Positions 1 to 64,000 of a DNA stretch of 64,000 nt are shown here, piece after piece; within the stretch, counting starts at the first letter, position 1; the number at the start of each line of letters is the position of its first letter. The translations under genes and the position numbers were made by a program. The stretch lies in NCBI RefSeq assembly GCF_001693485.1, contig NZ_MAXC01000003.1:1-64000 (forward strand), given 5' to 3'. Source of the stretch: Bradyrhizobium sp. LMTR 3 (lineage in GTDB: Bacteria > Pseudomonadota > Alphaproteobacteria > Rhizobiales > Xanthobacteraceae). The notes beneath the pieces are model-generated. The model was given only the letters and a program-made list of their open reading frames with translations, was not told the DNA's origin and did not search any database.

Positions 1-1
1 C

Positions 2-124
2 GGCTGGAATTGCTACTACAAGCCGCCGGGCCCAAAGACCATGCGCGACGGATGGAATCGGCTCGCCGCCACACTCGAGGGATATGCCCTTGCCACCCAA
101 CACGAAAATCCGGGAATCCCGTAG
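2..124 (+). CDS. C-terminal tail of a gene cut by the window edge, possibly a transposase
   Basis: An open frame enters from the left edge and stops with TAG at 122-124, giving a 40-residue tail that contains KPPGPKTMRDGWNRL and LEGYALA. The pattern of PPGPKT followed by a W..L..LEGY helix recalls the C-terminus of some DDE (IS4-like) transposases, but this is recognition from memory on a very short piece. The upstream part is outside the window, so domain content, length and intactness cannot be judged. It is not followed by an obvious inverted repeat. Confidence 0.35.
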   Translation, partial: GWNCYYKPPGPKTMRDGWNRLAATLEGYALATQHENPGIP

Positions 125-188
125 CCCTCAAGGGGAGGGTGAAGTCCGCAGCCCTGCGCTGATTGACAGAGCTCCAGCACTCGCCCCG

Positions 189-482
189 TCAAGCCAGCGT
201 GTGCACGATCACCGGTCCGGCGGTCGCGGTGGCCGGCCCGGTCAGCAGCGGCGCCAGGTCGTGTTCGATCCACGCCAGCGCGCGCTTGTTGGATTCCTCG
301 GCGGCCGCGAAGTTGTTGAACAGGCTGATCGCGATCACCGTATCGTCGGGCGCATAGACCACATAGTAGCCCATGAAGCCCTCGACGCCGCTGATGACGG
401 GAATCGCGCCCTCCTTGATTCTGCGTGTCAGCTCTTCGGCCTTGCCGGGCTTGGCCTTGCCCTGACGAATGGCGGCGTACAT
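189..482 (-). CDS. Small dimeric alpha/beta-barrel-like (ABM-type) protein
   Basis: This 97-residue protein begins MYAAIRQGKAKPGKAEEL and carries a central stretch GFMGYYVVYAPDDTVIAISLFNNFAAAEESNKRA. That layout (a strand, a helix with KPGKAEEL, then GY-x-YY and I-x-L-F strands) is typical of antibiotic-biosynthesis-monooxygenase or NIPSNAP-like ferredoxin folds, which usually act as dimers. Substrate and reaction are unknown. The internal ATG at 482 was chosen over the one at 515 because the protein family starts with this first beta strand. It is transcribed alone, with the dispersed repeat at 520-622 upstream. Confidence 0.7.
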   Translation of the reverse strand: MYAAIRQGKAKPGKAEELTRRIKEGAIPVISGVEGFMGYYVVYAPDDTVIAISLFNNFAAAEESNKRALAWIEHDLAPLLTGPATATAGPVIVHTLA

Positions 483-519
483 GGGGCTCTCCCTCCAAGG
501 TAAGCTGCCCGACATCGCG

Positions 520-622
520 ACTCCTAGAGATTCGGTTCCGATGAATCAGAACCGAAGCTCTAGGTTCTCTATTCGACGCGTTTTCTTCACACGAACCGGT
601 ATCCACTTCGCTCGAAAACGCT
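520..622. repeat. Dispersed intergenic repeat with hairpin
   Basis: A perfect 8-bp stem, TTCGGTTC (531-538) and GAACCGAA (549-556), encloses a 10-nt loop. It is followed by GACGCGTTTTCTTCAC and then CCGGTATCCACTTCGCTCG. From memory, this second part is a very common intergenic sequence in Bradyrhizobium and relatives. No second copy was found in this window. It lies upstream of the 189-482 gene and downstream of the hydrolase at 764-1753, with no ORF of interest inside. Confidence 0.5.
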
Positions 623-763
623 ATGGGGCTTCATCCCCGGCGGGACGAGCAGCGGAATCCCGCGCGCACCGATCGTATCGCATACAGAGCCGTCAGGCCA
701 CGGTGTCCACGCCGTGCTGGGTCGCGCGAGAACGCGTCGACAGAACCCGACCTCTCTCACGCT

Positions 764-1753
764 TCAGTTGGCCGCCGCCGTAGCATTCGGTGCTATCCCG
801 CCGATCATCGCCTCGATTTCGGCGATGACGAGATCGGGAACCGCATTCTGAATCATGTGACCGACGCCGGGCAGCACGATCAATTTCGTGTTCCGGGCGG
901 CCGCCGCGAACGGCCGTGAGTGGATGTTGGTCGACACCGTCTTGTCGGCGTCGCCGGTGATGATGGTGACGGGCGCCTTGATCTCGCCGTAGCGCGGCGC
1001 CTGCTCGGCCACCGCCGCCTTCAGCGTCACCAGATCGCGCGCATTGGCGATGAATTCGCGCGGTCGCAGCAACAGCGGCGTGGCGGTGTTTTTGACAAAG
1101 CCGTCCGGCATGGTCTGCGGCAGGAACACGCCCCGCGCGCCCGAATCCGCCAGCAGCATTCCGAGCGGCAGCGTGATGGTATAGGCGAACAGCGGGCCGA
1201 CCACCGGCGTGGCGATCAGCTTGTTGTAGCGCCCGACGCCGCCGGGCCAGGGATAGGCCACCGGCGCAAGCATCACCAAACCGGCGACAGCCTGCGGGTA
1301 GTCCAGCGCGATGCGCGCCCCCAACGCGCCGGCCCAGGAATGAACCACGAAGATCGCCTGGCCGACGCCGAGCTTGGCCAGCGCCTCCTCGATCATGCGG
1401 GCCTGAATTTCGGGCGTGGAGTCCTGAAGGCGCGCGCGGGTGCTCCAGCCATGCCCGGGACGGTCGATCAGAATCACGCGATGCCTTCCGGCAAGCCGCT
1501 CCCCGATCGGCTGCCGCATCACTTCCAGATTGGAACTGGCGCCGTGCAGCATCACGACCGGCGGCCCGGCCGCATCGCGCGGGCCGATATCCAGGATATG
1601 CAGGGCCCCGCCCGCCACCTCGACCAACCGGCCCTGGGCCGGATGGGCCCGTTCGCTGAAAAAAACGCCGGCTTGCGTGACCAGCGCCAGCACGACCAGC
1701 GCCGCCACCAAAATCACCACCAACATCGAGAATTTCCGGCTGATTTTCTGCAC
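764..1753 (-). CDS. Alpha/beta hydrolase with N-terminal membrane anchor
   Basis: A 329-residue alpha/beta-hydrolase-fold protein. Residues 8-30 form one hydrophobic segment (membrane anchor or uncleaved signal). Then come the oxyanion motif MLHGASSN (about 68-75), the nucleophile elbow VVHSWAGA with Ser139, an acid in ITGDADKT (Asp268 or Asp270) and His299 in GVGHM, so the triad is complete. The elbow reads H-S-W-A-G rather than the strict G-x-S-x-G, which is a frequent variant in this family. Substrate is not predictable. It appears monocistronic, and 236 bp separate it from a divergent small gene. Confidence 0.85.
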   Translation of the reverse strand: MQKISRKFSMLVVILVAALVVLALVTQAGVFFSERAHPAQGRLVEVAGGALHILDIGPRDAAGPPVVMLHGASSNLEVMRQPIGERLAGRHRVILIDRPGHGWSTRARLQDSTPEIQARMIEEALAKLGVGQAIFVVHSWAGALGARIALDYPQAVAGLVMLAPVAYPWPGGVGRYNKLIATPVVGPLFAYTITLPLGMLLADSGARGVFLPQTMPDGFVKNTATPLLLRPREFIANARDLVTLKAAVAEQAPRYGEIKAPVTIITGDADKTVSTNIHSRPFAAAARNTKLIVLPGVGHMIQNAVPDLVIAEIEAMIGGIAPNATAAAN

Positions 1754-1791
1754 CAGCGAGCTACGGTCCGGACCGGCGCGGGTTTCGGAGG

Positions 1792-1935
1792 TTGTCCACA
1801 GCGGGCCGAACCTGTGGATAGCGGGGTCATACTGACGTCATCAGCAGGTTTGTACAGTGACGTTGCCACTTTTGCCATGTGTGCGCGTGCCTGATTGGGG
1901 GGTAGCCAGGCGCCTGCACTGTACCCAACATCCAC
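1792..1935. other. Divergent intergenic region with DnaA-box-like 9-mers and an inverted repeat
   Basis: The gap between the hydrolase and the small gene at 1990 contains TTGTCCACA near 1794 facing TGTGGATAG near 1813. Each is one mismatch from a DnaA box, and they lie in inverted orientation. A further ATCCACA lies near 1930. An exact 8-bp inverted repeat, GTACAGTG (1852-1859) and CACTGTAC (1917-1924), lies between them. This could be a regulatory region for the two divergent genes. No AT-rich unwinding element is visible, so an origin is not claimed. Confidence 0.3.
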
Positions 1936-1989
1936 AGGAACAGGGGCGCTCACTACAAATTGTTCCAGCGTATCATCGGAGCACTACCC

Positions 1990-2169
1990 ATGATTTTCGA
2001 CGCAAGCGAAGCCGCCATCGATCAGATCGTAGCGAGTTGCAATGGCGACATCCGCGGCGCACTCAAGGCGCTGCTGCGGGTCAACGAGCAGCTTGAGACG
2101 GAACTGGCGCAAATCTACGCGGCGGTAGGCCTCGACGGTCTGGCCCGCGGCAGCAACGCCGTACACTAG
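1990..2169 (+). CDS. Small conserved hypothetical protein (59 aa)
   Basis: A 59-residue acidic protein, MIFDASEAAIDQIVASC followed by NGDIRGALKALLRVNEQLETEL, probably two amphipathic helices. The pattern of an Ala-Ile-Asp-x-Ile helix followed by a Gly-Asp-Ile/Ala-Leu turn is reminiscent of UBA/CUE-like three-helix modules but is too short to assign. GGAG about 10 nt upstream of the ATG at 1990 supports this start rather than the in-frame ATG at 1960. No function can be proposed. Confidence 0.6.
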   Translation: MIFDASEAAIDQIVASCNGDIRGALKALLRVNEQLETELAQIYAAVGLDGLARGSNAVH

Positions 2170-2409
2170 GTCTTGTGAACCGACGCGTTTTCCAAAGACG
2201 CAAACGGCCCAAGAGCACTCTGGTTGGTGCTCGTTTTCCGCGTCTCTGCGGGCGGCTCGTCCACCGCCAGGCATTGGCTGATGGGTCGAACGGGCCAGCT
2301 TGGCGTCGTTAAGCGACTGCAGCCTACATCCTTCGAGACGCCCGCTACGCGGGCTCGTCAGCATGAGGGGTTTGAGCAACTGTGACGCAGTAGAACTAAC
2401 CGCGAAAGT

Positions 2410-3066
2410 TCAGATATCGCGGCCTTCGACCTTTTCGGTCAGCGTCTTGACCAGTTCCGGCACCTTCTCGAGATGCGGATTGACGGCCAGCGCCTTGCGG
2501 AAGGCTTCCAGCGCGCGCTTTTCGTCGCCGATCTCCTGCATGATCATGCCGAGCCCGGCCAGCGCGCCGAAATGCCGGGGCTCGCGGATCAGCACCTGGC
2601 GGATGTCCTCGAGCGAACGGGTGTAGTCGTTCTTCAGGTAATACAGCGTGGCGCGACGATTCCATGCCTCGACGTAATCGGGACGCAGCTTGACGAGAGA
2701 ATCCAGCAGTTTCAGCGCGACGTCGATCTTCTGTGCATCCATCGCGGCCTTGGCGCGCAGCATCAACAGCGCAGCCGTGTCGCTCGGCGTCTGCATCCAC
2801 TGCGCCCAGATCCGCGCCTCGACGTGTTTGGCGCTGGCTTCATCGGGAGCAGCTTTCAGGGCACCGAACAGGAAGTCCAGCCCGCGGGTGCGATCCGCAC
2901 CAACCTTCGGAAGCTTGCTCGGCGCTTCCGGCAACTTCTTCTCGGATTTCGGCGGAGGAATGACCCTGGGGTCGTTCTGGGCAAACGCAGCGGCCGGCAC
3001 GGCCGTCATGACAGCGGCGAGGACCACGATCCGGCAGTTACGGGCGCCCGGGAATCTCAAAACCAT
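2410..3066 (-). CDS. Exported tetratricopeptide-repeat protein
   Basis: A 218-residue protein with a basic N-terminus, a hydrophobic core and a likely cleavage at AAAFA-QND (about residue 29), followed by a Pro/Lys-rich linker. From about residue 95 it has three consecutive TPR units, recognisable from LLMLRAKAAMDAQKIDVALKL, then VEAWNRRATLYYLKNDYTRSLEDI, then FGALAGLGMIMQEIGDEKRALEAF. It is expected in the periplasm as a protein-interaction scaffold. It lies downstream of rpmJ on the same strand with about 90 bp between, so it probably has its own promoter. Confidence 0.85.
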   Translation of the reverse strand: MVLRFPGARNCRIVVLAAVMTAVPAAAFAQNDPRVIPPPKSEKKLPEAPSKLPKVGADRTRGLDFLFGALKAAPDEASAKHVEARIWAQWMQTPSDTAALLMLRAKAAMDAQKIDVALKLLDSLVKLRPDYVEAWNRRATLYYLKNDYTRSLEDIRQVLIREPRHFGALAGLGMIMQEIGDEKRALEAFRKALAVNPHLEKVPELVKTLTEKVEGRDI

Positions 3067-3133
3067 GGGACAAGTCTAGACGCGCAAAATCGCGCCGCAA
3101 AGCAGCAGATCGTCAAAGACCCGTGAAGCGAAG

Positions 3134-3150
3134 AAAAAAGCCGGCTCGGC
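3134..3150 (-). terminator. Possible intrinsic terminator downstream of rpmJ
   Basis: Read on the minus strand, GCCG-AGC-CGGC is followed by six T residues, just after the rpmJ stop. The stem is only 4 bp, so termination strength is uncertain. Confidence 0.4.
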
Positions 3151-3158
3151 GCCAGGGA

Positions 3159-3284
3159 TTAACCTTGGCGGGCCTTGAAGCGGCGCTGCACCTTGTTGAT
3201 CACATAGACCCGGCCCTTGCGGCGGACCAGACGGTTGTTACGGTGGCGACCACGCAGCGATTTCAAGGAGTTACGGACCTTCAT
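3159..3284 (-). CDS. rpmJ: 50S ribosomal protein bL36, zinc-free type
   Basis: A 41-residue, very basic protein, [17 protein letters not shown] followed by [24 protein letters not shown], which matches the alphaproteobacterial bL36. The usual C-x2-C...C-x4-H zinc ribbon is missing entirely (no cysteine), so this is the zinc-independent C-minus type that stabilises the large ribosomal subunit. The ATG at 3284 gives the conserved MKVRNSLK start, while the longer upstream frame has no family support. It stands alone, as is common for this gene in Rhizobiales. Confidence 0.95.
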
Positions 3285-3477
3285 GGGACAATCCTGATGC
3301 TTTGAAAGGCCGTGCTGGAGGCCCGAACCTGAGCTACCCGAAAGTGGCAAAATGGGATCAATCCCGAAAAGCGGCCAACCGCCCGGGACGGGGCGGTTTC
3401 TAGGGCAAGGTGGCACCGGATGTCAATGCGGAAGGGCCGTTTCGGGGCCTCCTGGCTGCCGGCCCCAGAAAATACCC

Positions 3478-3593
3478 GTCATTCCCGGGCGCAAAGCGAA
3501 CTATGGTGCGCAATTGCGCACCTGAGAATCTCGAGATTCCCCGATGCGCAATTGCGCATCTGAGGTCTGGTCCTTCGACCATCCCGGAATGAC
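3478..3593. repeat. Intergenic palindromic repeat, family A copy 1
   Basis: This 116-bp element is bounded by GTCATTCCCGGG and CCCGGAATGAC and contains the palindromes GGTGCGCAATTGCGCACC and ATGCGCAATTGCGCAT. It occupies most of the 336-bp gap between rpmJ and the MaoC gene. Closely related copies lie at 38568-38669 and 44085-44186, and a shorter relative at 26923-27002. Confidence 0.8.
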
Positions 3594-3620
3594 CGCCGCG
3601 GAAGCAGCCCAACACCCGAT

Positions 3621-4070
3621 TCACTGGCAGAACAGGTCGCGCGGGAACTCGACCAGGGCCTCGCCGGTCGCGATCTTTTCACCCGTCTGGTTCTTCACCA
3701 CCACGTCGATCAACACCCAGCGGGATTTTTCGGTCGCCTGCTTGGCCTTGATGATTCCAAAGGGCTGGATGGTATCGCCCGGCCTGACCGGCTTGACCCA
3801 TCGCGTCTCCAGCCGGCGATGGATCGCGCCTGCAGGATACGCCCAGTCGGTGATCATGCGCGAGATCAGGCCGAAATTGTTCATGCCGTGCATGATGATG
3901 CCGCCGAAATTGGTCTTGCCGAAACTGCCCTTCATGTACTCGTCGTCGAGATGCAGCGGGTTGTAGTCGAGCGAGGCGTCGCAAAACAGGCGAATGGATT
4001 CGCGGCTCACCGCGAAGGTGGGGCCGTCGATGCTGTCGCCGGCTCTGAGCTTTTCGAACGTCGTGGTCAT
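3621..4070 (-). CDS. MaoC-family (R)-hydratase, catalytic subunit
   Basis: A 149-residue single hot-dog domain. The hydratase-2 signature is intact: DYNPLHLDDEYM with Asp35 and His40 in the D-x4-H arrangement, followed by GGIIMHGMNNFGL. It is expected to hydrate a trans-2-enoyl-CoA. It lies 14 bp downstream of, and on the same strand as, a second hot-dog gene (4085-4561) whose matching residues are changed. The two probably form a heteromeric hydratase in which this chain supplies the active site. Substrate is unknown; the divergent amidohydrolase suggests a dedicated acyl-CoA or aromatic acid route. Confidence 0.85.
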   Translation of the reverse strand: MTTTFEKLRAGDSIDGPTFAVSRESIRLFCDASLDYNPLHLDDEYMKGSFGKTNFGGIIMHGMNNFGLISRMITDWAYPAGAIHRRLETRWVKPVRPGDTIQPFGIIKAKQATEKSRWVLIDVVVKNQTGEKIATGEALVEFPRDLFCQ

Positions 4071-4084
4071 CGCAACCTCCCCGC

Positions 4085-4561
4085 TCAGATCGGCCGAATC
4101 GTCCAGCCGCGGCCGGAACAGATTACGTCGCCCTTCTGATTAAAGAACACATTGTCGTGCACCACGAACAGCCGCTCGCGCTTGATGAACTTGTCGAGCG
4201 CACGGGCCTGCAAGGTGATGACGTCGTTGGGCCTGGCCGGAATGTTGTAGCTCCAGGACTGACCGGCATTGACGGTGCCCGGCGAGCGCATCCAGTCATC
4301 CGCCGGCGTGCAGGAGAACATCAAGAGGATGTGGATCGAGGGCGGCGCGATCAGCCCGCCATAGCGCGTGGTCTTCGCATAGGCCTCGTCGAAATAGATC
4401 GGATGAGTTTCGCCGACCGATTTGCAGTACAGCTCAATCGCCTCTTTGGTCAGCGTGTAGGGGATGGTCTTGCGCGGCTCGCCGGGAACGATGTCGTCCC
4501 AGACCTTTCTCAAGTTGGCGTCTTTCCAGAAATCGGTCTCGAAGGCCTGCGTTTGGGCCAT
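4085..4561 (-). CDS. MaoC-N/FAS1-like dehydratase-domain partner protein
   Basis: A 158-residue hot-dog protein starting MAQTQAFETDFWKD. The segment aligning with the D-x-N-P-x-H active-site motif reads GETHPIYFDEAYA: the Asp is Glu, the Asn is His and the catalytic His is Tyr. This substitution pattern is typical of the non-catalytic MaoC_dehydrat_N-type subunit in two-chain hydratases. It is the first gene of a two-gene operon with the intact hydratase downstream. ATG 4561 was preferred over 4651, which would run through the shared promoter region. Confidence 0.8.
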   Translation of the reverse strand: MAQTQAFETDFWKDANLRKVWDDIVPGEPRKTIPYTLTKEAIELYCKSVGETHPIYFDEAYAKTTRYGGLIAPPSIHILLMFSCTPADDWMRSPGTVNAGQSWSYNIPARPNDVITLQARALDKFIKRERLFVVHDNVFFNQKGDVICSGRGWTIRPI

Positions 4562-4613
4562 GCCGTACTCCCCTATTTTTCCGTCTTTTGCTTCTGCCGC
4601 CTTGCGGAATTCG

Positions 4614-4626
4614 TTATATAGTATAA
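4614..4626. promoter_or_regulatory. Palindromic putative operator between divergent genes
   Basis: TTATATAGTATAA, with perfect 5-bp arms around TAG, lies in the 107-bp gap between the MaoC pair and the amidohydrolase, 43 bp before the amidohydrolase ATG. The AT-rich palindrome in a GC-rich genome suggests a regulator site (GntR- or MarR-like) or an overlapping -10 element. No regulator gene is adjacent. Confidence 0.45.
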
Positions 4627-4668
4627 TCAATTTTCCAGACCCAAAAATCAAGCCGGCGGGAAACTCAA

Positions 4669-5553
4669 ATGCCCAAGCTCAAGCTGCCCGATATCGAGAA
4701 TGTCGTCGCGATCGACATCCACACCCATGCGGAAGAGCCCTGCGGCCTGCATGGCGACGACGGTTATGACGACTTCCAGGAGCGCATGGCCGAATACTTC
4801 AAATCGCCGCACAAGCATCCGCCGACCGTGCCGGAGACCGCGGCCTATTACCGATCGAAAAACATTGCAGCGGTGATCTTCCCGGTCGATGCCGAGCGCG
4901 AGACCGGCTTTCGCCGATACAACAATTACGAGATGCTGGAGGTCGCCTCCGACCATCTCGACGTTTTGATCCCGTTCGTCTCGATCGATCCGCACAAGGG
5001 CAAGTTAGGGGTGCGCGAGGCGCGCAAGCTGATCGAGGAATACGGCGTCCGCGGCTTCAAATTCCATCCGACCATGCAGGGCTTTTACGCCAACGATCGC
5101 ATGGCGTACCCGCTCTATGAAGCGATCAACGACGGCGGCGCGATCGCGCTGTTCCACACTGGTCAGACCGGTGTCGGCAGCGGCATGCCCGGCGGCATGG
5201 GGATGCGCTTAAAATATTCCAACCCGATGTACATGGACGATGTCGCGGCTGACTTCCCCGACCTGAAGATCATCCTCGCGCACCCCTCCTTCCCCTGGCA
5301 GGAAGAGGCGCTGTCGGTCGCGACCCACAAGCCGAACGTCTATATCGACCTCTCCGGCTGGTCGCCAAAATATTTCCCGCCGATCCTGGTGCGCTACATC
5401 AACTCGATCCTGCAGGACAAGATGTTGTTCGGCTCGGACTGGCCGGTGATCACGCCGGACCGCTGGCTGGCGGATTTCGCCAAGCTCGAGATCCGCGAGG
5501 AGATCAGGCCGAAGGTGATGAAAGCCAACGCAAGGAAGATTTTGGGTATATAA
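4669..5553 (+). CDS. Amidohydrolase-2 family metal-dependent hydrolase/decarboxylase
   Basis: A 294-residue TIM-barrel protein. The N-terminal metal motif is DIHTHAEEPCG (residues 12-22). Later come FKFHPTMQGFYAND, an ILAHPSFPWQEEAL segment with the third histidine, and the conserved C-terminal FGSDWPVI aspartate. This is the layout of the ACMSD/gamma-resorcylate-decarboxylase group, which decarboxylates or hydrolyses carboxylated aromatic or ring-fission intermediates. The divergent MaoC pair suggests side-chain or ring-fission acyl catabolism, but the substrate cannot be named. Confidence 0.85.
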   Translation: MPKLKLPDIENVVAIDIHTHAEEPCGLHGDDGYDDFQERMAEYFKSPHKHPPTVPETAAYYRSKNIAAVIFPVDAERETGFRRYNNYEMLEVASDHLDVLIPFVSIDPHKGKLGVREARKLIEEYGVRGFKFHPTMQGFYANDRMAYPLYEAINDGGAIALFHTGQTGVGSGMPGGMGMRLKYSNPMYMDDVAADFPDLKIILAHPSFPWQEEALSVATHKPNVYIDLSGWSPKYFPPILVRYINSILQDKMLFGSDWPVITPDRWLADFAKLEIREEIRPKVMKANARKILGI

Positions 5554-5589
5554 TCGAAGGCCATCATCGACGAAAGGTTGAGATGGCCA

Positions 5590-6414
5590 GTGACGAACTT
5601 TGCCAAGACCGTTGCCCTGCTCGCCGCGCTCTTAACCGGAAGCGCGGCCGAGTGCATTGCGGCTGAATCGTCAGCGACCTATGTCGAAATCGAGAACCCG
5701 CTTGCAAGTCCGCATCCACTGCAGGGCTATTTGAGACAAACCAAGGCTGCAGGCCCCTCGCCCGCTGTCGTGTTGTTGCATAGCTGCCATGGAAACTGGA
5801 AGCGGATCGATGAACGCTGGGGCAAGCGGATCGCGTCCTGGGGCTACGTGGTGCTCACTGTGGATAGCTTGGGTCCGCGCGGCCTTGAAATCTGCGACGA
5901 CAGGGCCCGGATCGATTCGGCTGGGGACGCCTATCGTGCCCTGAACTTTCTGGTGCGCGATCCATTCGTCGATCCCGATCGTGTTGCTGTGATTGGTTTT
6001 GCCAACGGCGGCCGGGCGGCGCTGATGTCGGTCGACCATGGCTTTCTGGAACAGTCATCGCCGAACAAATTCCGCGCGGCCATTGCGTTCTATCCATCCT
6101 GCCTTGGTCTCAAGGGCGAGATGACCGCGCCAGCCCTGATCCTGATTGGCGAACTCGACGATTGGGCCTCGGCTAAACAGTGCCGTAATGTGGTGGAGGG
6201 CCGAGACGACTGGGGGATATCGCGGCAGAAGGACAAGGGCGTGCCGATCAAGCTGACGGTGTTTCCCGGCGCTTATCACGCATTCGATGCCCCGCAGCTC
6301 ACGACGCCGCTCGTGTTGAAGGGGCACCACCTCGAATTCAATAAGCCGGCAACGGATCAATCATCCGAGGCGCTTCGTGAATTTCTCGGCGCGACCATCG
6401 GCGCGAAAGAGTAG
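5590..6414 (+). CDS. Exported dienelactone-hydrolase-fold protein lacking the nucleophile
   Basis: About 274 residues with a signal peptide (hydrophobic core VALLAALLTGSA). The DLH fold is clear: VVLLHSCHGNWK, GYVVLTVDSLGPRG, then the elbow VAVIGFANGGRAAL, the acid region GELDD and the histidine in GAYHAF. In the elbow the position normally held by Cys or Ser is Ala (codon GCC, about 6001-6003), so the classical hydrolytic triad is incomplete. The GTG at 5590 is a more plausible start than the TTG at 5578, which directly abuts the AAAGG. It may be co-transcribed with the dehalogenase, 5 bp downstream. Confidence 0.8.
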   Translation: MTNFAKTVALLAALLTGSAAECIAAESSATYVEIENPLASPHPLQGYLRQTKAAGPSPAVVLLHSCHGNWKRIDERWGKRIASWGYVVLTVDSLGPRGLEICDDRARIDSAGDAYRALNFLVRDPFVDPDRVAVIGFANGGRAALMSVDHGFLEQSSPNKFRAAIAFYPSCLGLKGEMTAPALILIGELDDWASAKQCRNVVEGRDDWGISRQKDKGVPIKLTVFPGAYHAFDAPQLTTPLVLKGHHLEFNKPATDQSSEALREFLGATIGAKE

Positions 6415-6419
6415 TTACC

Positions 6420-7166
6420 ATGACCATCAAAGCCGTTGTCTTCGACGCCTATGGCACGCTTTACGATGTCCAGTCGGTGGCTGACGTCACCGAGGATGCG
6501 TTCCCGGGCTATGGCGGGATCATCACGCAGGTCTGGCGCATCAAGCAGCTCGAATACACCTGGCTGCGTTCGCTGATGGGACGCTATCAGGATTTCTCGG
6601 TCGCCACGCGCGACGCGCTCGCCTACACGCTGCGCAGCCTCGGGCTGCAATATGACGACGATGCTTTCGCGCGCATCATCGAGAAATATCTGCATCTCGA
6701 TCTCTATCCAGATGCGCTTGCGGCGCTGTCGGCGATGAAGGATTGCAGGCTCGCGATCCTGTCGAACGGCAGCCCCGACATGCTCAACGCGCTGGTGCAG
6801 AACAGCGGGCTCGACCGCGTGCTCGATGCCACCATCAGCGTCGACGCGAAGAAGATATTCAAGCCCAGCCCTGAGGTCTACGCATTGATCGAGGAGGTGT
6901 TGCACGTGCCGCCTGCCGAGGTGCTGTTTATCTCCTCCAATCCCTGGGACGCCTGCGGCGCCAAGGCGTTCGGGCTCAACGTCGCCTGGATCGAACGGGT
7001 GACGCCGGAAGCGATGGCGCTGGCCTGCCTCGAAAGCGAGACGCTGCCGCCCTTGACGATGTTCAAGATTTTGCGCACCCAGATGGATGAGCTGGGATTT
7101 GAGCCCGATCATCGCATCCACAGCCTCTCCGAACTGCCCGCACTGGTGTCTGCGCAAAGGTCCTGA
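6420..7166 (+). CDS. Haloacid dehalogenase type II (L-2-haloacid dehalogenase)
   Basis: A 248-residue HAD-superfamily protein with the type II dehalogenase signature: nucleophile Asp in AVVFDAYGTLYDV, an arginine in QVWRIKQLEYTWLR, the serine motif AILSNGSPDML, Lys in KKIFKPSPEVY and the hallmark ISSNPWDACGAKAFGLNVAWI. It would displace halogen from short L-2-haloacids with inversion of configuration. It sits 5 bp after the DLH-like gene and 5 bp before the YbaK gene, so the three probably form one transcript. Confidence 0.9.
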   Translation: MTIKAVVFDAYGTLYDVQSVADVTEDAFPGYGGIITQVWRIKQLEYTWLRSLMGRYQDFSVATRDALAYTLRSLGLQYDDDAFARIIEKYLHLDLYPDALAALSAMKDCRLAILSNGSPDMLNALVQNSGLDRVLDATISVDAKKIFKPSPEVYALIEEVLHVPPAEVLFISSNPWDACGAKAFGLNVAWIERVTPEAMALACLESETLPPLTMFKILRTQMDELGFEPDHRIHSLSELPALVSAQRS

Positions 7167-7171
7167 ACAAG

Positions 7172-7657
7172 ATGAGTCTAGAGTCCGTGCGCGCCTTCTT
7201 TGCAGAAAAGGCGCCCGAAATTTCCGTGATTGAATCCCAAATGAGTTCTGCCACCGTCGCGCTGGCGGCGGAGGCTTACGGCGTCGAGCCGGCGCGGATT
7301 GCGAAGACGCTGAGCTTGAGGATCGGCGACCGCATCATCCTGATCGTCGCGGCCGGCACGTCGCGAATGGATAACAAGAAGGTAAAGGCGCTGTTCGGCG
7401 GAAAGCCGAAAATGCTCGGCCTCGAGGAGGTCGCCGAGATCACCGGGCACGAGATCGGCGGCGTCTGTCCGTTCGGACTGAAGACGCCGCTGCCGGTCTA
7501 TTGCGACGTGTCGCTGAAGGCGTTCGACATCGTGGTGCCCGCCGCGGGCTCTACCCACAGCGCGGTGAAGATTACGCCTGCGCGCATGGCGGAACTGACG
7601 TCGGCCGAATGGGTCGACGTCTGCGAACTTAGGCCGGCCGAGGCCACGTCGACCTAG
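7172..7657 (+). CDS. YbaK/EbsC-family aminoacyl-tRNA deacylase-like protein
   Basis: A 161-residue single YbaK/ProX editing domain: ATVALAAEAYGVEPARIAKTLSL, LIVAAGTSRMDNKKVKALFG, then GHEIGGVCPFGLKTPLPVYCD and a C-terminal AAGSTHSAVKITPARM. The Lys in AKTLS and the GG-x-CPFG loop are the usual catalytic and binding features of free-standing mischarged-tRNA deacylases. It is third in the DLH-HAD-YbaK run. Its stop overlaps the convergent gene's stop by 3 bp in a shared CTAG. Confidence 0.9.
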   Translation: MSLESVRAFFAEKAPEISVIESQMSSATVALAAEAYGVEPARIAKTLSLRIGDRIILIVAAGTSRMDNKKVKALFGGKPKMLGLEEVAEITGHEIGGVCPFGLKTPLPVYCDVSLKAFDIVVPAAGSTHSAVKITPARMAELTSAEWVDVCELRPAEATST

Positions 7658-8022
7658 TAGTCTTCCTCATAATAAGGCGATGGCTGCATCGGCCGTGGCC
7701 GTACCGCTTGCGGCTGGCCCGGCTGCGGGGCGCGGGCTCGTGGCGCGTTTTGTTGCAGCCCGCGCGGCGCTGGCCGCGCATCGGCCTGCGATTCGAATAC
7801 GGCGCGGCAACCGGTGGAGAGCTGCGGCGTGTTGTACCGCAAACATGCCACGATCCGGTTGACGTCCGGGATCTGGTCGCCGCAAAGCCGCCAGACGTCG
7901 GGCGTGCAGGCCATCTGCTGTTCCCAGGTTCCGCGATATTCCTGCGAGAAAGCGGGAACGGCAGCGCCAGTTCCGCCGCCGATCGCGAGGGCGAGTGCAA
8001 GGACGATCCGCTGCGTTTGCAT
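7654..8022 (-). CDS. Small exported cysteine-containing protein
   Basis: A 122-residue protein with a signal peptide (MQTQRIVLALALAIGGG, cleavage near AFS-QEY). The mature part has a core with spaced cysteines, ACTPDVWRLCGDQIPDVNRIVACLRYN then STGCRAVF, resembling cysteine-rich repeat proteins common in Bradyrhizobium. The tail is a long Pro/Gln/Arg-rich region ending YYEEDY. Four cysteines suggest two disulfides in the periplasm. Function unknown. Confidence 0.75.
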   Translation of the reverse strand: MQTQRIVLALALAIGGGTGAAVPAFSQEYRGTWEQQMACTPDVWRLCGDQIPDVNRIVACLRYNTPQLSTGCRAVFESQADARPAPRGLQQNAPRARAPQPGQPQAVRPRPMQPSPYYEEDY

Positions 8023-8147
8023 GGACAGGTCCCCTTCTTTTCAATTTTCACAGGCGCGGAAGCTCCGCGCGGCGACGGCACTAAGCCTGTCGAATGAATG
8101 CGGCCATGCGACGTTAGTGCGAACAAAAAAATGTGAAGCGGGTTCCC

Positions 8148-9137
8148 CTACTCCACCTTGCCGATCTTCTTCACCGCCGCGACCAGCCGCGCGCTGTCTT
8201 CCGCGACGAATTTTGCAAATTCCGGCGCGTCCAGGTAGGCGACTGGGCTGCCGGCGGTCTCATAGGTCTTGACCACTTCGGGCGCCTTCGCGGCTTCCGC
8301 CATCGCTTCGCGCAGCCGCGTCATGATCGGCGCCGGCAATGCGCGTTGCGCAAACAGTCCCGCCCAGATGTAGAACTCGACATCCTTGTAACCGAGCTCC
8401 TTGAAGGTTGGCAGATCGGGGAAACTCTTGATGCGCTCGGCGCCCCAATTGGCGAGCACGCGCATCTTGCCGTCATCGACCTGCTGCTTCAGCGTGCCCG
8501 GCGCCGATGCCACCGCCTGCACGGTGCCGCTCAATAGCGCGGTAAGCGCCGGCCCGGCGCCGCGAAACGGCACGTGCAGCAATTTGATGCCGGCGCTCGC
8601 GGCAAACATTTCCATCGCCACATGCAGCGTGCCGTATGGACCGGACGAGCCGTAGGGAATTTGCCCGGGACGTTTTTTGGCGTCGTCGACGAACTCCTGC
8701 AGCGTCTTCCACGGCGCGGACGCCGGCACCGCCAGCAGCGTCGGATCGGCGAGCACGCGCGCCACGGCTGCGAATTGCGAGACTTCGTACGCCACCGGGC
8801 GGTCGAACAGACGGTCGGCTTCCGGCAGCACCGCAAGCGAAGACAGCGTCATCAATAGTGTGTGCCCGTCAGGCTCGGCACGCGCCGCCGCCGCATTGCC
8901 GACCGATCCGCCACCGCCGCCGGCGCGGTTGTCGACGATCACGGGCTTTCCGAGGATCCGCTCCAGCGCCTGCGCGATCGGCCGCGCCGCGAGATCGGCC
9001 TGCCCGCCGGGCGGAAACGGCACGATCATGGTGATGTTGCGCGAGGGGTATGGGCCTTGCGCTAAGGCAGCGTTGGAGAGCACGGCTGGCGCGAGCGGCA
9101 ATGCGGCGGCAGCTTTCAGAAGTTCGCGGCGGTTCAT
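8148..9137 (-). CDS. Orphan Bug/TctC-family substrate-binding protein
   Basis: A 329-residue periplasmic solute receptor of the tripartite tricarboxylate transporter family. It has an Arg-containing signal peptide, then GPYPSRNITMIVPFPPGGQADLAARPIAQALE, VIVDNRAGGGGGSVG, PYGSSGPYGTLHVAME and the C-terminal LPTFKELGYKDVEFYIWAGL. It binds a carboxylate-type ligand. No TctA/TctB genes flank it, as is usual for the expanded Bug family. About 265 bp separate it from the LysR gene on the same strand, and that gap is filled by a repeat. Confidence 0.9.
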   Translation of the reverse strand: MNRRELLKAAAALPLAPAVLSNAALAQGPYPSRNITMIVPFPPGGQADLAARPIAQALERILGKPVIVDNRAGGGGGSVGNAAAARAEPDGHTLLMTLSSLAVLPEADRLFDRPVAYEVSQFAAVARVLADPTLLAVPASAPWKTLQEFVDDAKKRPGQIPYGSSGPYGTLHVAMEMFAASAGIKLLHVPFRGAGPALTALLSGTVQAVASAPGTLKQQVDDGKMRVLANWGAERIKSFPDLPTFKELGYKDVEFYIWAGLFAQRALPAPIMTRLREAMAEAAKAPEVVKTYETAGSPVAYLDAPEFAKFVAEDSARLVAAVKKIGKVE

Positions 9138-9221
9138 GGTAGAAGCCTCCCCGGTTCATTTTGTTTTGGTTATTGGAGGCAGCCTAGCCTGAAGCCGGTA
9201 CGTTGCGATAGCCGTACCCTT

Positions 9222-9397
9222 CACCCTCCGCTGGAGGGGGAGGGTCGGGTCACATGGAGCGCAGCGGAATGTGAGACGCGGCGGGGTGATCTATCCGCAC
9301 GGGCACTGTCGGATGTGGAGAGACCGTCACCCCACCCCGCCGCTCATTACATGAGCGTCGACCCTCCCCCTCCAGGGCCCTCCAGGGGAGGGTGAGG
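9222..9397. repeat. Intergenic inverted repeat, family B-like
   Basis: TTCACCCTCCGCTGGAGG on the left is mirrored by CCTCCAGGGGAGGGTGAGG on the right, with an interior GGCGGGGTGA/TCACCCCACCCCGCC pair, so the transcript could fold into a long branched hairpin. It fills the gap between the LysR gene (stop at 9405) and the Bug gene and may terminate transcription from both directions. Confidence 0.7.
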
Positions 9398-9404
9398 ACC
9401 TCGC

Positions 9405-10322
9405 CTACCCGCTCTTCCGCTTCTTCGCTCGCGCAAAATGCTTCGCAAGAAACTCCGCCAGCACTTCGACGCGCGCCGGCCTTGGGCCGCCGGGCGGCGT
9501 CACCAGGTGCACCGCGCCTTCGGGCTGGTGCCAGCCTTTCAGGATCACTTCGACCTCGCCGGATGCAATGGCGTCGCCGACGATGAAGTCCGGCAGATCG
9601 GCGATACCGAGGCCGGCGATGACGGACGGCAACAGCGCCTCGCCATTGTTGACGCGGAGCTGGCCTGCGGGCCGCACGCTGGCCTGTTCGCCTGACGCAT
9701 TGGTGTAGTGCCAGACGCCGGCTGTCGAGAGATAGGCGTAGCCGAAGCATTTATGCTCCGCCAGATGCATCGGATGCGTCGGCCTGCCATGGCGCTTGAG
9801 ATAGGACGGCGCCGCGACAGTGTAGCGCGGCATCGCGCAGAGCCGCCGCGCGATCAGCGACGAATCCGGCAGGCGGGCGATGCGCAGGCCGGCATCGAAA
9901 CCTTCGCCGATCAGATCGACCGTCGCGTCGCTCAGGTGAAGGTCGATCGAGACTTCCGGGAAGGCTGTGAGAAATTCCGGCAAGATCGGCGCAACGGCTT
10001 TCACGCCAAACGTCATCGGCACCGCGAGCCGCACCAGCCCGCGCGGCGCCATCGATTGCGACAGGGCTTCGTTCTCGGCGTCCTCGCCGTCGGCGAGCAG
10101 GCGCGCGGCGCGCTCGGCGAGCCTTTGCCCGGCATCGGTCAGCGCCAACCGCCGCGAGGTGCGGTTGAACAGCCGCGCGCCGAGCCGCTGCTCGAGCCGA
10201 CTGACGGCCTTGGACACCGTGGCCTTGGACAGCGCCAGCTCGGTGGCGGCCGCCGCAAATGACCGCAATTCCACGACTTTTGCAAAAATCGCCAACGCCT
10301 CGAAATCCGGGAGCTTGGACAT
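9405..10322 (-). CDS. LysR-family transcriptional regulator
   Basis: A 305-residue LysR regulator starting MSKLPDFEALAIFAKVVE. The winged helix (SFAAAATELALSKATVSKAVSRLEQRLG) is followed by RLFNRTSRRLALTDAG and a substrate-binding domain with PEVSIDLHLSDATVDL and GLGIADLPDFIVGDAI, the CrgA/YafC-like subgroup. The start at 10322 gives the canonical N-terminus. It is divergent from the SDR gene at 10438 with 115 bp between, so it probably controls the SDR-pirin-wrbA set in response to a redox or electrophile signal. Confidence 0.9.
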   Translation of the reverse strand: MSKLPDFEALAIFAKVVELRSFAAAATELALSKATVSKAVSRLEQRLGARLFNRTSRRLALTDAGQRLAERAARLLADGEDAENEALSQSMAPRGLVRLAVPMTFGVKAVAPILPEFLTAFPEVSIDLHLSDATVDLIGEGFDAGLRIARLPDSSLIARRLCAMPRYTVAAPSYLKRHGRPTHPMHLAEHKCFGYAYLSTAGVWHYTNASGEQASVRPAGQLRVNNGEALLPSVIAGLGIADLPDFIVGDAIASGEVEVILKGWHQPEGAVHLVTPPGGPRPARVEVLAEFLAKHFARAKKRKSG

Positions 10323-10338
10323 TCGGATCACCCTAAGG

Positions 10339-10363
10339 CTCATTTTTTGAAACAATGAGTTTC
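10339..10363. promoter_or_regulatory. Overlapping inverted repeats in the LysR/SDR divergent region
   Basis: CTCATT (10339-10344) mirrors AATGAG (10354-10359), and GAAAC (10349-10353) mirrors GTTTC (10359-10363). A further GTTTC follows downstream. This AT-rich block, midway between the LysR start and the SDR start, is the likely LysR binding site. Confidence 0.45.
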
Positions 10364-10437
10364 GATAGTTTCTATTTCTATACCACGGCAGGAGGCATAT
10401 CCAATGGCCATCGGAATTCGAGCAACGGAGAAATCCA

Positions 10438-11190
10438 ATGACCAAGAAGCTCTCAGGCAAGGTAGCCCTCGTCACCGGCGGTTCGCGCGGCATCGGCGCA
10501 GCGTCTGCCCGCGCGCTTGCGGCAGAAGGCGCCAACGTCGCGATCAGTTATGTCGCTTCTCCCGACAAGGCGGAAGCGGTTGTGGCCGAGTTGAAGACCA
10601 AGGGTGTCAACGCCCGCGCCTACAAAGCCGACCAGGCATCCGTCGCCGATGTCAATCAGCTCGTGAAGAACGTCGCGAAGGATTTCGGGCGACTCGACAT
10701 CCTCGTCAACAATGCAGGCGTCGCTGTCGGTGGCCCGATTGATGACGCCAATACGGATAGCGCAGCGCTGGCCCGGCAGGACGCCATCAACGTGCATGGC
10801 GTGATTACCGCGATCCGCGCCGCGTCGAAACTGATGGGCGACGGCGGACGCATCGTCACCATCGGCTCCGGTATCGCCACCCGCGCCTCGTTTCCGGGCC
10901 TGGCCGACTACGCCGCGACCAAGGCTGCCGTTGTCGGTTACTCCAAGGGCGCGGCGCGCGACCTCGGACCGCGCGGCATCACGGTCAACGTGCTGCAGCC
11001 CGGCTCGATCGATACCGACATGAATCCGAAGGATGGTGGCGATTTTGCCGAAACCCAGCGTGTCCAGCACGCGCTGCAGCGCTTCGGCACCGCTGAAGAA
11101 ATCGCAGCCGGCGTAGTGTTCCTCGCAAGCCCCGAAGCGTCGTTCGTGACCGGCACGGTGCTCAATGTCGATGGCGGCTTCGGCGCGTAA
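10438..11190 (+). CDS. SDR-family oxidoreductase (3-oxoacyl-ACP reductase-like)
   Basis: A 250-residue classical short-chain dehydrogenase. The NAD(P) motif TGGSRGIG is at about residues 13-20, NNAG at 88-91, the catalytic Ser in IVTIGSGIA, and Y-x3-K in DYAATKAAV. The tail FVTGTVLNVDGGFGA is complete. The Arg after the glycine motif favours NADPH. It is the first gene of a cluster with pirin and WrbA, divergent from a LysR regulator. This arrangement is seen in quinone- or electrophile-response loci, so the substrate may be a quinone or reactive carbonyl rather than a fatty-acyl intermediate. Confidence 0.9.
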   Translation: MTKKLSGKVALVTGGSRGIGAASARALAAEGANVAISYVASPDKAEAVVAELKTKGVNARAYKADQASVADVNQLVKNVAKDFGRLDILVNNAGVAVGGPIDDANTDSAALARQDAINVHGVITAIRAASKLMGDGGRIVTIGSGIATRASFPGLADYAATKAAVVGYSKGAARDLGPRGITVNVLQPGSIDTDMNPKDGGDFAETQRVQHALQRFGTAEEIAAGVVFLASPEASFVTGTVLNVDGGFGA

Positions 11191-11204
11191 CTCAAATCCA
11201 GCGC

Positions 11205-11227
11205 GGCCGGGCGCAAGCCGCCCGGCC
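11205..11227. terminator. Strong GC hairpin after the SDR gene
   Basis: GGCCGGGCG and CGCCCGGCC form a perfect 9-bp stem around CAAGC, 14 bp after the SDR stop and 36 bp before the pirin ATG. There is no T-tract, so it may attenuate or stabilise the mRNA rather than terminate fully. Confidence 0.4.
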
Positions 11228-11262
11228 ACTTCATTCAAGAACTTTCAACGAAGGAATATCCC

Positions 11263-11961
11263 ATGATCGAACTCAGACCATTTGCAAAACTCGGCAGCGC
11301 CGATCACGGCTGGCTGAAGGCAAAACATCACTTCTCGTTCGGCAGCCATTACGATCCCGACAATATGGGCCACGGCGCGTTGCGGGTGTGGAACGATGAC
11401 GAGATCGCGCCGAACACCGGCTTTCCCGCCCATCCCCACGCCAACATGGAAATCATCACCTATGTCCGCGAAGGCGCGATCACGCACCAGGACTCGCTCG
11501 GCAACAAGGGCCGGACTGAAGCCGGCGACGTGCAGGTGATGAGCGCCGGGAGCGGCATTCGTCACTCCGAGTACAATCTGGAGCCGAGCAAGACCAAGAT
11601 CTTCCAGATCTGGATCGAGCCGACGACGAGGGGTGGCCAGCCGACCTGGGGCGCCAAACCGTTTCCGAAGTCGGATCGCTCCGGCAAGCTCGTCACCATC
11701 GCCAGCGGCATTGCCGGCGACAAGGATGCGCTGCCGATCCGCGCCGATGCGAGGGTGCTCGCCACCACGCTGAAAGCGGGCGAGAGCGCGGCGTATGAGG
11801 CGGCGAAGGCGCGTCACCTCTATCTCGTGCCGGCGGCCGGCAGCGTCGAAGTCAACGGCGTGCGCGTCAATGCCCGCGACGGCGCCGCGATCCGCGACGA
11901 GGCCAAGCTGACGATTACCGCGCTGGAAGATTCCGAACTGGTGCTGGTCGACGCGGCGTAA
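11263..11961 (+). CDS. Pirin-family bicupin protein
   Basis: A 232-residue YhhW-type pirin. The metal site is visible in [19 protein letters not shown] (His pair, then the Glu/His of the first cupin) and in the [10 protein letters not shown] segment. The C-terminal cupin ([16 protein letters not shown]) is more degenerate, as is normal. Bacterial pirins of this class can oxidise quercetin or sense iron redox state. The neighbours (SDR, WrbA, LysR) point to a redox role. The start is supported by AAGGAATATCCC before the ATG. Confidence 0.9.
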
Positions 11962-11975
11962 GCCACTCACCGATC

Positions 11976-12062
11976 GTCATGCCCGGGCTTGACCCGGGCA
12001 TCCATCTCGCTTCGCAAGACTCTTCAAAGGCGATGGATTGCCGGGTCAAGCCCGGCAATGAC
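11976..12062. repeat. Intergenic palindromic repeat between pirin and wrbA
   Basis: GTCATGCCCGGG near 11976 is mirrored by CCCGGCAATGAC ending at 12062. Inner arms GGCTTGACCCGGGCATCCATC and GATGGATTGCCGGGTCAAGCC pair over 20 bp. It sits inside the putative operon between pirin and wrbA, so it may shape mRNA stability there. Confidence 0.75.
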
Positions 12063-12104
12063 AGCCCCAACAACAACTCACATCAAATCCAAAGGACAAC
12101 CACC

Positions 12105-12704
12105 ATGGCCAAAGTACTCGTGCTCTATTATTCCGCTTACGGTCACATCGAGGCGATGGCGAATGCCGTAGCCGAAGGCGCGCGAAAGGCTGGCGCCACC
12201 GTCGACATCAAGCGCGCGCCAGAGCTCGTGCCTGAAGCGGTCGCGAAGGCCTCGCATTACAAGCTCGATCAGACCGCGCCGATCGCAAAGATCGAGGACC
12301 TCGCCAATTACGACGCGATCGTCATCGGCACCGGCACCCGCTTCGGCCGAATGACGTCGCAGATGGCGAACTTCCTCGACCAGGCCGGTGGCCTCTGGGC
12401 CAAGGGCGCGCTGCACGGCAAGGTCGGCGGTGCCTTTACCGCAACGGCGACCCAGCATGGCGGGCAGGAAACCACGCTGTTTTCGATCATCACCAATCTC
12501 TTGCACTTCGGCATGACGGTCGTCGGCCTGAACTACGGCTTTGCCGGCCAGATGAAGCTCGACGAAATCACCGGCGGCGCACCCTATGGCGCCACCACGA
12601 TCACCGGCGGCGACGGCAGCCGTCAGCCGAGCGAAAACGAACTCGCCGGCGCGCGCTATCAGGGGCGCGTGATCGCGGAGACCGCCAGCAAGCTGCATGG
12701 CTGA
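12105..12704 (+). CDS. wrbA: NAD(P)H:quinone oxidoreductase WrbA
   Basis: A 199-residue flavodoxin-like protein: [16 protein letters not shown] (FMN phosphate loop), [43 protein letters not shown] and the C-terminal [16 protein letters not shown], all diagnostic of type IV NQOs. It catalyses two-electron quinone reduction, protecting against semiquinone cycling. It is the last gene of the SDR-pirin-wrbA cluster. ATG 12105 follows AAAGGACAACC; the upstream frame to 11979 is repeat sequence. A GGGCGGC/GCCGCCC hairpin follows at 12714-12743. Confidence 0.95.
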
Positions 12705-12871
12705 ATGCGATATGGGCGGCGTTCTCTCTTACGAATGCCGCCCTATCTAGTCCTTCGGGGGCGGAGCCCGGTGCTGCCCGGAATGCACGAAATCGTGAGG
12801 CATAGTTTCTAACCGCTTTATGAATCCGTGATAGGTCTTCGGCCTCCCGGTCGGCGCGCAAAGGTTCTAGC

Positions 12872-13819
12872 ATGAGCAACAATTCGCAAGTCCGGTGGCC
12901 GGAATTGCCGACCGCGGCGTGGCGTGACACCTATGCGACACTCCATCTTTGGACCCAGATCGTCGGCAAGGTCCGCCTTGCCAAATCGCCATGGCTCAAT
13001 CATTCCTGGCACGTGGCGCTCTATGTCACGCCGCGCGGATTGACGACATCGCCAGTGCCCGACGGCGCACGAACGTTCCAGATCGACTTCGATTTCATTG
13101 ACCACACGCTGCGCATCTCGACCAGCGACGGCTCGCTAGAGCAATTTGCGCTAGCAGGACATTCGGTCGCCAGCTTCTATGCCGCCACGATGGCAGCGCT
13201 TGCCGAGCTCGGCATTGCCGTTGCCATCGACGAGATGCCGAACGAACTGCCCGATCCGATAAACTTCTCCGAGGACACCGTGCACGCCGCCTACGATCCA
13301 GATGCCGTCGGGTGCTTCCTGCAAATTCTCGTCAACTGCGACCGCATCTTCAAGCAATTCCGAACCGGCTTCCTCGGCAAGGCCAGCCCGGTGCACTTCT
13401 TCTGGGGCAGTTTCGATCTCGCGGTGACGCGCTTCTCGGGACGCCGCGCGCCACGCCATCCCGGCGGGGTGCCACATTTGCCCGACGCTGTTGCACATGA
13501 AGCCTATTCACACGAAGTCAGCAGCGCCGGGTTTTGGCCAGGCGGTGGCGCTATCGATCATCCCGCCTTCTATTCCTATGCCTATCCCGAGCCGCCGGGT
13601 TTTCGCGCGACGAAGGTGCAACCGGATGCGGCGTTCTTCAGTGAAGCGCTCGGCGAATTCATTCTGCCATACGACGCCGTCCGGACGGCTGCCGATCCCG
13701 ACAAGGCGCTGCTCGATTTCCTGCACAGCACGTATGAGGCCGCGGCAATCGCGGCAAATTGGGATCGCGACGCGTTGGAATGCGATTCCGGGCAGCCCGG
13801 CGTGGTGAGGCAGGTTTGA
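12872..13819 (+). CDS. DUF5996 family protein
   Basis: A 315-residue protein beginning WPELPTAAWRDTYATLHLWTQIVGKVRL and containing NHSWHVALYVTPRGLTTSP, VHFFWGSFDLAVTRFSGR and a conserved HEAYSHEVSSAGFWPGG block, which is the DUF5996 signature. Function is unknown. The dense His/Asp/Trp content of the last block suggests metal or small-molecule binding, but no catalytic motif is recognised. It is soluble, with no signal peptide, and monocistronic between wrbA and a repeat. Confidence 0.9.
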   Translation: MSNNSQVRWPELPTAAWRDTYATLHLWTQIVGKVRLAKSPWLNHSWHVALYVTPRGLTTSPVPDGARTFQIDFDFIDHTLRISTSDGSLEQFALAGHSVASFYAATMAALAELGIAVAIDEMPNELPDPINFSEDTVHAAYDPDAVGCFLQILVNCDRIFKQFRTGFLGKASPVHFFWGSFDLAVTRFSGRRAPRHPGGVPHLPDAVAHEAYSHEVSSAGFWPGGGAIDHPAFYSYAYPEPPGFRATKVQPDAAFFSEALGEFILPYDAVRTAADPDKALLDFLHSTYEAAAIAANWDRDALECDSGQPGVVRQV

Positions 13820-13828
13820 AGCTGCTGT

Positions 13829-13974
13829 GTAGGGTGGGCAAAGCCAACGAGTCGCGCGAACGCGCGGCCAGCGGCGAGCGCAAGGGCGCTCACGGCGACA
13901 GGCTCCGCGTGCCCAGCATCACGCGCGTGCAATGTCGAAAATGGTGAGCAAGCCTGCGGCTTTGCCCACCCTAC
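13829..13974. repeat. Intergenic inverted repeat, family C copy 1
   Basis: GTAGGGTGGGCAAAG at the left end is mirrored by CTTTGCCCACCCTAC at the right end, 146 bp overall. Other copies are at 48147-48186 (partial) and 53415-53505. It lies between the convergent DUF5996 gene and a zinc-ribbon gene. Confidence 0.8.
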
Positions 13975-13983
13975 GAACTGCCA

Positions 13984-14175
13984 CTAATGCCGCAGTTGCG
14001 GCTTCATAATGGTCTGGCGAACTTCGGCGCCGCAATCGGCGCATTCATAGGTGAAGTCAATCTTGGCCTGGCTCCAATGCGGTTCGACGTCGCGCACATA
14101 CATCGGAAGTCCGACACAGCTCGGACAAAGGACGAAACCCGGCTCAATGCCATGATGATGAATATAGGCTGGCAT
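13984..14175 (-). CDS. Small zinc-ribbon protein (63 aa)
   Basis: A 63-residue protein, MPAYIHHHGIEPGFVLCPSC followed by VGLPMYVRDVEPHWSQAKIDFTYECADCGAEVRQTI. Two C-x2-C knuckles (CPSC, CADC) separated by about 30 residues make a four-cysteine zinc ribbon. ATG 14175 is preceded by GGGAGAG. Partners unknown. The lone ribbon could bind nucleic acid or a protein. Confidence 0.75.
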   Translation of the reverse strand: MPAYIHHHGIEPGFVLCPSCVGLPMYVRDVEPHWSQAKIDFTYECADCGAEVRQTIMKPQLRH

Positions 14176-14412
14176 GTTGGCTCTCCCCACGGCAGCAATT
14201 CACGAGTAGCCCATCACCCGAAGCGCAGCATACGCGCGCGCGGCCAAGCCGATCATCAACTCTCGCGAACACATAATGAACGGCTGCATATTCCTGGCAC
14301 GTGTTGCAGATTTGCACGGCAGTTCCCGTGCGGCAACAATGTGTCAGCTCTTATCGCGCGACAGCGACTAGCCGAGCAGGTGCTCGGATTTCGGATGCCT
14401 CGATGAGCCGGC

Positions 14413-15462
14413 TCATGAGTCGATCTTCGACGCCTTGTAGGGCTGCGGCTCGAGGCCGAACGCGGCCAGCACGCTGCCGATCGCCACCGTGACGGGATGC
14501 ATGGCAATGGTCCACTCACGCTCGGTGAGGACCGCGTGCACGGCATATCCGAGCGAGAGCGGCAAGGCTGCCAGCAGCTTGGCCGTCAGCTTCGCCCGCA
14601 ACCAGAACGTCGGCGTCGCCTTGCGTTGGACGTGATAATTGATCGCCCCGATCTGCAGGCCCCGCATCGCCAGCCATTTCAGGCTGGTCCGGCTTTGCGG
14701 CACGGTTTCGCTGATCGCGGCTTCGGCCGCCCAATGAAATCGCAAGCCGAGCCTTTCACAGCGATGGAAGAAATCGGTGTCTCCGCCACCGAGAAAATTG
14801 AAACGGAGGTCGAATGCCGGCATGCCCAACCGATCAAACACCGCGCGCCGGATCAGGCAATTGCCGCAGCCATAGATCACCGGCACTGGACCTGAGGCGT
14901 CGTAGGCCGGCGCAAAAGCGGGATGGCGCCGCAGCCCACGCTTTCGTTCGTCATCGAATTCAGGAAATACCGGACCGCCGACGATGTCGGCGCCGGTCGC
15001 CTCCGCAGTCCCGACCATCTGCTCCAGCCAATCCGGCGAAGCGATTTCGTCATCGTCGATCATCAGAAGGCTGGTGGCCAGGGGGAACATCTGCAGCGCC
15101 GTCTCGAAGGCGGCATTGATCGCATAGCAGTTTCCCTGCCGCGGCTCGATCACGCAGAGCCCCGACAATTTCGCCGACGCGAGGTATTCGGCGGCAACCG
15201 GCACGCTCTCGCTCCTCGACGCATCGTTCTCCACCATCACGACGGCGAAGCGGCGGCTGGTGCGCTGAACGGCAAGCGACTGCAGCGTCCGGCGCAGGTA
15301 CTTGGGACGGCGAAAACAGGGGATGCACACCACCGTTTCGATTCCTGGATCGAGCGCCGGTGAAGCCGCCACCAGCGCACGCAGAGCTCTGACCGCCGGA
15401 TCAGGCCGACCCATCCTGATATCGCCGATCGAGCTCTCTGCCATGAAAGTCTGGTCGTTCAC
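14413..15462 (-). CDS. Family 2 glycosyltransferase
   Basis: A 349-residue GT-A-fold transferase. Key motifs are ETVVCIPCFRRPKYLRRTLQSL, AVVMVENDA, the acidic metal/nucleotide site LMIDDDE (about residue 145), GCGNCLIRRAVFDRLG and the GGGDTDFFHRCERLG acceptor/base region. The C-terminal third has one or two hydrophobic segments, suggesting membrane association. It is divergent from galE across 303 bp, consistent with joint use in polysaccharide synthesis. The start is GTG 15462; ATG 15444 is an alternative. Donor sugar unknown. Confidence 0.88.
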   Translation of the reverse strand: MNDQTFMAESSIGDIRMGRPDPAVRALRALVAASPALDPGIETVVCIPCFRRPKYLRRTLQSLAVQRTSRRFAVVMVENDASRSESVPVAAEYLASAKLSGLCVIEPRQGNCYAINAAFETALQMFPLATSLLMIDDDEIASPDWLEQMVGTAEATGADIVGGPVFPEFDDERKRGLRRHPAFAPAYDASGPVPVIYGCGNCLIRRAVFDRLGMPAFDLRFNFLGGGDTDFFHRCERLGLRFHWAAEAAISETVPQSRTSLKWLAMRGLQIGAINYHVQRKATPTFWLRAKLTAKLLAALPLSLGYAVHAVLTEREWTIAMHPVTVAIGSVLAAFGLEPQPYKASKIDS

Positions 15463-15765
15463 GAATATGTCTCGTCGTCCCGAAACGGGATTGCCGGATT
15501 AATTCCGGGACACTTCCGTCTCGATAAAGCCGCTCGCTCGGGGGATTATCCCGTCCTTGCGGACGTAACGCGCACGGTGGTGCAAAAACCGATCCGGCAG
15601 CGAAACGTGACGCACCGAATTCCAGCGACGGTTAATGGATGGGGTTAATCCGCGCATCTGGCTGGAGCCGCGCCGGCTGTTCTGGCGCTATTGACCACCA
15701 ATCCGCGAGCGCTTTATCTGTTGCTGAACAGGAGCCGATCGAGAGATCGGCGGGGCACAAAGCCG
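15463..15765. promoter_or_regulatory. Divergent GT2/galE intergenic region
   Basis: This 303-bp gap has no supported gene. The one clear element is a perfect hairpin CCGATC-GAGA-GATCGG at 15735-15750, ending 15 bp before the galE ATG, where it would lie in the leader and partly mask the ribosome-binding region. Promoters for both genes must be here but no confident -35/-10 pair was seen. Confidence 0.4.
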
Positions 15766-16776
15766 ATGAACAGCCGTCCAATCATTCTCGTCACCGGCGG
15801 TGCGGGCTATATCGGCTCGCATTGCTGCAGGGCGTTGGATAAGGCGGGCTACCAGCCCGTCGTCTACGATAATCTTTCGACCGGCCATCGCAGCTTCGCC
15901 GCGGGCACGCTGGTGGTCGGCGACATCGCCGACAGGGCGACGCTGGCGCGGACCTTTGCCGAGCATGACATCGCGGCGGTCATGCACTTCGCTGCGTCGA
16001 GCCTGGTCGGAGAATCCGTTGCCGATCCGCAGAAATACTACGTCAACAATCTCGCCGGCACGCTGTCGCTGCTCGAGACCATGCGCGCGGCCGGCTGCAA
16101 CCGCCTGGTGTTTTCATCGACCGGCGCGGTCTATGGCAGCGCCGACAGCAAGGCGCTGCGCGAGGACTATCCCTGCGCGCCGATCAACCCCTACGGCGCC
16201 TCGAAATGGATGATCGAGCGCGTGCTGGCGGATTATCGCATAGCCTACGGCTTCGGCTCGTTCGCACTGCGCTACTTCAACGCCGCTGGCGCCGACCCTG
16301 CCGGCGGCATCGGCGAATTGCGCGAAGTGGAAACCCACCTTATCCCCCGCGCGATGATGGCGCTGCAGGGACACGTGCCTGATTTCGCCGTGTTCGGTGA
16401 CGACTACGACACGCCCGACGGGACGGCGATCCGCGACTACATCCACGTGACCGATCTGGCGGCTGCCCACGTGCTTGCGCTCGAGCTTCTGCTGCAGGGG
16501 CATACCGGCGGCGCCTTCAATCTCGGCACCGGCAACGGCTTTTCGGTGCGCGAAATCCTCGCGGCGATCGCCGCCGAGACCCGCCGCGAAGTCCCGCATG
16601 TCGTCAGGCCCCGCCGACCAGGCGATCCAACCTATCTGGTCGCCGATCCCTCCGCCGCACGCGCGACATTGAACTTCCGTCCCGCCCATTCGGATCTGGC
16701 CACGATCATCCGTACCGCCTGGGCTTGGCACAAGAAGGCTCACCCGCTGAAGACGGGTGCGCCTGGTCGCGACTGA
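15766..16776 (+). CDS. galE: UDP-glucose 4-epimerase
   Basis: A 336-residue extended SDR. The N-terminal ILVTGGAGYIGSHCC is the NAD site, followed by YDNLSTGH, the catalytic Thr/Ser region FSSTGAVYG, Y-x3-K in NPYGASKWM, ALRYFNAAGAD and the UDP-binding RDYIHVTDLAAAHV. It interconverts UDP-glucose and UDP-galactose for surface polysaccharides. ATG 15766 gives the conserved N-terminus, while the upstream TTG frame does not. It is probably co-regulated with the divergent glycosyltransferase. Confidence 0.95.
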   Translation: MNSRPIILVTGGAGYIGSHCCRALDKAGYQPVVYDNLSTGHRSFAAGTLVVGDIADRATLARTFAEHDIAAVMHFAASSLVGESVADPQKYYVNNLAGTLSLLETMRAAGCNRLVFSSTGAVYGSADSKALREDYPCAPINPYGASKWMIERVLADYRIAYGFGSFALRYFNAAGADPAGGIGELREVETHLIPRAMMALQGHVPDFAVFGDDYDTPDGTAIRDYIHVTDLAAAHVLALELLLQGHTGGAFNLGTGNGFSVREILAAIAAETRREVPHVVRPRRPGDPTYLVADPSAARATLNFRPAHSDLATIIRTAWAWHKKAHPLKTGAPGRD

Positions 16777-16965
16777 ACGGATCCACTCCGTCGGCCTGAC
16801 GGCGCCAAGGACGAAGACGTCGTGCTGCTGGACATGGGCGAAGGCCCGGCGACCTCAACGGCGGCAGAAGAGAAGCAACCCCGGCCTCGCCGGTCCATTC
16901 CCGATACGCAACTATTTTGGGTGCGGCGCGTTTTTGTGTTCTCAACCAGCTTACGGATGTAGAAC

Positions 16966-17205
16966 ATGGCTGTTACCGCGCAGATCAAGGAACACATGGA
17001 CGTCATCTCGTCGGACAGGAAGACGGTCGGAAAAGTCGATCATCTGGAAGGGCCCGACAAGATCAAGCTGACCAAGCAGAGCTCGCCTGATGGTGAGCAT
17101 CACCACTTCATTCCGGTGTCATGGGTCGATCACGTCGATCAGCACGTGCATCTCAATAAATCAGGCGCGGATGTGACCGCGCACTGGCAGCACGGCCGGC
17201 AGTGA
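16966..17205 (+). CDS. DUF2171 domain protein
   Basis: A 79-residue protein containing QIKEHMDVISSDRKTVGKVDHLEG followed by DKIKLTKQSSPDG and HHFIPVSWVDHVDQHVHL, matching the short DUF2171 proteins that share a PRC-barrel-like pattern and are often stress-induced in Rhizobiales. Many His and Asp residues. No signal peptide. About 190 bp separate it from galE, so it has its own promoter. Confidence 0.9.
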   Translation: MAVTAQIKEHMDVISSDRKTVGKVDHLEGPDKIKLTKQSSPDGEHHHFIPVSWVDHVDQHVHLNKSGADVTAHWQHGRQ

Positions 17206-17265
17206 CCGGCTGACACGCATTGCGCCGCGTGCGGATGTGGATATCATCTGATGACAGGAGATGAG

Positions 17266-17604
17266 ATGCATCCGGCGGCGCGATTGCAGTTCGAACGCTT
17301 GATCGGCGAGTATGCACGCTGGCGGGCTGTTCCCGAAACCGAACGATCGCCCGCCCCAGCATGGTGGTGGGGACCGGCGATGGAGTTGCGCAGCGCGCCG
17401 CAATCCCTGCCGGCGGAATGGTGTGCCGAGCTTGGCCTGCCCAACCAGGCGACATATGCCGCCGCGGCAGAACTCCTCCTCAAAGCCATCGCGGGACAGA
17501 CGACCCTGCCCTGGCCCGACGACTTTCCTCGCAAGGCTCCGGACACCAAGCTCGCGCGTGAGCTGCACCCGCAGCCGTCAGACGACGGTGCGTTCCAACC
17601 CTGA
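17266..17604 (+). CDS. Conserved hypothetical protein (112 aa)
   Basis: A soluble 112-residue protein, MHPAARLQFERLIGEYARWR followed by APAWWWGPAMELRSA and a C-terminal helix TYAAAAELLLKAIAG. AGGAG just upstream favours ATG 17266 over 17251. Its last 27 bp overlap the convergent GGDEF/EAL gene. No family recognised. Confidence 0.55.
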   Translation: MHPAARLQFERLIGEYARWRAVPETERSPAPAWWWGPAMELRSAPQSLPAEWCAELGLPNQATYAAAAELLLKAIAGQTTLPWPDDFPRKAPDTKLARELHPQPSDDGAFQP

Positions 17605-20600
17605 CCCGGCATCCGGCTGCAGCGGCGGCGAGGCGAGCCGCGGTTCGGCCCGGAGCAGATCAGCCATCTGCTTTGCAGGCAGCGGCTTGGAGAACAGAAA
17701 TCCCTGCATCTCGTCGCAGGCGTGATTGCGCAGAAACACCTCCTGCTCGACGGTCTCGACACCCTCCGCAATGACGGTCATGCCAAGCGCCTTGCCCATG
17801 CTGATGATCGCCTGCGCAATGGCCTGGTCTTCGGAATCGACGGGCAGGTCGCGAATGAAAGAGCGATCGATCTTGATGGTGTCGATCGGGAACTGCTTCA
17901 TCAGCGACATCGACGAATAGCCGGTTCCGAAATCGTCGATCGCGAGGCGAATGCCGCGGCTCTGGATCGCGTCGAGCACCTTGATCGCGCGCGAGACATT
18001 CCGCATCACCATGCTTTCGGTGACTTCAAGCTGCAGCAGCACCGGCGACATGCCGCTTGCCAACAGCGCCTCGTCGACATCGTGCAACAGATGCGGATCG
18101 GCGAATTGCCGCGGCGACAGGTTGACCGCCATCGTCACCGGCCGCAGGCCACGGCGCTGCCAGGCCATGTTCTGCGCGCAGGCTTCCTTGAGCACCCAGC
18201 AGCCGATCGGAACGATCAGGCCGGTTTCTTCGGCGAGAGGGATGAATTGTCCCGGGGAGACGGTGCCGAGTTCGGGGTGCACCCAGCGCAGTAACGCCTC
18301 GACGCCGGTGATCTGACCGGTCGCCATGTCAATCTTCGGCTGATAATGCAGCGAGAACTGGTCGCGCTCCAGCGCGCGGCGAAGCGCGCTCTCCAGCGTC
18401 AGCCGCTCGATCGACTGTGTCTTGATCTCTTTGGTAAAGAAGCGGAAGCCGTTCTTGCCGTCCTCCTTGGCGAGATACATCGCCATGTCGGCGTTCTTGG
18501 TCAGCGTCTGCATGTCGGTGCCATCCGACGGATACATCGCGATCCCGATCGAAGCGGTGGTGTGGCATTCGTGACCGCTGAGCTGCAGCGGCTGGCCCAG
18601 TACGGAGAGAAGCCCGCCGGCTATGCGCTCCACCTCGTGACGCTCGGCTGCCTCCTCCAGAATGACCACGAACTCGTCGCCGCCGAGCCGCGCCACGACA
18701 TCGCTCGAGCGCAGCGCACGGCGTAGCCTGTCGCCGATCTCCACCAGCAACATGTCGCCGGCGTCATGCCCCAGCGAATCGTTGATGACCTTGAACCTGT
18801 CGAGGTCGATGAACAGCAGCGCAAACTGCCGCTGGTAGCGCGCGGCGGCATCGATCGCGCGGCGAAGCATGCCGTTGAACATTTCCCGGTTCGGCAGGTT
18901 GGTCAGGCTGTCGTGCGATGCCAGGTACTCGATCCGCTCGTCCGCGCGGGTCTTTTCATCCGCGCGGTCGAAATTCTCCAGCGCAAAGGACACGTTGTCG
19001 ACGAGCCGTTGCAACAACTCGGCAAATTCGGGCGTGAATGTATCCTTCTCGAGCGACATGAACGACATCACACCGACGGCTTTCCCATGCACCAGCAGGG
19101 GGAATGAAGCGCCGGAATTCGTACCATCAAGACGCGCACTGTGGTGAAACGCCTCGGTATTGGGATCCGCGAGGTAATCGTTGATGATGCAGGCGCGCTG
19201 AGAACGGATCGCCTGACCGCACAGCCCACGTCCCTCCGGGTGTGCCTCACTGGCCGATATCTTTGCCAGACGTGCGCTGAGGGCAGTCGGACCGGCGGCA
19301 GCGACAACGTCGAGATAGTCGCTGTCGGGTTTCGTCAACACGATGGAGGTCAGGGTGAACTTGCCGCCGTCGGCCGCGGCCTCGCACACCAGGTCGAACA
19401 GCTCCGCCCGCGACGTCGCGCGGATGATCGCCTCATTGGTCGCGCTCAGCGCCGCCAGCATGCGCGTCAGGCGCTCCTTCTGGATTTCGGTCCTCGCCTT
19501 GTCGTCGGCGCGGTCGAAATTCTCCAGCGCGAAAGATACGTTGTCGGCCAATCGCTGCAGCAGTTCCGAGAATTCGGGAGTGAAAGTGTCCTTATCCAGG
19601 GACATGTAAATCATGACGCCAACTGGCTCGTCATGCACCAAGAGGGGAAAGGCGGCGCCCGACTGAGCGCCATAGCTACCTACGACGGCTTGGAAGGCGG
19701 CAACGCGCTGGTCGCTAACATAATCATTGGTGATGCATGGACGCCTGGTTCGGAACGCCGTCCCGCTGAGCCCACGTCCCTCGGGACGGCTTTCATCCGT
19801 CGACAACCTCACGTGCCGCGTCGTCTCGGCTGCCGGACCGGAGGCGGCCACGATCCTGAGAAGGTCGCTGTCCGGAGTTGCCAGCGCAATGGTGGCCGAC
19901 GTGAACCTGCCGCCATTTGCTGCAGCTTCGCACACGAGATCAAAGAGCTCCGTGCGGGACTTGGCCCGCATGATGGCTTCGTTGGTCCTGCTCAAAGCGG
20001 CGAACATCCGCGTCAGGCGCTCTTTCTGACTTTCGGTCCTCGCCTTCTCGTCCGCACGGTCGAAGTTTTCCAACGCGAACGACACATTCTCCGTGAGCCG
20101 CTGCAGCAGTTCGGCAAATTCGGGCGTGAACGTGTCTTTCTCGGACGAGATGAAGAACATCACACCGACGGGCTGACCGGAAACGAGCAGCGGAAATGCA
20201 GCGCCCGACATAGCTCCGTCGCTGTGAATGAACTGACGAAATGCCGATCCTCGCGGATCGGACCGAAAGTCGTTTGCGATGCAAGCTCGCCTGGAGCGGA
20301 ACGCATTGCCGCAGAGACCGCGCCCTTCAGGCAGATCCGCGTCGGTCGAGACCTTGACCCGCCGCATGTTGTTTGCCGTCGGCCCTGCAACGGCCACCAG
20401 ATCGATATCGTAGCTGTCGGGGCGGGCCAACAGGATGCTGGTCGAGTTGAACCGTCCGCCGTTTGCGGCAGCTTCGCACACCAGCTCGAACAGCTCTGCC
20501 CGCGACGTCGCGCGGACGATCGCTTCATTGGTCGCGCTGAGCGCCGCCAGCATGCGTCCCAGACGTTGCTTCTGGGCGTCGGCCCGCGCCTTCTCACTGG

Positions 20601-21675
20601 CGCGCTCGAAGTTTTCCAGCGCGAAGGAGACGTTTTCCGCAATCCGCGCCATCAGCGCGACGATCTCTTCGTCCTCCGCCCACAGCTTTCCGACGAAGAA
20701 CAGCAGCACGCCGATACTCTCATCCGCCTTGATCAGGGGAGCGGCGACGCAGGCGGTAACGCCCGTCTCGCGGGTGGCCTGATGCCAGGGCTGCCCCTGT
20801 GTCGAATTGAGGATGTCGTTGTTGACGGCCGGCTGCTGTGTCCGGAATGCCTTGCCGCAGACGCCCGTTCCGTACGGGTTGCCCGCGTCGATCGAGAACG
20901 GCGCCCGCATGATCTGTTCGACGATTGCGCCTGTCCCGGCGGCCGGCTTCAGCCAGATCGAATCCGGCTCTGCAAGCAGGACCACTGTGGCCGCGGATTT
21001 GCCGCTGTATACCGCGGCGTCGCAAACGCGCTGATAGAGATCCTGTTCGGTCTTGGCGCGAAGAATGGCTTCGTTGGTCGCGCTGATGGCGCCGAACATC
21101 CGGTTCAACCGCCGCATCGCACGCTCGCCGTTCTTGCGCGCGGCCTCGTGGTCGAAATTGTCGAGCGCAAACGAAACGTTTGCCGAGACGCGCTCCAGCA
21201 TCGATACGAGTTGCGCGTCGATCGAGTGCGCCTCGCGCCGCGAGACCAGCAACACGCCGACGCTCTGGCCATTGCAGATCAGTGGCAGCGCTGCCGCCGC
21301 GCCCACCTGGTTGGCCTCGGCGCCCTCGCGCCAGGCCAGCGAGCGCGGATCGTTCAGGAAGTCATTGCTGACGCATATGCGCCGGTCGCGAAACGCTTGT
21401 CCGGCAACCCCGTTACCCTCTGGCGTACCGGCCACGATCGAAATGTCGATGCTGCGAAGGCGGGGCACGTCATCGCCGCAGCCGGCGGCGAAGCGCAGGA
21501 GATTGGTTTCGCTCTCCAGCAAGAAGACCGATACAGCCAGGAAGTCGCCGACCGAGAACGCGGCTTCGCAAACCTTCGCATACAGTTCTTCGGGCGATTT
21601 GGCGTACAGAATCGCTTCGTTGGTCGCATTCAACGCCGCGAGTGTGCGCGCGATGTCGGTCGTCACCGTCCCCAA
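17578..21675 (-). CDS. Five-GAF sensor diguanylate cyclase/phosphodiesterase
   Basis: A 1365-residue soluble protein. Five consecutive GAF domains of about 180 residues each (about 8-175, 190-365, 372-550, 555-735, 738-918), each opening with a near-identical R-M-x-A-A-L-S-A-T-N-E-A-I helix, precede GGDEF (about 935-1095) and EAL (about 1105-1350). GGDEF is intact, with RSSD five residues before it as the product-inhibition I-site. EAL is intact (EALLRW, DDFGTGYSS, TIKIDRSFI). It should make and/or break cyclic-di-GMP in response to several ligands. No transmembrane segment. Domains 3-5 are the most alike, indicating recent internal duplication. Confidence 0.93.
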   Translation of the reverse strand: MGTVTTDIARTLAALNATNEAILYAKSPEELYAKVCEAAFSVGDFLAVSVFLLESETNLLRFAAGCGDDVPRLRSIDISIVAGTPEGNGVAGQAFRDRRICVSNDFLNDPRSLAWREGAEANQVGAAAALPLICNGQSVGVLLVSRREAHSIDAQLVSMLERVSANVSFALDNFDHEAARKNGERAMRRLNRMFGAISATNEAILRAKTEQDLYQRVCDAAVYSGKSAATVVLLAEPDSIWLKPAAGTGAIVEQIMRAPFSIDAGNPYGTGVCGKAFRTQQPAVNNDILNSTQGQPWHQATRETGVTACVAAPLIKADESIGVLLFFVGKLWAEDEEIVALMARIAENVSFALENFERASEKARADAQKQRLGRMLAALSATNEAIVRATSRAELFELVCEAAANGGRFNSTSILLARPDSYDIDLVAVAGPTANNMRRVKVSTDADLPEGRGLCGNAFRSRRACIANDFRSDPRGSAFRQFIHSDGAMSGAAFPLLVSGQPVGVMFFISSEKDTFTPEFAELLQRLTENVSFALENFDRADEKARTESQKERLTRMFAALSRTNEAIMRAKSRTELFDLVCEAAANGGRFTSATIALATPDSDLLRIVAASGPAAETTRHVRLSTDESRPEGRGLSGTAFRTRRPCITNDYVSDQRVAAFQAVVGSYGAQSGAAFPLLVHDEPVGVMIYMSLDKDTFTPEFSELLQRLADNVSFALENFDRADDKARTEIQKERLTRMLAALSATNEAIIRATSRAELFDLVCEAAADGGKFTLTSIVLTKPDSDYLDVVAAAGPTALSARLAKISASEAHPEGRGLCGQAIRSQRACIINDYLADPNTEAFHHSARLDGTNSGASFPLLVHGKAVGVMSFMSLEKDTFTPEFAELLQRLVDNVSFALENFDRADEKTRADERIEYLASHDSLTNLPNREMFNGMLRRAIDAAARYQRQFALLFIDLDRFKVINDSLGHDAGDMLLVEIGDRLRRALRSSDVVARLGGDEFVVILEEAAERHEVERIAGGLLSVLGQPLQLSGHECHTTASIGIAMYPSDGTDMQTLTKNADMAMYLAKEDGKNGFRFFTKEIKTQSIERLTLESALRRALERDQFSLHYQPKIDMATGQITGVEALLRWVHPELGTVSPGQFIPLAEETGLIVPIGCWVLKEACAQNMAWQRRGLRPVTMAVNLSPRQFADPHLLHDVDEALLASGMSPVLLQLEVTESMVMRNVSRAIKVLDAIQSRGIRLAIDDFGTGYSSMSLMKQFPIDTIKIDRSFIRDLPVDSEDQAIAQAIISMGKALGMTVIAEGVETVEQEVFLRNHACDEMQGFLFSKPLPAKQMADLLRAEPRLASPPLQPDAGSGLERTVV

Positions 21676-22046
21676 GCTCCCTGCCGGCAGCGCCGGGCTG
21701 CCCCTTGTGGATTTTATGCGTGCAACAGGCCTAAATGCTCGTTATTGGCGGCGGGAGTTGCGATTCAGAGTAAATGTCAGACCAACGACGAACGACTCCG
21801 CTCCGGAGAACTACGGCCCATTCACGATTTGTCAGCCATACCGCTGGCGCGCGCCGGCTGCGGATGCGGGCCCGCCACAAGCAATTTTCGGATTTTGCAG
21901 GATGAAAATCCTGATACGCGAGGGCCGTGCTGACGACATGGCTAACAGGATATTTCCACGCTTGCCCTGCTGCGGGCGCTTTGAGAGCATGCCGGTACCA
22001 AGCACGACCCGCGGTTCGCGCGGGCGCTCAAGGTGAGGAAACTCCC
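21676..22046. promoter_or_regulatory. Divergent promoter region, no gene seen
   Basis: These 371 bp lie between the multi-GAF gene and the Ldh-type dehydrogenase. Short palindromes are present near the right end (ATTTTGCAGGATGAAAATCC around 21893-21912 and GCGGTTCGCGCGGGCGC near 22011). No ORF with a plausible start and composition was found. Confidence 0.35.
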
Positions 22047-23099
22047 ATGCCGATGGTCCAGGCCAACCGTCTCACGCGAATCGGCGCGGCCCTGCTTAGG
22101 GCTGCCGGTGCAACCGAAGAGGAAGCCAGCGCGGTCGCCGTCGGCTGCGTCAACGCCAATCTCGCCGGCCACGATTCGCACGGGGTGATCGCGATCCCGA
22201 CCTATGTCGACCGCATCAAGGCCGGCCATATCGTGCCCGGCGCCAAATGGACCATCGTCCAGGAATCGCCGACCACGACCGTGATCGACGGCCATTGGGG
22301 GTTCGGCTTTCACGTCAACGCCAAGGCGATGGCCCTGACGATCGAGAAAGCCAAAGCCGCCAATGTCGCCGCCTGCACGGTGTTCCGCCAGAGCCATGTC
22401 GGGCGTCTCGCCGCCTATCCGCTGATGGCGATGCGGGCCGGCATGATCGGGATTGCTGCCGCCGATTCCGGCCGCTCGCCGAAGCATGTCGCGCCGTTTG
22501 GCGGCCGCGAGGCAAGGCTCGGCACCAACCCGATCTCGATTGCGGTGCCGTCGGATCTTGAGGCGCCGTTCTATCTTGACATGGCGACCTCGGCGGTAGC
22601 GGCCGGCAAGATCGCACTGTCGGTCGCGCGCGGCGAACGGATTCCGCAAGGCTGGATCATCGACGCCGAGGGACGGCACACCACCGATCCCACCCAGTAT
22701 CGCAAGGGCGGGGCGCTGCTGCCGCTCGGCGGCAGCGAAGGCTACAAGGGAAGTGGGCTGGCGGCGATGGTGGAAGTGCTCTGTGGCCTGCTCACCGGCC
22801 TCGGTTTTGGCGTCGAGCCGACCGGCCGGCACAACGACGGATGTTTCATGGCGGTGTTCAATGTCGCAGCCTTCCGTCCCCTGAAGGATTTCGAGAGGGA
22901 GGTCGGCGAGTTCGCGCGTTATCTCAAATCGACGCCGCCGTCGGAAGGCTCGCCCGGCGTGTTCTATCCCGGCGAGATCGAACATATCCGCGAGCAGCAG
23001 CGCAGGCGCGACGGTATCGAGGTCGAGGACGCCACCTGGGAAAAATTGATGGCACTCGCCACCGACTACAAGCTCATCGCCGAGCTCGACCTGAAATGA
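22047..23099 (+). CDS. Ldh-family malate/lactate/ureidoglycolate-type dehydrogenase
   Basis: A 350-residue NAD(P)-dependent oxidoreductase of the LDH2/MDHG type, unrelated to classical LDH: GHDSHGVIAIPTYVDRIKAGHIVPGA, then TVFRQSHVGRLAAYP, LGTNPISIAVPSD and FYLDMATSAVAAGKI with KGSGLAAMVEVLCGLLTG near the C-terminus. The catalytic His lies in GHDSHG. It oxidises a 2-hydroxyacid or related substrate. GAGGAAACTCCC precedes ATG 22047. It is first in a catabolic run with an NtaA-like monooxygenase and an FAH-type hydrolase. Confidence 0.9.
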   Translation: MPMVQANRLTRIGAALLRAAGATEEEASAVAVGCVNANLAGHDSHGVIAIPTYVDRIKAGHIVPGAKWTIVQESPTTTVIDGHWGFGFHVNAKAMALTIEKAKAANVAACTVFRQSHVGRLAAYPLMAMRAGMIGIAAADSGRSPKHVAPFGGREARLGTNPISIAVPSDLEAPFYLDMATSAVAAGKIALSVARGERIPQGWIIDAEGRHTTDPTQYRKGGALLPLGGSEGYKGSGLAAMVEVLCGLLTGLGFGVEPTGRHNDGCFMAVFNVAAFRPLKDFEREVGEFARYLKSTPPSEGSPGVFYPGEIEHIREQQRRRDGIEVEDATWEKLMALATDYKLIAELDLK

Positions 23100-23130
23100 A
23101 ATCCAAACCAGTCCGCACAAGGAGAACGGC

Positions 23131-24498
23131 ATGACACGGCAAATGGCGCTGGTGGGATTTTTGCAGGCGCAGAACTGCACCAACCTGCCGAGTTCATGGC
23201 GGCACCTGGAATCGCGCGACGATTCGATGTCGGCCGACTACTACCAGGAGATCGCCCGGATCCTCGAAGCCGGCAAGTTCCACATGGCATTCTTCGACGA
23301 CCGCCTGGCGATGCCCGACCGCTACGGCAACGATCATGCCCACACCGTCGAGTACGGCATCCGCTGCGTGAAGATGGACCCGCTGATCGTGCTGACCACG
23401 ATGGGCATGGTCACGACGAAGCTCGGCCTGGGGTCGACCTGTTCGACCACCTATTACGAACCGTTCGACGTCGCCCGCCGCTTCGCTACCCTCGACCTGA
23501 TGTCGGGCGGACGCGCGGGCTGGAACGTCGTCACCTCGCTCAATGACGGCGAGGCCCACAACATGGGCAAGGACGCTCACCTCGAACATGATTTCCGCTA
23601 CGATCGCGCCGACGAGTTCATGGAAGTCGTGCTCGGCCATTGGGACACCTGGGAAGACGGCTCCTTGATCATGGACAAGAAGAGCGGCCGCTTCGCCGAT
23701 CCGGCCAAGGTGAAGCGGCTCGATCACAAGGGACAATTCTTCAAGTCGCGCGGGCCGTTCACCGTGCCCCGCTCGGAGCAGGGCCATCCCGTCATCATCC
23801 AGGCCGGCGCGTCCGGTCGCGGCCAGCGCTTTGCGGGGCGATGGGGCGAGGTGATCTTCACCGCCGCGCGCAATGTGGCCGCCGCCAAGGAAGGCTATGC
23901 GGCCGTCCGCAACGAAGCGGCGAAAGCCGGCCGCGATCCCGACCAGATGTTTCTCTGCAACCTCACCACCCCCGTCTGCGGCGCGACCAAGGCCGAGGCT
24001 GAGGACAAGATGGCCGTCATCAACAAGCTACCGCTGGAAATCGACGCGCTGTCGCTGCTGGCGGAAGCACTGAACTTCGACTTCGCCGCCAAGCCGCTCG
24101 ATGAACCGCTGACCACGGAAGAACTCAAGAGCATGCAGGGCATCCTCGGCATTCGCGACGGCGTACTGAAGGCATCAGGCAAGACCAACCCCAGCGCGCG
24201 CGACTTCGTCACCTTCTCCGGTCGCGGCCAGGTGCAGGACGCGATCGTCGGCGGCCCGAAGGAGATCGCGGACAAACTCGAAGAGATGTTCGTCGAGCGC
24301 GGTTGCGACGGCTTTGTCATCGCGGCCACCATCGTGCCGGGCTCCTACGCCGATTTCGTCAAGCATGTGGTGCCGGAATTGCAGCGCCGCGGCCTGTTTC
24401 ACAACGATTATGCCGGCAAGACCCTGCGCGACAATCTCGGCCTGAAACGGCCTGCCGCCGGCGCCTGGAAAGCCCGGCCGCGAGCCGCGGCCGAATAA
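23131..24498 (+). CDS. NtaA/SnaA/DszA-family flavin-dependent monooxygenase
   Basis: A 455-residue luciferase-like (LLM) enzyme of the nitrilotriacetate monooxygenase subgroup: GFLQAQNCTNLPSSWRH, KFHMAFFDDRLAMPDRYGND, LGLGSTCSTTYYEPFDVARRFATLDLMSGGRAGWNVVTS, VIIQAGASGRGQRFAG and the C-terminal CDGFVIAATIVPGSYADFV. It uses reduced FMN supplied by a separate reductase, which is not encoded nearby. It sits 31 bp after the Ldh gene and 14 bp before the FAH gene, so all three are probably co-transcribed for breakdown of one compound. Confidence 0.9.
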   Translation: MTRQMALVGFLQAQNCTNLPSSWRHLESRDDSMSADYYQEIARILEAGKFHMAFFDDRLAMPDRYGNDHAHTVEYGIRCVKMDPLIVLTTMGMVTTKLGLGSTCSTTYYEPFDVARRFATLDLMSGGRAGWNVVTSLNDGEAHNMGKDAHLEHDFRYDRADEFMEVVLGHWDTWEDGSLIMDKKSGRFADPAKVKRLDHKGQFFKSRGPFTVPRSEQGHPVIIQAGASGRGQRFAGRWGEVIFTAARNVAAAKEGYAAVRNEAAKAGRDPDQMFLCNLTTPVCGATKAEAEDKMAVINKLPLEIDALSLLAEALNFDFAAKPLDEPLTTEELKSMQGILGIRDGVLKASGKTNPSARDFVTFSGRGQVQDAIVGGPKEIADKLEEMFVERGCDGFVIAATIVPGSYADFVKHVVPELQRRGLFHNDYAGKTLRDNLGLKRPAAGAWKARPRAAAE

Positions 24499-24512
24499 CG
24501 AGAGGGCACCTC

Positions 24513-25298
24513 ATGCGTTGGCTCAAATTCACCACCGCCGGCAAGACATCCTGGGGCATTGTCGAGGGTGAGCGCGTGATCGCCGTCGATGGCAATCCGT
24601 TCGGCGAATGGCAGCGCGGAACGCCGTCGCATGCGCTGAAGGACGTCAGGATCGAGCTGCCGCTGATCCCGCGCACCTTCTATTGCGTCGGGCTGAATTA
24701 TCGCAAACACCTCAAGGAAGCCGCCGACAAGGCCGGCACGGTGCCGAACGTACCCGACCGGCCCGAAATCGGCTATCGCGCGCAAAACGCGCTGATCGCC
24801 CATGATGAGGATGTGGTGATCCCGGCGAGCGCCACCGAGAAGATTCATTACGAAGGCGAGTTGGTGGTCGTGATCGGCAGGAAGGCAAAACACCTCACCG
24901 AGGCCAACGCGATGGATTGCGTGTTCGGCTATACGATCGGCAACGACGTCAGCGAGCGCACCTGGCAGAAGGCCGACCGCAGCCTGTGGCGCTCCAAGAA
25001 TGCCGACACCTTCAAGCCGATGGGCCCCTGGATCGAAACAGATGTCGACCTCGACAGGATGGAAACGGTGATCCGCGTCAACGGCACGGAAACTGGCCGC
25101 TTTCGCACCAACGACATGATCTTCGGCATCGTACCGTTTCTCGTCGAACTCTCCAAATATTTCACGCTGTCGCCGGGCGACGTGATCTGGATGGGTACCG
25201 ACGGCACCTCGCCTGATTTGAAAGCCGGCGACGTCGTCGAGATCGACATCACCGGCATCGGGACATTGCGGAACAGGTTTGTGAGGGAGAAGCTTTGA
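24513..25298 (+). CDS. Fumarylacetoacetate hydrolase-family protein
   Basis: A 261-residue FAH-fold enzyme: IPRTFYCVGLNYRKHLKEA, then the metal-site region IHYEGELVVVIGRKAKHL, VFGYTIGNDVSERTWQ, FKPMGPWIETDVDL and DVIWMGTDGTSPDLKAGDVVEIDITGIGTLRN. It likely hydrolyses, decarboxylates or hydrates a dicarbonyl or keto acid. AGAGGGCACCTC before ATG 24513 and the 14-bp gap place it in the operon with the monooxygenase. Confidence 0.9.
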   Translation: MRWLKFTTAGKTSWGIVEGERVIAVDGNPFGEWQRGTPSHALKDVRIELPLIPRTFYCVGLNYRKHLKEAADKAGTVPNVPDRPEIGYRAQNALIAHDEDVVIPASATEKIHYEGELVVVIGRKAKHLTEANAMDCVFGYTIGNDVSERTWQKADRSLWRSKNADTFKPMGPWIETDVDLDRMETVIRVNGTETGRFRTNDMIFGIVPFLVELSKYFTLSPGDVIWMGTDGTSPDLKAGDVVEIDITGIGTLRNRFVREKL

Positions 25299-25380
25299 CG
25301 TCCTCAGCAATGAAGACAGGTGGTCAGCGTACACTGAAACAACCGCTCAAATTGAAAGCGTCCCAGAGAAGGAGAAGCGC

Positions 25381-25842
25381 ATGAAGCCCCGGATGAACTA
25401 CTACCAGGCCGCGCCTGAGACCATCAAAGCGCTTGTCGCTCTGGAGGCCCAGATCGTCGCTTCAGGTCTCGAAAAGTCGCTGATCGAACTGGTGAAGACA
25501 CGCGCCTCGCAGATCAACGGCTGCGCGTACTGCATCAACATGCACACCCAGGACGCCCGCAAGCTCGGCGAGACCGAGCAACGCCTGTATCTGTTGAGTG
25601 CATGGCACGAGTCGCCGCTCTACACCGACCGTGAACGCGCGGCGTTGGCCTGGACCGACGCGCTGACGCTGATTGCTGAAACGCATGCCCCTGACGATCT
25701 CTACGAAGACGTGCGCGCCCACTTCTCGGAAGCGGAGACGGTCAATTTGACCATGCTGATCGGGGCTATCAATGCCTGGAACCGGCTGGCGATCGCTTTC
25801 CGCGCGGTGCACCCGGTCAAGGCAAAGGCGGCAGTAGCGTAA
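25381..25842 (+). CDS. AhpD/carboxymuconolactone-decarboxylase-like peroxidase
   Basis: A 153-residue all-helical CMD-family protein with the AhpD redox motif NGCAYCINMHTQDARKLGET: two cysteines as C-x2-C and the downstream His of the proton relay. Such proteins reduce hydroperoxides using a thiol donor. GAGAAGGAGAAGCGC precedes the ATG. It follows the FAH gene by 82 bp, so co-transcription is possible but not required. Confidence 0.9.
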   Translation: MKPRMNYYQAAPETIKALVALEAQIVASGLEKSLIELVKTRASQINGCAYCINMHTQDARKLGETEQRLYLLSAWHESPLYTDRERAALAWTDALTLIAETHAPDDLYEDVRAHFSEAETVNLTMLIGAINAWNRLAIAFRAVHPVKAKAAVA

Positions 25843-25863
25843 AGCGAGGAGGTCAACTGCGCT

Positions 25864-25961
25864 GTCATGCCCCGCGGATGCGGGGCATCCAGTACGCGGC
25901 CTCTCGCTTCGAGCACTGAGGTCTCTGGGATACTGGATCGCCCGCTTTCGCGGGCGATGAC
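25864..25961. repeat. Intergenic palindromic repeat
   Basis: GTCATGCCCCGC...GCGGGGCATCCAGTA at the left and TACTGGATCGCCCGC...GCGGGCGATGAC at the right form nested hairpins. It lies between the convergent AhpD-like and aminotransferase genes. It has the same outer GTCAT/ATGAC plan as family A but different interior arms. Confidence 0.75.
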
Positions 25962-25985
25962 GGGCCGAGAGTAAGGTGCGGTCTG

Positions 25986-26843
25986 TCACACCGCCGTTGC
26001 CTTGGCGAACTCCACATAGATCTCGCGCAGGCGGTTGGTCATCGGGCCGGGCTTGCCGTCGGCGACCTTCTTGCCGTCGATCGACACCACGGCCTGTACG
26101 AACAGACTGGCGCTGGTAACGAAGGCTTCCTTGGCGGCCAGCGCTTCCTCGACGGAGAACGCCCGCTCCTCGACGCGGAGCTGGCGTTCTTCGGCCAGCG
26201 CGACGACGGCCTTGCGGGTGCAGCCGGGCAGGATCTCGCTGCCGTTCTGCCGGGTCACGATTACGTCGTCCTGGGTCAGGATGAAGCATGACGACGAGCC
26301 GCCCTCGGTCACCTTGCCGTCCTCGATCATCCAGGCCTCGCCGGCGCCGGCCACCGCCGCAGCCTGCTTGGCCAACACCTGCGCCAACAGCGCGACGCTC
26401 TTGATATCGCGGCGGGCCCAGCGCAGGTCCGGCACCGTGATCACGTTGATGCCGGTCTTGGCCGACGGCGCATTGATGATGTCCTTGGTTGAGGTGAACA
26501 TGATCAACGTCGGCTTTACGTTCTTCGGAAACGCAAAATCGCGCCCGGTGTCGGCGCCGCGCGTTACTTCCAGATAAACCATGCCGTTGACGAGATCGTT
26601 GCGCGCGACCAGTTCCTTCTGGATCTCCTGGATGCGCGCCGTCGTCTCCGGCAGCGCCAGCTCGATCTCGCCGACCGAGCGCTCCAGCCGCGCCAGGTGC
26701 GAGGCGTTGTCGATCAATTTTCCGTCCAGCACGGCGGCGACTTCATAGATGCCGTCGGCAAACAGGAATCCGCGGTCGAGGATCGAGACCTTCGCCTCGG
26801 AAAGCGGGACGAACGAGCCGTTGACGTAAGCGATCTGTTCCAA
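25986..26843 (-). CDS. D-amino-acid aminotransferase (class IV)
   Basis: A 285-residue fold-type IV PLP enzyme: AYVNGSFVPLSEAKVSILDRGFLFADGIYEV, MVYLEVTRGADTGRDFAFP, the Schiff-base Lys in RWARRDIKSVALL (about residue 147), then DGKVTEGGSSSCFILT and TSASLFVQAVVSIDG. The RGADTGRDFAFP stretch is typical of D-alanine transaminases (Dat). It would interconvert D-amino acids and 2-oxoacids. It lies near the gltIJKL transporter genes and a decayed D-amino-acid dehydrogenase gene (31712-32170), suggesting a D-amino-acid theme for this locus. Confidence 0.88.
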   Translation of the reverse strand: MEQIAYVNGSFVPLSEAKVSILDRGFLFADGIYEVAAVLDGKLIDNASHLARLERSVGEIELALPETTARIQEIQKELVARNDLVNGMVYLEVTRGADTGRDFAFPKNVKPTLIMFTSTKDIINAPSAKTGINVITVPDLRWARRDIKSVALLAQVLAKQAAAVAGAGEAWMIEDGKVTEGGSSSCFILTQDDVIVTRQNGSEILPGCTRKAVVALAEERQLRVEERAFSVEEALAAKEAFVTSASLFVQAVVSIDGKKVADGKPGPMTNRLREIYVEFAKATAV

Positions 26844-26922
26844 AGTAGAGTCTCCTGTAGGGAATGCGAAACGGGTGTGACGGACGTTATATGCAAGTCA
26901 TTATTGATGAGGAACTCTCGCC

Positions 26923-27002
26923 GTCATTCCGGGGCGATGCGCAGCATCGAACCCGGAATCTGGAGATTCCGGGTTCGCCTCTGCGAGGCGCCCCGGAATG
27001 AC
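26923..27002. repeat. Intergenic palindromic repeat, family A short relative
   Basis: GTCATTCCGGGGCG at the left is mirrored by CGCCCCGGAATGAC at the right. The centre carries CCCGGAATCTGGAGATTCCGGG, itself a palindrome. It lies just after the gltL stop and may act as a terminator. Confidence 0.8.
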
Positions 27003-27011
27003 GCTACGTCC

Positions 27012-27743
27012 CTAATGCGACAGAATCTTCGACAGGAACTTCTGCGCGCGTTCGCTGCGCGGACTGCCGAAGAAGTCCGTCTTCAGCGCATCCTCGACGA
27101 TCTCGCCCTTGTCCATGAAGATCACGCGATGCGCGACCTTGCTGGCAAAGCCCATTTCGTGGGTGACGACCATCATGGTCATGCCCTCATGGGCGAGGTC
27201 GACCATCACGTCGAGCACCTCGCTGATCATCTCGGGGTCGAGCGCCGAGGTCGGCTCGTCGAACAGCATCGCGATCGGATCCATGGCAAGCGCCCGCGCG
27301 ATCGCGACGCGCTGCTGCTGGCCGCCGGACAATTCGGCCGGATATTTGGTTGCATGTGCCTTCAAACCGACGCGATCGAGCAGCTTGTCGCCCTTGGCCA
27401 TGGCCTCGTCATGCGAGCGGCCCAGCACCTTCTCCTGCGCGAGACACAGATTCTCGATGATCCTCAAGTGCGGGAACAGCTCGAAATGCTGGAACACCAT
27501 GCCGACGCGCGCGCGCAGTTTCGGCAGATCGGTCTTGGGATCGTTGACCTTGATGCCGTCGAGAATGATCTGGCCTTCCTGAAACGGTTCAAGCGCGTTG
27601 ACGCATTTGATCAGCGTCGACTTTCCCGAGCCCGACGGGCCGCACACCACCACCACCTCGCCCTTGGCGACGCTCGTGGTGCAGTCCTTCAGCACCTGGA
27701 AACTCGGCCCGTACCATTTATTGACGTGGCTGATTTCGATCAT
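27012..27743 (-). CDS. gltL: Amino-acid ABC transporter ATP-binding protein
   Basis: A 243-residue polar amino-acid ABC ATPase: Walker [11 protein letters not shown]-loop [13 protein letters not shown], signature [15 protein letters not shown], Walker [16 protein letters not shown] and switch His in [10 protein letters not shown]. It energises uptake through the two permeases encoded 6 bp and about 700 bp upstream. The gene order SBP-permease-permease-ATPase and the strong GltI similarity of the receptor support glutamate/aspartate as substrate. Confidence 0.93.
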
Positions 27744-27749
27744 GGGGTC

Positions 27750-28442
27750 TCACCGAACAATAGCAATGCGTGCCTGCAGGCGCCGGACGCCATAGGACGC
27801 GACACAGGAAATCACGAAATAGACCGCGGCTGCGAACAGATACATCTCGACCAGCCGGCCGTCGCGCTGCGCCACCTTGCTGGCGGCGCCCAGGAAATCC
27901 GGGATCGACAGCACATAGACCAGCGAAGTGTCCTGGAACAGCACGATGGTTTGCGTCAGCAGCACCGGCAGCATGTTACGAAACGCCTGCGGCAGCACGA
28001 TGTAGCGCATGGACTGGCTGTAGGTCAGGCCGAGCGCGCTCGCCGCAGCCGGCTGCCCTTTGGAGATCGACTGGATGCCGGCGCGCATGATCTCGGAGAA
28101 ATACGCCGCCTCGAACATGATGAAGGTGACGAGAGACGAGGTGAACGCGCCAACGCGAATGGGGCGCGACGCACCCGTCAGCCACTGGCCGATGTAGGGC
28201 ACCAGGAAATAGAACCAGAAGATCACCAGCACCAGCGGCAGCGAGCGCATGAAGTCGACATAGAGCCCGGCGACGCGGCCGAGCAGCTTGTAGCCGGACA
28301 ACCGCATCAGCGCGATCAGCGTACCGAAAATCAAGCCGCCCAGCGCCGACAACCCGGTCAGCATCAGCGTAAAGCTCATGCCGTCAAGGAACAGATAAGG
28401 CAGCGAGCGGCGGATGACATCGAAATCGAGATTGTCGAACAT
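27750..28442 (-). CDS. gltK: Amino-acid ABC transporter permease, GltK-like
   Basis: A 230-residue HisM/GltK-type permease with about five membrane segments. GLSALGGLIFGTLIALMRLSG is at the N-terminus, and the EAA loop contacting the ATPase appears as EIMRAGIQSISKGQPAAASALGLTYSQ. It starts one base from the upstream permease stop and ends 6 bp before gltL, so it is translated as part of the operon. Confidence 0.92.
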   Translation of the reverse strand: MFDNLDFDVIRRSLPYLFLDGMSFTLMLTGLSALGGLIFGTLIALMRLSGYKLLGRVAGLYVDFMRSLPLVLVIFWFYFLVPYIGQWLTGASRPIRVGAFTSSLVTFIMFEAAYFSEIMRAGIQSISKGQPAAASALGLTYSQSMRYIVLPQAFRNMLPVLLTQTIVLFQDTSLVYVLSIPDFLGAASKVAQRDGRLVEMYLFAAAVYFVISCVASYGVRRLQARIAIVR

Positions 28443-28443
28443 G

Positions 28444-29175
28444 CTATTTCCCCGTGATGTAGCCGGGGATCGCCAGGCTGCGTTCGAGGAAGCGCATGCC
28501 GGTGACGACGACGATGTTGATCGCGAGATACATCACGGTTGCGGCGGTGAAGGCCTCGAACACCTGGAACGAGAATTCCTGCATCGCCCGCGCCTGGCCG
28601 GTCAGTTCGATCAGGCCGATGGTGATCGCAACGGATGTATTCTTCACGGTATTGAGAAATTCGGACGTGAGCGGCGGCATGATGATGCGGAACGCCATCG
28701 GCAGCAGCACGTAGCGGTAGCCCTGCGCCGTCGTCAGTCCGAGCGCGGTCGCGGCATTCTTCTGTCCACGCGGCAGCGAGGCGATGCCCGCGGCCAATTG
28801 CACAGCGACACGCGCCGACATGAACAACCCGACCCCGATCGCCGCCGTCCAGAACGGCGCATTGGGAATCTGCTTTAGCCACAGCCCCGCGCCGCGCGGC
28901 AGCAGTTCGGGCAACACGAAGAACCAGAGGAATAACTGCACCAGCAGCGGCATGTTGCGGAAGAATTCCACATAGCCGAAGCCGATCCAGGATGCGGTTC
29001 TCGACGGCAGCGAGCGCAGGATGCCGATGATCGTGCCGAAAATCAGCGCGATGACCCAAGCCAGCAGCGCGGTCTGGATGGTCAGCAGCAGTCCCGCCAC
29101 CAGCATGTCGAGATAGGTCCCCGCCCCTGTCGGGTTCGGCTCGAAAAAGATGTGCCAGTTCCAGTTATAGTTCAC
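28444..29175 (-). CDS. gltJ: Amino-acid ABC transporter permease, GltJ-like
   Basis: A 243-residue inner-membrane permease of the polar amino-acid class: LLLTIQTALLAWVIALIFGTIIGILRS, VEFFRNMPLLVQLFLWFFVLPELLP and an EAA-like loop QLAAGIASLPRGQKNAATALGLTTAQGYR. GTG start at 29175. It is separated from gltI by a 228-bp gap containing a palindromic repeat, which could uncouple receptor and membrane-subunit levels. Confidence 0.92.
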   Translation of the reverse strand: MNYNWNWHIFFEPNPTGAGTYLDMLVAGLLLTIQTALLAWVIALIFGTIIGILRSLPSRTASWIGFGYVEFFRNMPLLVQLFLWFFVLPELLPRGAGLWLKQIPNAPFWTAAIGVGLFMSARVAVQLAAGIASLPRGQKNAATALGLTTAQGYRYVLLPMAFRIIMPPLTSEFLNTVKNTSVAITIGLIELTGQARAMQEFSFQVFEAFTAATVMYLAINIVVVTGMRFLERSLAIPGYITGK

Positions 29176-29284
29176 GCTGCACCTTGTCCCCGAAAGTGCC
29201 GGTAAAGCTCTTGGTTATGACTGCGTATGCAAATGTCCGGCCATTCTTTGCTTTCAAAAAATGGCCGGATCTGCCGGTTGGAAG

Positions 29285-29391
29285 CCCCTCATCCTGAGGA
29301 GCCGCGCATTGCGCGGCGTCTCGAAGGATGAAGGCCCAACTGGGGCCTCATGGGTTCGAGACGGCGCTGGCGCGCCTCCTCACCATGAGGG
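29285..29391. repeat. Intergenic palindromic repeat between gltI and gltJ
   Basis: CCCTCATCCTGAGGAG and the mirrored CTCCTCACCATGAGGG bracket inner arms including GCCGCGCATTGCGCGGC and GGCGCTGGCGCGCC. In ABC operons, hairpins at this position often protect the 5' binding-protein message, giving more receptor than permease. That role is inferred here. Confidence 0.75.
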
Positions 29392-29403
29392 TCAACAGAT
29401 CAC

Positions 29404-30315
29404 TTACTTATACGAATCCGGATCCGGCGAGTCCGACGGCTTGGCGAATTCGTTCTTCAGCTCGGCGCTGATCGGCGTGTTGAGGTTCAGGCCCTTGGGC
29501 GGGATCTTCTGCGTGAACCACTTGTCGTAGATCTTCTGGCCCTCGCCGCCGGTATAGAGCGCAGCCGTCGCCGCATCGACCACCTTCTTGAAGGCCGGAT
29601 CGTCCTTGCGCAGCATGATGCCGTAGGGCTCGGGCTTGGAGAACGCATCCTTGGAGATGACGTAATCGCCTGGCGCCTTCGAGCCGGCAACCAGGCTCGC
29701 GAGCAGGATGTCGTCCATCACGAAGGCCACGGCGCGATCGGTCTCAACCATCAGGAATGCCTCGGCGTGATCCTTGGCCGGGATGATGTTGACGTTGAGG
29801 TTGCGCGCGGCGTTCGCTTCGGTGAGCTGCTTGATATTGGTGGTGCCGGCGGTCGAGACCACCGGCTTGCCCTTCAGATCGTCGATCGAATTGATCTTGC
29901 TCGCCTTCTTGGTGACGTAGCGGCTCGCGGTCAGGAAGTGGGTGTTGGTGTAGGAAATCTGCTTCTGGCGCTCGGCATTGTTCGTGGTCGAGCCGCATTC
30001 GAGATCGATCGTGCCGTTGGCGAGCAACGGGATGCGGGTCGACGACGTCACCGGGTTGAGCTTGACCTCGAGCTTGTCGAGCTTGAGCTCCTTCTTCACG
30101 GCATCGACGATCTTGTAGCAGATGTCCATGGCGTAGCCGATCGGCTTCTGGTTGTCGTCGAGATAGGAAAACGGAATCGACGAGTCGCGGTAGCCGAGCG
30201 TGATGGCGCCGGTGTCCTTGATGTTCTTCAGCGTTCCGGTGAGCTCCTGGGCCGTTGCCGGCCCGGCGCACAATGCACCCGCGACCAGACAGCCGATAAT
30301 ATGACGGTGTTTCAC
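29404..30315 (-). CDS. gltI: Glutamate/aspartate ABC transporter substrate-binding protein
   Basis: A 303-residue periplasmic receptor with a signal peptide (IIGCLVAGALCAGPATA-QE). The fold-I signature IPFSYLDDNQKPIGYAMDIC, then TSSTRIPLLANGTIDLECGSTTNNAERQKQ and the C-terminal YDKWFTQKIPPKGLNLN follow E. coli GltI closely, so glutamate/aspartate binding is likely. The GTG at 30315 is preceded by GGAGGGAGAAG at good spacing and is preferred to the ATG at 30357. It lies 43 bp downstream of a LysR gene on the same strand. Confidence 0.92.
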   Translation of the reverse strand: MKHRHIIGCLVAGALCAGPATAQELTGTLKNIKDTGAITLGYRDSSIPFSYLDDNQKPIGYAMDICYKIVDAVKKELKLDKLEVKLNPVTSSTRIPLLANGTIDLECGSTTNNAERQKQISYTNTHFLTASRYVTKKASKINSIDDLKGKPVVSTAGTTNIKQLTEANAARNLNVNIIPAKDHAEAFLMVETDRAVAFVMDDILLASLVAGSKAPGDYVISKDAFSKPEPYGIMLRKDDPAFKKVVDAATAALYTGGEGQKIYDKWFTQKIPPKGLNLNTPISAELKNEFAKPSDSPDPDSYK

Positions 30316-30358
30316 GTAACTTCTCCCTCCAAAGGTTTCAGATGATTGCTCATCCACC

Positions 30359-31351
30359 CTAACTCAGCAACTTGCCGGGCCGTTTGGCCGGCGGTCTCGA
30401 ACCTGTCTTGGCAGAACCCTTGGCAAGACCCTTGGCAAGACCGCCTCCGGCGTGCCCGGCACTATGCCTGCACAATTCGGACCAAAACAGATTTAGCGCC
30501 CGTTGACCATCATGCATTCGGCCCCTGAATGCGACTAAAGACAAAGGCAACGCCCACTTGTCGCCGCCGATCGGGACCAGCCGTTTCCGGCCGGAAGCCG
30601 CCACAGTCCCCTCCGTTAACCAAGCCACGCCGCGTCCGCTGAGCGCCATCCCGCACAGCACGTCCGACATGTCGCTTTCAATGGCCCGCACGCCGAAAAT
30701 GGGGGCGGTCTCCAGGATGAGATCGACCAGCCGGGCGAAATAGACGCCGGGCGAATACATCAAAAGGGGGACCGGATGCGACGCCCGGCCGGGTAGCGAC
30801 GCGCCTCCCTTCGCCACCAGCGCCTCGCTGGCATAGGGCCGCAGGAATTCGGTGCCGAGCGTGACGCGCTCGTAGCGATCCGGATCGAGATGGATCGGCT
30901 GCTGGGCGTGGTGGTAGCAGATCATCAAATCCACGTTGTCGGAGACGAGCGAGGTGACGAGATCGTGGATGTTGCCGACGACCACAGAGCAGCTCAACCG
31001 CCGCTCTTGTGACCAGGCCTGCCACCAATGCGGCAGCCGGGCGGTGGCCATCGCGAACGGCAGGGCAATACGGATATGTTCGTTGCGGCGAAGTGGCTTG
31101 CCGCCAAGCTCGACGCGGCTGTCGAGCATCTGCCGCAATAGCTCGCCGGCATGCTCGCGAAAGCGCTCGCCTTGCGGCGTGAGCTGCGTCGGGTACACGC
31201 TGCGGTCGATCAGGTCGAAGCCGAGCCAGGCTTCGAGGGACTTGATCCGCCGGCTGAACGCGGCCTGGAACGTGTTTCGTTTCTCGGCGGCGCGGGTGAA
31301 ATTGCCGGTCTCGGCCACCATCAGGAAATCCTGAAGCCAGCGAAGCTCCAT
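30359..31351 (-). CDS. LysR-family transcriptional regulator
   Basis: A 330-residue LysR protein starting MELRWLQDFLMVAETGNFTRAAEKRNTFQAAFSRRIKSLEAWLG with a standard effector domain (LSCSVVVGNIHDLV, GVAWLTEGTVAASG). The C-terminal tail is low-complexity, with a tandem GLAKGLAKGSAKTG from a repeated 12-bp unit. It lies directly upstream of gltI. Upstream of its start are three ATGCAA-type palindromes and then the dadA remnant, so it probably once controlled a divergent dadA and possibly the transporter. Confidence 0.88.
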   Translation of the reverse strand: MELRWLQDFLMVAETGNFTRAAEKRNTFQAAFSRRIKSLEAWLGFDLIDRSVYPTQLTPQGERFREHAGELLRQMLDSRVELGGKPLRRNEHIRIALPFAMATARLPHWWQAWSQERRLSCSVVVGNIHDLVTSLVSDNVDLMICYHHAQQPIHLDPDRYERVTLGTEFLRPYASEALVAKGGASLPGRASHPVPLLMYSPGVYFARLVDLILETAPIFGVRAIESDMSDVLCGMALSGRGVAWLTEGTVAASGRKRLVPIGGDKWALPLSLVAFRGRMHDGQRALNLFWSELCRHSAGHAGGGLAKGLAKGSAKTGSRPPAKRPGKLLS

Positions 31352-31514
31352 CAAGCCCCCCGCATTGCAGGCGACAGCCGCGCCGCCACGACGGCCGCCA
31401 CGATAGCCGCTCTGGGGCAACGCATGGCTGCGGACGCCAACCGGCGCTGGCTCTCGATGGCAAATGTGAAGCTCCATGCCGGCAAAGGTAGCGGGTCGCC
31501 ACGCGGCATGACCA

Positions 31515-31529
31515 ATGCAAGCTTTGCAT
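31515..31529. promoter_or_regulatory. LysR-type palindrome, copy 1
   Basis: ATGCAAGCTTTGCAT, with 6-bp perfect arms around 3 bp, is 164 bp upstream of the LysR start. It shares its arms with the sites at 31647 and 31663. Confidence 0.5.
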
Positions 31530-31646
31530 CGCCTCCACTCGCCTTCGCTTCTGCGGCAGTCCCCGTCAATTCTCGCCCGTTCATGTCGCCCGTCCGCATT
31601 CGCCCATGATCGCATCTTCCTTAGCCTGCCATGCCTCCGGCAGGTT

Positions 31647-31661
31647 ATGCAAATTTTGCAT
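31647..31661. promoter_or_regulatory. LysR-type palindrome, copy 2
   Basis: ATGCAAATTTTGCAT has perfect ATGCAA/TTGCAT arms with the T-N11-A spacing expected for LysR regulators. It lies one base away from copy 3, a typical activation/recognition pair layout. Confidence 0.55.
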
Positions 31662-31662
31662 C

Positions 31663-31677
31663 ATGCAGATTTGGCAT
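31663..31677. promoter_or_regulatory. LysR-type palindrome, copy 3 (imperfect)
   Basis: ATGCAGATTTGGCAT keeps the outer ATGC/GCAT arms but differs inside. Centre-to-centre spacing to copy 2 is 16 bp, about one and a half helical turns. Confidence 0.45.
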
Positions 31678-31711
31678 CACTGGCGGCGTTCGGCGGCCTT
31701 AAACCTGGTGA

Positions 31712-32170
31712 GCAACACCCCTTCGTCGATCGTTTCTCACGCTCACGTTTTCACCGGCACCGGAGGCGCGCCTCCTTCGGCACAGCGTCACGGACATGGA
31801 ACGCAAGCTGGTATTTGCGCCGCTCGCGCGCGACGGGCACACAGCCATACGGGTTGCCGGTATCGCCGATCTCGAAAGCGACACCACGATCGATGCAGGA
31901 CGCGTCGAAGTCCTGCGCCGCGCCTCCGCCGAGTTGCTTGGGATCGACGCAGCCGGTGACGTCGAGCCCTGGTGCGGGCTTCGTCCCATGACACCCGACA
32001 GCCGGCCGATCATCGGCTGGTCGCCGCTTGACGGCCTCTTCATCAACTCAGGACACGGCATGCTCGGCTGGACGCTGGCGTGCGGCAGCGCGCGGCTGAC
32101 GGCTGACTTGATCGGTTGCAAGGCATCGGTCACCGCGACCAGAGCGTTTGCCCTGCGCCGCGCTGCCTAA
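31712..32170 (+). pseudogene. dadA: 3' remnant of a D-amino-acid dehydrogenase gene (dadA)
   Basis: The open frame from about 31712 reads SFLTLTFSPAPEARLLRHSVTDMERKLVFAPL and then GIADLESDTTIDAGRV, GDVEPWCGLRPMTPDSRPIIGWS and FINSGHGMLGWTLACGSARLTADLIG. This is the unmistakable C-terminal third of DadA-type FAD oxidoreductases. The N-terminal FAD-binding GxGxxG part (about 270 residues) is missing: a TGA lies at 31709 and no matching sequence remains upstream. The surviving coding frame is clean, which suggests a fairly recent internal deletion. Confidence 0.8.
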
Positions 32171-32427
32171 TGGTCGATACGTTGCAAACGAGGGGAGCCG
32201 GCCCTCCGGGCCGCGCCCTAGCATCCCGGCGTCGGCCAAATTCCGTAATCCGGGATGCCGCGGCGGACCGATTGTCGCTTGCATCATCTCCAGCCTGTTG
32301 CGGCGCGGACGGCGCGAGCCTCCCAGCCACCAACACGCTTTTCTTCCTGGGCGATTTCAGGGATGATCGAGCCCGGGAAGAAACAAGCGGCTCTCGTGTC
32401 AAGAGAAGCTGCAGGGGAGTGTTGCAT

Positions 32428-33396
32428 ATGTTCAGACGTAGCCATTTGGCGACCGCCATTGCTGCCTTCATGCTGATATCCGCAGCCGCCGGCGCGCAGG
32501 AATATCCCACCAAGCCGATTACGCTGATCGTCCCGTGGCCGGCGGGCGGTTCGACCGACATCTCGATGCGCGCGATCGCCGAGAGCGCTTCGAAGGTTCT
32601 GGGGCAGCCGATCGCAATCGACAACAAGGCCGGCGGCTCCGGCACCGTCGGGCCTGCCACCATGGCGGCAGGCGCCAAACCCGACGGTTATACCATCGCA
32701 CAGATTCCGATCACGGTGTTTCGGCTGCCGCTGATGCAGGAAGTCTCGTGGGATCCGGCCAAGGACTTCACCTACATCGTTCATCTCACCGGCTACACGT
32801 TCGGCGTCACCACGAGCGCCGAGTCGCAATTCAAGACCTGGAAGGACGTGGTCGACTACGCCAAGCAGAATCCCGGCAAGGTGACTTATGCGACGCCGGG
32901 CGCCGGCACATCACTGCATATTGGCATGGAGCAGATCGCCTCGATGGCCGACATCAAGCTGACCCAGGTGCCGTTCAAGGGCGGCGCAGAGACCAATGCC
33001 GCGGTGCTGGGCCAGCACACCATGCTGCAGGCGGATTCGACCGGCTGGCGGCCGCTGGTCGACGCCGGCAAGCTGCGGCTTCTGATGGTGTGGACCTCGG
33101 CGCGCTCGCCTAACTATCCCAACGTGCCGACGCTCAAGGAGCTCGGCTATCCCATGGTCTACGACTCCCCGTTCGGCATCGCGGGCCCGAAAGGCATGGA
33201 CCCGAAGATCGTCGCCAAGCTGCACGACGCCTTCAAGAAGGCGCTGGAAGATCCGGCTGTCATCGCCACCCTTGCCAAATTCGACATGGTGCCAAACTAC
33301 AAGAACACCGAGGACTACAAGAAGTTCGTCGTCGAGGTCACCGAGTCCGAGCGCAAGGTGGTCGACAAGCTCGGCCTGGCGAAAAAGACGAACTAG
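32428..33396 (+). CDS. tctC: Tripartite tricarboxylate transporter substrate-binding protein
   Basis: A 322-residue Bug-type periplasmic receptor: signal peptide LATAIAAFMLISAAAGA-QEY, then PTKPITLIVPWPAGGSTDISMRAIAE, IDNKAGGSGTVGPATMAA, VTYATPGAGTSLHIGMEQ and NVPTLKELGYPMVYDSPFGI. GCAGGGGAGTGTTGCAT precedes the ATG. Together with the downstream tctB and tctA it makes a complete secondary carboxylate importer, unlike the orphan Bug gene at 8148. Confidence 0.92.
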   Translation: MFRRSHLATAIAAFMLISAAAGAQEYPTKPITLIVPWPAGGSTDISMRAIAESASKVLGQPIAIDNKAGGSGTVGPATMAAGAKPDGYTIAQIPITVFRLPLMQEVSWDPAKDFTYIVHLTGYTFGVTTSAESQFKTWKDVVDYAKQNPGKVTYATPGAGTSLHIGMEQIASMADIKLTQVPFKGGAETNAAVLGQHTMLQADSTGWRPLVDAGKLRLLMVWTSARSPNYPNVPTLKELGYPMVYDSPFGIAGPKGMDPKIVAKLHDAFKKALEDPAVIATLAKFDMVPNYKNTEDYKKFVVEVTESERKVVDKLGLAKKTN

Positions 33397-33404
33397 CTTC
33401 GGCC

Positions 33405-33543
33405 GTGTCCCGGACGCGGTGCAGCGTTCTTCACGCTGCTCCGCAGAGCCGGGACCCACTGCGTCCGCAAACACTACGCCCGCAAATTTATGGACCCGGC
33501 TCTGCAGCGCACCATTTCGTGCTGCGCAGCGTCCGGGGAACGG
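33405..33543. repeat. Intergenic inverted repeat between tctC and tctB
   Basis: GTGTCCCGGACGCGGTGCAGC on the left is mirrored by GCTGCGCAGCGTCCGGGGAAC on the right, and inner arms GCAGAGCCGGGACCCA and TGGACCCGGCTCTGC pair. The whole element could fold as one long hairpin within the operon, perhaps adjusting receptor versus membrane-subunit dosage. Confidence 0.75.
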
Positions 33544-33557
33544 CTGAGAGAGTATCA

Positions 33558-34043
33558 ATGAGTGATCAATCCAACGTCAATTTCCGCCTGAACAATTCAG
33601 AACTGTGGGGCGGACTGATCGGGCTCGCGCTTGGCGGCTTTGTCATCTGGTCCGGGCTCAAGCTGAAGCTCGGTACCATCAACGATCCCGGCGCTGGATT
33701 CGTGCTGTTCTATACCGGCATTCTGATATGCTTGTTCGCCGCCGCGATCATTATCGCGGCACTGACCGAGGGCGGGCCGACCTTCGGCTCGCGCTGGGAG
33801 AATACGCGCTGGACCAAGCCGGTCATCATCATCGCCTGCCTCATCGCGTTCGCGTTTTCGCTCAATACGTTCGGCTTTCTGCTGTCGTCGATCCCGCTGA
33901 TGGTACTGCTGTTGCGCCTGGTCGATCCGGTGCGCTGGCAGCTCACGATTCCGATCGCGCTACTGGTCCCGCTCGGCATGTGGTGGATCCTCAAACGTTT
34001 GCTTTTGATCCAGTTGCCATCCGGCATCTTCGAAATCGGCTGA
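33558..34043 (+). CDS. tctB: TctB-family small membrane subunit
   Basis: A 161-residue protein with four hydrophobic segments (GLIGLALGGFVIWSGLKL, GFVLFYTGILICLFAAAIIIAAL, PVIIIACLIAFAFSLNTFGFLLSS, LTIPIALLVPLGMWWILKRLL), the standard TctB topology. It pairs with TctA. ATG 33558 was chosen because the upstream frame is repeat sequence. It ends 7 bp before tctA. Confidence 0.9.
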   Translation: MSDQSNVNFRLNNSELWGGLIGLALGGFVIWSGLKLKLGTINDPGAGFVLFYTGILICLFAAAIIIAALTEGGPTFGSRWENTRWTKPVIIIACLIAFAFSLNTFGFLLSSIPLMVLLLRLVDPVRWQLTIPIALLVPLGMWWILKRLLLIQLPSGIFEIG

Positions 34044-34050
34044 CCGAACC

Positions 34051-35559
34051 ATGGACACGCTCATCAACGTCGCGCATGGCTTCGGCGTCGCGCTTCAACC
34101 GGTCAACCTGATCTACTGCTTCATCGGCGTCTTCATCGGCACGCTGGTCGGCGTGCTTCCCGGCATCGGCCCGATCTCGGCGATGTCGCTGCTGCTGCCG
34201 ATTACGCTGTCGGGGACGCCGGAATCCGGCATCATCATGATGGCCGGCATCTATTACGGCTCGATGTATGGCGGCTCGACCACCTCGATCCTGGTCAACA
34301 TTCCCGGCGAGGCCGCTTCCGTCGTCACCTGTATCGACGGTCACCAGATGGCGAAGCAAGGCCGCGCCGGCCCGGCGCTCGGCATCTCCGCGTTCGGCTC
34401 GTTCATCGCCGGCACCTTCGCGCTGGTCGCGCTGATGCTGGTGGCACCCAAGCTCGCGAGCGTCGCGATCGCCTTCGGGCCCGCCGAGTACTTCAGCCTA
34501 ATGGTGCTCGGCCTCGTCGTGCTGACCTTCCTGACGCAGGGCTCGATGCCGAAGGCATTGCTTATGGCCTGCATCGGCGTCGTGCTCGGTGTGATCGGTC
34601 TCGACAGCATCACCGCGCAGCCGCGCCTGACCTTCGGCCGGATCGAGCTAATCGACGGCATTGGCCTCGTCCCGGTTGTCATGGGCCTGTTCGGCGTCGC
34701 GGAGGTGCTGCTCAACACTGAACAAATCATCAAACGCGACATCATCAACACGAAGATCACGCACCTGCTGCCGAGCAAAGCAGACTGGAAGGCCAGCGCG
34801 GGCCCGATGTCGCGCGGAACGATCATGGGATTCCTTCTCGGCATCCTGCCGGGCGGCGGCGCGGTGATCTCTTCCTTTGCGTCCTATGCTCTGGAAAAGC
34901 GGCTGTCCAAGACACCGGAGCGCTTTGGCAACGGCGCGATCGAGGGCGTGGCGGGGCCCGAAGCCGCCAACAACGCCGCCGCCGGCGGCGCCTTCATTCC
35001 GCTGATGACGCTCGGCATTCCGCCGAATGTGGTGATGGCGCTGTTGCTCGGCGCATTCGTCATTCACGGCCTGCAGCCTGGGCCCTTGATGATCACGCAG
35101 AACCCCGGCCTGTTCTGGGGCATCGTCGCCAGCATGTATATCGGCAATCTGATGCTGCTGGTACTGAACCTGCCGATGATCGGCATGTGGGTACAGCTCC
35201 TCAAGCTGCCCTACAACATCCTGTTCCCCCTGATCATCCTGTTCACCATCATCGGCGTCTATTGCTCAAGCAACAACGTGTTCGACGTCTATGTGATGAT
35301 CGCGTTCGGCATCATCGGCTACTTCATGCGCAAGCTCGGCTACGAGCCGGCGCCATTGGTGCTGGCCTTCGTGCTGGGACCGATGCTGGAGAACAATTTG
35401 CGCAAGTCGCTGATCCTCTCCCAGGGCAATCTGATGACCTTTATCGAACGGCCGATCTCGGCCGCCTGCCTTCTGCTCGCAGTCGTGCTGCTGGTCGCAC
35501 CATTGCTGCCGTCGCTTCGCCAGAAACGCGAGCTGGTCGCGCTGGATGAAGAGGCGTGA
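34051..35559 (+). CDS. tctA: TctA-family large membrane subunit
   Basis: A 502-residue protein with about 11-12 membrane segments and the TctA signature [21 protein letters not shown], then [38 protein letters not shown] and the mirrored second half [24 protein letters not shown]. It forms the cation-coupled channel for the TctC ligand (citrate or another carboxylate). It is the last gene of the tctCBA operon and convergent with an M20 peptidase. Confidence 0.94.
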
Positions 35560-35611
35560 GGCACGGCGCTGCCAATGACTTCTCAGCTCGTCATGCGCGG
35601 TCATGACAGAG

Positions 35612-36994
35612 TCACGCCTTCGCCTTCTCACCGAGGTCCCAGAATATCCCTGCCATGATCGCCAGCGCCTCTTCCGTCACCGGCAGCAGAATGTGCTCGT
35701 CCGGCGCGTGCTGCGAACAGCCAGGGTAGGAATGCGGCACCCAGATCGTCGGCAGGCCAAGCCCCTCGGCGAACACGTCATTCGGCAGCGAGCCGCCAAA
35801 GTTCGGCAGGATCGCCGGCGACTTGCCGGTGGTCTCCCCGATCGACTTCGCAGTCCAATTCACCCAGGGGCTGTCGACATCGGTGCGTGAAGCCGCGAAA
35901 CGTTGCGTGCCGCTGACTTCCACCATCGGAAAGCCGTTGGCGTGCAAATGCGCGCGCACGGCGTCGATCACCTCTTCATATTTAGTGCCGACGACGAAGC
36001 GGAGCTGCAGCACGGCATTGGCGCGTCCGGGAATGGCGTTGGCCGGCTTCTCGATACTGCCCGACGACATCGCTAGCACCTCCAGCGTATTCCAGGCAAA
36101 CAGCCGCTCTGCCGGCGATAGCCCCTCCTCGCCCCAGTCGGGCGCCAACGCCGGCTCGTCCGCGGTCGGCTCGATCTTCACATCCGCAAGCGCCGCGCGG
36201 ACGGCATTCGATATCCGCGGCGGCTTGAGCGCGTCGAGCTTCATCCGTCCCTTGCCGTCGACAAGGCTCGCGATGGCGTTGCAAAGGATCGTCGCCGGAT
36301 TGGCGAGCACACCGCCCCAATTGCCCGAGTGATGGCCGCCTTCGCGCAAGTTAACATCGAGGTGGATGCGGTTGCCGCCGCGGCAGCCGAGGAAGATCGT
36401 CGGTCGATCGGCCGAGAGCCGCGGCCCGTCGGACGCCAGGAACAGATCGGCCTTCAGCGCCTCGCGATGGGTTTCGCACACCTGCCGCAGATCGGGCGAA
36501 CCGATCTCCTCGCCGGTCTCGATGATGAATTTGGCATTGAAGCCAAGCTTGCCGCCGCGGCTTTCACGCACGGCGCGCAACGCCGCGAGGTTGATGCTGT
36601 GCTGGCCCTTGTTGTCGGCGGTGCCGCGGCCATAGACGCGCTCGCCCTTGGTCGTGACTTGCCACGGATCGAGATTGTCGCGCCATTCGCCTTCCATGCC
36701 GTCGACGACGTCGCCATGGCCATAGGTGAGCACGGTCGGCAGCGAGGCATCCTCACGATAATCCGCCAGCAGGTACGGACCTCTGCCGGTCGGCGATTCG
36801 ATGATGCGGGTGGCGAAGTCGAGCGCCGCAAAGGCCGGCTGGAGGTCGTCGACGAGATAGGCGCGCAGCGCCTCGCCGCTGCCGGGGTTCTGGCTTTCGG
36901 TCCGATATCCAACCCTGCGGCCGAGCTCGGCGAGAAACGCGCCGGAATGAAGTTGCTCACGCACCCGCGCAATCGCATCGGCTCTGTCAGCCAT
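35612..36994 (-). CDS. M20-family metallopeptidase/deacylase
   Basis: A 460-residue di-zinc hydrolase of the ArgE/DapE/CPG2 group. Metal ligands appear as LTYGHGDVVDG (His about 93), YGRGTADNKGQ (bridging Asp), IETGEEIGSPD (base Glu and ligand Glu) and the C-terminal PHSYPGCSQHAPDEH. The dimerisation domain is present (GGHHSGNWGGVLANPATIL). It cleaves dipeptides or N-acyl amino acids. It lies next to tctCBA and opposite a monooxygenase gene, so its product could feed either, but this is not shown. Confidence 0.9.
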   Translation of the reverse strand: MADRADAIARVREQLHSGAFLAELGRRVGYRTESQNPGSGEALRAYLVDDLQPAFAALDFATRIIESPTGRGPYLLADYREDASLPTVLTYGHGDVVDGMEGEWRDNLDPWQVTTKGERVYGRGTADNKGQHSINLAALRAVRESRGGKLGFNAKFIIETGEEIGSPDLRQVCETHREALKADLFLASDGPRLSADRPTIFLGCRGGNRIHLDVNLREGGHHSGNWGGVLANPATILCNAIASLVDGKGRMKLDALKPPRISNAVRAALADVKIEPTADEPALAPDWGEEGLSPAERLFAWNTLEVLAMSSGSIEKPANAIPGRANAVLQLRFVVGTKYEEVIDAVRAHLHANGFPMVEVSGTQRFAASRTDVDSPWVNWTAKSIGETTGKSPAILPNFGGSLPNDVFAEGLGLPTIWVPHSYPGCSQHAPDEHILLPVTEEALAIMAGIFWDLGEKAKA

Positions 36995-37179
36995 ATTTCT
37001 TTCCTTTGTTCGCTAACGTGTTGGGACCGCAACCTATCGGGATAAGCCGCCCGCTGGAAGTGGCAGGGCCCGTCGAATGGCCCTTGCTAAACGCAGCGAG
37101 GATGCAACAATTTCAGGCAACAGCCCGGCGTCTAACCGGGCAAATGCGCAAGGGAACTGCGCGCTGCGAGGTTCGCGTC

Positions 37180-38562
37180 ATGACAAAACAAATCCGGCTC
37201 AACGCCTTCGCCATGAACTGCGTGGCGCATCAATCGCCGGGGCTCTGGACCCATCCGCGCGACCGCACGCTGGACTACAACCGACTGCCCTACTGGCTCG
37301 ATCTGGCGAGGACGCTGGAGCGCGGCCGGTTCGACGGACTTTTCCTCGCCGACGTGCTCGGCGTCTACGACGTCTTCGGCAACAGCCCGGACGCGGCGCT
37401 GCATAATGCCGCGCAGACGCCGGCCAACGAGCCGCTGATGCTGATCCCGGCGATGGCGGCGGTGACGCAGAATCTCGGCTTCGGCGTCACCAGCAATCTC
37501 TCATTCGAGCCGCCCTACCCGTTTGCGCGGCGAATGTCGACGCTCGATCATCTCACGGAGGGCCGCGTCGGCTGGAACGTGGTGACCGGCTATCTCGACA
37601 GCGCCGCCCGTGGCGCCGGCAAGGACAAGCAGACCGCGCATGACGACCGCTACGACATCGCTGACGAATATATGGAGCTGGTCTACAAGCTTTGGGAGGG
37701 AAGCTGGGAAGACGACGCCGTGCTGCGCGACCGCGCGCGCGGGATTTTTGCCGATCCGTCAAAAGTGCATCGCATCCAGCACGAGGGCCGTAACTACCGG
37801 CTCAACGCCATCCATCTTAGCGAGCCGTCGCCGCAGCGAACGCCGGTACTGTACCAGGCCGGCACCTCCCCGCGCGGTCGAAAGTTCGCTGCCCAACATG
37901 CCGAATGCGTGTTCATGTCGGGCCCGTCGGCCAAGATCATCGGGCCGCGGGTTGCCGCGATCCGCGCGCTGGCGCAGGAGATCGGCCGCAATCCGGCTGA
38001 AATCCTGATGTTCTCCATGATGACGATCATTCTCGGCCGCACCGAGGCAGAGGCGAAAGCGAAATACGCCGACTATCGGGCGCACATCGCGACGGAGGGC
38101 GCGCTGGCCTTGATGTCGGGCTGGATGGGCGTCGATTTCTCGAGCTACGACCTCGACCAGGAAGTGCGCCACGTCCAGAACGACGCCGGCCGCACTGCGC
38201 TCGACAACGTCACGCGCGCCGATCCCGACCGGGTCTGGACCGTGCGCGAGGTCGTCGAGCATGTCGGCATCGGCGGCGCGGGGCCGGTCGTGGTCGGCAC
38301 GCCCGAGAAGGCTGCCGACGATATCGAGGCCTGGTTCGAGCAGACCGACGTCGATGGCCTCAACGTCGCGTTCGCCACTTCGCCCGGCGATTTCGAGGAC
38401 ATCGCCGACATGCTGGTGCCTGAATTGACAAAGCGAGGACGGTACAAGAGCGAGTACGCGAAGGGGACGCTGCGCGAGAAGCTGTTCGGCACAGGCCGCG
38501 CGCGGCTGACGGAGCAGCATCCGGCGGCGCGATTTCGCCCGCATGTGCAGGCGGCTGAGTAG
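37180..38562 (+). CDS. NtaA/DszA-family flavin-dependent monooxygenase
   Basis: A 460-residue LLM enzyme similar in plan to the one at 23131: LNAFAMNCVAHQSPGLWTHPRD, RFDGLFLADVLGVYDVFG, LGFGVTSNLSFEPPYPFARRMSTLDHLTEGRVGWNVVTGYLDSAARG, VLYQAGTSPRGRKFAAQHAE and DGLNVAFATSPGDFEDIADMLVPEL. It needs reduced FMN from an unlinked reductase. ATG 37180 yields the conserved start. It is divergent from the M20 peptidase across 185 bp. Confidence 0.9.
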   Translation: MTKQIRLNAFAMNCVAHQSPGLWTHPRDRTLDYNRLPYWLDLARTLERGRFDGLFLADVLGVYDVFGNSPDAALHNAAQTPANEPLMLIPAMAAVTQNLGFGVTSNLSFEPPYPFARRMSTLDHLTEGRVGWNVVTGYLDSAARGAGKDKQTAHDDRYDIADEYMELVYKLWEGSWEDDAVLRDRARGIFADPSKVHRIQHEGRNYRLNAIHLSEPSPQRTPVLYQAGTSPRGRKFAAQHAECVFMSGPSAKIIGPRVAAIRALAQEIGRNPAEILMFSMMTIILGRTEAEAKAKYADYRAHIATEGALALMSGWMGVDFSSYDLDQEVRHVQNDAGRTALDNVTRADPDRVWTVREVVEHVGIGGAGPVVVGTPEKAADDIEAWFEQTDVDGLNVAFATSPGDFEDIADMLVPELTKRGRYKSEYAKGTLREKLFGTGRARLTEQHPAARFRPHVQAAE

Positions 38563-38567
38563 CGCTC

Positions 38568-38669
38568 CGTCGTTCCGGGATGGTCCGAAGGACCAGACCC
38601 GGAACCTCGAGATTCTCAGGTGCGCAATTGCGCACCATAGTTCGATGCTTCGCATCGCCCCGGAATGAC
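38568..38669. repeat. Intergenic palindromic repeat, family A copy 2
   Basis: CCGTCGTTCCGGGATGGTCC to CCCCGGAATGAC, with the internal GGTGCGCAATTGCGCACC palindrome shared with 3478-3593 and 44085-44186. It fills the gap between two convergent genes. Confidence 0.85.
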
Positions 38670-38676
38670 AAGCCTC

Positions 38677-40341
38677 TCAATTCACCGCGTTACTCACCAT
38701 CACCTCGATCAGCTTCGCGCCGGGGCGGCTGAAGGCCGACGACAACACGGACTTCAATTGAGAAGGATCGGTCACCTTCGTCGCCTCCAGACCGAGCGAT
38801 TTCGCCACGCCCGCAAAATCCACCGGGGGATCCACAAAATCCATGCCGACGTAATGATCGTCACCGTGGAAGGCGAGCAGCCGCTGCTTGATGATGCGGT
38901 AGCCGCCATTGTTGACGATGACGAACGTCAGCGGCAGCTTGTGGTTTGCGGCCGTCCACAGCGACTGGATCGAGTACATCGAGCTGCCGTCGCCGGAATA
39001 ACAGACCACTGGCCGCTCCGGGTTAGCGAGGCTGACACCGACAGACGCCGGCAGTCCCCAGCCGATGCCGCCGGAGGCCAGCGCGTGATAGCCGTAGCGA
39101 TCGCGGTGCGGACGCAGCGCGATCATCTGCCGCGACGACGTCAACCCCTCGTCGACCAGGATCGCGTTGTCGGGCATCGCATCGATCACCTGCAGCGCCA
39201 GCCAGTCCGGATCGATCGGCGAAGTCTCGGCATGTTTCGAAATCTGTTCGATCAGCGGCTTGCGCCTCGCGGTCCAGTTCTTCGAAATGAGTGCGTCCAA
39301 TCCCTGGCTCGCGCGCGCCTGGAGCGTGCTGCCGCCGGCGATCTTTAGAGCCGGGACCAGGGCGCGCAAGGTTTCCCGCACATCGGCCTTGAGCGCGATG
39401 TCGGCGCCGTAATTCCTGGCGAGGTCTTGATCGACCAGGCCGATCTGCACGATCGACACCCCGTCCGGCAACGGATCGACTTCGCTGTAGACCGACATCC
39501 GCAAGGGATCGCCGCCGAGCGCGATGATGAGATCGTACGGCGACAGCGCGTCACGGGCGATCTTCTGGATGCGCGCCAGCGCACCCATGAAGCACGGGCT
39601 TTCCGACAGGAAATGGGCGCCATAGGGCGTCGGCGACTGGTAGGCTGGGCAACCCAGCGTTTCCGCGAGTTGAGCGGCCTCCTGCAACGCATCGCTTTTC
39701 ACGATCTCGTCGCCGACAATGATCACCGGCCGCTCTGCCTTGAGAATCCGCGCGGTCAGCGCCTGCAACGATTCTTCCGACGGCTTGACGCGCGTATCGA
39801 CGCGGGTCGAGCGGCCGAGTTCGATGCCGGCCTCGGCATTGAGGATGTCGCCCGGCAGCGAGATGAACACCGGCCCCGTCGGTGGCGTGGTCGCGATCTT
39901 GGCGGCGCGGCGCACGATCCGCGGCAGGTCCTCCAGCCGCGTCACCTCCACCGCCCATTTCACCAGGGGCGCAGCCATCTGCACCAGCGGACCATAAAGC
40001 ACCGGCTCCGTCAGGCCGTGTCCCTGCTCCTGCTGGCCGGCCGTCAGGATCAGCGGCGTGCCCGTGAAGCTGGCGTTGTAGAGCGAGCCCATCGCGTTGC
40101 CCAGACCGGGCGCGACATGGACGTTGCAGGCGACGAGCTTGCCGGAGGCGCGGCTGAAGCCGTCGGCCATCGCGACGACCAGGCTTTCCTGCATCGCCAT
40201 CACATAGGTGAGGTCGGGATGGTCCTTCAGCGCGTGCATGATCGGCAGTTCGGTGGTGCCGGGATTGCCGAACAGATGCGTAACGCCCTCGTCCTTCAGC
40301 AGCGCCAGGAATGCCGAACGGCCGGTGATCTTGTTCTTCAT
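38677..40341 (-). CDS. Thiamine-diphosphate enzyme, acetolactate synthase/benzoylformate decarboxylase-like
   Basis: A 554-residue three-domain ThDP enzyme: GVTHLFGNPGTTELPIMHAL, the catalytic Glu in MAMQESLVVAMADGFSRASGK, VHVAPGLGNAMGSLYNA, then a central domain and the C-terminal ThDP/Mg motif GDGSSMYSIQSLWTAANHKLPLTFVIVNNGGY. The PGTTELP start and the His-poor N-domain are closer to the MdlC/acetolactate-synthase-like decarboxylase group than to IlvB. No small regulatory subunit lies nearby, so branched-chain biosynthesis is unlikely. ATG 40341 has AGGAAAAA upstream. Confidence 0.88.
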   Translation of the reverse strand: MKNKITGRSAFLALLKDEGVTHLFGNPGTTELPIMHALKDHPDLTYVMAMQESLVVAMADGFSRASGKLVACNVHVAPGLGNAMGSLYNASFTGTPLILTAGQQEQGHGLTEPVLYGPLVQMAAPLVKWAVEVTRLEDLPRIVRRAAKIATTPPTGPVFISLPGDILNAEAGIELGRSTRVDTRVKPSEESLQALTARILKAERPVIIVGDEIVKSDALQEAAQLAETLGCPAYQSPTPYGAHFLSESPCFMGALARIQKIARDALSPYDLIIALGGDPLRMSVYSEVDPLPDGVSIVQIGLVDQDLARNYGADIALKADVRETLRALVPALKIAGGSTLQARASQGLDALISKNWTARRKPLIEQISKHAETSPIDPDWLALQVIDAMPDNAILVDEGLTSSRQMIALRPHRDRYGYHALASGGIGWGLPASVGVSLANPERPVVCYSGDGSSMYSIQSLWTAANHKLPLTFVIVNNGGYRIIKQRLLAFHGDDHYVGMDFVDPPVDFAGVAKSLGLEATKVTDPSQLKSVLSSAFSRPGAKLIEVMVSNAVN

Positions 40342-40708
40342 TTTTCCTCCCGCCCGCCGCTTCGATGACGTGCGGGGCGGAAGCAGATGACCAAACTTGG
40401 CGCATGTAAGCAATGGATCGCAGTCATGGCTGCTCTGCGCAGGCATTTTCCGTGTCCCCGGCGCCGTGCAGCGCGGCAGCGGTACACCGCGGGACCCGAA
40501 CAAAAAAACGCGAAAACAACCCCATGCAAAGTAGAATGGGATCCGGCTCGCAGCACTCAGGCAGCTTGCGTCCGAGGCACGAGATGGTCCGTCGTCACGG
40601 CCTCATCCCGCTCTAGCCGTGTACTCATTAAGCGACTGACTGATGTCCGCTCAACCCTCAACAGCGGCGGAGTAGGCGACGGCCGGGATCAATCGCCCCG
40701 GACCGCTG
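40342..40708. other. Intergenic region, no gene seen
   Basis: These 367 bp between two minus-strand genes contain part of a CCGTGTCCCCGGCGCCGTGCAGCG motif (about 40450) similar to the outer arm of the repeat at 33405-33543, and an A-rich stretch at 40501-40518. The terminator for the cNMP gene and the promoter for the ThDP gene must lie here. No convincing ORF. Confidence 0.35.
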
Positions 40709-41488
40709 TCAGTTGGCAAGAGGCGTCTGCGGCGCGATCTTGTTCTGCGCGATGATGGCTTCGGCCCGCGCGAGATTTTCCAGCAGGCGCTGGCTGGTCA
40801 AGACGAGGAAGTAATAGCCGAACTGCGGGTTTTGGAAGTAGATCTCGAGCAGCTTTTCATAGCTGATAGTCAGGACGCGGCCATCCTCGATACATTCGAT
40901 CGTCGCGGTCCGGCGGTTGTCGGGCGTGAGGAAACCAAGCTCGCCCATCAAACGCCCCGCCGGAAGTTCGACGTTGATTTCGATGACCCGGAATTTGCCG
41001 GTAACGGTCAGCAGCATTTCGTTGGCTGCGTCACCCTTCTTCATCAAGATATCGCCCTTGCGATACTTGCGGTCGGTCATGAACGGCTTGAGCCACTCCA
41101 TCGACATGTCGCCCTGTGTTGCGGTGCGCGCCTTCTTCACGAGAGCGAGCATCTGACGGAGACGGTAGGCATTGATGGGAATCATCAGGAGATAAAGAAG
41201 AAAGATCGTGACGGCTCCGGTGAGCGCACCGAAGATGGCGAAGAATGCGCAACCGATCATGTTCGCGACCCGCAGCGGCACCATCGTGTGCGTCAGCAAT
41301 GTGGCGACAAAGAAGATCGCGCCGACCAGGGCGAACATATTGGCAAGCGTGATGTTGTGCAGAAAGATTTCCAGCAGGCGGTTGAAGATGGCGTCCCAGG
41401 TCACGTTGTTCGGATCGAGACCCATTTGGACCAGTATCTTCGCGAACCTGAGATTGTCGGTTGCTGCATCGAGAATGCGGTCCAGCAT
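40709..41488 (-). CDS. Membrane-anchored cyclic-nucleotide-binding protein
   Basis: A 259-residue protein. The N-terminal half has a helix MLDRILDAATDNLRFAKIL followed by two or three hydrophobic segments (ITLANMFALVGAIFFVATLLTH, ANMIGCAFFAIFGALTGAVTIFLLYLLMIPI). The C-terminal half is a CAP-like barrel: YRKGDILMKKGDAANEMLLTVTGKFRV, then the phosphate cassette LPAGRLMGELGFLTPDNRRTATI. GELGF with RRTA is close to the cNMP cassette, so nucleotide binding is likely. There is no DNA-binding or channel domain. ATG 41488 has better spacing from AAGGAG than ATG 41497. Confidence 0.85.
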   Translation of the reverse strand: MLDRILDAATDNLRFAKILVQMGLDPNNVTWDAIFNRLLEIFLHNITLANMFALVGAIFFVATLLTHTMVPLRVANMIGCAFFAIFGALTGAVTIFLLYLLMIPINAYRLRQMLALVKKARTATQGDMSMEWLKPFMTDRKYRKGDILMKKGDAANEMLLTVTGKFRVIEINVELPAGRLMGELGFLTPDNRRTATIECIEDGRVLTISYEKLLEIYFQNPQFGYYFLVLTSQRLLENLARAEAIIAQNKIAPQTPLAN

Positions 41489-41767
41489 GATGGACATATC
41501 TCCTTTGGAGCCGGTGAGGCCAGTTTACCAGAAGTGGCTTTATCGCAGCGCAGCAAACTTGGCCGCCCGACTTCCGAGGCGGGTCACGAGCGGCTGTCGA
41601 AGGATCGCTGATGCGAAGTCCGGACTGCCCTCAATACCAGACCAGCCGCAGGCGACGAAGTTGGTCGGCTTGGGGCCAACACCAGACGTAGCGGGAAACG
41701 AGAGCCAACTGACGCGGCCTTCCCCCTTAGATGGGATACCGCCATCTCAGAGCGCGTCGGACGACAG

Positions 41768-41968
41768 CTAACGCCACAAAGTTTGCGAGGGTGCTGAACC
41801 AAAGGAAAGTTGGGACGATGACGCGGCCCATAAATGGATCAGGTAAACGATCTGCGCAATTAGACCAGCAAGCAGCCCCACCGAAGTCCAGCCAAGAGGT
41901 GTCCGGGGCGCGTAATCAGAGGATTTGCCGATTGGAAGGTCCGCGATCCAGAGTGCCAAAGCTTCCAT
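41768..41968 (-). CDS. Possible small membrane protein (66 aa)
   Basis: An ORF starting MEALALWIADLPIGKSS with one hydrophobic helix (VGLLAGLIAQIVYLIHLWAA) and a short polar tail. The topology looks real, but there is no clear ribosome-binding site and the family is unknown. It lies 54 bp downstream of the next small ORF on the same strand. Confidence 0.3.
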   Translation of the reverse strand: MEALALWIADLPIGKSSDYAPRTPLGWTSVGLLAGLIAQIVYLIHLWAASSSQLSFGSAPSQTLWR

Positions 41969-42021
41969 TCTGAATACTCGCGTGTGGGACCGTTCCTGTG
42001 AGCCCCGAAGATATTTCACTC

Positions 42022-42183
42022 TTATGTGCAGCGCCAACCACGGTCAGACTTGTACCCGTTATATTTGGCGGTCATTCCCGGAGGACAATTCGGCTTTTGC
42101 CATTGGAGGACTACTACGCCACCGCCGACAAACACAACCGCCGCAAGTATCGCGAAGAGTACGATTTTGAGTTCTGCGTCCAA
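42022..42183 (-). CDS. Small single-span membrane protein with paired cysteines (53 aa)
   Basis: Starts with TTG at 42183, preceded by AAGGGAGCAAGGCAGAAA, a good ribosome-binding site. The product has a short charged N-terminus (DAELK), one strong helix (IVLFAILAAVVFVGGGVVVL) and a compact C-terminal segment KPNCPPGMTAKYNGYKSDRGWRC with two cysteines, probably periplasmic and disulfide-bonded. Function unknown. Confidence 0.5.
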   Translation of the reverse strand: MDAELKIVLFAILAAVVFVGGGVVVLQWQKPNCPPGMTAKYNGYKSDRGWRCT

Positions 42184-42235
42184 TTTCTGCCTTGCTCCCT
42201 TCTCAAGCCGCAAGCGAGCCGCTGCGTTGAGGAAG

Positions 42236-42340
42236 CTACTTAGGCGCGCCCTCAGGGAGCAACCCGAAAGTCTGGAGCAAGCCGTAGATGAACGCTGCTA
42301 GTATTATGAGCCCGATAATGCGATTGATTTTGAACGCCAA
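42236..42340 (-). CDS. Possible 34-residue single-span membrane peptide
   Basis: The frame from TTG 42340 reads AFKINRIIGLIILAAFIYGL then LQTFGLLPEGAPK and stops at 42236. It is a basic cap, one hydrophobic helix and a Pro/Gly end. AAAGGA lies immediately upstream, too close for an ideal start. It is listed because the amphipathic layout is far from random and it sits 52 bp before another small membrane ORF. Confidence 0.35.
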   Translation of the reverse strand: MAFKINRIIGLIILAAFIYGLLQTFGLLPEGAPK

Positions 42341-42643
42341 GTCCTTTGCCCCTCAGTATCGAGAATTACCGCCGATAGCGTCCGGCTACAACTAAACGTT
42401 GCTCCGGAGATTTATCGACGACAAAACGCAAACAATTTTAGTTATGGCTGGGGAGTTTGCTTGCATGGCTACTAGAAAACGGCGGCTAAGGGTCAAAATG
42501 CGATATCGATCTGACTTGCAGACACTTCTGCTTTGCTCCCGACGGCGGACATCTGCCGATTAGCTCGGCATGTCGGTTGAGGGCCACAAGCGGAAGAAGT
42601 TTCGCTGGTAGCAGCGCATGGGATAGGCCATCATCGGCTCTGC
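42341..42643. other. Less GC-rich intergenic stretch, no supported gene
   Basis: These 303 bp include an AT-rich segment (42411-42460). Only a short arginine-rich frame (from ATG near 42444) is open, and it has no ribosome-binding site or recognisable family. It contains CTTCTGCTTTGCTCCCGACG, a sequence type I recall as common in Bradyrhizobium intergenic DNA. Confidence 0.35.
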
Positions 42644-43363
42644 ATGACCCGGCTCATTTGTAACATCTGGTCCAGAATTGTGATCGTCGAAGGGATCATG
42701 GGGTCTGGCAAGTCGACGACCGTGTTGCGAATAGCTGATCGATTGAAGACATCCGGTGTCTCCGTCCTCGGCATTACCGAGGGCATTAGCCCACATCCGA
42801 TCCGTTTCGATTGGGACCTGCCATGGGCGGACATGCCGGCAGCGCAACTGGCGAAGTCAGCCGCTGCCCGTTGGGGTGCCTACGCCACTTCTGCCTCGAT
42901 GTCAGAGAGCATCACGGTTGTCGATGGACAACTTTTCCATGGGAATCTAACGGCACTGTTCCTGCTTGATGCCGACATAGCCCTGATTCGCGGCTATGTT
43001 CATGATGTGGTAGCTGCCATCAAGCCGCTACGCCCCTTGCTGATCTACTTCCACCAAGATGACGTTGACCGAGCTATTAGAACGATTGCTACTGAGCGGG
43101 GCGATGCATGGGTGACATATCAGGTCAATTGGAAACTGGCATCGCCGTATGCCGTTAGGCATGGCTTGGCTGGTCTTGAAGGGCTCATCGAGCTCTATCG
43201 CGATTATCGTCAGCTCACTGACCGGCTCTACACGGATCTGGATATCCCGAAGATCAGCATCGAGAACTCAGGAAGGGAATGGGCGAAGTATGAAGAGACC
43301 ATCGATTCCATCTTGATGAACCCAAATGGGACTGCCGAGGTTGCGAATTTATTGCCCCCATGA
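42644..43363 (+). CDS. P-loop NTPase, nucleoside/nucleotide-kinase-like
   Basis: A protein of up to 239 residues. Walker A is VEGIMGSGKSTTV at about residues 15-27. A later LLDADIAL and the tail NPNGTAEVANLL are consistent with a small-molecule kinase or a thymidylate-kinase-like fold, but no LID or substrate motif is certain. GTG at 42680 would give MIVEGIMGSGKST, a common start for such proteins, and is an alternative to ATG 42644. Base composition is less GC-rich than its neighbours, suggesting transfer. No partner gene is adjacent. Confidence 0.7.
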   Translation: MTRLICNIWSRIVIVEGIMGSGKSTTVLRIADRLKTSGVSVLGITEGISPHPIRFDWDLPWADMPAAQLAKSAAARWGAYATSASMSESITVVDGQLFHGNLTALFLLDADIALIRGYVHDVVAAIKPLRPLLIYFHQDDVDRAIRTIATERGDAWVTYQVNWKLASPYAVRHGLAGLEGLIELYRDYRQLTDRLYTDLDIPKISIENSGREWAKYEETIDSILMNPNGTAEVANLLPP

Positions 43364-43519
43364 GCAAGATAAGGTTTGCAGCCAGAGATCAGGAGTCGAT
43401 CAAGAGGGCAGCGGTCGTCTGGTGGGTAGGATCACAGGCCACAACATGTTTGCCCGTGCAAGAGATCAGCGATTGATGCGATCCGAAATTGAAGTCCAGG
43501 CGAATGCCCGGTCCACGCC

Positions 43520-44032
43520 CTAGAACATCCCTTCACGGTCCGCGCGCTTCTTCTTTTTCGAGCGCTGCCAGACCACGCCGGGATATCCCTTCAGCGGCAC
43601 CAGCGGCTCGCCGGTATAGGCCCATTCCTGCAACTCCTCGATCGCGATGTGATAGAGCGGCTGGCGGCCGGTGCGGCCGGAGAACAGCGCGCGGGGGATG
43701 TTGACCATGTGCGGCGAGCGCGGGCGCTCATAGACGACAGGCGTGCCGCAATTGGAGCAGAAACTCCGCACGGTCTTGGTGGCCTCGTCTTCGTAGCGCG
43801 TGAGGCTGGTCTTGCCCTTCGTAATACGGAATCGTTTGCGCCAGCTTCCGACATAGGTCGCATAGGCCGCGCCGTGCGCGCGACGGCTCGCCGGCGAATG
43901 ATCGTGCCAGGCCCAGCGCGCCGGCACGTCGATCTCGAAGGCGACCTTGCCGCACAGGCATTGGCCCGCGGCAGGTTTGCCGAGGGATACGGCCTTGGTT
44001 TTCTTTTTCTCTAATTCCTCTTCTGGAAACAT
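43520..44032 (-). CDS. GFA/CENP-V-fold protein with altered zinc site
   Basis: A 170-residue protein of the glutathione-dependent formaldehyde-activating family: GQCLCGKVAFEIDVPARW, AAYATYVGSWRKRFRITKG, SFCSNCGTPVVYE and a C-terminal PLYHIAIEELQEWA. The first pair (CLC) and the FCSNCG pair are present, but the middle C-H-C-x2-C motif that holds the catalytic zinc is replaced by HDHSPA in the segment WHDHSPASRRAHG. Activity is therefore doubtful. The Lys-rich ends (KKKTK, KKKK) are unusual. Confidence 0.8.
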   Translation of the reverse strand: MFPEEELEKKKTKAVSLGKPAAGQCLCGKVAFEIDVPARWAWHDHSPASRRAHGAAYATYVGSWRKRFRITKGKTSLTRYEDEATKTVRSFCSNCGTPVVYERPRSPHMVNIPRALFSGRTGRQPLYHIAIEELQEWAYTGEPLVPLKGYPGVVWQRSKKKKRADREGMF

Positions 44033-44084
44033 TTTGTGCCGCCTTTGCCGTCATTGCGAGGAGCGAAGCGATGACGAAGACGCT

Positions 44085-44186
44085 GTCATTCCGGGATGGT
44101 GCGTTAGCACCAGACCCGGAATCTCGAGATTCTCTGGTGCGCAATTGCGCACCATAGTTCGATGCTTCGCATCGCCCCGGAATGAC
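44085..44186. repeat. Intergenic palindromic repeat, family A copy 3
   Basis: Nearly identical to the copy at 38568-38669 over its full length: GTCATTCCGGGATGGT at the left, the GGTGCGCAATTGCGCACC core, and CCCCGGAATGAC at the right. It lies between the GFA and alkene-reductase genes. The minus-strand ABC and gene order are otherwise undisturbed. Confidence 0.85.
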
Positions 44187-44195
44187 GGCGGGGCT

Positions 44196-45320
44196 TTACG
44201 CCTGCTCCAGCTCGTTGTGCTCCGGATAATCCGTGTAGCCCGTCACATCGCCGCCGTAGAACGTCGCGCGGTTATAGGGCGTCAGTGGGAACCCGCGCTG
44301 CAGCCTGCGCGGCAGGTCCGGATTCGAAATGAAGATGCGGCCGAAAGCGACCGCGTCGGCATGGCCATCCCTGATCGCCGCATCGGCGGTCTCGCCGGTG
44401 AAGCCGCCGGCCGTGATCAGCACGCCCTTCCAGATCGGGCGGAACAGCACCATCGCCGACGGCACGTTCTGGTGGTTGACCTCGGCGCGGCCCGCGCCGG
44501 AGGAGCGCGGCTCGATGAAGTGCAGGTAGGCGAGGCCAAGCGGATTGAGCTGTTCGACGGCATATGTGTAGAGCGGCATCGGGTCCCGCTCGCCGCTGCC
44601 GTTGGCGACACCATAAGGCGACAGCCGCACGCCGACGCGGTCGGCTCCCCAGACCTCGACCACGGCCTTGGTCACCTCCATCAGGAAGCGCACGCGGTTC
44701 GGGATCGAACCGCCATACCGATCGGTGCGCAGGTTGGTGTGCGACTGCAGAAACTGCTCGATCAGGTAGCCGTTGGCACCGTGCACCTCGACGCCGTCGA
44801 AGCCGGCGGCAAGCGCGTTCTTCGCGGCCTCACGATAGGCGTCGATCACGCCCGGAATTTCCGACGTCTCAAGCGCGCGCGGCGTCTCGTAGGGCACCGC
44901 CTTGCCGTCTGCCGTGCCCGTCTTCAGGTCGGCGATCGGTACCGCCGATGGCGCGACGGGCAACACGCCGCCCGGCTGGAAGGAGGAATGCGAGACACGC
45001 CCGACATGCCAGAGCTGCAAGAAGATGATTCCGCCCTTGGCATGAACGGCATCGACCACCTCGCGCCAGCCTTCGATCTGCGCTTCGGTATAGATGCCGG
45101 GAACGCCGGGGCTGCCGAAGCCCGTCGCCATCACGGGCGAGGCTTCGGCGATGAGCAATCCGCCCGGCGTCGCGCGCTGCGCATAATATTCGGCATTCAG
45201 CGGCCGCGGCGCGAGGCTCGGCTTCGCCGCCCGCATCCGCGTCAACGGCGCCAACGCGAGACGATGATTGAGCTGATAGGGGCCGACCTTGAGCGGCGAA
45301 AACAACGATGGATAATTCAT
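44196..45320 (-). CDS. Old-yellow-enzyme alkene reductase
   Basis: A 374-residue FMN barrel: LFSPLKVGPYQLNHRLALAPLTRMRA, EASPVMATGFGSPGVPGIYTEAQ, FLQLWHVGRVSHSSF (His pair neighbour), DGVEVHGANGYLIEQFLQSHTNLRTDRYGGSIPNR and a C-terminal AVAFGRIFISNPDLPRRL. These are NemA/OYE landmarks including the H-x2-N substrate-binding pair. It reduces activated C=C bonds or nitrate esters using NAD(P)H. It lies in a minus-strand pair with an aldehyde dehydrogenase. Confidence 0.93.
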   Translation of the reverse strand: MNYPSLFSPLKVGPYQLNHRLALAPLTRMRAAKPSLAPRPLNAEYYAQRATPGGLLIAEASPVMATGFGSPGVPGIYTEAQIEGWREVVDAVHAKGGIIFLQLWHVGRVSHSSFQPGGVLPVAPSAVPIADLKTGTADGKAVPYETPRALETSEIPGVIDAYREAAKNALAAGFDGVEVHGANGYLIEQFLQSHTNLRTDRYGGSIPNRVRFLMEVTKAVVEVWGADRVGVRLSPYGVANGSGERDPMPLYTYAVEQLNPLGLAYLHFIEPRSSGAGRAEVNHQNVPSAMVLFRPIWKGVLITAGGFTGETADAAIRDGHADAVAFGRIFISNPDLPRRLQRGFPLTPYNRATFYGGDVTGYTDYPEHNELEQA

Positions 45321-45438
45321 GTCTCTTCCAGAACCCCCGTGTTGATATGAATATGTAACCGCTTCAGCTTGTTCGTAAAAGGTTCATGACAACGGCGGCC
45401 GAAGCCGCCGCCATCGCATCCGCCGACCCGAAAATGTC

Positions 45439-46935
45439 TCAGGCCGTCTTGATCCAGACCGCCTTGACGTTGAGATATTCCTCGACGTGCTGCTTGCCGG
45501 ACTCTCGGCCGTAGCCGCTCATCTTGTAGCCGCCGAACGGCACGGCCGGATCCATCGCCTGATAGCAGTTCACCCAGACCGAGCCGGCGCGCAGCGCCTT
45601 CGCGACCTGGTGCGCCTTGCTGACATTGGTGGTCCAGACGCCGCTGCCCAAGCCGAACGTGGTGGCATTGGCGCGCTTGACCAGTTCGTCGGTATCCTTG
45701 AAGGAGATCGCCGAGATCACCGGACCGAAGATTTCCTCCTGCGCGATCCGCATATTGTCCTGCACGTTGGCGAACACGGTCGGCTGCACGAAGAAGCCCT
45801 TCGAGAGCGCGCCTTCGGTCAGGCGGCCGCCGCCGGCCACTGCTTTGGCGCCTTCCTTCTGGCCGATGTCGAGGTAACCAGCGACGCGGTCCATCTGCTG
45901 CTGCGAGACCAACGGGCCGATCTGCGTGCCCGGATCGAGGCCGTTGCCGACCTGCAGCTTCTTGCCGAACTCGGCGACGCGGCCGACGAATTCGTCATAG
46001 ACGTTCTCTTCGACGAACAGCCGCGTACCCGCGCTGCAGATCTGCCCGGAATTGGCGAACACCGCCATTGCGGCGCCCGGCACCGCCGCGTCGAGGTCGG
46101 CATCGGCGAACACGATATCCGGCGACTTGCCACCGAGTTCGAGCGACACACGCTTGAGGTTGCCGGCGGAGGCGCGGATGATCGACTGTCCCGTGACGTG
46201 CGAGCCGGTGAAGGCGACCTTGTCGACATCGGGATGCGACGCCAGCGCCGCCCCGGCGGTCTCGCCATAGCCGGGCACCACGTTGACGACGCCAGGCGGG
46301 ACGCCGGCTTCCATGCAGAGCTCGGCAAGCCGCAGCGAGGTCAGCGGCGCTTCCTCGGCAGGCTTCAACACCACAGTGCAGCCGGTCGCGATCGCGGGAC
46401 CGATCTTCCAGACGGTCGCGGCGAGCGGCCCGTTCCACGGGATGATCGCCCCGACCACCCCGACCGGCTCCTTCAGCGTGTAAGAAAAGATATCGCCGGG
46501 CAACGAGTTCTCGATGGTCTCGCCGTGCAGTGCCGTGGCCTGCCCGGCGTAATAGCGGAGCATGCCGAGCACGCGCAGCTTGTTGCCGCGGGTGCGGCTG
46601 ATCGGTGCGCCCATGTCCATCGTATCGAGCTGCGACAGCTCCTCGAAATTCGTCTCTACGAGATCGGCCAGCTTCAGCAACAGGCCCTGCCGCTCATATG
46701 GCCTGACCTTGCTCCACGGTCCCTCGAAGGCGCGGCGGGCCGCCGCCACGGCGCGGTTGATGTCCTCCGCGTCACCTTCAGCGACGGTCGCGAGCAATTC
46801 GCCGGTTGCCGGATTGTGGGTCTCGAACTGTTTGCCGGAGGCGGCGTCGACCCACTGGCCGTCGATCAGCATCCTCTTGTAGGAACCATCCGCGTAAGGA
46901 TGGCGCGTGATCGGAATCGCCTGCGTGACAGCCAT
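45439..46935 (-). CDS. Aldehyde dehydrogenase family protein
   Basis: A 498-residue NAD(P)-dependent ALDH: IIPWNGPLAATVWKIGPAIATG, the cofactor motif FTGSHVTGQSI, catalytic Glu in LELGGKSPDIVFADAD and nucleophile Cys in FANSGQICSAGTRL, then EEIFGPVISAI and PFGGYKMSGYGRESG. It is a general aldehyde or betaine/phenylacetaldehyde-type enzyme; substrate not assignable. ATG 46935 follows GGGAGGTAAAC; the frame up to 47001 is not conserved. Confidence 0.93.
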   Translation of the reverse strand: MAVTQAIPITRHPYADGSYKRMLIDGQWVDAASGKQFETHNPATGELLATVAEGDAEDINRAVAAARRAFEGPWSKVRPYERQGLLLKLADLVETNFEELSQLDTMDMGAPISRTRGNKLRVLGMLRYYAGQATALHGETIENSLPGDIFSYTLKEPVGVVGAIIPWNGPLAATVWKIGPAIATGCTVVLKPAEEAPLTSLRLAELCMEAGVPPGVVNVVPGYGETAGAALASHPDVDKVAFTGSHVTGQSIIRASAGNLKRVSLELGGKSPDIVFADADLDAAVPGAAMAVFANSGQICSAGTRLFVEENVYDEFVGRVAEFGKKLQVGNGLDPGTQIGPLVSQQQMDRVAGYLDIGQKEGAKAVAGGGRLTEGALSKGFFVQPTVFANVQDNMRIAQEEIFGPVISAISFKDTDELVKRANATTFGLGSGVWTTNVSKAHQVAKALRAGSVWVNCYQAMDPAVPFGGYKMSGYGRESGKQHVEEYLNVKAVWIKTA

Positions 46936-47126
46936 GTTTACCTCCCTTGAAGTCGGTTGGGATTCTATGCCGCTATGTTTGCGGATCCATAGCGGTGACA
47001 TGAAACCGTAATGCGGCCGGATGATTGCGGAAAGCGGCGGATGCGAAGACCTCCCATGCCCGTTCGTTCATGGTAGTCTAAGGTGTCGGCCTGCGAATAC
47101 ATCCCTCATCTATCCGGAGAATGACG

Positions 47127-47978
47127 ATGCCCCATCCCGCGATGTCGCCAAATCATGTTGCCGTGATCACCGGGGGCGCCTCCGGCATCGGGCTCGCCGC
47201 CGCGATGCGTTTCGCCGGCTTCGGCATGAAGGTGTGCATCGCCGACATCGGCGCCGAGCGCCTCGCCGAGGCCGCGGCCAGGCTGGCAGGCGTCGCCAGG
47301 GGCGGTGCGGCCGACATCATGACGGCATCGGTCGACGTCAGCCGCTTCGATGAGGTTGCGGGCCTGGAAGCCGCGGTGCAAAAGCGGTTCGGCGGCACCG
47401 ACATCCTGATGAACAATGCCGGCATTGGCCCCGACAGCAACAGTTTTGGTCCGCTGGAGAACTGGCAGCGCATTCTCGCGGTGAACCTGTGGGGCGTCAT
47501 TCACGGCACGCAAGTTTTCGTACCTCACATGGTCGAACGCGGGCGGCCCGGCATCGTGATCAACACCGGCTCCAAGCAAGGCATCACGACGCCGCCCGGC
47601 AATCCCGCCTACAACGTCTCGAAGGCCGGCATCAAAGCGCAGACGGAGGCGCTGCAGCACGAATTGCGGAACCTGCCGGGCTGCAAGATCAGTGCGCATC
47701 TGATGATCCCCGGTCACGTCTTCACTCCCCTGACAGCGCGCGGCCGCACCGAGAAGCCGCCCGGCGCCTGGACGCCGGAGCAAACGATCGATTTCATGAT
47801 CGAACGCATCGACGCCGGCGACTTCTACATCCTCTGTCCGGACAATGACGTGCCACGGCAACTCGACGAGCGGCGCATGTTGTGGGCGATTGGCGATATC
47901 GTGGAGAACCGCCCCGCACTGTCGCGCTGGCATCCGGATTATGCGGAGGCCTTCGCCAGGTTTGTGAAGGGGGGATGA
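47127..47978 (+). CDS. SDR-family oxidoreductase
   Basis: A 283-residue short-chain dehydrogenase: AVITGGASGIGLAAAMRF, NNAGIGPDSNSFG, VINTGSKQG, Y-x3-K in PAYNVSKAGIKAQ. The C-terminal part is longer than usual (PPGAWTPEQTIDFMIERIDAGDFYILCPDND). The second ATG (47127) is spaced 6 bp from GGAGA and is preferred to 47121. Substrate unknown. It is divergent from the ALDH gene. Confidence 0.9.
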   Translation: MPHPAMSPNHVAVITGGASGIGLAAAMRFAGFGMKVCIADIGAERLAEAAARLAGVARGGAADIMTASVDVSRFDEVAGLEAAVQKRFGGTDILMNNAGIGPDSNSFGPLENWQRILAVNLWGVIHGTQVFVPHMVERGRPGIVINTGSKQGITTPPGNPAYNVSKAGIKAQTEALQHELRNLPGCKISAHLMIPGHVFTPLTARGRTEKPPGAWTPEQTIDFMIERIDAGDFYILCPDNDVPRQLDERRMLWAIGDIVENRPALSRWHPDYAEAFARFVKGG

Positions 47979-47980
47979 GT

Positions 47981-48117
47981 CCCCTCCCCTTGTGGGAGAG
48001 GGTGGATCGAATGAGCGAAGCTCATTCGAGACGGGTGAGGGGTTCTCTCCGCGGATAGAAACCCCTCATCCGGCACGGACTTCGTCCGCGCCACCTTCTC
48101 CCACAAGGGGAGAAGGA
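47981..48117. repeat. Intergenic inverted repeat, family B copy
   Basis: CCCTCCCCTTGTGGGAGAGGGTGG on the left is mirrored by CCACCTTCTCCCACAAGGGGAG on the right, with inner arms GAATGAGCGAAGCTCATTC. A closely related copy is at 54367-54502. Confidence 0.85.
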
Positions 48118-48146
48118 AGAAGCCCACCATCGCGCGCGCGGCATTA

Positions 48147-48186
48147 AAATGGTGGGCACGTCGCTACGCTCCTTTGCCCACCCTAC
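48147..48186. repeat. Intergenic inverted repeat, family C partial copy
   Basis: ATGGTGGGCACGTCGCTACG followed by CCTTTGCCCACCCTAC: the right arm of the family C element with a shortened left arm, just before the small zinc-ribbon gene. Confidence 0.7.
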
Positions 48187-48196
48187 AAACCGAGCG

Positions 48197-48403
48197 CTAC
48201 AGCGTTACCTGCTTGTCGCCGCATTGCTTGCAGGCGTATTTGACGCGGGTCGCGCCCTTCTCGGCCTGAACGCGGTTCGGCGCGCCGCATTTGCCGCAGA
48301 CCGCCTCGATCCTGGTCTGTCCTTGCTTGACGACGAGGGTCTTCCTTTCCATCGTCTCGCGGATCAGGCGCTCGGCCTCCTCACGCATCGCTTGCTTCGA
48401 CAT
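48197..48403 (-). CDS. Small zinc-ribbon protein (68 aa)
   Basis: A charged N-terminal helix (SKQAMREEAERLIRETMERKTLVVKQG) followed by a four-cysteine ribbon CGKCGAPNRVQAEKGATRVKYACKQCG. The two C-x2-C knuckles are about 19 residues apart. Such small proteins may bind nucleic acid. Function unknown, but the pattern is convincing. Confidence 0.8.
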   Translation of the reverse strand: MSKQAMREEAERLIRETMERKTLVVKQGQTRIEAVCGKCGAPNRVQAEKGATRVKYACKQCGDKQVTL

Positions 48404-48497
48404 TGGCCTGCCCCGTCATGAACTCGCTACGGCGGCGGTCTTATCACAGTCACAACGCGTTTCGTAAGCCGGGCGTGAAAAATCGTGGGACTGAAAC

Positions 48498-49712
48498 TCA
48501 CGTCGCCTCCGGCGTCAGCGCCAGCAGGCGCCGGAGCAGGGCCAGCGCGGTTTCGGTGGCCGGATCGGCCGAAATCACGGGAACCGCTAGTGTGATGACG
48601 TCGACCGGATCGTGCGATAGCACGATGAGGTGCGTTGCGCTGTTGGCGGCCAGCAGCGACACCACGCGTTCGACGGCCGGATCGGACGATGTCAGGCCCC
48701 ACGGCGCATCGGGCTGGCGCAGCACCCGCCGGGTCGAGAGAAAATCGCGCAGCAGTTGCGGATCGTAGCCCGAGAGTTCGCTCTCCCGGTAACGCCGGGC
48801 ACTCTCGAAGATCGGATGACGCGCGAGTTCCGCGATCAGCGCGTCGCGCGTTCTGGCTGGCGAGGCTGCGACGGAGTTGAGAACACCGGGCACCTGGGAT
48901 TCGAAGTGGGCGCGCAGCGCGTCGACCATCAGCCCGATGGTGAGAACGCCCGCGATCGCTATCGCGCAAAATCGCATGACCTGCGCCGCATCGGCGTCCG
49001 GTGCGACAAACGCCGCGGCAATGCCGAGAAGCGCCGAACTCGACAGCCGCAATGCCGTCATCATCAGCGCCTGACGCTGCGTCTCTGCGCCGCGTTCCGC
49101 GATCAATATCGCGGTAACGACGAGCAATGCTCCCAATGCCCCGAGCCTGACCGGGATATCCGGAAACAGCACCCGGAAATCGGTGACGATGAAGGGAATG
49201 ACCAGGATGGCGCCAACGGCAAGACGGCTAACGATGCGATTCTCCGATACCATCAGCGTCGCCCGGTCGCGCGTCGCCAGCAACCAGGCGCAGATGGCGA
49301 AGCCACCAAGCTGAAACAACGCGAGCAGGATGGCGGCGGGCATCGCGAGGGTTTCCAACCCGGCAGCGCCGGCAAGACCGAGCGCGATGCCGCCGCTCAG
49401 AAGCGCGATCTTGGCCGGGCGCGGGGCATGACGCCGCAGGATACCTTCGGTGACGATCAAGGCGCCGAGCGGAATCAGCGCGGCCGGAATGGCCGACAGG
49501 TTGTTGAGCCCTGCACTGCCGCTCCACCACGCGGTGCCCCGCACCAGGAACAGCAGCGCGATAATGCCAAGCGCGACCAGAAGACGCCGCGTCAGCGGGC
49601 CCTTCGGATCGCGCCGGTGCAGCGTGATCATGGCGACGCCAAGCCCGATCGCGCCGCAGAGATTGACGATGGAATCGGCGATCATGCCAGATGTCATTTC
49701 ACCTGGTGTCAT
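48498..49712 (-). CDS. Multi-span membrane protein coupled to a GNAT-like gene
   Basis: A 404-residue protein with about eight hydrophobic segments in the first 280 residues and a soluble C-terminal domain of about 125 residues containing ARTRDALIAELARHPIFESARRYRESELSGY and TSSDPAVERVVSLLAANSATHLIVLSHDPVDVI. No known family recognised. The ATG at 49712 overlaps the upstream stop (ATGA), so translation is coupled to the 49709-50764 gene. The pair probably acts together at the inner membrane. Confidence 0.75.
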   Translation of the reverse strand: MTPGEMTSGMIADSIVNLCGAIGLGVAMITLHRRDPKGPLTRRLLVALGIIALLFLVRGTAWWSGSAGLNNLSAIPAALIPLGALIVTEGILRRHAPRPAKIALLSGGIALGLAGAAGLETLAMPAAILLALFQLGGFAICAWLLATRDRATLMVSENRIVSRLAVGAILVIPFIVTDFRVLFPDIPVRLGALGALLVVTAILIAERGAETQRQALMMTALRLSSSALLGIAAAFVAPDADAAQVMRFCAIAIAGVLTIGLMVDALRAHFESQVPGVLNSVAASPARTRDALIAELARHPIFESARRYRESELSGYDPQLLRDFLSTRRVLRQPDAPWGLTSSDPAVERVVSLLAANSATHLIVLSHDPVDVITLAVPVISADPATETALALLRRLLALTPEAT

Positions 49713-50764
49713 CGGCCGTTCCCTCGCCAAGGCCGCAAGCTGCCGAACGGACGCGTGTCGTCGAGCCAGTAAACCACCGGCAGTATCAGCCGCTGCAACG
49801 CCAGCACGGCGGAGGCCGCGAGCAGCGCCGGCAATGAGCCAGCCGGCACATCGCGCTGGATGTAGCGGCGGGCGCCGGCGAGATCGATGCGACCGAGCTG
49901 CAGGACGTCGTCGCCCCTGGCATAATCGAGCTCACGCGCGCACCAGGCGTTATATTGCTCGTCGCGATGTTTGGGTGCGGCTTCGAACGTTTTCTTCAGC
50001 GCGTCCGATCCGCCGGTATAGGCATTGGTGATAACAAAGCGCGCCTCGTCGAAGCCGGCGTCCTCACCCACGCCGAACACGGAGCGATGACGGGACATGA
50101 TGCCGCGTGCCATTTGCAGATGCGCAAAGCTCTGGCGCGAATCCGGGTGCGGCGACGGAAAGACATCCGAAAAGGTCTGGCTGACCATGCCGACCACCGA
50201 CGGCACCTGGGTGACGTTCGATATCCATTTCGGACGCAGTCCGTCACGGGCAAACAGAACGAGCGCCGTCAGGCCATACAGCACCCAGGAGAGCCCTTGC
50301 CCCCGCTCATCGGGATCGACCATGACCAGGCCGAGATGCGTTACTTCCACCGGCTCGCCATCGAGCTCGACCTTCATGACCGACAGCGCGTTGAAGGCAA
50401 TCGGCCGGCCCGTTGCTTCCTCCGAGATCAGCGTGACGATCGCGCGCGACAGCCGTTCGCGCTCGCCGGAGAATATTCCGTAGGTGAGGCTCTCCTTCGG
50501 CAGTGTCTTGGCCGCCACGACGCGCAGTTGCGAGACCAGCTCGTCGAGTTCGACTTCGGAGAGCGACAGGCCGGGGGCTTCGACGATTCGCGTGATCAGC
50601 CCGGTATGGGTGCGCAGGGTGAGATCGATGGTGGGCTGGCGCAGTGCCTTCAGCCAAAATGCGGCGTAACCGCGCAGGCGGCCGGCGGTGGACCCGACCT
50701 GCACCAGAACGCGACGTGTCGCCGAATTGCCGCTCCAGAATGATGCCATGCGATCCGCTTGCAT
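49709..50764 (-). CDS. GNAT-fold acyltransferase-like protein with C-terminal hydrophobic segment
   Basis: A 351-residue protein. The region LTYGIFSGERERLSRAIVTLISEEATGRPIAFNAL and then VEVTHLGLVMVDPDERGQGLSWVLYGL has the R/Q-x2-G-x-G acyl-CoA loop (DERGQG) of GNAT enzymes on the expected strand. The C-terminus holds one hydrophobic stretch (LPALLAASAVLALQRLILPVVYWL), probably membrane-binding. The acceptor could be a lipid or protein at the membrane, but that is inference. ATG 50749 is an alternative start. Confidence 0.7.
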   Translation of the reverse strand: MQADRMASFWSGNSATRRVLVQVGSTAGRLRGYAAFWLKALRQPTIDLTLRTHTGLITRIVEAPGLSLSEVELDELVSQLRVVAAKTLPKESLTYGIFSGERERLSRAIVTLISEEATGRPIAFNALSVMKVELDGEPVEVTHLGLVMVDPDERGQGLSWVLYGLTALVLFARDGLRPKWISNVTQVPSVVGMVSQTFSDVFPSPHPDSRQSFAHLQMARGIMSRHRSVFGVGEDAGFDEARFVITNAYTGGSDALKKTFEAAPKHRDEQYNAWCARELDYARGDDVLQLGRIDLAGARRYIQRDVPAGSLPALLAASAVLALQRLILPVVYWLDDTRPFGSLRPWRGNGR

Positions 50765-51094
50765 TCGGGCCGGACTTGTGCGCCCCGCCCGTTAAGGAGG
50801 CATGATTGCGGCACGTCGCGGTTGGGGCAAGGTAAACGATGCGTTGAAGCCTCGAACGCCCAACATGATATGCAAACGGCGGATACCGAAGCATCCGCCG
50901 CCTGCCTTCGTCAGTACCACGCCACAGGGTACGATGCCTGAATTCCATTTGTTCGACTTCGCCCGCTTGGGATTTCTGCGCTCGCGCCAGTTAATGACCT
51001 ATGAGGTATGCAGTCTTAGGTTGCGGAAGGGTAAACGATGCATTTAGCGGCCGTATTAAATGATTCATGACGGGGAACGGCTGACGTTGCGGGG
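50765..51094. other. Intergenic region with repeats, no gene seen
   Basis: These 330 bp contain the first copy of a 59-bp direct repeat (50874-50932) and a second small repeat: GGTAAACGATGC near 50831 and again near 51031. Several short frames are open, but none has a ribosome-binding site plus plausible composition. Confidence 0.4.
50874..50932. repeat. 59-bp direct repeat with hairpin, copy 1
   Basis: AACGGCGGATACCGAAGCATCCGCC begins a unit that is repeated at 51590-51647 with about 85% identity. The two copies bracket the membrane-protein gene at 51095-51523. GGCGGAT/ATCCGCC makes a 7-bp stem. Confidence 0.7.
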
Positions 51095-51523
51095 TCAGGT
51101 CGTCCGGCTGCGACGGTGCGAGAGCAACGAGCACGCACCTGTATTAAGCGCCCCGATGACTGCGATCGGAATCAGGGTGTGCAGCGGCAGCGTCATGCCT
51201 CCCAGTTGGGCTCCCAAGAAAAGGACGAGGCCGACGGCAACGGCCGCCCCGACGATCGCGGTCAAAGGCGCCCTCGAGGAAACAGGCACAACCCAAGCCA
51301 GAACTCCGTCAACGGGGCCGGTGATCGCACATACAACCAGACTGAACAAAAACGCTATCGGGACGCCGTAAAGGTCGGCGGCGTATCCACGGATCGCAAT
51401 GGCCACAACTGAAAAGGCTATGAGCGTTCCGAGGACGGGACCCAGCAACACGAACACGAGCGCTCTTCGCAGCGAAGTCGGATGCCCGCGGCCGTCATCA
51501 TTTTCAGGAGGAGGCACGGACAT
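51095..51523 (-). CDS. Four-span membrane protein of unknown function
   Basis: A 142-residue hydrophobic protein with four predicted membrane helices: ALVFVLLGPVLGTLIAFSVVAI, GVPIAFLFSLVVCAITGPVDGVLAWVV, LTAIVGAAVAVGLVLFLGAQLGG, and LPLHTLIPIAVIGALNTGACSLL. The N-terminus is polar (PPPENDDGRGHP). No family recognised. The GTG two codons after ATG 51523 is better spaced from AAAGGGA. It lies downstream of pspA-yiaAB on the same strand but is separated by a repeat and 137 bp. Confidence 0.6.
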   Translation of the reverse strand: MSVPPPENDDGRGHPTSLRRALVFVLLGPVLGTLIAFSVVAIAIRGYAADLYGVPIAFLFSLVVCAITGPVDGVLAWVVPVSSRAPLTAIVGAAVAVGLVLFLGAQLGGMTLPLHTLIPIAVIGALNTGACSLLSHRRSRTT

Positions 51524-51589
51524 TCCCTTTCAGTTTGCTTTGCCTGGTAGCGAGTTGCTGCTTCTGGTGAGGGCGAAGGCGGACAAGCG

Positions 51590-51647
51590 AACGGCGGATG
51601 CCGAAACATCCGCCGCCCGCCCTCGCCAGCACCGCGCCACAGGCTAC
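51590..51647. repeat. 59-bp direct repeat with hairpin, copy 2
   Basis: AACGGCGGATGCCGAAACATCCGCC and the following 33 bp match copy 1 at 50874-50932. Here the hairpin lies 14 bp after the YiaAB-protein stop and may end that transcript. Confidence 0.7.
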
Positions 51648-51660
51648 GCGGCCTTGGGAA

Positions 51661-51936
51661 CTAGGCAGCCTTGGAAACTTCCATCAGCAGCCGTTCGGCC
51701 TTGGCGTCCTCGATGCGGTTCACCAGCTTGCCGCTCTCGTGCATGTCGCGCACGGTTTTGGTCAGGGTGACGCAGGACTGCACGAGCATCACGATACCCA
51801 TCGCGAGATAGCCCTTGATCCAGAGATCGAGCGGCAGGAAGAACACGCCGACAGCGACCATGAAGGCCGAGGCGGCAAACGAAACGTAGGTGAAGGTAAC
51901 CCAGGCACCGCTGTGGGGTTGGACGTTCTGGTTCAT
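51661..51936 (-). CDS. YiaA/YiaB-family inner membrane protein
   Basis: A 91-residue protein with two membrane helices (WVTFTYVSFAASAFMVAVGVFFL and LWIKGYLAMGIVMLVQSCVTLTKTVRD), matching the YiaAB two-helix domain, followed by a cytoplasmic amphipathic tail (MHESGKLVNRIEDAKAERLLMEVSKAA). It lies 44 bp downstream of pspA and is probably co-transcribed under the TetR regulator, consistent with an envelope-stress role. Confidence 0.88.
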   Translation of the reverse strand: MNQNVQPHSGAWVTFTYVSFAASAFMVAVGVFFLPLDLWIKGYLAMGIVMLVQSCVTLTKTVRDMHESGKLVNRIEDAKAERLLMEVSKAA

Positions 51937-51980
51937 GATAATCTCCTGTTGATATGGGTTTTAATCGATCGGGTTCAGTT

Positions 51981-52676
51981 TCAGGCAGCTTGCGTGCGTT
52001 TGGCGTTCAACCGCGCGAGCACGTCGTCCGCGGTTGATTTCAGGCGTGGCCCAAAGCCCTGCTCGGCGAGCTTTTCGGCGGTCGCCAGCGGACCGCTGGC
52101 GGCATCGAGTTCGACCAAGGCGTCGGCCGCGGCCTGGGCCTCGATCTGGCGCTCACGCAGCCGCTTCAGCGTGTTCTCCGCTTCCGGCAGCGTGGATTCG
52201 TAAGGGCGCGCGGCTTCGACGCCGCCCCTTCGGAGCGCGCGAACCGCTTCCGACGCGCGAGCGATGCGACGGCCGCGATCGAGCTCGGTAATCCGCGCCT
52301 CGGCGTTGGCAACCTGGCGCTTCATGCGTGTGATTTCAGACGCAAACAGCGTCCGCGCGGTCATCGCGGCATCGCGGTCGGCCTCGAGATTGGCGATTGC
52401 CTGCGCCGCCTCGCGGGCGAGATCTTCCCTTCCGCCATCGAGCGCAGCGGTGGCGCGAACTTCGAGATCGGCGATGCGGGCGTTGGTGGCGTCGAGACGG
52501 CGCCCCTCCTGCTGGTCGCCCGCGATCGCCAGCGCCAACGAGCGCTTGGAACGTTCGACCGCGGCGGCTGCATCGCGCATCTGCTGATCGAGAATGAGCA
52601 GCGCCGTGCGGTCTTCCAGTTCTTCCCCCGCGGCAGCCACGCTACCCCGGAAAAGCGTCAAAACAGTTTTGAACAT
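51981..52676 (-). CDS. pspA: PspA/IM30-family membrane-stress protein
   Basis: A 231-residue almost entirely helical protein: FKTVLTLFRGSVAAAGEELEDRTALLILDQQMRDAAAAVERSKRSLALAIAG, then long coiled-coil regions with repeated Ala/Glu/Arg. The N-terminal amphipathic helix (MFKTVLTLFRGS) is the expected membrane-binding helix. It should assemble on damaged inner membrane. The first TGAGC palindrome ends 19 bp upstream of its ATG, so it is probably repressed by the divergent TetR protein. Confidence 0.85.
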   Translation of the reverse strand: MFKTVLTLFRGSVAAAGEELEDRTALLILDQQMRDAAAAVERSKRSLALAIAGDQQEGRRLDATNARIADLEVRATAALDGGREDLAREAAQAIANLEADRDAAMTARTLFASEITRMKRQVANAEARITELDRGRRIARASEAVRALRRGGVEAARPYESTLPEAENTLKRLRERQIEAQAAADALVELDAASGPLATAEKLAEQGFGPRLKSTADDVLARLNAKRTQAA

Positions 52677-52694
52677 TGGTAGCTCCCTGTGTTA

Positions 52695-52707
52695 TGAGCA
52701 TTGCTCA
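52695..52707. promoter_or_regulatory. TetR operator copy 1
   Basis: TGAGCATTGCTCA, an exact palindrome with a 3-bp centre, lies next to the pspA start. Identical in arms to the sites at 52730 and 52753. Confidence 0.75.
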
Positions 52708-52729
52708 TGAAAGGGTTTTATCAGCGCCG

Positions 52730-52742
52730 TGAGCATTGCTCA
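52730..52742. promoter_or_regulatory. TetR operator copy 2
   Basis: TGAGCATTGCTCA, identical to copy 1, with centres 35 bp apart. Confidence 0.75.
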
Positions 52743-52752
52743 AGAATTATTT

Positions 52753-52765
52753 TGAGCGACGCTCA
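52753..52765. promoter_or_regulatory. TetR operator copy 3
   Basis: TGAGCGACGCTCA, same arms with a different centre, 23 bp after copy 2. It ends 13 bp before the tetR start, allowing autorepression. Confidence 0.72.
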
Positions 52766-52778
52766 AGATCGGAGAATG

Positions 52779-53387
52779 ATGTCTAAGGCACTGGAAAGAC
52801 GAGTTAAACTCCGGGAATCCCTGATCGAAGCGGCGGAGCGACGGATTGCCGCAGGGGGTCTGGCGGGGCTGAAAACACGCGATCTGGCGCGGGACATCAG
52901 CATCGCCAATGGCGCGGTCTACAATCTCGTCGAAGACGTGGACGAATTGATCCTGCGCGTGGGGTCGCGCACGCTGGCTCGGCTCGACGCCGCGCTCACG
53001 GCTGCTGAAGCCGATGGACCCGCCTCGCCTCGCGAGACACTGGTCCGCATCGCGGTCGCCTATTGCGATTTCGCCGCGGAAAATCTCGAACTGTGGCGCG
53101 CGCTGTTCGAGCACCGCATGGCGCCGGGCAAGCCGGTGCCGGATTGGGCCATCAGCGAACAGATGAATCTATTCCGCCATATCTACCAGCCGCTTGCCAC
53201 GCTATTTCCAGAACGAACGCAGGGCGAACTAGGCGTGACCGCACGCAGTCTTTTCTCTGCCGTGCACGGCATGGTGCTGCTCGGGCTCGAGCAGAAGCTG
53301 ATCGCGGTGCCGGTCGAGGCGTTGCGCAAGGAGATTGCGACCATCGTGCGCGCGATGGTCGATGGGCTGACGGGGAAAGCCGACTAA
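52779..53387 (+). CDS. TetR-family regulator of the psp-like cluster
   Basis: A 202-residue TetR protein: helix-turn-helix LKTRDLARDISIANGAVYNLVEDVDELILRVG after the RRVKLRESLIEAAERRIAAGG lead helix, then an all-helical ligand domain ending IATIVRAMVDGL. It is divergent from pspA, and the 100-bp gap holds three TGAGC-N3-GCTCA sites, so repression of both itself and the psp-yiaAB operon is likely. ATG 52779 is spaced better from GGAGA than ATG 52776. Confidence 0.9.
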   Translation: MSKALERRVKLRESLIEAAERRIAAGGLAGLKTRDLARDISIANGAVYNLVEDVDELILRVGSRTLARLDAALTAAEADGPASPRETLVRIAVAYCDFAAENLELWRALFEHRMAPGKPVPDWAISEQMNLFRHIYQPLATLFPERTQGELGVTARSLFSAVHGMVLLGLEQKLIAVPVEALRKEIATIVRAMVDGLTGKAD

Positions 53388-53414
53388 GACTCAAGTCGCT
53401 GCACTTCGAGAATC

Positions 53415-53505
53415 GTAGGGTGGGCAAAGCGCCAGCGTGCCCACCATTCTTGTTGAGAACCGAAGAGATGGTGGGCACGGCGCAAGTGCGCCTTGCCCAC
53501 CCTAC
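53415..53505. repeat. Intergenic inverted repeat, family C copy 3
   Basis: GTAGGGTGGGCAAAGCGCCAGCGTGCCCACCAT and its mirror ATGGTGGGCACGGCGCAAGTGCGCCTTGCCCACCCTAC form a nearly perfect 35-bp stem around a short loop. It lies between the convergent TetR and netrin-like genes. Confidence 0.85.
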
Positions 53506-53539
53506 AAACCGCCACTAGATCTCGAGGGTAACGTAACGG

Positions 53540-54067
53540 TCAGTCTCGATCGTCGCGGTCGTGTTCCGGTAGGCGTTTCCACGGATCCTCGCCTCTCGGA
53601 GGCTCGCCGGGGCCGTAGTTCTCGACGATCAAATCTTCGAGCCAGACCGCGCCGTGCGGACCGGCGACGCGCTTCGAGCGCAATGCGCTGGTCCAGTTGC
53701 ACACCTCGGGTTGATAGTACACATAGCGACTGCTCTTCGCCACGATTGCGAAGAAGAGGTAGGCGCGGCCCGGCTCGAAGTAAAATTCGCAATCCATGTC
53801 CTTGTAGACATCCAGCAGCTTGACGCGGGCGGCTAGTTTGTCGGCCCCCTTCCAAACTCGATCGACGTCTACGGTCCAGGTATGGTCCTTCACTTCCGTC
53901 ACCCTGCCGGTGAAGACGTATTGAGTGCGTGCGAAGCCCTGACCAGGCGAGATTGAGTCGCACGCGCAGGCATGCGCGACGTCGGCTCCCGCCGCCGACA
54001 GACACAACAATCCGACGAGCCACGCGAGAACCTTCAACGGGGAACGGCACAACATGTGATGGGTCAA
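53540..54067 (-). CDS. Exported netrin/TIMP-like domain protein
   Basis: A 175-residue protein. The signal peptide VLAWLVGLLCLSAAGADVAHA is followed at once by CACDSISPGQGFARTQYVFTGRVTEVKDHTWTVDVDRVWKG, the N-terminal C-x-C and OB-strand pattern of netrin-like (NTR) domains such as TIMPs. Further Cys residues (DMDCEFYF, EVCNWTS) could complete the disulfides. The TTG at 54067, spaced after GGAGGTGA, looks like the true start. In eukaryotes this fold inhibits metalloproteases; the bacterial function is unknown. Confidence 0.7.
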   Translation of the reverse strand: MTHHMLCRSPLKVLAWLVGLLCLSAAGADVAHACACDSISPGQGFARTQYVFTGRVTEVKDHTWTVDVDRVWKGADKLAARVKLLDVYKDMDCEFYFEPGRAYLFFAIVAKSSRYVYYQPEVCNWTSALRSKRVAGPHGAVWLEDLIVENYGPGEPPRGEDPWKRLPEHDRDDRD

Positions 54068-54576
54068 ATTCACCTCCCGCGAAAGGAGTTCAGCCAAAGG
54101 TGCGAGCCGTTATGTCGCGCTGCGGGCGGCTCTCCGAGATGCAGCGCGATCGGTTACACCTCCACAATCACGTAGCTGTCCTCGACATGCACCGGAAACG
54201 TCTCGGCCACGTCCGCGTGGCCGCCATCAGGGTTCCTCGGATACTGGTTCTTGGCGATTTCTTGGCGATCTTGATGTCGCACGGACAAATGTGCCGCCGA
54301 TGCCCGGTCGGGGCAAGCGCTCAACTTGAGGGGCCGCCCTTCCCTGGATGCACGGCGGCGCTCATCTTCCTTCTCCCCTTGTGGGAGAAGGTGGCGCGAA
54401 GCGCCGGATGAGGGGTTCTCTCCGCGGAGATAGACCCCGCATCCGTCCCAATCGCGCTTTCCGCGCGATTGATCCACCTTCTCCCACAAGGGGAGAAGGA
54501 AGAAACGCCCGCGATTGACAGGCCAATCGATCCCAACCCAAATGTCTGCCCAAGACACAGAAACGAGGCGGATCGC
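54068..54576. other. Intergenic region with a family B repeat
   Basis: Of these 509 bp, 54367-54502 is a family B repeat. The rest has short open frames in several directions. The most gene-like is on the minus strand at about 54154-54288 (acidic, ends in EDSYVIVEV) but it lacks a clear start signal. Confidence 0.4.
54367..54502. repeat. Intergenic inverted repeat, family B copy
   Basis: TCCTTCTCCCCTTGTGGGAG at the left is mirrored by CTCCCACAAGGGGAGAAGGA at the right. Inner arms are present (GGTGGCGCGAAGCGCC and TCCGCGCGATTGATCC). Related to 47981-48117. Confidence 0.85.
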
Positions 54577-56301
54577 GTGGCTGGCAACGAACAAGAGAAT
54601 TACGAATGCGACGCGCTGGTGGTGGGCTCCGGCTGTGCCGGAATGTCGGCAGCGGTCACTGCGGGACATCACGGGCTCAACGTTCTCATCGTCGAAAAGG
54701 AGCCGCGCTTCGGCGGCACCACTGCCCGCTCCGGCGGCTGGCTATGGATTCCCGGCACTTCGCTGGCGAAGGCGTGGGGCATCGAGGAAAGCCCGGAGCA
54801 GGCGAAGACCTATCTCCGCCACGAAGCCGGCAACAGTTTTGATGCCGCGCGCGTCGATGCGTTTCTCTCCGCCGGTCCCGCGGCGGTGGACTTTTTCACC
54901 GGCAAGACGGCCGTGCAGTTCGACATGCCGTTGACCTTTCCGGATTACCACGCGGAAGCCCCAGGCGGTGCGCAGGGCGGTCGCTCGATGGTGACGCGGC
55001 CGTTCGATGGCCGCGAGCTGGGCGAGCATATCAAGGATCTCGGCAATCCCCTCCCCGAGCTCACCGTGTTCGGCATGATGCTGGGCTCCGGCAAGGAGAT
55101 CGTCCATTTCATGCGGGCGACCAAATCGCTGACTTCGGCGGTCTACGTCGCAAAACGCTTGTCGAAGCATTTGATGGACGTGATGCGCCACGGCCGCGGC
55201 ATGACCTTGACCAACGGCAATGCGCTGGCCGGCCGGCTGGCAAAATCCGCGTTTGACCTGAAAATTCCGTTGTGGCTGTCCTCGCCCGTGCATGAACTGA
55301 TCGTCGAGGATGGCACGGTGCGCGGCGCGATCGTCGAGCGCCATGGCAAGCTGGTGCGCATCATCGCCAAACGCGGCGTGGTGCTCGCCTGCGGCGGCTT
55401 TCCGCATGATGCGGCGAGGCGCAAGACGATGTTTCCGCACGCGCCCACCGGCGCCGAGCATTTTTCGCCGGGCCCCGTCGGCAACACCGGCGACGGATTG
55501 CGGCTGGCGGAGACCGCCGGCGGCCGCATCGAGGAAACGCTGCCGAATGCGGCTGCCTGGGTGCCGGTCTCCATCACCGAGCGCAAGGACGGCTCCAAGG
55601 GCGTGATGCCGCATTTCATCGACCGCGCGAAACCCGGCGTCATTGCGGTGATGCGCGACGGCAGGCGTTTTGCCAATGAAGGCAATTCCTATCATGACTT
55701 CGTGCAGGCGATGGTGAAGGCTGCAAAGCCCGGCGAGGAGATCACCGCGTTCCTGCTGTGCGATCACCGCGCGCTGCGAAAATACGGGCTCGGCTGCGTG
55801 CCACCGTTTCCGATGCCGCTGCGTCATCATCTCGCCACCGGCTACCTCAAGCGCGGCGCAACGCTGGCAGAACTGGCTGATAGAACCGGCATCGATCGAC
55901 AGGGGCTCGAAGCGACGGTCGCCGAGTTCAACGCCTCGGCCGCGGAGGGGCGCGATCCTGCCTTCGGCAAGGGATCGCGCGCCTATAACCGCTACCAGGG
56001 CGATGCGCTGCACGGGCCGAACCCCTGCGTCGCGCCGATCAAGGACGGACCGTATTATGCGATCAAGCTGGTGGTCGGCGATCTCGGCACCTATGCTGCC
56101 ATCAAGACCGATGCGCATGCCCGCGCGCTCGACGAACACGGCCAGCCGATCACCGGCCTCTACGCCGCCGGCAACGACATGGCGAGCATCATGGGCGGCA
56201 ACTATCCCGGCGCCGGTATCACGCTGGGCCCCGCGCTGACGTTTGGATACATCGCAGGCAAGCATATCGCGGCGAATGCTTCCGAGACCGCCACGCGATG
56301 A
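54577..56301 (+). CDS. FAD-dependent oxidoreductase, fumarate reductase/ketosteroid-dehydrogenase type
   Basis: A 574-residue flavoprotein of the FAD_binding_2 group: CDALVVGSGCAGMSAAVTAGHHGLNVLIVEKEPRFGGTTARSGGWLWIPG at the N-terminus, IIAKRGVVLACGGFPHD, the central capping domain and the C-terminal LYAAGNDMASIMGGNYPGAGITLGPALTFGYIAGKH. It could act on steroids, succinate-like acids or another unsaturated substrate. GTG 54577 follows ACGAGGCGGATCGC and removes the repeat-derived extension. It has no redox partner encoded nearby. Confidence 0.9.
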   Translation: MAGNEQENYECDALVVGSGCAGMSAAVTAGHHGLNVLIVEKEPRFGGTTARSGGWLWIPGTSLAKAWGIEESPEQAKTYLRHEAGNSFDAARVDAFLSAGPAAVDFFTGKTAVQFDMPLTFPDYHAEAPGGAQGGRSMVTRPFDGRELGEHIKDLGNPLPELTVFGMMLGSGKEIVHFMRATKSLTSAVYVAKRLSKHLMDVMRHGRGMTLTNGNALAGRLAKSAFDLKIPLWLSSPVHELIVEDGTVRGAIVERHGKLVRIIAKRGVVLACGGFPHDAARRKTMFPHAPTGAEHFSPGPVGNTGDGLRLAETAGGRIEETLPNAAAWVPVSITERKDGSKGVMPHFIDRAKPGVIAVMRDGRRFANEGNSYHDFVQAMVKAAKPGEEITAFLLCDHRALRKYGLGCVPPFPMPLRHHLATGYLKRGATLAELADRTGIDRQGLEATVAEFNASAAEGRDPAFGKGSRAYNRYQGDALHGPNPCVAPIKDGPYYAIKLVVGDLGTYAAIKTDAHARALDEHGQPITGLYAAGNDMASIMGGNYPGAGITLGPALTFGYIAGKHIAANASETATR

Positions 56302-56743
56302 ACGGCCCTGCCGGCGGGGTCTGATGAGAAAAGGCACAGCGACAATCGAAGCCCCCGCAGCAGCAGAGCTGCAGCACACGTCGGACGCGCCGGCTCCATG
56401 TGTCGGCAAAAAAATTCCGGACGAATGTGTGCGACACCACATTGACAATCAACATTTCATGGCGCTCAATTAAAAGAATTATTCTTTATAGATACAACCG
56501 CGTACCATTTCAGTTGGTAGTGTGGCAGGCAATTCATGCTCCTTCCACGTACACACAGCCATGCGGTCTCATCCGGCAAGCGATCGGGCATGCGCGCGCG
56601 GAATTCCGCGCCACGTTGCCCGCTTTGTGATTCAGGCGATGCAACATTGAATCGCAGTGCATGGCAGGCGGCAACCACCCGCGGCGCCGTCATTTCGATA
56701 GCATCAAACTTTAGCGACCCGAAAACCCGAAGGGCAGGCTTCG
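56302..56743. promoter_or_regulatory. Low-GC leader region of the patatin-protease-MBL operon
   Basis: This 442-bp gap contains AT-rich stretches (56451-56500) unlike the surrounding DNA and a TTGACA hexamer at 56442-56447 that could be a -35 box, although no strong -10 at 17 bp is seen. No supported gene lies within it. A long leader of about 270 nt would result if transcription starts near 56475. Confidence 0.4.
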
Positions 56744-57880
56744 ATGGTAGACGAACCCGTACAATCCATTGGCGGTGAAGCGGCCGAGGGTGGCCCGCAG
56801 GACGGCACTGCACTCTGCCTTTCGGGCGGAGGCTATCGCGCGATGATTTTTCATATCGGCGTGCTTTGGCGCCTCTATGAGACAGGTATCCTTCAGAAGG
56901 TGAAACGCATATCGAGCGTCTCCGGCGGCTCGATCACCGCGGGGCTGCTCGCCCTCAAATGGAACAGGCTTACCGGGAGCCAAACCCCGGACATGCAACT
57001 CTTTCGTCAGGAATTCGTCGGGCCGCTGCGCGCGCTCGGGCGAACGACCATCGACGTCAAGGCCGTCATCCTGGGCCTGCTCCTGCCCGGGCGCGTGAGC
57101 GACCGTGTCGTTGCAGCGTATGAGAAGCACCTGTTCGGTTCGGCCACGCTGCAGGATCTTCCGGACAAGCCGAGTTTTGTCATCAACGCGACCAGCGTGC
57201 AGTCCGGCGCGTTGTGGCGCTTCACGAAGCCGTACATGCGCGACTACCGGGTCGGCGAGGTCCTGAAGCCCACCATCAGCCTGTCGAAAGCTGTTGCAGC
57301 TTCCTCCGCGTTTCCGCCCGTGCTGTCTCCCGTCGAGATCAAGCTGAACGATAGCGCATTCACGCCGAAGTCGGGATCCGACCTGCAGCGGCCTCCGTTC
57401 ACAACGAACGTCGTTCTCTCGGACGGCGGCGTCTACGACAACCTGGGTCTGGAGACCGCCTGGAAGCGCTACCGCACCATCCTGGTGAGCGACGCTGGCG
57501 GAAAGCTTCAGGCCGAAGAAAGCCCGAAAGCCGATTGGGGCAATCACGCCTATCGCGTGTTCGATCTCGTCGATAACCAGGTGCGATCCCTGCGGAAACG
57601 TCAGGTGATCGATTCCTTCAAACAACATATTCGGTCAGGAGCCTATTGGGGAATTCGGACCAACATTCTCGATTACGGACTGGCAGACGCCCTGACTTGT
57701 CCGTTCGACGCGACCATGCGGCTTGCCGAAACGCCCACCCGGTTGCAAGCTATGGACGATCAATTGCAGGAGCGATTGATCAATTGGGGCTATGCAGTAT
57801 GCGATGCCGCGATCCGGAAACATTACCAGCCTGCGTTGCCAAAACCTGACAAATTTCCCTTTCCAGCATCAAAGGTCTGA
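56744..57880 (+). CDS. Patatin-like phospholipase
   Basis: A 378-residue patatin-fold lipase. The oxyanion loop GGGYRA is at residues 28-33, the nucleophile Ser60 lies in SVSGGS (equivalent to G-x-S-x-G), and the dyad Asp227 is in SDGGVYDN. All catalytic parts are intact. No signal peptide or membrane span, so it acts from the cytosol. It is first of three genes, and the stop is 3 bp before the next ATG. Patatins are the membrane-degrading effectors of several bacterial immune systems (for example CBASS CapV), which is the basis for the conflict-system proposal. Confidence 0.9.
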   Translation: MVDEPVQSIGGEAAEGGPQDGTALCLSGGGYRAMIFHIGVLWRLYETGILQKVKRISSVSGGSITAGLLALKWNRLTGSQTPDMQLFRQEFVGPLRALGRTTIDVKAVILGLLLPGRVSDRVVAAYEKHLFGSATLQDLPDKPSFVINATSVQSGALWRFTKPYMRDYRVGEVLKPTISLSKAVAASSAFPPVLSPVEIKLNDSAFTPKSGSDLQRPPFTTNVVLSDGGVYDNLGLETAWKRYRTILVSDAGGKLQAEESPKADWGNHAYRVFDLVDNQVRSLRKRQVIDSFKQHIRSGAYWGIRTNILDYGLADALTCPFDATMRLAETPTRLQAMDDQLQERLINWGYAVCDAAIRKHYQPALPKPDKFPFPASKV

Positions 57881-57883
57881 GCC

Positions 57884-59842
57884 ATGACGGTGCTCATTCC
57901 GAGAACCTTGGCCGAATACATCCTGCTTGGACCGACCGGTGATCGCCGTCAGCTCCAGGACTCGCCGATTTTGGGCGATGTCTGGATTGCATATGCGAGC
58001 GAGGCTGGACCGCAGGAGCTGCTGATCACACCGTACAAGACGAATACAGCAGGCCTCGTCGCAAACTGGATCGATGGCGAAGTCGATCACGATCGGCTGA
58101 TGCATAACGCGAGTGGTCGCGAGCCTCGAGAAATTGCCTATCTGCAGGGTGTAATCGCCGCACGGCTGTACTTCGACGAGGTGCTGCGCGTCATCGTACC
58201 GACGACGAGCTGGTGGAGCAGCGCGCGCATTCAAGGCGATATGGCGGTCTATCTGCAGGCCGCAAGCGGCAGTCAACGCATCAACGCCGTTCTGGATACA
58301 GTTCAGGAAATGGCGGCACACTGGAGCGATCCCAAGACAATCAAGAAATCGGCCGGAATGCTGACGGCACTCGATCGCTACGCCGCGCTCGCCGGCATTA
58401 TTCTCTGGGCGGCCCAAACCACCACGATCGGACCAGATGCAAAACCAGCGGAACTGGCTGCCGCGATCAAGGCAGGAAAAGGCGACATTGCGCGCCTGCT
58501 GACCGATTTGTTCTCCGAAATTCTCGATCGCCAAGAACAGAACGACGCAAACCGGCGCAAGCAATGGAAAGATTCGCTCGTCTATCAGGTTTCACTCAAT
58601 CGGCGCGCCGATATGGCCGTCGCTCGATCCGTGCCTTCAGTCAAGGCGGACGCCGCCCGCCTGCTCTTCACGGTCAATTGCGCAGAGATCGCGTGGGCCG
58701 TCATCGATTCCGGGATTCAGGGCGATCACCCATGCTTCAAGGATGCGACCGGGAAGGAATCCAGGGTCGTTGCCAGTTTCGATTTCAGCAACTTTCGCAA
58801 GATCGTCAACCTCGACAACCTCAGGATCTTCAACGAAAACGAAGATCCGGAAGTACAGGAGGGCAAGCTCAAGCAGCTTCTGCCGGACGGGCACAAACTG
58901 CCCGAAGGGCAGAAACTGAAGCAGGCCGGCGCCAAGCTGATCTCGAACCTCGTTCAATTGTCCAGGGATGCAAGGGCGCAACGCCCGATTCATTGGGAGC
59001 TGGTCGAACCGTTCATCGAAATCAAAATCGACACGCGCCCATCGGTAAGCGATCACGGCACGCACGTCGCCGGCATCATTGGCGCCAGGGCACCTCAAAA
59101 GCGAACCAAGGCCATTGCGGAAGACGACAGGATCGACGGGATGTGTCCCGATATCCGGCTCTACGACTTCAGGGTCCTTTCGCGAAACAGCGACGAGAAA
59201 GACACCGAATTCGCGATTATCGCCGCCTTGCAGTACATCAGGCATCTGAACGAGCGCCACGACTATATTTCAATTCACGGCGCAAACCTCAGTCTTTCGA
59301 TCAAGCACGATGTGCGGAACTACGCCTGCGGCCGAACGCCGATTTGCGAGGAGTGCGAGCATCTGGTCGAAAGTGGCGTGGTAGTGGTCGCGGCCGCCGG
59401 AAACTACGGATTTCAGAGCTTTACGACTACCGATGGTGCGTTCGAAAGCTATGCCGCGTTCAGCATCACCGATCCCGGAAATGCGGACGGCGTGATTACG
59501 GTCGGATCGACGCATCGATCGCTGCCGCATACCTACGGTGTCAGCTTTTTCTCGAGCCGTGGTCCGACCGGGGATGGAAGATTGAAGCCCGATCTGGTCG
59601 CGCCGGGCGAGCGCATCCATGGTCCGTTCCGGGACGGCTGGGGCGACCTCGACGGAACGAGCATGGCCGCTCCGCATGTCAGCGGCGCTGCGGCGATGCT
59701 GATGGCGCGATATCCGGAATTCATCAAGCAGCCGCGCAAGGTCAAGAAGATATTGTGCGAAACCGCGACCGACCTCGGCCGCGAGCGCAGCTTCCAGGGC
59801 AGCGGGCTATTGGATGTGCTCAGGGCTTTTCAGAGTATTTGA
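57884..59842 (+). CDS. Cytosolic subtilisin-family (S8) serine protease
   Basis: A 652-residue protein. Residues 1-265 are an uncharacterised helical N-terminal region. The S8 domain follows with Asp275 (VIDSGIQGDHP), His391 (SDHGTHVAGIIG), oxyanion Asn507 (AAAGNYG) and Ser593 (DGTSMAAPHVSG), so the triad is complete. About 115 residues separate Asp and His, against roughly 30-40 in most subtilases; the insert is charged (NENEDPEVQEGKLKQLLPD). No signal peptide or typical propeptide is seen, so it should be intracellular. It probably acts on the adjacent patatin or on cell targets. Confidence 0.9.
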   Translation: MTVLIPRTLAEYILLGPTGDRRQLQDSPILGDVWIAYASEAGPQELLITPYKTNTAGLVANWIDGEVDHDRLMHNASGREPREIAYLQGVIAARLYFDEVLRVIVPTTSWWSSARIQGDMAVYLQAASGSQRINAVLDTVQEMAAHWSDPKTIKKSAGMLTALDRYAALAGIILWAAQTTTIGPDAKPAELAAAIKAGKGDIARLLTDLFSEILDRQEQNDANRRKQWKDSLVYQVSLNRRADMAVARSVPSVKADAARLLFTVNCAEIAWAVIDSGIQGDHPCFKDATGKESRVVASFDFSNFRKIVNLDNLRIFNENEDPEVQEGKLKQLLPDGHKLPEGQKLKQAGAKLISNLVQLSRDARAQRPIHWELVEPFIEIKIDTRPSVSDHGTHVAGIIGARAPQKRTKAIAEDDRIDGMCPDIRLYDFRVLSRNSDEKDTEFAIIAALQYIRHLNERHDYISIHGANLSLSIKHDVRNYACGRTPICEECEHLVESGVVVVAAAGNYGFQSFTTTDGAFESYAAFSITDPGNADGVITVGSTHRSLPHTYGVSFFSSRGPTGDGRLKPDLVAPGERIHGPFRDGWGDLDGTSMAAPHVSGAAAMLMARYPEFIKQPRKVKKILCETATDLGRERSFQGSGLLDVLRAFQSI

Positions 59843-59853
59843 GGAGGCTACCC

Positions 59854-61221
59854 ATGATTTTCAGTCTGGACGTCCGGCGGGCACGCAAGGGCGATTGCCT
59901 GCTGCTGCACTTCGGCACCAAGCAGGAGCCCGGGCTCATCATGATCGACGGCGGACCCAGGTCCGTCTATGCGCCGCATCTCAAGCCGAGATTGATGGAA
60001 ATCCGCGAGGCGCGCAAAATCAAGAAGAACGATCCGCTACCGATCGACGTGCTGATGGTCAGTCATGTGGACGACGATCATATCCAGGGAATTCTGGATT
60101 TCACCAGGGAAGAAATCGCCAATGTGGAGGCGCACAAGCCGCGTCTGCTGAATGTGTTCAGCCTGTGGCACAACAGCTTTGACGATATTATCGGCGGTCA
60201 GCCAGCGGAATTGACGGCGAAAGTGAACGCGACATTCAAGACGGAGGCCAGCACCGGAGCAGTCGAGCTGTCCGACGAAAAGGTCGAAAGCGTGGAAGAT
60301 ATCTTCATCGACCAGAATCCCGGAGGCAATGACGCCGCGGACGCGGAAGTGGTTGGAAGTTCCCTGAAGGTGCTCGCCAGCATCGCGCAGGGCTTTCGGC
60401 TGAGAAGGGATGCCGATCGGCTCGGCTATGGGCGCAACGCCGAGTTCGGGGGGAAGCTCATCGCCGCGCCACAAGGCAAGGCGCCGACCAGGATAGCCAA
60501 TTCGCTGGACGTCACCGTCATCGGTCCCATGCTTGAAGAGATTGAGGCGCTGCACAAGGACCATCAGAAATGGCTTGAGGATCTCAAGAAGCAAGGAAAG
60601 ACGCCCGAAGAGGCTCTCGCGGCCTATGTCGACAAATCCGTTCCCAATTTGTCGAGCATCGTGGTGCTCGTGGAGGTAGACAAGAGGCGAATGTTGCTGA
60701 CCGGGGATGCGAGGGGCGACAAGATTCTCAAAGGGCTGCAACTGGCGGGCAAGCTCGACAAGGACGACGGCACAAAGATCGAAGTCGATCTTCTCAAGGT
60801 GCCGCATCACGGAAGTTCCAATAATCTCGACAAGGATTTCTTCGAGCGCATCATCGCGAAGCATTATGTGTTCTCGGGCGACGGCGAACACGGCAATCCC
60901 GAACGCGAAAGCCTCGAGATGCTGCTGAAGGCGCGCAAGGATGGCGACTACCAGATACACCTGACGTATCCATTGAAGGAAATAGACCAGCTGCGCGAGG
61001 AGGATTGGAACAAGGAGCGCAACAAGCAGATCGCGCGCAAGAAGAAGAGCGGAAAAGGTACGGTGCGCGAGGAATGGTCGGCGCAAGATCACGGTCTGCT
61101 GGCGCTTTTCGATGCCAATCCACAGTTCAAGGGGAAACTCAGGATTGTCGACAAAAAGAAGCCGCATATTATCGACCTGGGCGATCCGCTAGCGGCTTCC
61201 TGGCCGGCGCTGGCCAATTGA
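59854..61221 (+). CDS. ComEC-like metallo-beta-lactamase-fold protein
   Basis: A 455-residue MBL-fold hydrolase. The motif VSHVDDDHIQG (H71-x-D-x-D75-H76) is the ComEC/Rec2-type variant of H-x-H-x-D-H. Asp285 (LLTGDARGDK) and the VPHHGSSNN histidines complete the site. Two insertions (about 85-215 and 230-262) have no known domain, and the C-terminal 100 residues are Lys/Arg-rich (RKKKSGKGTV). No membrane span, so this is not the DNA-uptake channel. It lies 11 bp after the protease gene, with GAGGAGGCTACCC at the start. MBL proteins accompany proteases in Avs1-type defence systems. Confidence 0.88.
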   Translation: MIFSLDVRRARKGDCLLLHFGTKQEPGLIMIDGGPRSVYAPHLKPRLMEIREARKIKKNDPLPIDVLMVSHVDDDHIQGILDFTREEIANVEAHKPRLLNVFSLWHNSFDDIIGGQPAELTAKVNATFKTEASTGAVELSDEKVESVEDIFIDQNPGGNDAADAEVVGSSLKVLASIAQGFRLRRDADRLGYGRNAEFGGKLIAAPQGKAPTRIANSLDVTVIGPMLEEIEALHKDHQKWLEDLKKQGKTPEEALAAYVDKSVPNLSSIVVLVEVDKRRMLLTGDARGDKILKGLQLAGKLDKDDGTKIEVDLLKVPHHGSSNNLDKDFFERIIAKHYVFSGDGEHGNPERESLEMLLKARKDGDYQIHLTYPLKEIDQLREEDWNKERNKQIARKKKSGKGTVREEWSAQDHGLLALFDANPQFKGKLRIVDKKKPHIIDLGDPLAASWPALAN

Positions 61222-61259
61222 CCCGCCCACCACGGCCCGAGTGATGAAGCTGGCGGCTA

Positions 61260-61283
61260 ACACCGTTCCGGCTGCGCCGGTGT
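61260..61283 (+). terminator. Weak hairpin after the MBL gene
   Basis: ACACCG and CGGTGT pair around a GC-rich loop, about 40 bp after the MBL stop, with no T-tract. It is the only candidate end for the three-gene operon before the next gene. Confidence 0.3.
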
Positions 61284-61408
61284 CAGAACCCGAGGTTTGG
61301 CCACACAGCGGAACGGGATATCGCAGGCGAGATTTGGACCAGCCGGCGATGCGGTGGAACGAACGTCGATCGATTCGATTGTGTTCTGATCCAACCGGAG
61401 ATCGTTCC

Positions 61409-61882
61409 ATGCGCGCGCAGCTCCTCGCCGCCGCCCTCGCCATCGCCGCAATCTTTGCTCCCGTCCTCGCTTTCGCCGGCGACGCCGAATGGCGGCGATA
61501 CGTGATCGCGAGCACCGGGACCAGCATCGACATGCCGGTCTCGATTTTCACCATCGACGCCGGACCGCCGGAAGGCGGTACAGGACGACGCTTTTTCACC
61601 GATGACCGCCGCGCCGACCTGACGGTGCAGTCCGTTCCCAATCCGCAGAACGATTCGCCCGCCACGTTCCTGGCCAAGATGCGACCGCCTGCGGGCATCA
61701 CCTATAAACGGATCACGCCTGATTTCTTCGCGGTGTCCAGCATTCGCAAGGACCGGATCTGGTACAACCGTTGCAACCGCGGCAACGGCACCCTGAACTG
61801 CGTGCTGATCAATTATCCCGTCTCCGAAAAACGCCAGTGGGACAACGTAGTCACGCGGATAAGCCATACGCTGCGAAGCTAA
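61409..61882 (+). CDS. Exported hypothetical protein (157 aa)
   Basis: Signal peptide RAQLLAAALAIAAIFAPVLAFA-GD followed by a soluble domain with WRRYVIASTGTSIDMPVSIFTIDAGPP, RRFFTDDRRADLTVQSVPN, PPAGITYKRITPDFFAVSSIRKDRIWYNRCNRGNGTLNCVLINYP. The beta-rich layout and YNRC/NC cysteine pair recall small rhizobial periplasmic proteins. No domain name assigned. CCGGAGATCGTTCC precedes ATG 61409, excluding the longer frame. It is transcribed toward opgGH but with 120 bp between. Confidence 0.75.
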   Translation: MRAQLLAAALAIAAIFAPVLAFAGDAEWRRYVIASTGTSIDMPVSIFTIDAGPPEGGTGRRFFTDDRRADLTVQSVPNPQNDSPATFLAKMRPPAGITYKRITPDFFAVSSIRKDRIWYNRCNRGNGTLNCVLINYPVSEKRQWDNVVTRISHTLRS

Positions 61883-62002
61883 CGCGCTCGTGACCGCATC
61901 TTAAGCAATCGGGAAAAAACAGCAGTTCTATTCCGGCGCGGGGAACCGTCCGATACGCACTGCGTTGCCGATGGTCCGCATCAGTAACCGCGAGGTTGTT
62001 TC

Positions 62003-63511
62003 GTGAATCGCAGGGATTTCCTCGCTGTTTCCGCATTACCATTGGCAACCGGCATAGCGCCCGGGCTTTTGCCCGCCGCCCACGCCCAGCCTGCGCCGTT
62101 CGATCGATCCATCGTCCGGCAAATGGCGCGCGACCTCGCAGGCAAACCCTACAAGGCGCCAAGCGAGAAGCTGCCCGACAATCTCGCAAATCTCAATTAC
62201 GACCAGTATCGGGCGATCCGGTTCTTGCCGAACCGCGCGCTATGGCGCGGCGAAAAACTGCCCTTCGAGGCGCAGTTCTTCCATCGCGGATTCAACTACA
62301 AGAACCGCGTCGACATCTTCGAGGTGAAGAACGGCCAGGCGTCGATCATCCCCTACCAGCCCGACCTGTTTTCGTTCGGCGATCTGGCGCCGCCCGGCCC
62401 TGCGGTCGATCTCGGCTTTGCCGGCTTTCGGCTTCATGCGCCGATCAACAAGCCCGACTATTATGACGAGGTCTGCGTCTTTCTCGGCGCAAGTTATTTC
62501 CGCGCATTAGCCAAAGGGCAACTCTTCGGCCTTTCGGCACGCGGCCTGTCGATCAACACCGGCGAAGCCAAGGGCGAGGAGTTTCCATTCTTCAAGACGT
62601 TCTGGCTCGAGAAGCCGTCGGCCGACGCCAATTCCATCGTCGTGCATGCGCTGCTCGACAGCGAGAGCGCGGCAGCAGCCTATCGTTTCACCATCCGCCC
62701 GGGCGACACCACCGTGTTCGATGTTGACATGGCGATCTATCCGCGCGTCGATCTGACTCATGCCGGCCTTGCGCCGATGACCAGCATGTTCTTCTTCGGA
62801 CCGAACGACCGCAAGGATGTCGAGGATTTCCGCCCCTCGGTTCACGATTCGGACGGGCTTGCGATTTTCAACGGCCGGGGCGAGGAGCTTTGGCGGCCAT
62901 TGCATAATCCGAGGGATCTGCAAGTGTCCTCGTTTGGTGACCTCAACCCACGCGGCTTCGGCCTGATGCAGCGCCAGAAGGATTTTTCCGCCTACCAGGA
63001 CCTGGAATCGAATTTCGAGCGCCGGCCAAGCCTGTGGGCGGAGCCGATCGGCGATTGGGGCGAAGGCGAGGTGAAGCTGCTGGAAATCCCGACCAAGGAA
63101 GAGATTCACGACAACATCGCATTGTTCTGGCGCCCCAAAGCGGCGTTGCCGGCCAAGGGCGAACACACCTACACCTATCGTTTGCACTGGGGGCCGGATA
63201 CTCCAAAGCCAGCCTCACTGGCGCGATTTTCCCGGACCGGGATCGGCACACGAGGCGACAACGCTACGCTCTTCGTGCTCGACGTGACCGGCGAGCGGCT
63301 GAAATCGGTCGATCCGAAAAGCTTGCGCGGTGTCGTGACGGCCGAGAAGGCGAAGATCCAGAACATCGTTACCCAGCCAAACCCGGCGACAGGCGGCTGG
63401 CGATTGAGCTTCGAGTTGTTGAAGGAAAAGACCCCGGTCGAACTCCGCGCATCGCTCATGCAGAACGAAGAGGCGGTATCGGAGGTCTGGGTTTATCGAT
63501 GGACACCTTGA
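62003..63511 (+). CDS. opgG: Periplasmic glucan biosynthesis protein OpgG/OpgD
   Basis: A 502-residue MdoG-family protein with a twin-arginine signal (MNRRDFLAVSALPLATG, cleavage near AHA-QP). Family landmarks: FDRSIVRQMARDLAGKPYKAP, NLNYDQYRAIRFLPNRALWRGEKLPFEAQFFHRGF, FSAYQDLESNFERRPSLWAEPIGDWGEGEVKLLEIPTKEEIHDNIALFWRP. The Tat signal is more typical of OpgD, but the position directly before opgH matches OpgG. It shapes osmoregulated periplasmic glucans. GTG start at 62003. It overlaps opgH by 13 bp. Confidence 0.92.
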   Translation: MNRRDFLAVSALPLATGIAPGLLPAAHAQPAPFDRSIVRQMARDLAGKPYKAPSEKLPDNLANLNYDQYRAIRFLPNRALWRGEKLPFEAQFFHRGFNYKNRVDIFEVKNGQASIIPYQPDLFSFGDLAPPGPAVDLGFAGFRLHAPINKPDYYDEVCVFLGASYFRALAKGQLFGLSARGLSINTGEAKGEEFPFFKTFWLEKPSADANSIVVHALLDSESAAAAYRFTIRPGDTTVFDVDMAIYPRVDLTHAGLAPMTSMFFFGPNDRKDVEDFRPSVHDSDGLAIFNGRGEELWRPLHNPRDLQVSSFGDLNPRGFGLMQRQKDFSAYQDLESNFERRPSLWAEPIGDWGEGEVKLLEIPTKEEIHDNIALFWRPKAALPAKGEHTYTYRLHWGPDTPKPASLARFSRTGIGTRGDNATLFVLDVTGERLKSVDPKSLRGVVTAEKAKIQNIVTQPNPATGGWRLSFELLKEKTPVELRASLMQNEEAVSEVWVYRWTP

Positions 63512-64000
63512 CGAAAGCCGGCGGCTCGCCCGGAAGGCGGGATATTCCTCCGACCGATTTCCTTCCTCCGGAATCGCCGACGGATATGACGGTGCAGGCG
63601 TTGCGGCGGTTCGAGCCGCCGCCAGCGCCCGATTTTGCGCCGATGTGGATCCGGCGCGCCTTCGTTCTGACCGGCACCGCGATCCTGACTGCGGCAGGCT
63701 GTTATGAGATGCACCGGGTGCTCCGGGTCGGTGGTGTCACGGTGCTGGAGTCCATCATCCTTGCGCTGTTCGTGCTGCTGTTTGCATGGATCGCCTTCTC
63801 CTTTATGTCGGCCCTTGGCGGTTTCTTCGTGCTGCTGATGAGAAGGAAGGATGAGCTCGGCATCGACGCCAGTGCGCCTCTGCCCGCGATCCACAGCCGC
63901 ACCGCGATGCTGCTGCCGACCTATAATGAGGACCCCTATCGCGTGCTGGCGAGATTGCGCGCGATCTACGAATCGGTGGAGCAGACCGGACACGGCGCGC
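63499..64000 (+). CDS. opgH: Glucan glucosyltransferase OpgH, 5' part
   Basis: The frame from ATG 63499, inside the end of opgG, reads MDTLTKAGGSPGRRDIPPTD and continues to the window edge (167 codons). It has two membrane helices (AFVLTGTAILTAAGCYEM and LESIILALFVLLFAWIAFSFMSALGGFFVLL) and then the start of the GT2 domain, SRTAMLLPTYNEDPYRVLARLRAI, the OpgH/MdoH nucleotide-binding entry. The 13-bp overlap indicates translational coupling. OpgH polymerises UDP-glucose into linear beta-1,2 glucan across the inner membrane. The rest of the gene is outside the window. Confidence 0.92.
   Translation, partial: MDTLTKAGGSPGRRDIPPTDFLPPESPTDMTVQALRRFEPPPAPDFAPMWIRRAFVLTGTAILTAAGCYEMHRVLRVGGVTVLESIILALFVLLFAWIAFSFMSALGGFFVLLMRRKDELGIDASAPLPAIHSRTAMLLPTYNEDPYRVLARLRAIYESVEQTGHGA

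Follow-up and report, generated by a model that had tools for sequence, protein, structure and literature searches.

A patatin, subtilisin-like protease and MBL gene cassette of Bradyrhizobium, a candidate protease-gated anti-phage module

The genome of Bradyrhizobium sp. LMTR 3 carries a cassette of three adjacent genes, encoding a patatin-like lipase, an S8 (subtilisin-like) protease and a ComEC-type MBL protein, which we are on balance inclined to read as an anti-phage cell-suicide module, in which the protease would open a self-blocked MBL DNase and would release the lipase or act alongside it. This reading draws on sequences, on predicted structures and on analogy to published systems. 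All coordinates refer to the window, i.e., the whole stretch of 64,000 nucleotides that was analyzed.

Results

The cassette and its predicted products

The three genes lie on the forward strand of the window, the lipase gene first (56744..57880, 378 aa), followed by the protease gene (57884..59842, 652 aa) and the MBL gene (59854..61221, 455 aa), with intergenic gaps of 3 and 11 bp, and so the coordinates confirmed the compact, same-strand cassette described in the first-pass annotation. The products matched the Pfam families Patatin (4.8e-23), Peptidase_S8 (4.4e-40; neither a trypsin nor a caspase class) and Lactamase_B (6.6e-8), respectively. Their catalytic residues, previously noted as intact, were all present: the Ser60/Asp227 dyad of the patatin (Ser60 within SVSGGS, Asp227 within DGG), Asp275, His391 and Ser593 of the protease, and HVDDDH (residues 71-76), Asp285 and His318 of the MBL protein. 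Across the 37 loci that were compared, both patatin residues were conserved in all 14 in which the patatin was aligned, and the catalytic His of S8 was missed by pairwise alignment in five, four of which contain a GHGT motif and one of which (L059) contains HGT or HGS. The absence of signal peptides was likewise upheld, as hydropathy alone, the only measure used here, revealed neither a signal peptide nor a membrane segment in any of the three proteins (maximum 19-residue mean 1.28-1.42).

The dN/dS values argue that the three frames behave as coding, being 0.39, 0.135 and 0.186 for patatin, S8 and MBL against the nearest full relative (G651), and 0.113, 0.147 and 0.155 as median pairwise values in a second clade (44, 55 and 55 pairs). 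The S8 gene is 96% identical to a gene of B. retamae. Upstream of the cassette, a leader separates it from the flanking dehydrogenase gene (56302..56743, forward strand) and likely holds the promoter.

Structure prediction yielded an S8 model that matched pro-subtilisins from residue 22 or 42 through 652; models besides the best were poor (mean pLDDT 64.7-70.2), hence the fold match alone was used. The predicted propeptide-like domain (residues about 42-240; 58007..58603, forward strand) holds a helical insertion at about 114-222; this N-terminus is likely auto-inhibitory and, together with its insertion, is a candidate sensor of the trigger. The fold of the MBL model resembled that of ComEC nucleases, and two additional stretches of low confidence lay between the HxDxDH and the later metal motifs, namely residues 109-180 (60178..60393, forward strand; pLDDT block means 45-69 over 111-180) and residues 236-268 (60559..60657, forward strand; block means 60-78 over 231-270). 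According to the available text of Tuck et al. 2025 (PMC12799240), the ComEC-type MBLs of protease-MBL pairs are pro-DNases with two insertions that are cleaved by a partner trypsin-like protease or caspase. By model and by analogy, the two stretches of the window MBL are candidate gating insertions, and from these homologous systems we infer that they gate the active site and that S8 would cleave there. The MBL protein, which had initially been proposed to destroy or sense a nucleotide signal, is better read, given this parallel, as a gated DNase cut by a protease.

The cassette is a block that comes and goes

Alignments demonstrated that four relatives (L066, L067, L082 and L083) lack a block of ~5.08 kb (56273..61354) at this site, where the flanking dehydrogenase gene and the small gene before mdoG are 30-34 bp apart. 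The gene caller placed only the three cassette genes in this block, and likewise found no fourth gene in the block of a second version of the cassette, described below. The G+C content of the block is 0.585, compared to 0.629 in the left flank and 0.611 in the right one, and this low value, together with the spread of the empty state, favors gain of the block. Comparison of the block ends with each other gave chance-length matches only (best 11 bases, E 0.03). Prophage cargo was ruled out, as at E <= 1e-8 the MBL had no match among phage records, and an S8 relative was missing from all five candidate viral contigs.

The second version is diverged (patatin 61-68%, S8 50-52% and MBL 51-54% identical to the window genes) and occupies another site, flanked by a CxxCxxCC gene on one side and an MFS gene on the other (as identified in L033), in 11 Bradyrhizobium loci (L033-L043), whose shared setting was judged by flanking gene lengths, with a DNA check for two. 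Comparison of 15 of the 25 loci returned for this site found the trio in two and its absence in 12, the window genome (L097) among them, and an open patatin gene alone in one, that of G006 (L109). The trio, whose recurrence in other genomes had been put forward as a test, is in this sense a recurrent cassette whose presence at its site varies between genomes.

Two-gene versions, also asked for at the outset, exist, as do one-gene versions. The patatin match is reduced to the last 57 residues in B. retamae (L032) and to the two ends of the protein in L035, and both loci have S8 and MBL open; the pairwise dN/dS of these S8 and MBL genes was 0.10-0.26, values of which most of the history may predate patatin loss. 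As judged from these open frames, two loci have kept the protease-MBL pair beyond the loss of the lipase, and the patatin alone in G006 indicates that the lipase is tolerated there without the protease, so that the parts of the cassette are not strictly inseparable. A further decayed cassette (L168, genome G487) has its patatin in two frames, an MBL fragment and no S8 match.

The S8 protease is most often followed by an MBL gene

We surveyed S8 relatives (E <= 1e-25) in overlapping genus, order and phylum samples that included the genome of the window, scoring the best 3-4 candidates per genome, such that the tallies are lower bounds: at least 23 of 265, 7 of 347 and 4 of 398 genomes, respectively. 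A profile survey for the MBL (best four candidates per genome) found it in at least 6 of the 398 phylum genomes. Judging by their names, further S8 relatives belong to Gemmatimonadota, Pyrinomonadaceae and Syntrophobacteraceae. Among the best 120 matches to each protein, contigs of equal length were shared by S8 and MBL in 26 cases, by S8 and patatin in 12, by MBL and patatin in 8 and by all three in 5; as these are agreements in length and no more, the loci themselves were relied on. Among the 32 distinct S8 loci, window included, 24 have an MBL gene directly downstream within ~150 bp, seven have instead a protein of 437-457 aa directly downstream and no MBL, and one (L061) has neither. An MBL gene beside a protease gene, the arrangement expected of gated nuclease-protease pairs, was hence found in the window and in 24 of 32 S8 loci.

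The neighbors of the 24 S8-MBL loci include 13 intact and two truncated patatins and three Tle1-like phospholipases (PF09994), the latter lying after the MBL gene, at 31 bp in L046 and L053 and at about 0.7 kb in L045; in the remaining six no lipase was recognized among the neighbors tested. A GDSL-like neighbor in L044 was dropped as a partner, being below the cut-off and having an N-terminus that appears signal-peptide-like by eye. The 437-457-aa protein is hydrolase-like, with a GHSFG motif in the four members read and in a plasmid locus (L014), and had no match in Pfam (two tested), PADLOC or the PDB in the members tested. S8 followed by this protein, without MBL, is the arrangement of L048-L052, L058, L059 and L014; in L050, a HAD-SIR2-STALD (ThsA-like) protein comes next.

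Plasmid records provided 24 with S8 matches and 18 with MBL matches. Nine S8 core regions from plasmids (L009-L017) have the MBL in eight cases and the hydrolase-like protein in one; S8 of L016 is in two frames, and S8 of L015 and L017 is distant. A plasmid of the actinobacterium Miltoncostaea encodes S8, MBL and a Tle1-like protein.

These associations bear on a different division of labor, in which S8 mainly unlocks the lipase and the MBL works separately, for instance as a phosphodiesterase or on a nucleotide substrate. The replacement of the MBL by the GHSFG-type hydrolase-like protein in seven of the 32 loci speaks for it, as do the phospholipase after the MBL in three S8-MBL loci and in a fourth case on the actinobacterial plasmid, and the match of the MBL model to a phosphorylcholine esterase as well. 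It is, however, the MBL that follows S8 in 24 of 32 loci, with an intact patatin adjacent in only 13 of 32, and it is S8 and MBL that stay open where the patatin is truncated, and so we give this division of labor a minor chance and continue with the protease as opener of the MBL DNase.

One patatin family is shared among MBL loci with unrelated peptidases

Relatives of the window patatin (E <= 1e-40) were found in at least 38 of 265 genus genomes (41 rows, 40 loci), a lower bound with the best seven candidates per genome scored. In 12 of the 40 loci the patatin is accompanied by S8 and MBL, in 13 by an HExxH protein (613-660 aa) and MBL (L153-L164, L179), and in five by MBL and an E2-E1-JAB protein (L167, L169-L171, L174); the one set of these five that was tested, L171, scored above the NCBIfam cut-offs for anti-phage 6A-MBL. 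The rest comprise one broken remnant, one patatin alone and eight other loci, among them L177, with weak 6A-like matches ~3 kb away. In the order sample, at least 8 of 171 genomes contain the family (nine rows): the window, three loci with HExxH and MBL (L219, L221, L224, the last with two small genes between the members), one with a caspase-like protein and MBL (L222), and four without an assigned partner. The L222 protein harbors SHG and DCC motifs, which we take to be caspase signatures, and had no PDB match; its MBL scored 145 bits against the profile of the window MBL. Plasmids add two HExxH cases, L018 and L020, the latter directly beside HamA and HamB. To summarize, within one order the same patatin family is found with an MBL and with S8, HExxH (a predicted metalloprotease), caspase-like or E2-E1-JAB proteins.

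Gene order varies, the patatin being first in L155 and last in L161. In the members tested, PADLOC, NCBIfam and the PDB contained no match to the HExxH protein, and the sole family match, to M4 in L018, was below the cut-off; an HExxH frame in L223 was dropped by eye as a wrong-frame translation, and an HxDxDH frame at that locus was left unassigned. L062 (4616-13277) holds a back-to-back pair of modules, in which an HExxH protein, MBL and patatin share one strand, and another MBL with a weak caspase-like match lies on the other. In L063 (8137-10405), of the same phylum, the MBL gene directly follows the patatin gene and the contig ends just beyond, possibly cutting off a protease gene. Family patatins also lie near metallophosphoesterase genes in L165, L172, L173, L178 and L018 (by family test in L165 and L173, by annotation in L018, and by similarity to L173 in L172 and L178), and in L172, L173 and L178 the patatin is within an 804-805-aa frame.

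To assess these associations against patatins at large, close patatins (30 of the 41 rows) were compared with controls (30 of 114 PF01734 matches in 12 genomes). An S8, HExxH-type or MBL match was located within 1.5 kb of 25 of the 30 close patatins, one of the 25 being a broken remnant, and of none of the 30 controls. Together with the MBL gene next to S8 in 24 of 32 loci, this indicates that the grouping of these genes exceeds chance. A tree of 42 patatins (L168, L172, L173 and L178 left out) requires at least four label changes for S8 and at least two for HExxH on well-supported branches; as the patatin alone in G006 accounts for one S8 change, and L011, L060, L018 and L179 form long branches, we consider repeated exchange of partners likely, short of proof.

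Relatives on plasmids lie beside defense genes

PADLOC scores were obtained for ten neighbors, picked where annotation or Pfam suggested defense, and therefore show association, not frequency. They identified PycC (731 bits), an E2 protein (285) and a TIR effector (336) in L010, HamA (481) and HamB (1221) in L020, SduA (459) in L017, IetA (257) and IetS (102) in L015, a SIR2 protein (127, pAgo-associated profile) in L013 and the ThsA-like protein (126) in L050. FRG-pYEATS proteins were found upstream of S8 in L013 and L016. On the Methylorubrum plasmid pCMU01 (L010, 4466-9887), a Pycsar set with an E2-domain protein lies ~290 bp upstream of the S8-MBL pair.

The window flanks hold metabolic or membrane-stress genes, a TetR-type regulator, or genes with no family match. 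A PspA/IM30 membrane-stress gene (51984-52640) precedes the lipase gene by ~4 kb and is not part of the block. Further upstream, G+C dips to about 0.55-0.57 (41001-44000), and by eye there are a cyclic-nucleotide-binding-like membrane protein (40709-41497) and a P-loop kinase-like protein (42644-43363). The association with defense islands anticipated by the first-pass annotation holds for the plasmid relatives and fails for the ordinary Bradyrhizobium flanks. Similarly, confinement to one clade away from defense islands, which was to count against a conflict system, describes in part the 11 Bradyrhizobium loci with their shared chromosomal setting, and not the plasmids.

Such flanks, and the long retention in one setting in these 11 loci, would suit a housekeeping or stress module for the turnover of lipid and protein, with no role in phage defense. 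Its patchy presence, its two sites and the swapping of partners are at odds with this, as are the plasmid relatives beside Pycsar, Shedu, IetAS and Hachiman genes and the patatin family common to 6A-MBL loci, and we regard a housekeeping role as quite improbable. A defense role directed at plasmids or other incoming DNA instead of phage, with the nuclease unlocked in the same way, would agree with the ComEC-nuclease-like MBL and with the many matching plasmids that are predicted to be conjugative (11 of 24 S8, 13 of 18 MBL and 24 of 36 patatin records), as for other accessory defense; related protease-MBL pairs, however, act against phage in the available text of Tuck et al. (PMC12799240), and we hold an anti-plasmid role to be improbable. 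An anti-virus role for the cassette is likely, because relatives of its lipase adjoin MBLs with unrelated predicted peptidases, one version of which scores as anti-phage.

Likeness to and difference from named systems

The cassette proteins reached no curated defense system by score in the PADLOC and NCBIfam profiles, in agreement with the original impression that it fits none of the named systems. In PADLOC, the MBL matched the defense MBLs LmuA (167 bits) and Avs1a (106), and S8 matched 'subtilase' (148). Among the ten flanking window proteins scanned (three of them without a family match), there was no STAND NTPase or CD-NTase/nucleotidyltransferase, as the first-pass annotation had noted, and no E2-E1-JAB protein or AAA ATPase.

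A CBASS effector shares with the window its patatin domain and the suspected role at the membrane, and was ruled out by the weak score of the patatin against the CBASS lipase (12.4 bits, cut-off 200) and the lack of a CD-NTase match nearby. AVAST type 1 (Avs1abc) resembles the window in combining a protease with an MBL to which that of the window is distantly similar, and was ruled out since the MBL scored 157.9 bits against NCBIfam Avs1a (cut-off 420), with no trypsin-like protease in the window and no STAND NTPase in the flanks scanned. IetAS (AAA ATPase and S8 peptidase) likewise employs an S8 protease in defense, and was ruled out by the best IetS score (33 bits) and the absence of an AAA ATPase beside S8; IetAS is not known to include an MBL partner. 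The 6A-MBL system (NF058523/NF058524; operon row 6a in the available text of Iyer et al. 2006, PMC1779556) also combines an MBL with a peptidase-bearing protein, and a patatin of the window's family adjoins 6A-type genes in five Bradyrhizobium loci; membership of the window was ruled out, as it has S8 in place of the E2-E1-JAB protein, which was missing among the flanks scanned, and its MBL scored 32.9 bits (cut-off 220).

The closest parallels are the protease-MBL nuclease pairs that, in the available text of Tuck et al. 2025 (PMC12799240), occur in Hachiman, AVAST, Lamassu, DRT and Canu. As in the pairs HamM/HamA, Avs1a/Avs1b, Lamassu and DRT, a ComEC-type MBL gene adjoins a protease gene, two extra stretches lie between the metal motifs of the MBL (their blocking role in the window MBL being predicted), and relatives are found among defense genes. 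As far as that text goes, the protease of these pairs is trypsin-like, whereas that of the window is an S8 protease, encoded ahead of the MBL and without fusion to any known sensor, and the window adds a lipase. Canu, as described there, likewise has a protease gene that stands alone ahead of the MBL gene and uses a caspase, where the window has S8 and a patatin; the relative L222 combines a patatin with a caspase-like protein (by motif) and an MBL.

Discussion

Whether the cassette is an undescribed system, as first suggested, has two answers. The protease-MBL pair is already known in kind, such a pair having been published in 2025 (available text of PMC12799240); the patatin-S8-MBL combination was not found described in the literature searched (few subscription papers, no supplements), and within the same scope, neither were the S8 class, the HExxH class or a patatin partner of MBL pairs.

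In the mechanism we favor, the S8 protease would cut open the self-blocked MBL pro-DNase, the patatin lipase would be released by S8 or be active by itself alongside the MBL, and DNA and membrane would be attacked together. It is the recurrence of the lipase that points to it as a second effector, one that might be protease-activated or active by itself.

A broader reading, which we offer tentatively and hold to be possible rather than probable, is that the patatin family generally serves as a third partner in protease-MBL immune modules, in which any peptidase would unlock a pro-DNase and a pro-lipase, and that the pairs of S8 and hydrolase-like protein without MBL would be protease-activated lipases. 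If true, it would imply a protease-triggered double kill of DNA and membrane, whichever peptidase is used (subtilisin, HExxH, caspase or JAB), and the S8 and hydrolase-like pairs would be examples of the other classes of proteolytically activated enzymes considered possible in the available text of Tuck et al. (PMC12799240).

Four predicted peptidases, unrelated to one another, share their loci with an MBL and this one patatin family, and one of the four belongs to an anti-phage system named by NCBI; a patatin of the window's family together with an MBL provides a search rule for unnamed systems. If our reading of the cassette is right, it would widen the pattern of protease-unlocked MBLs to subtilisins and HExxH proteins, with a lipase as a repeated partner, and the question of which enzymes immune proteases unlock becomes directly testable in a laboratory host.
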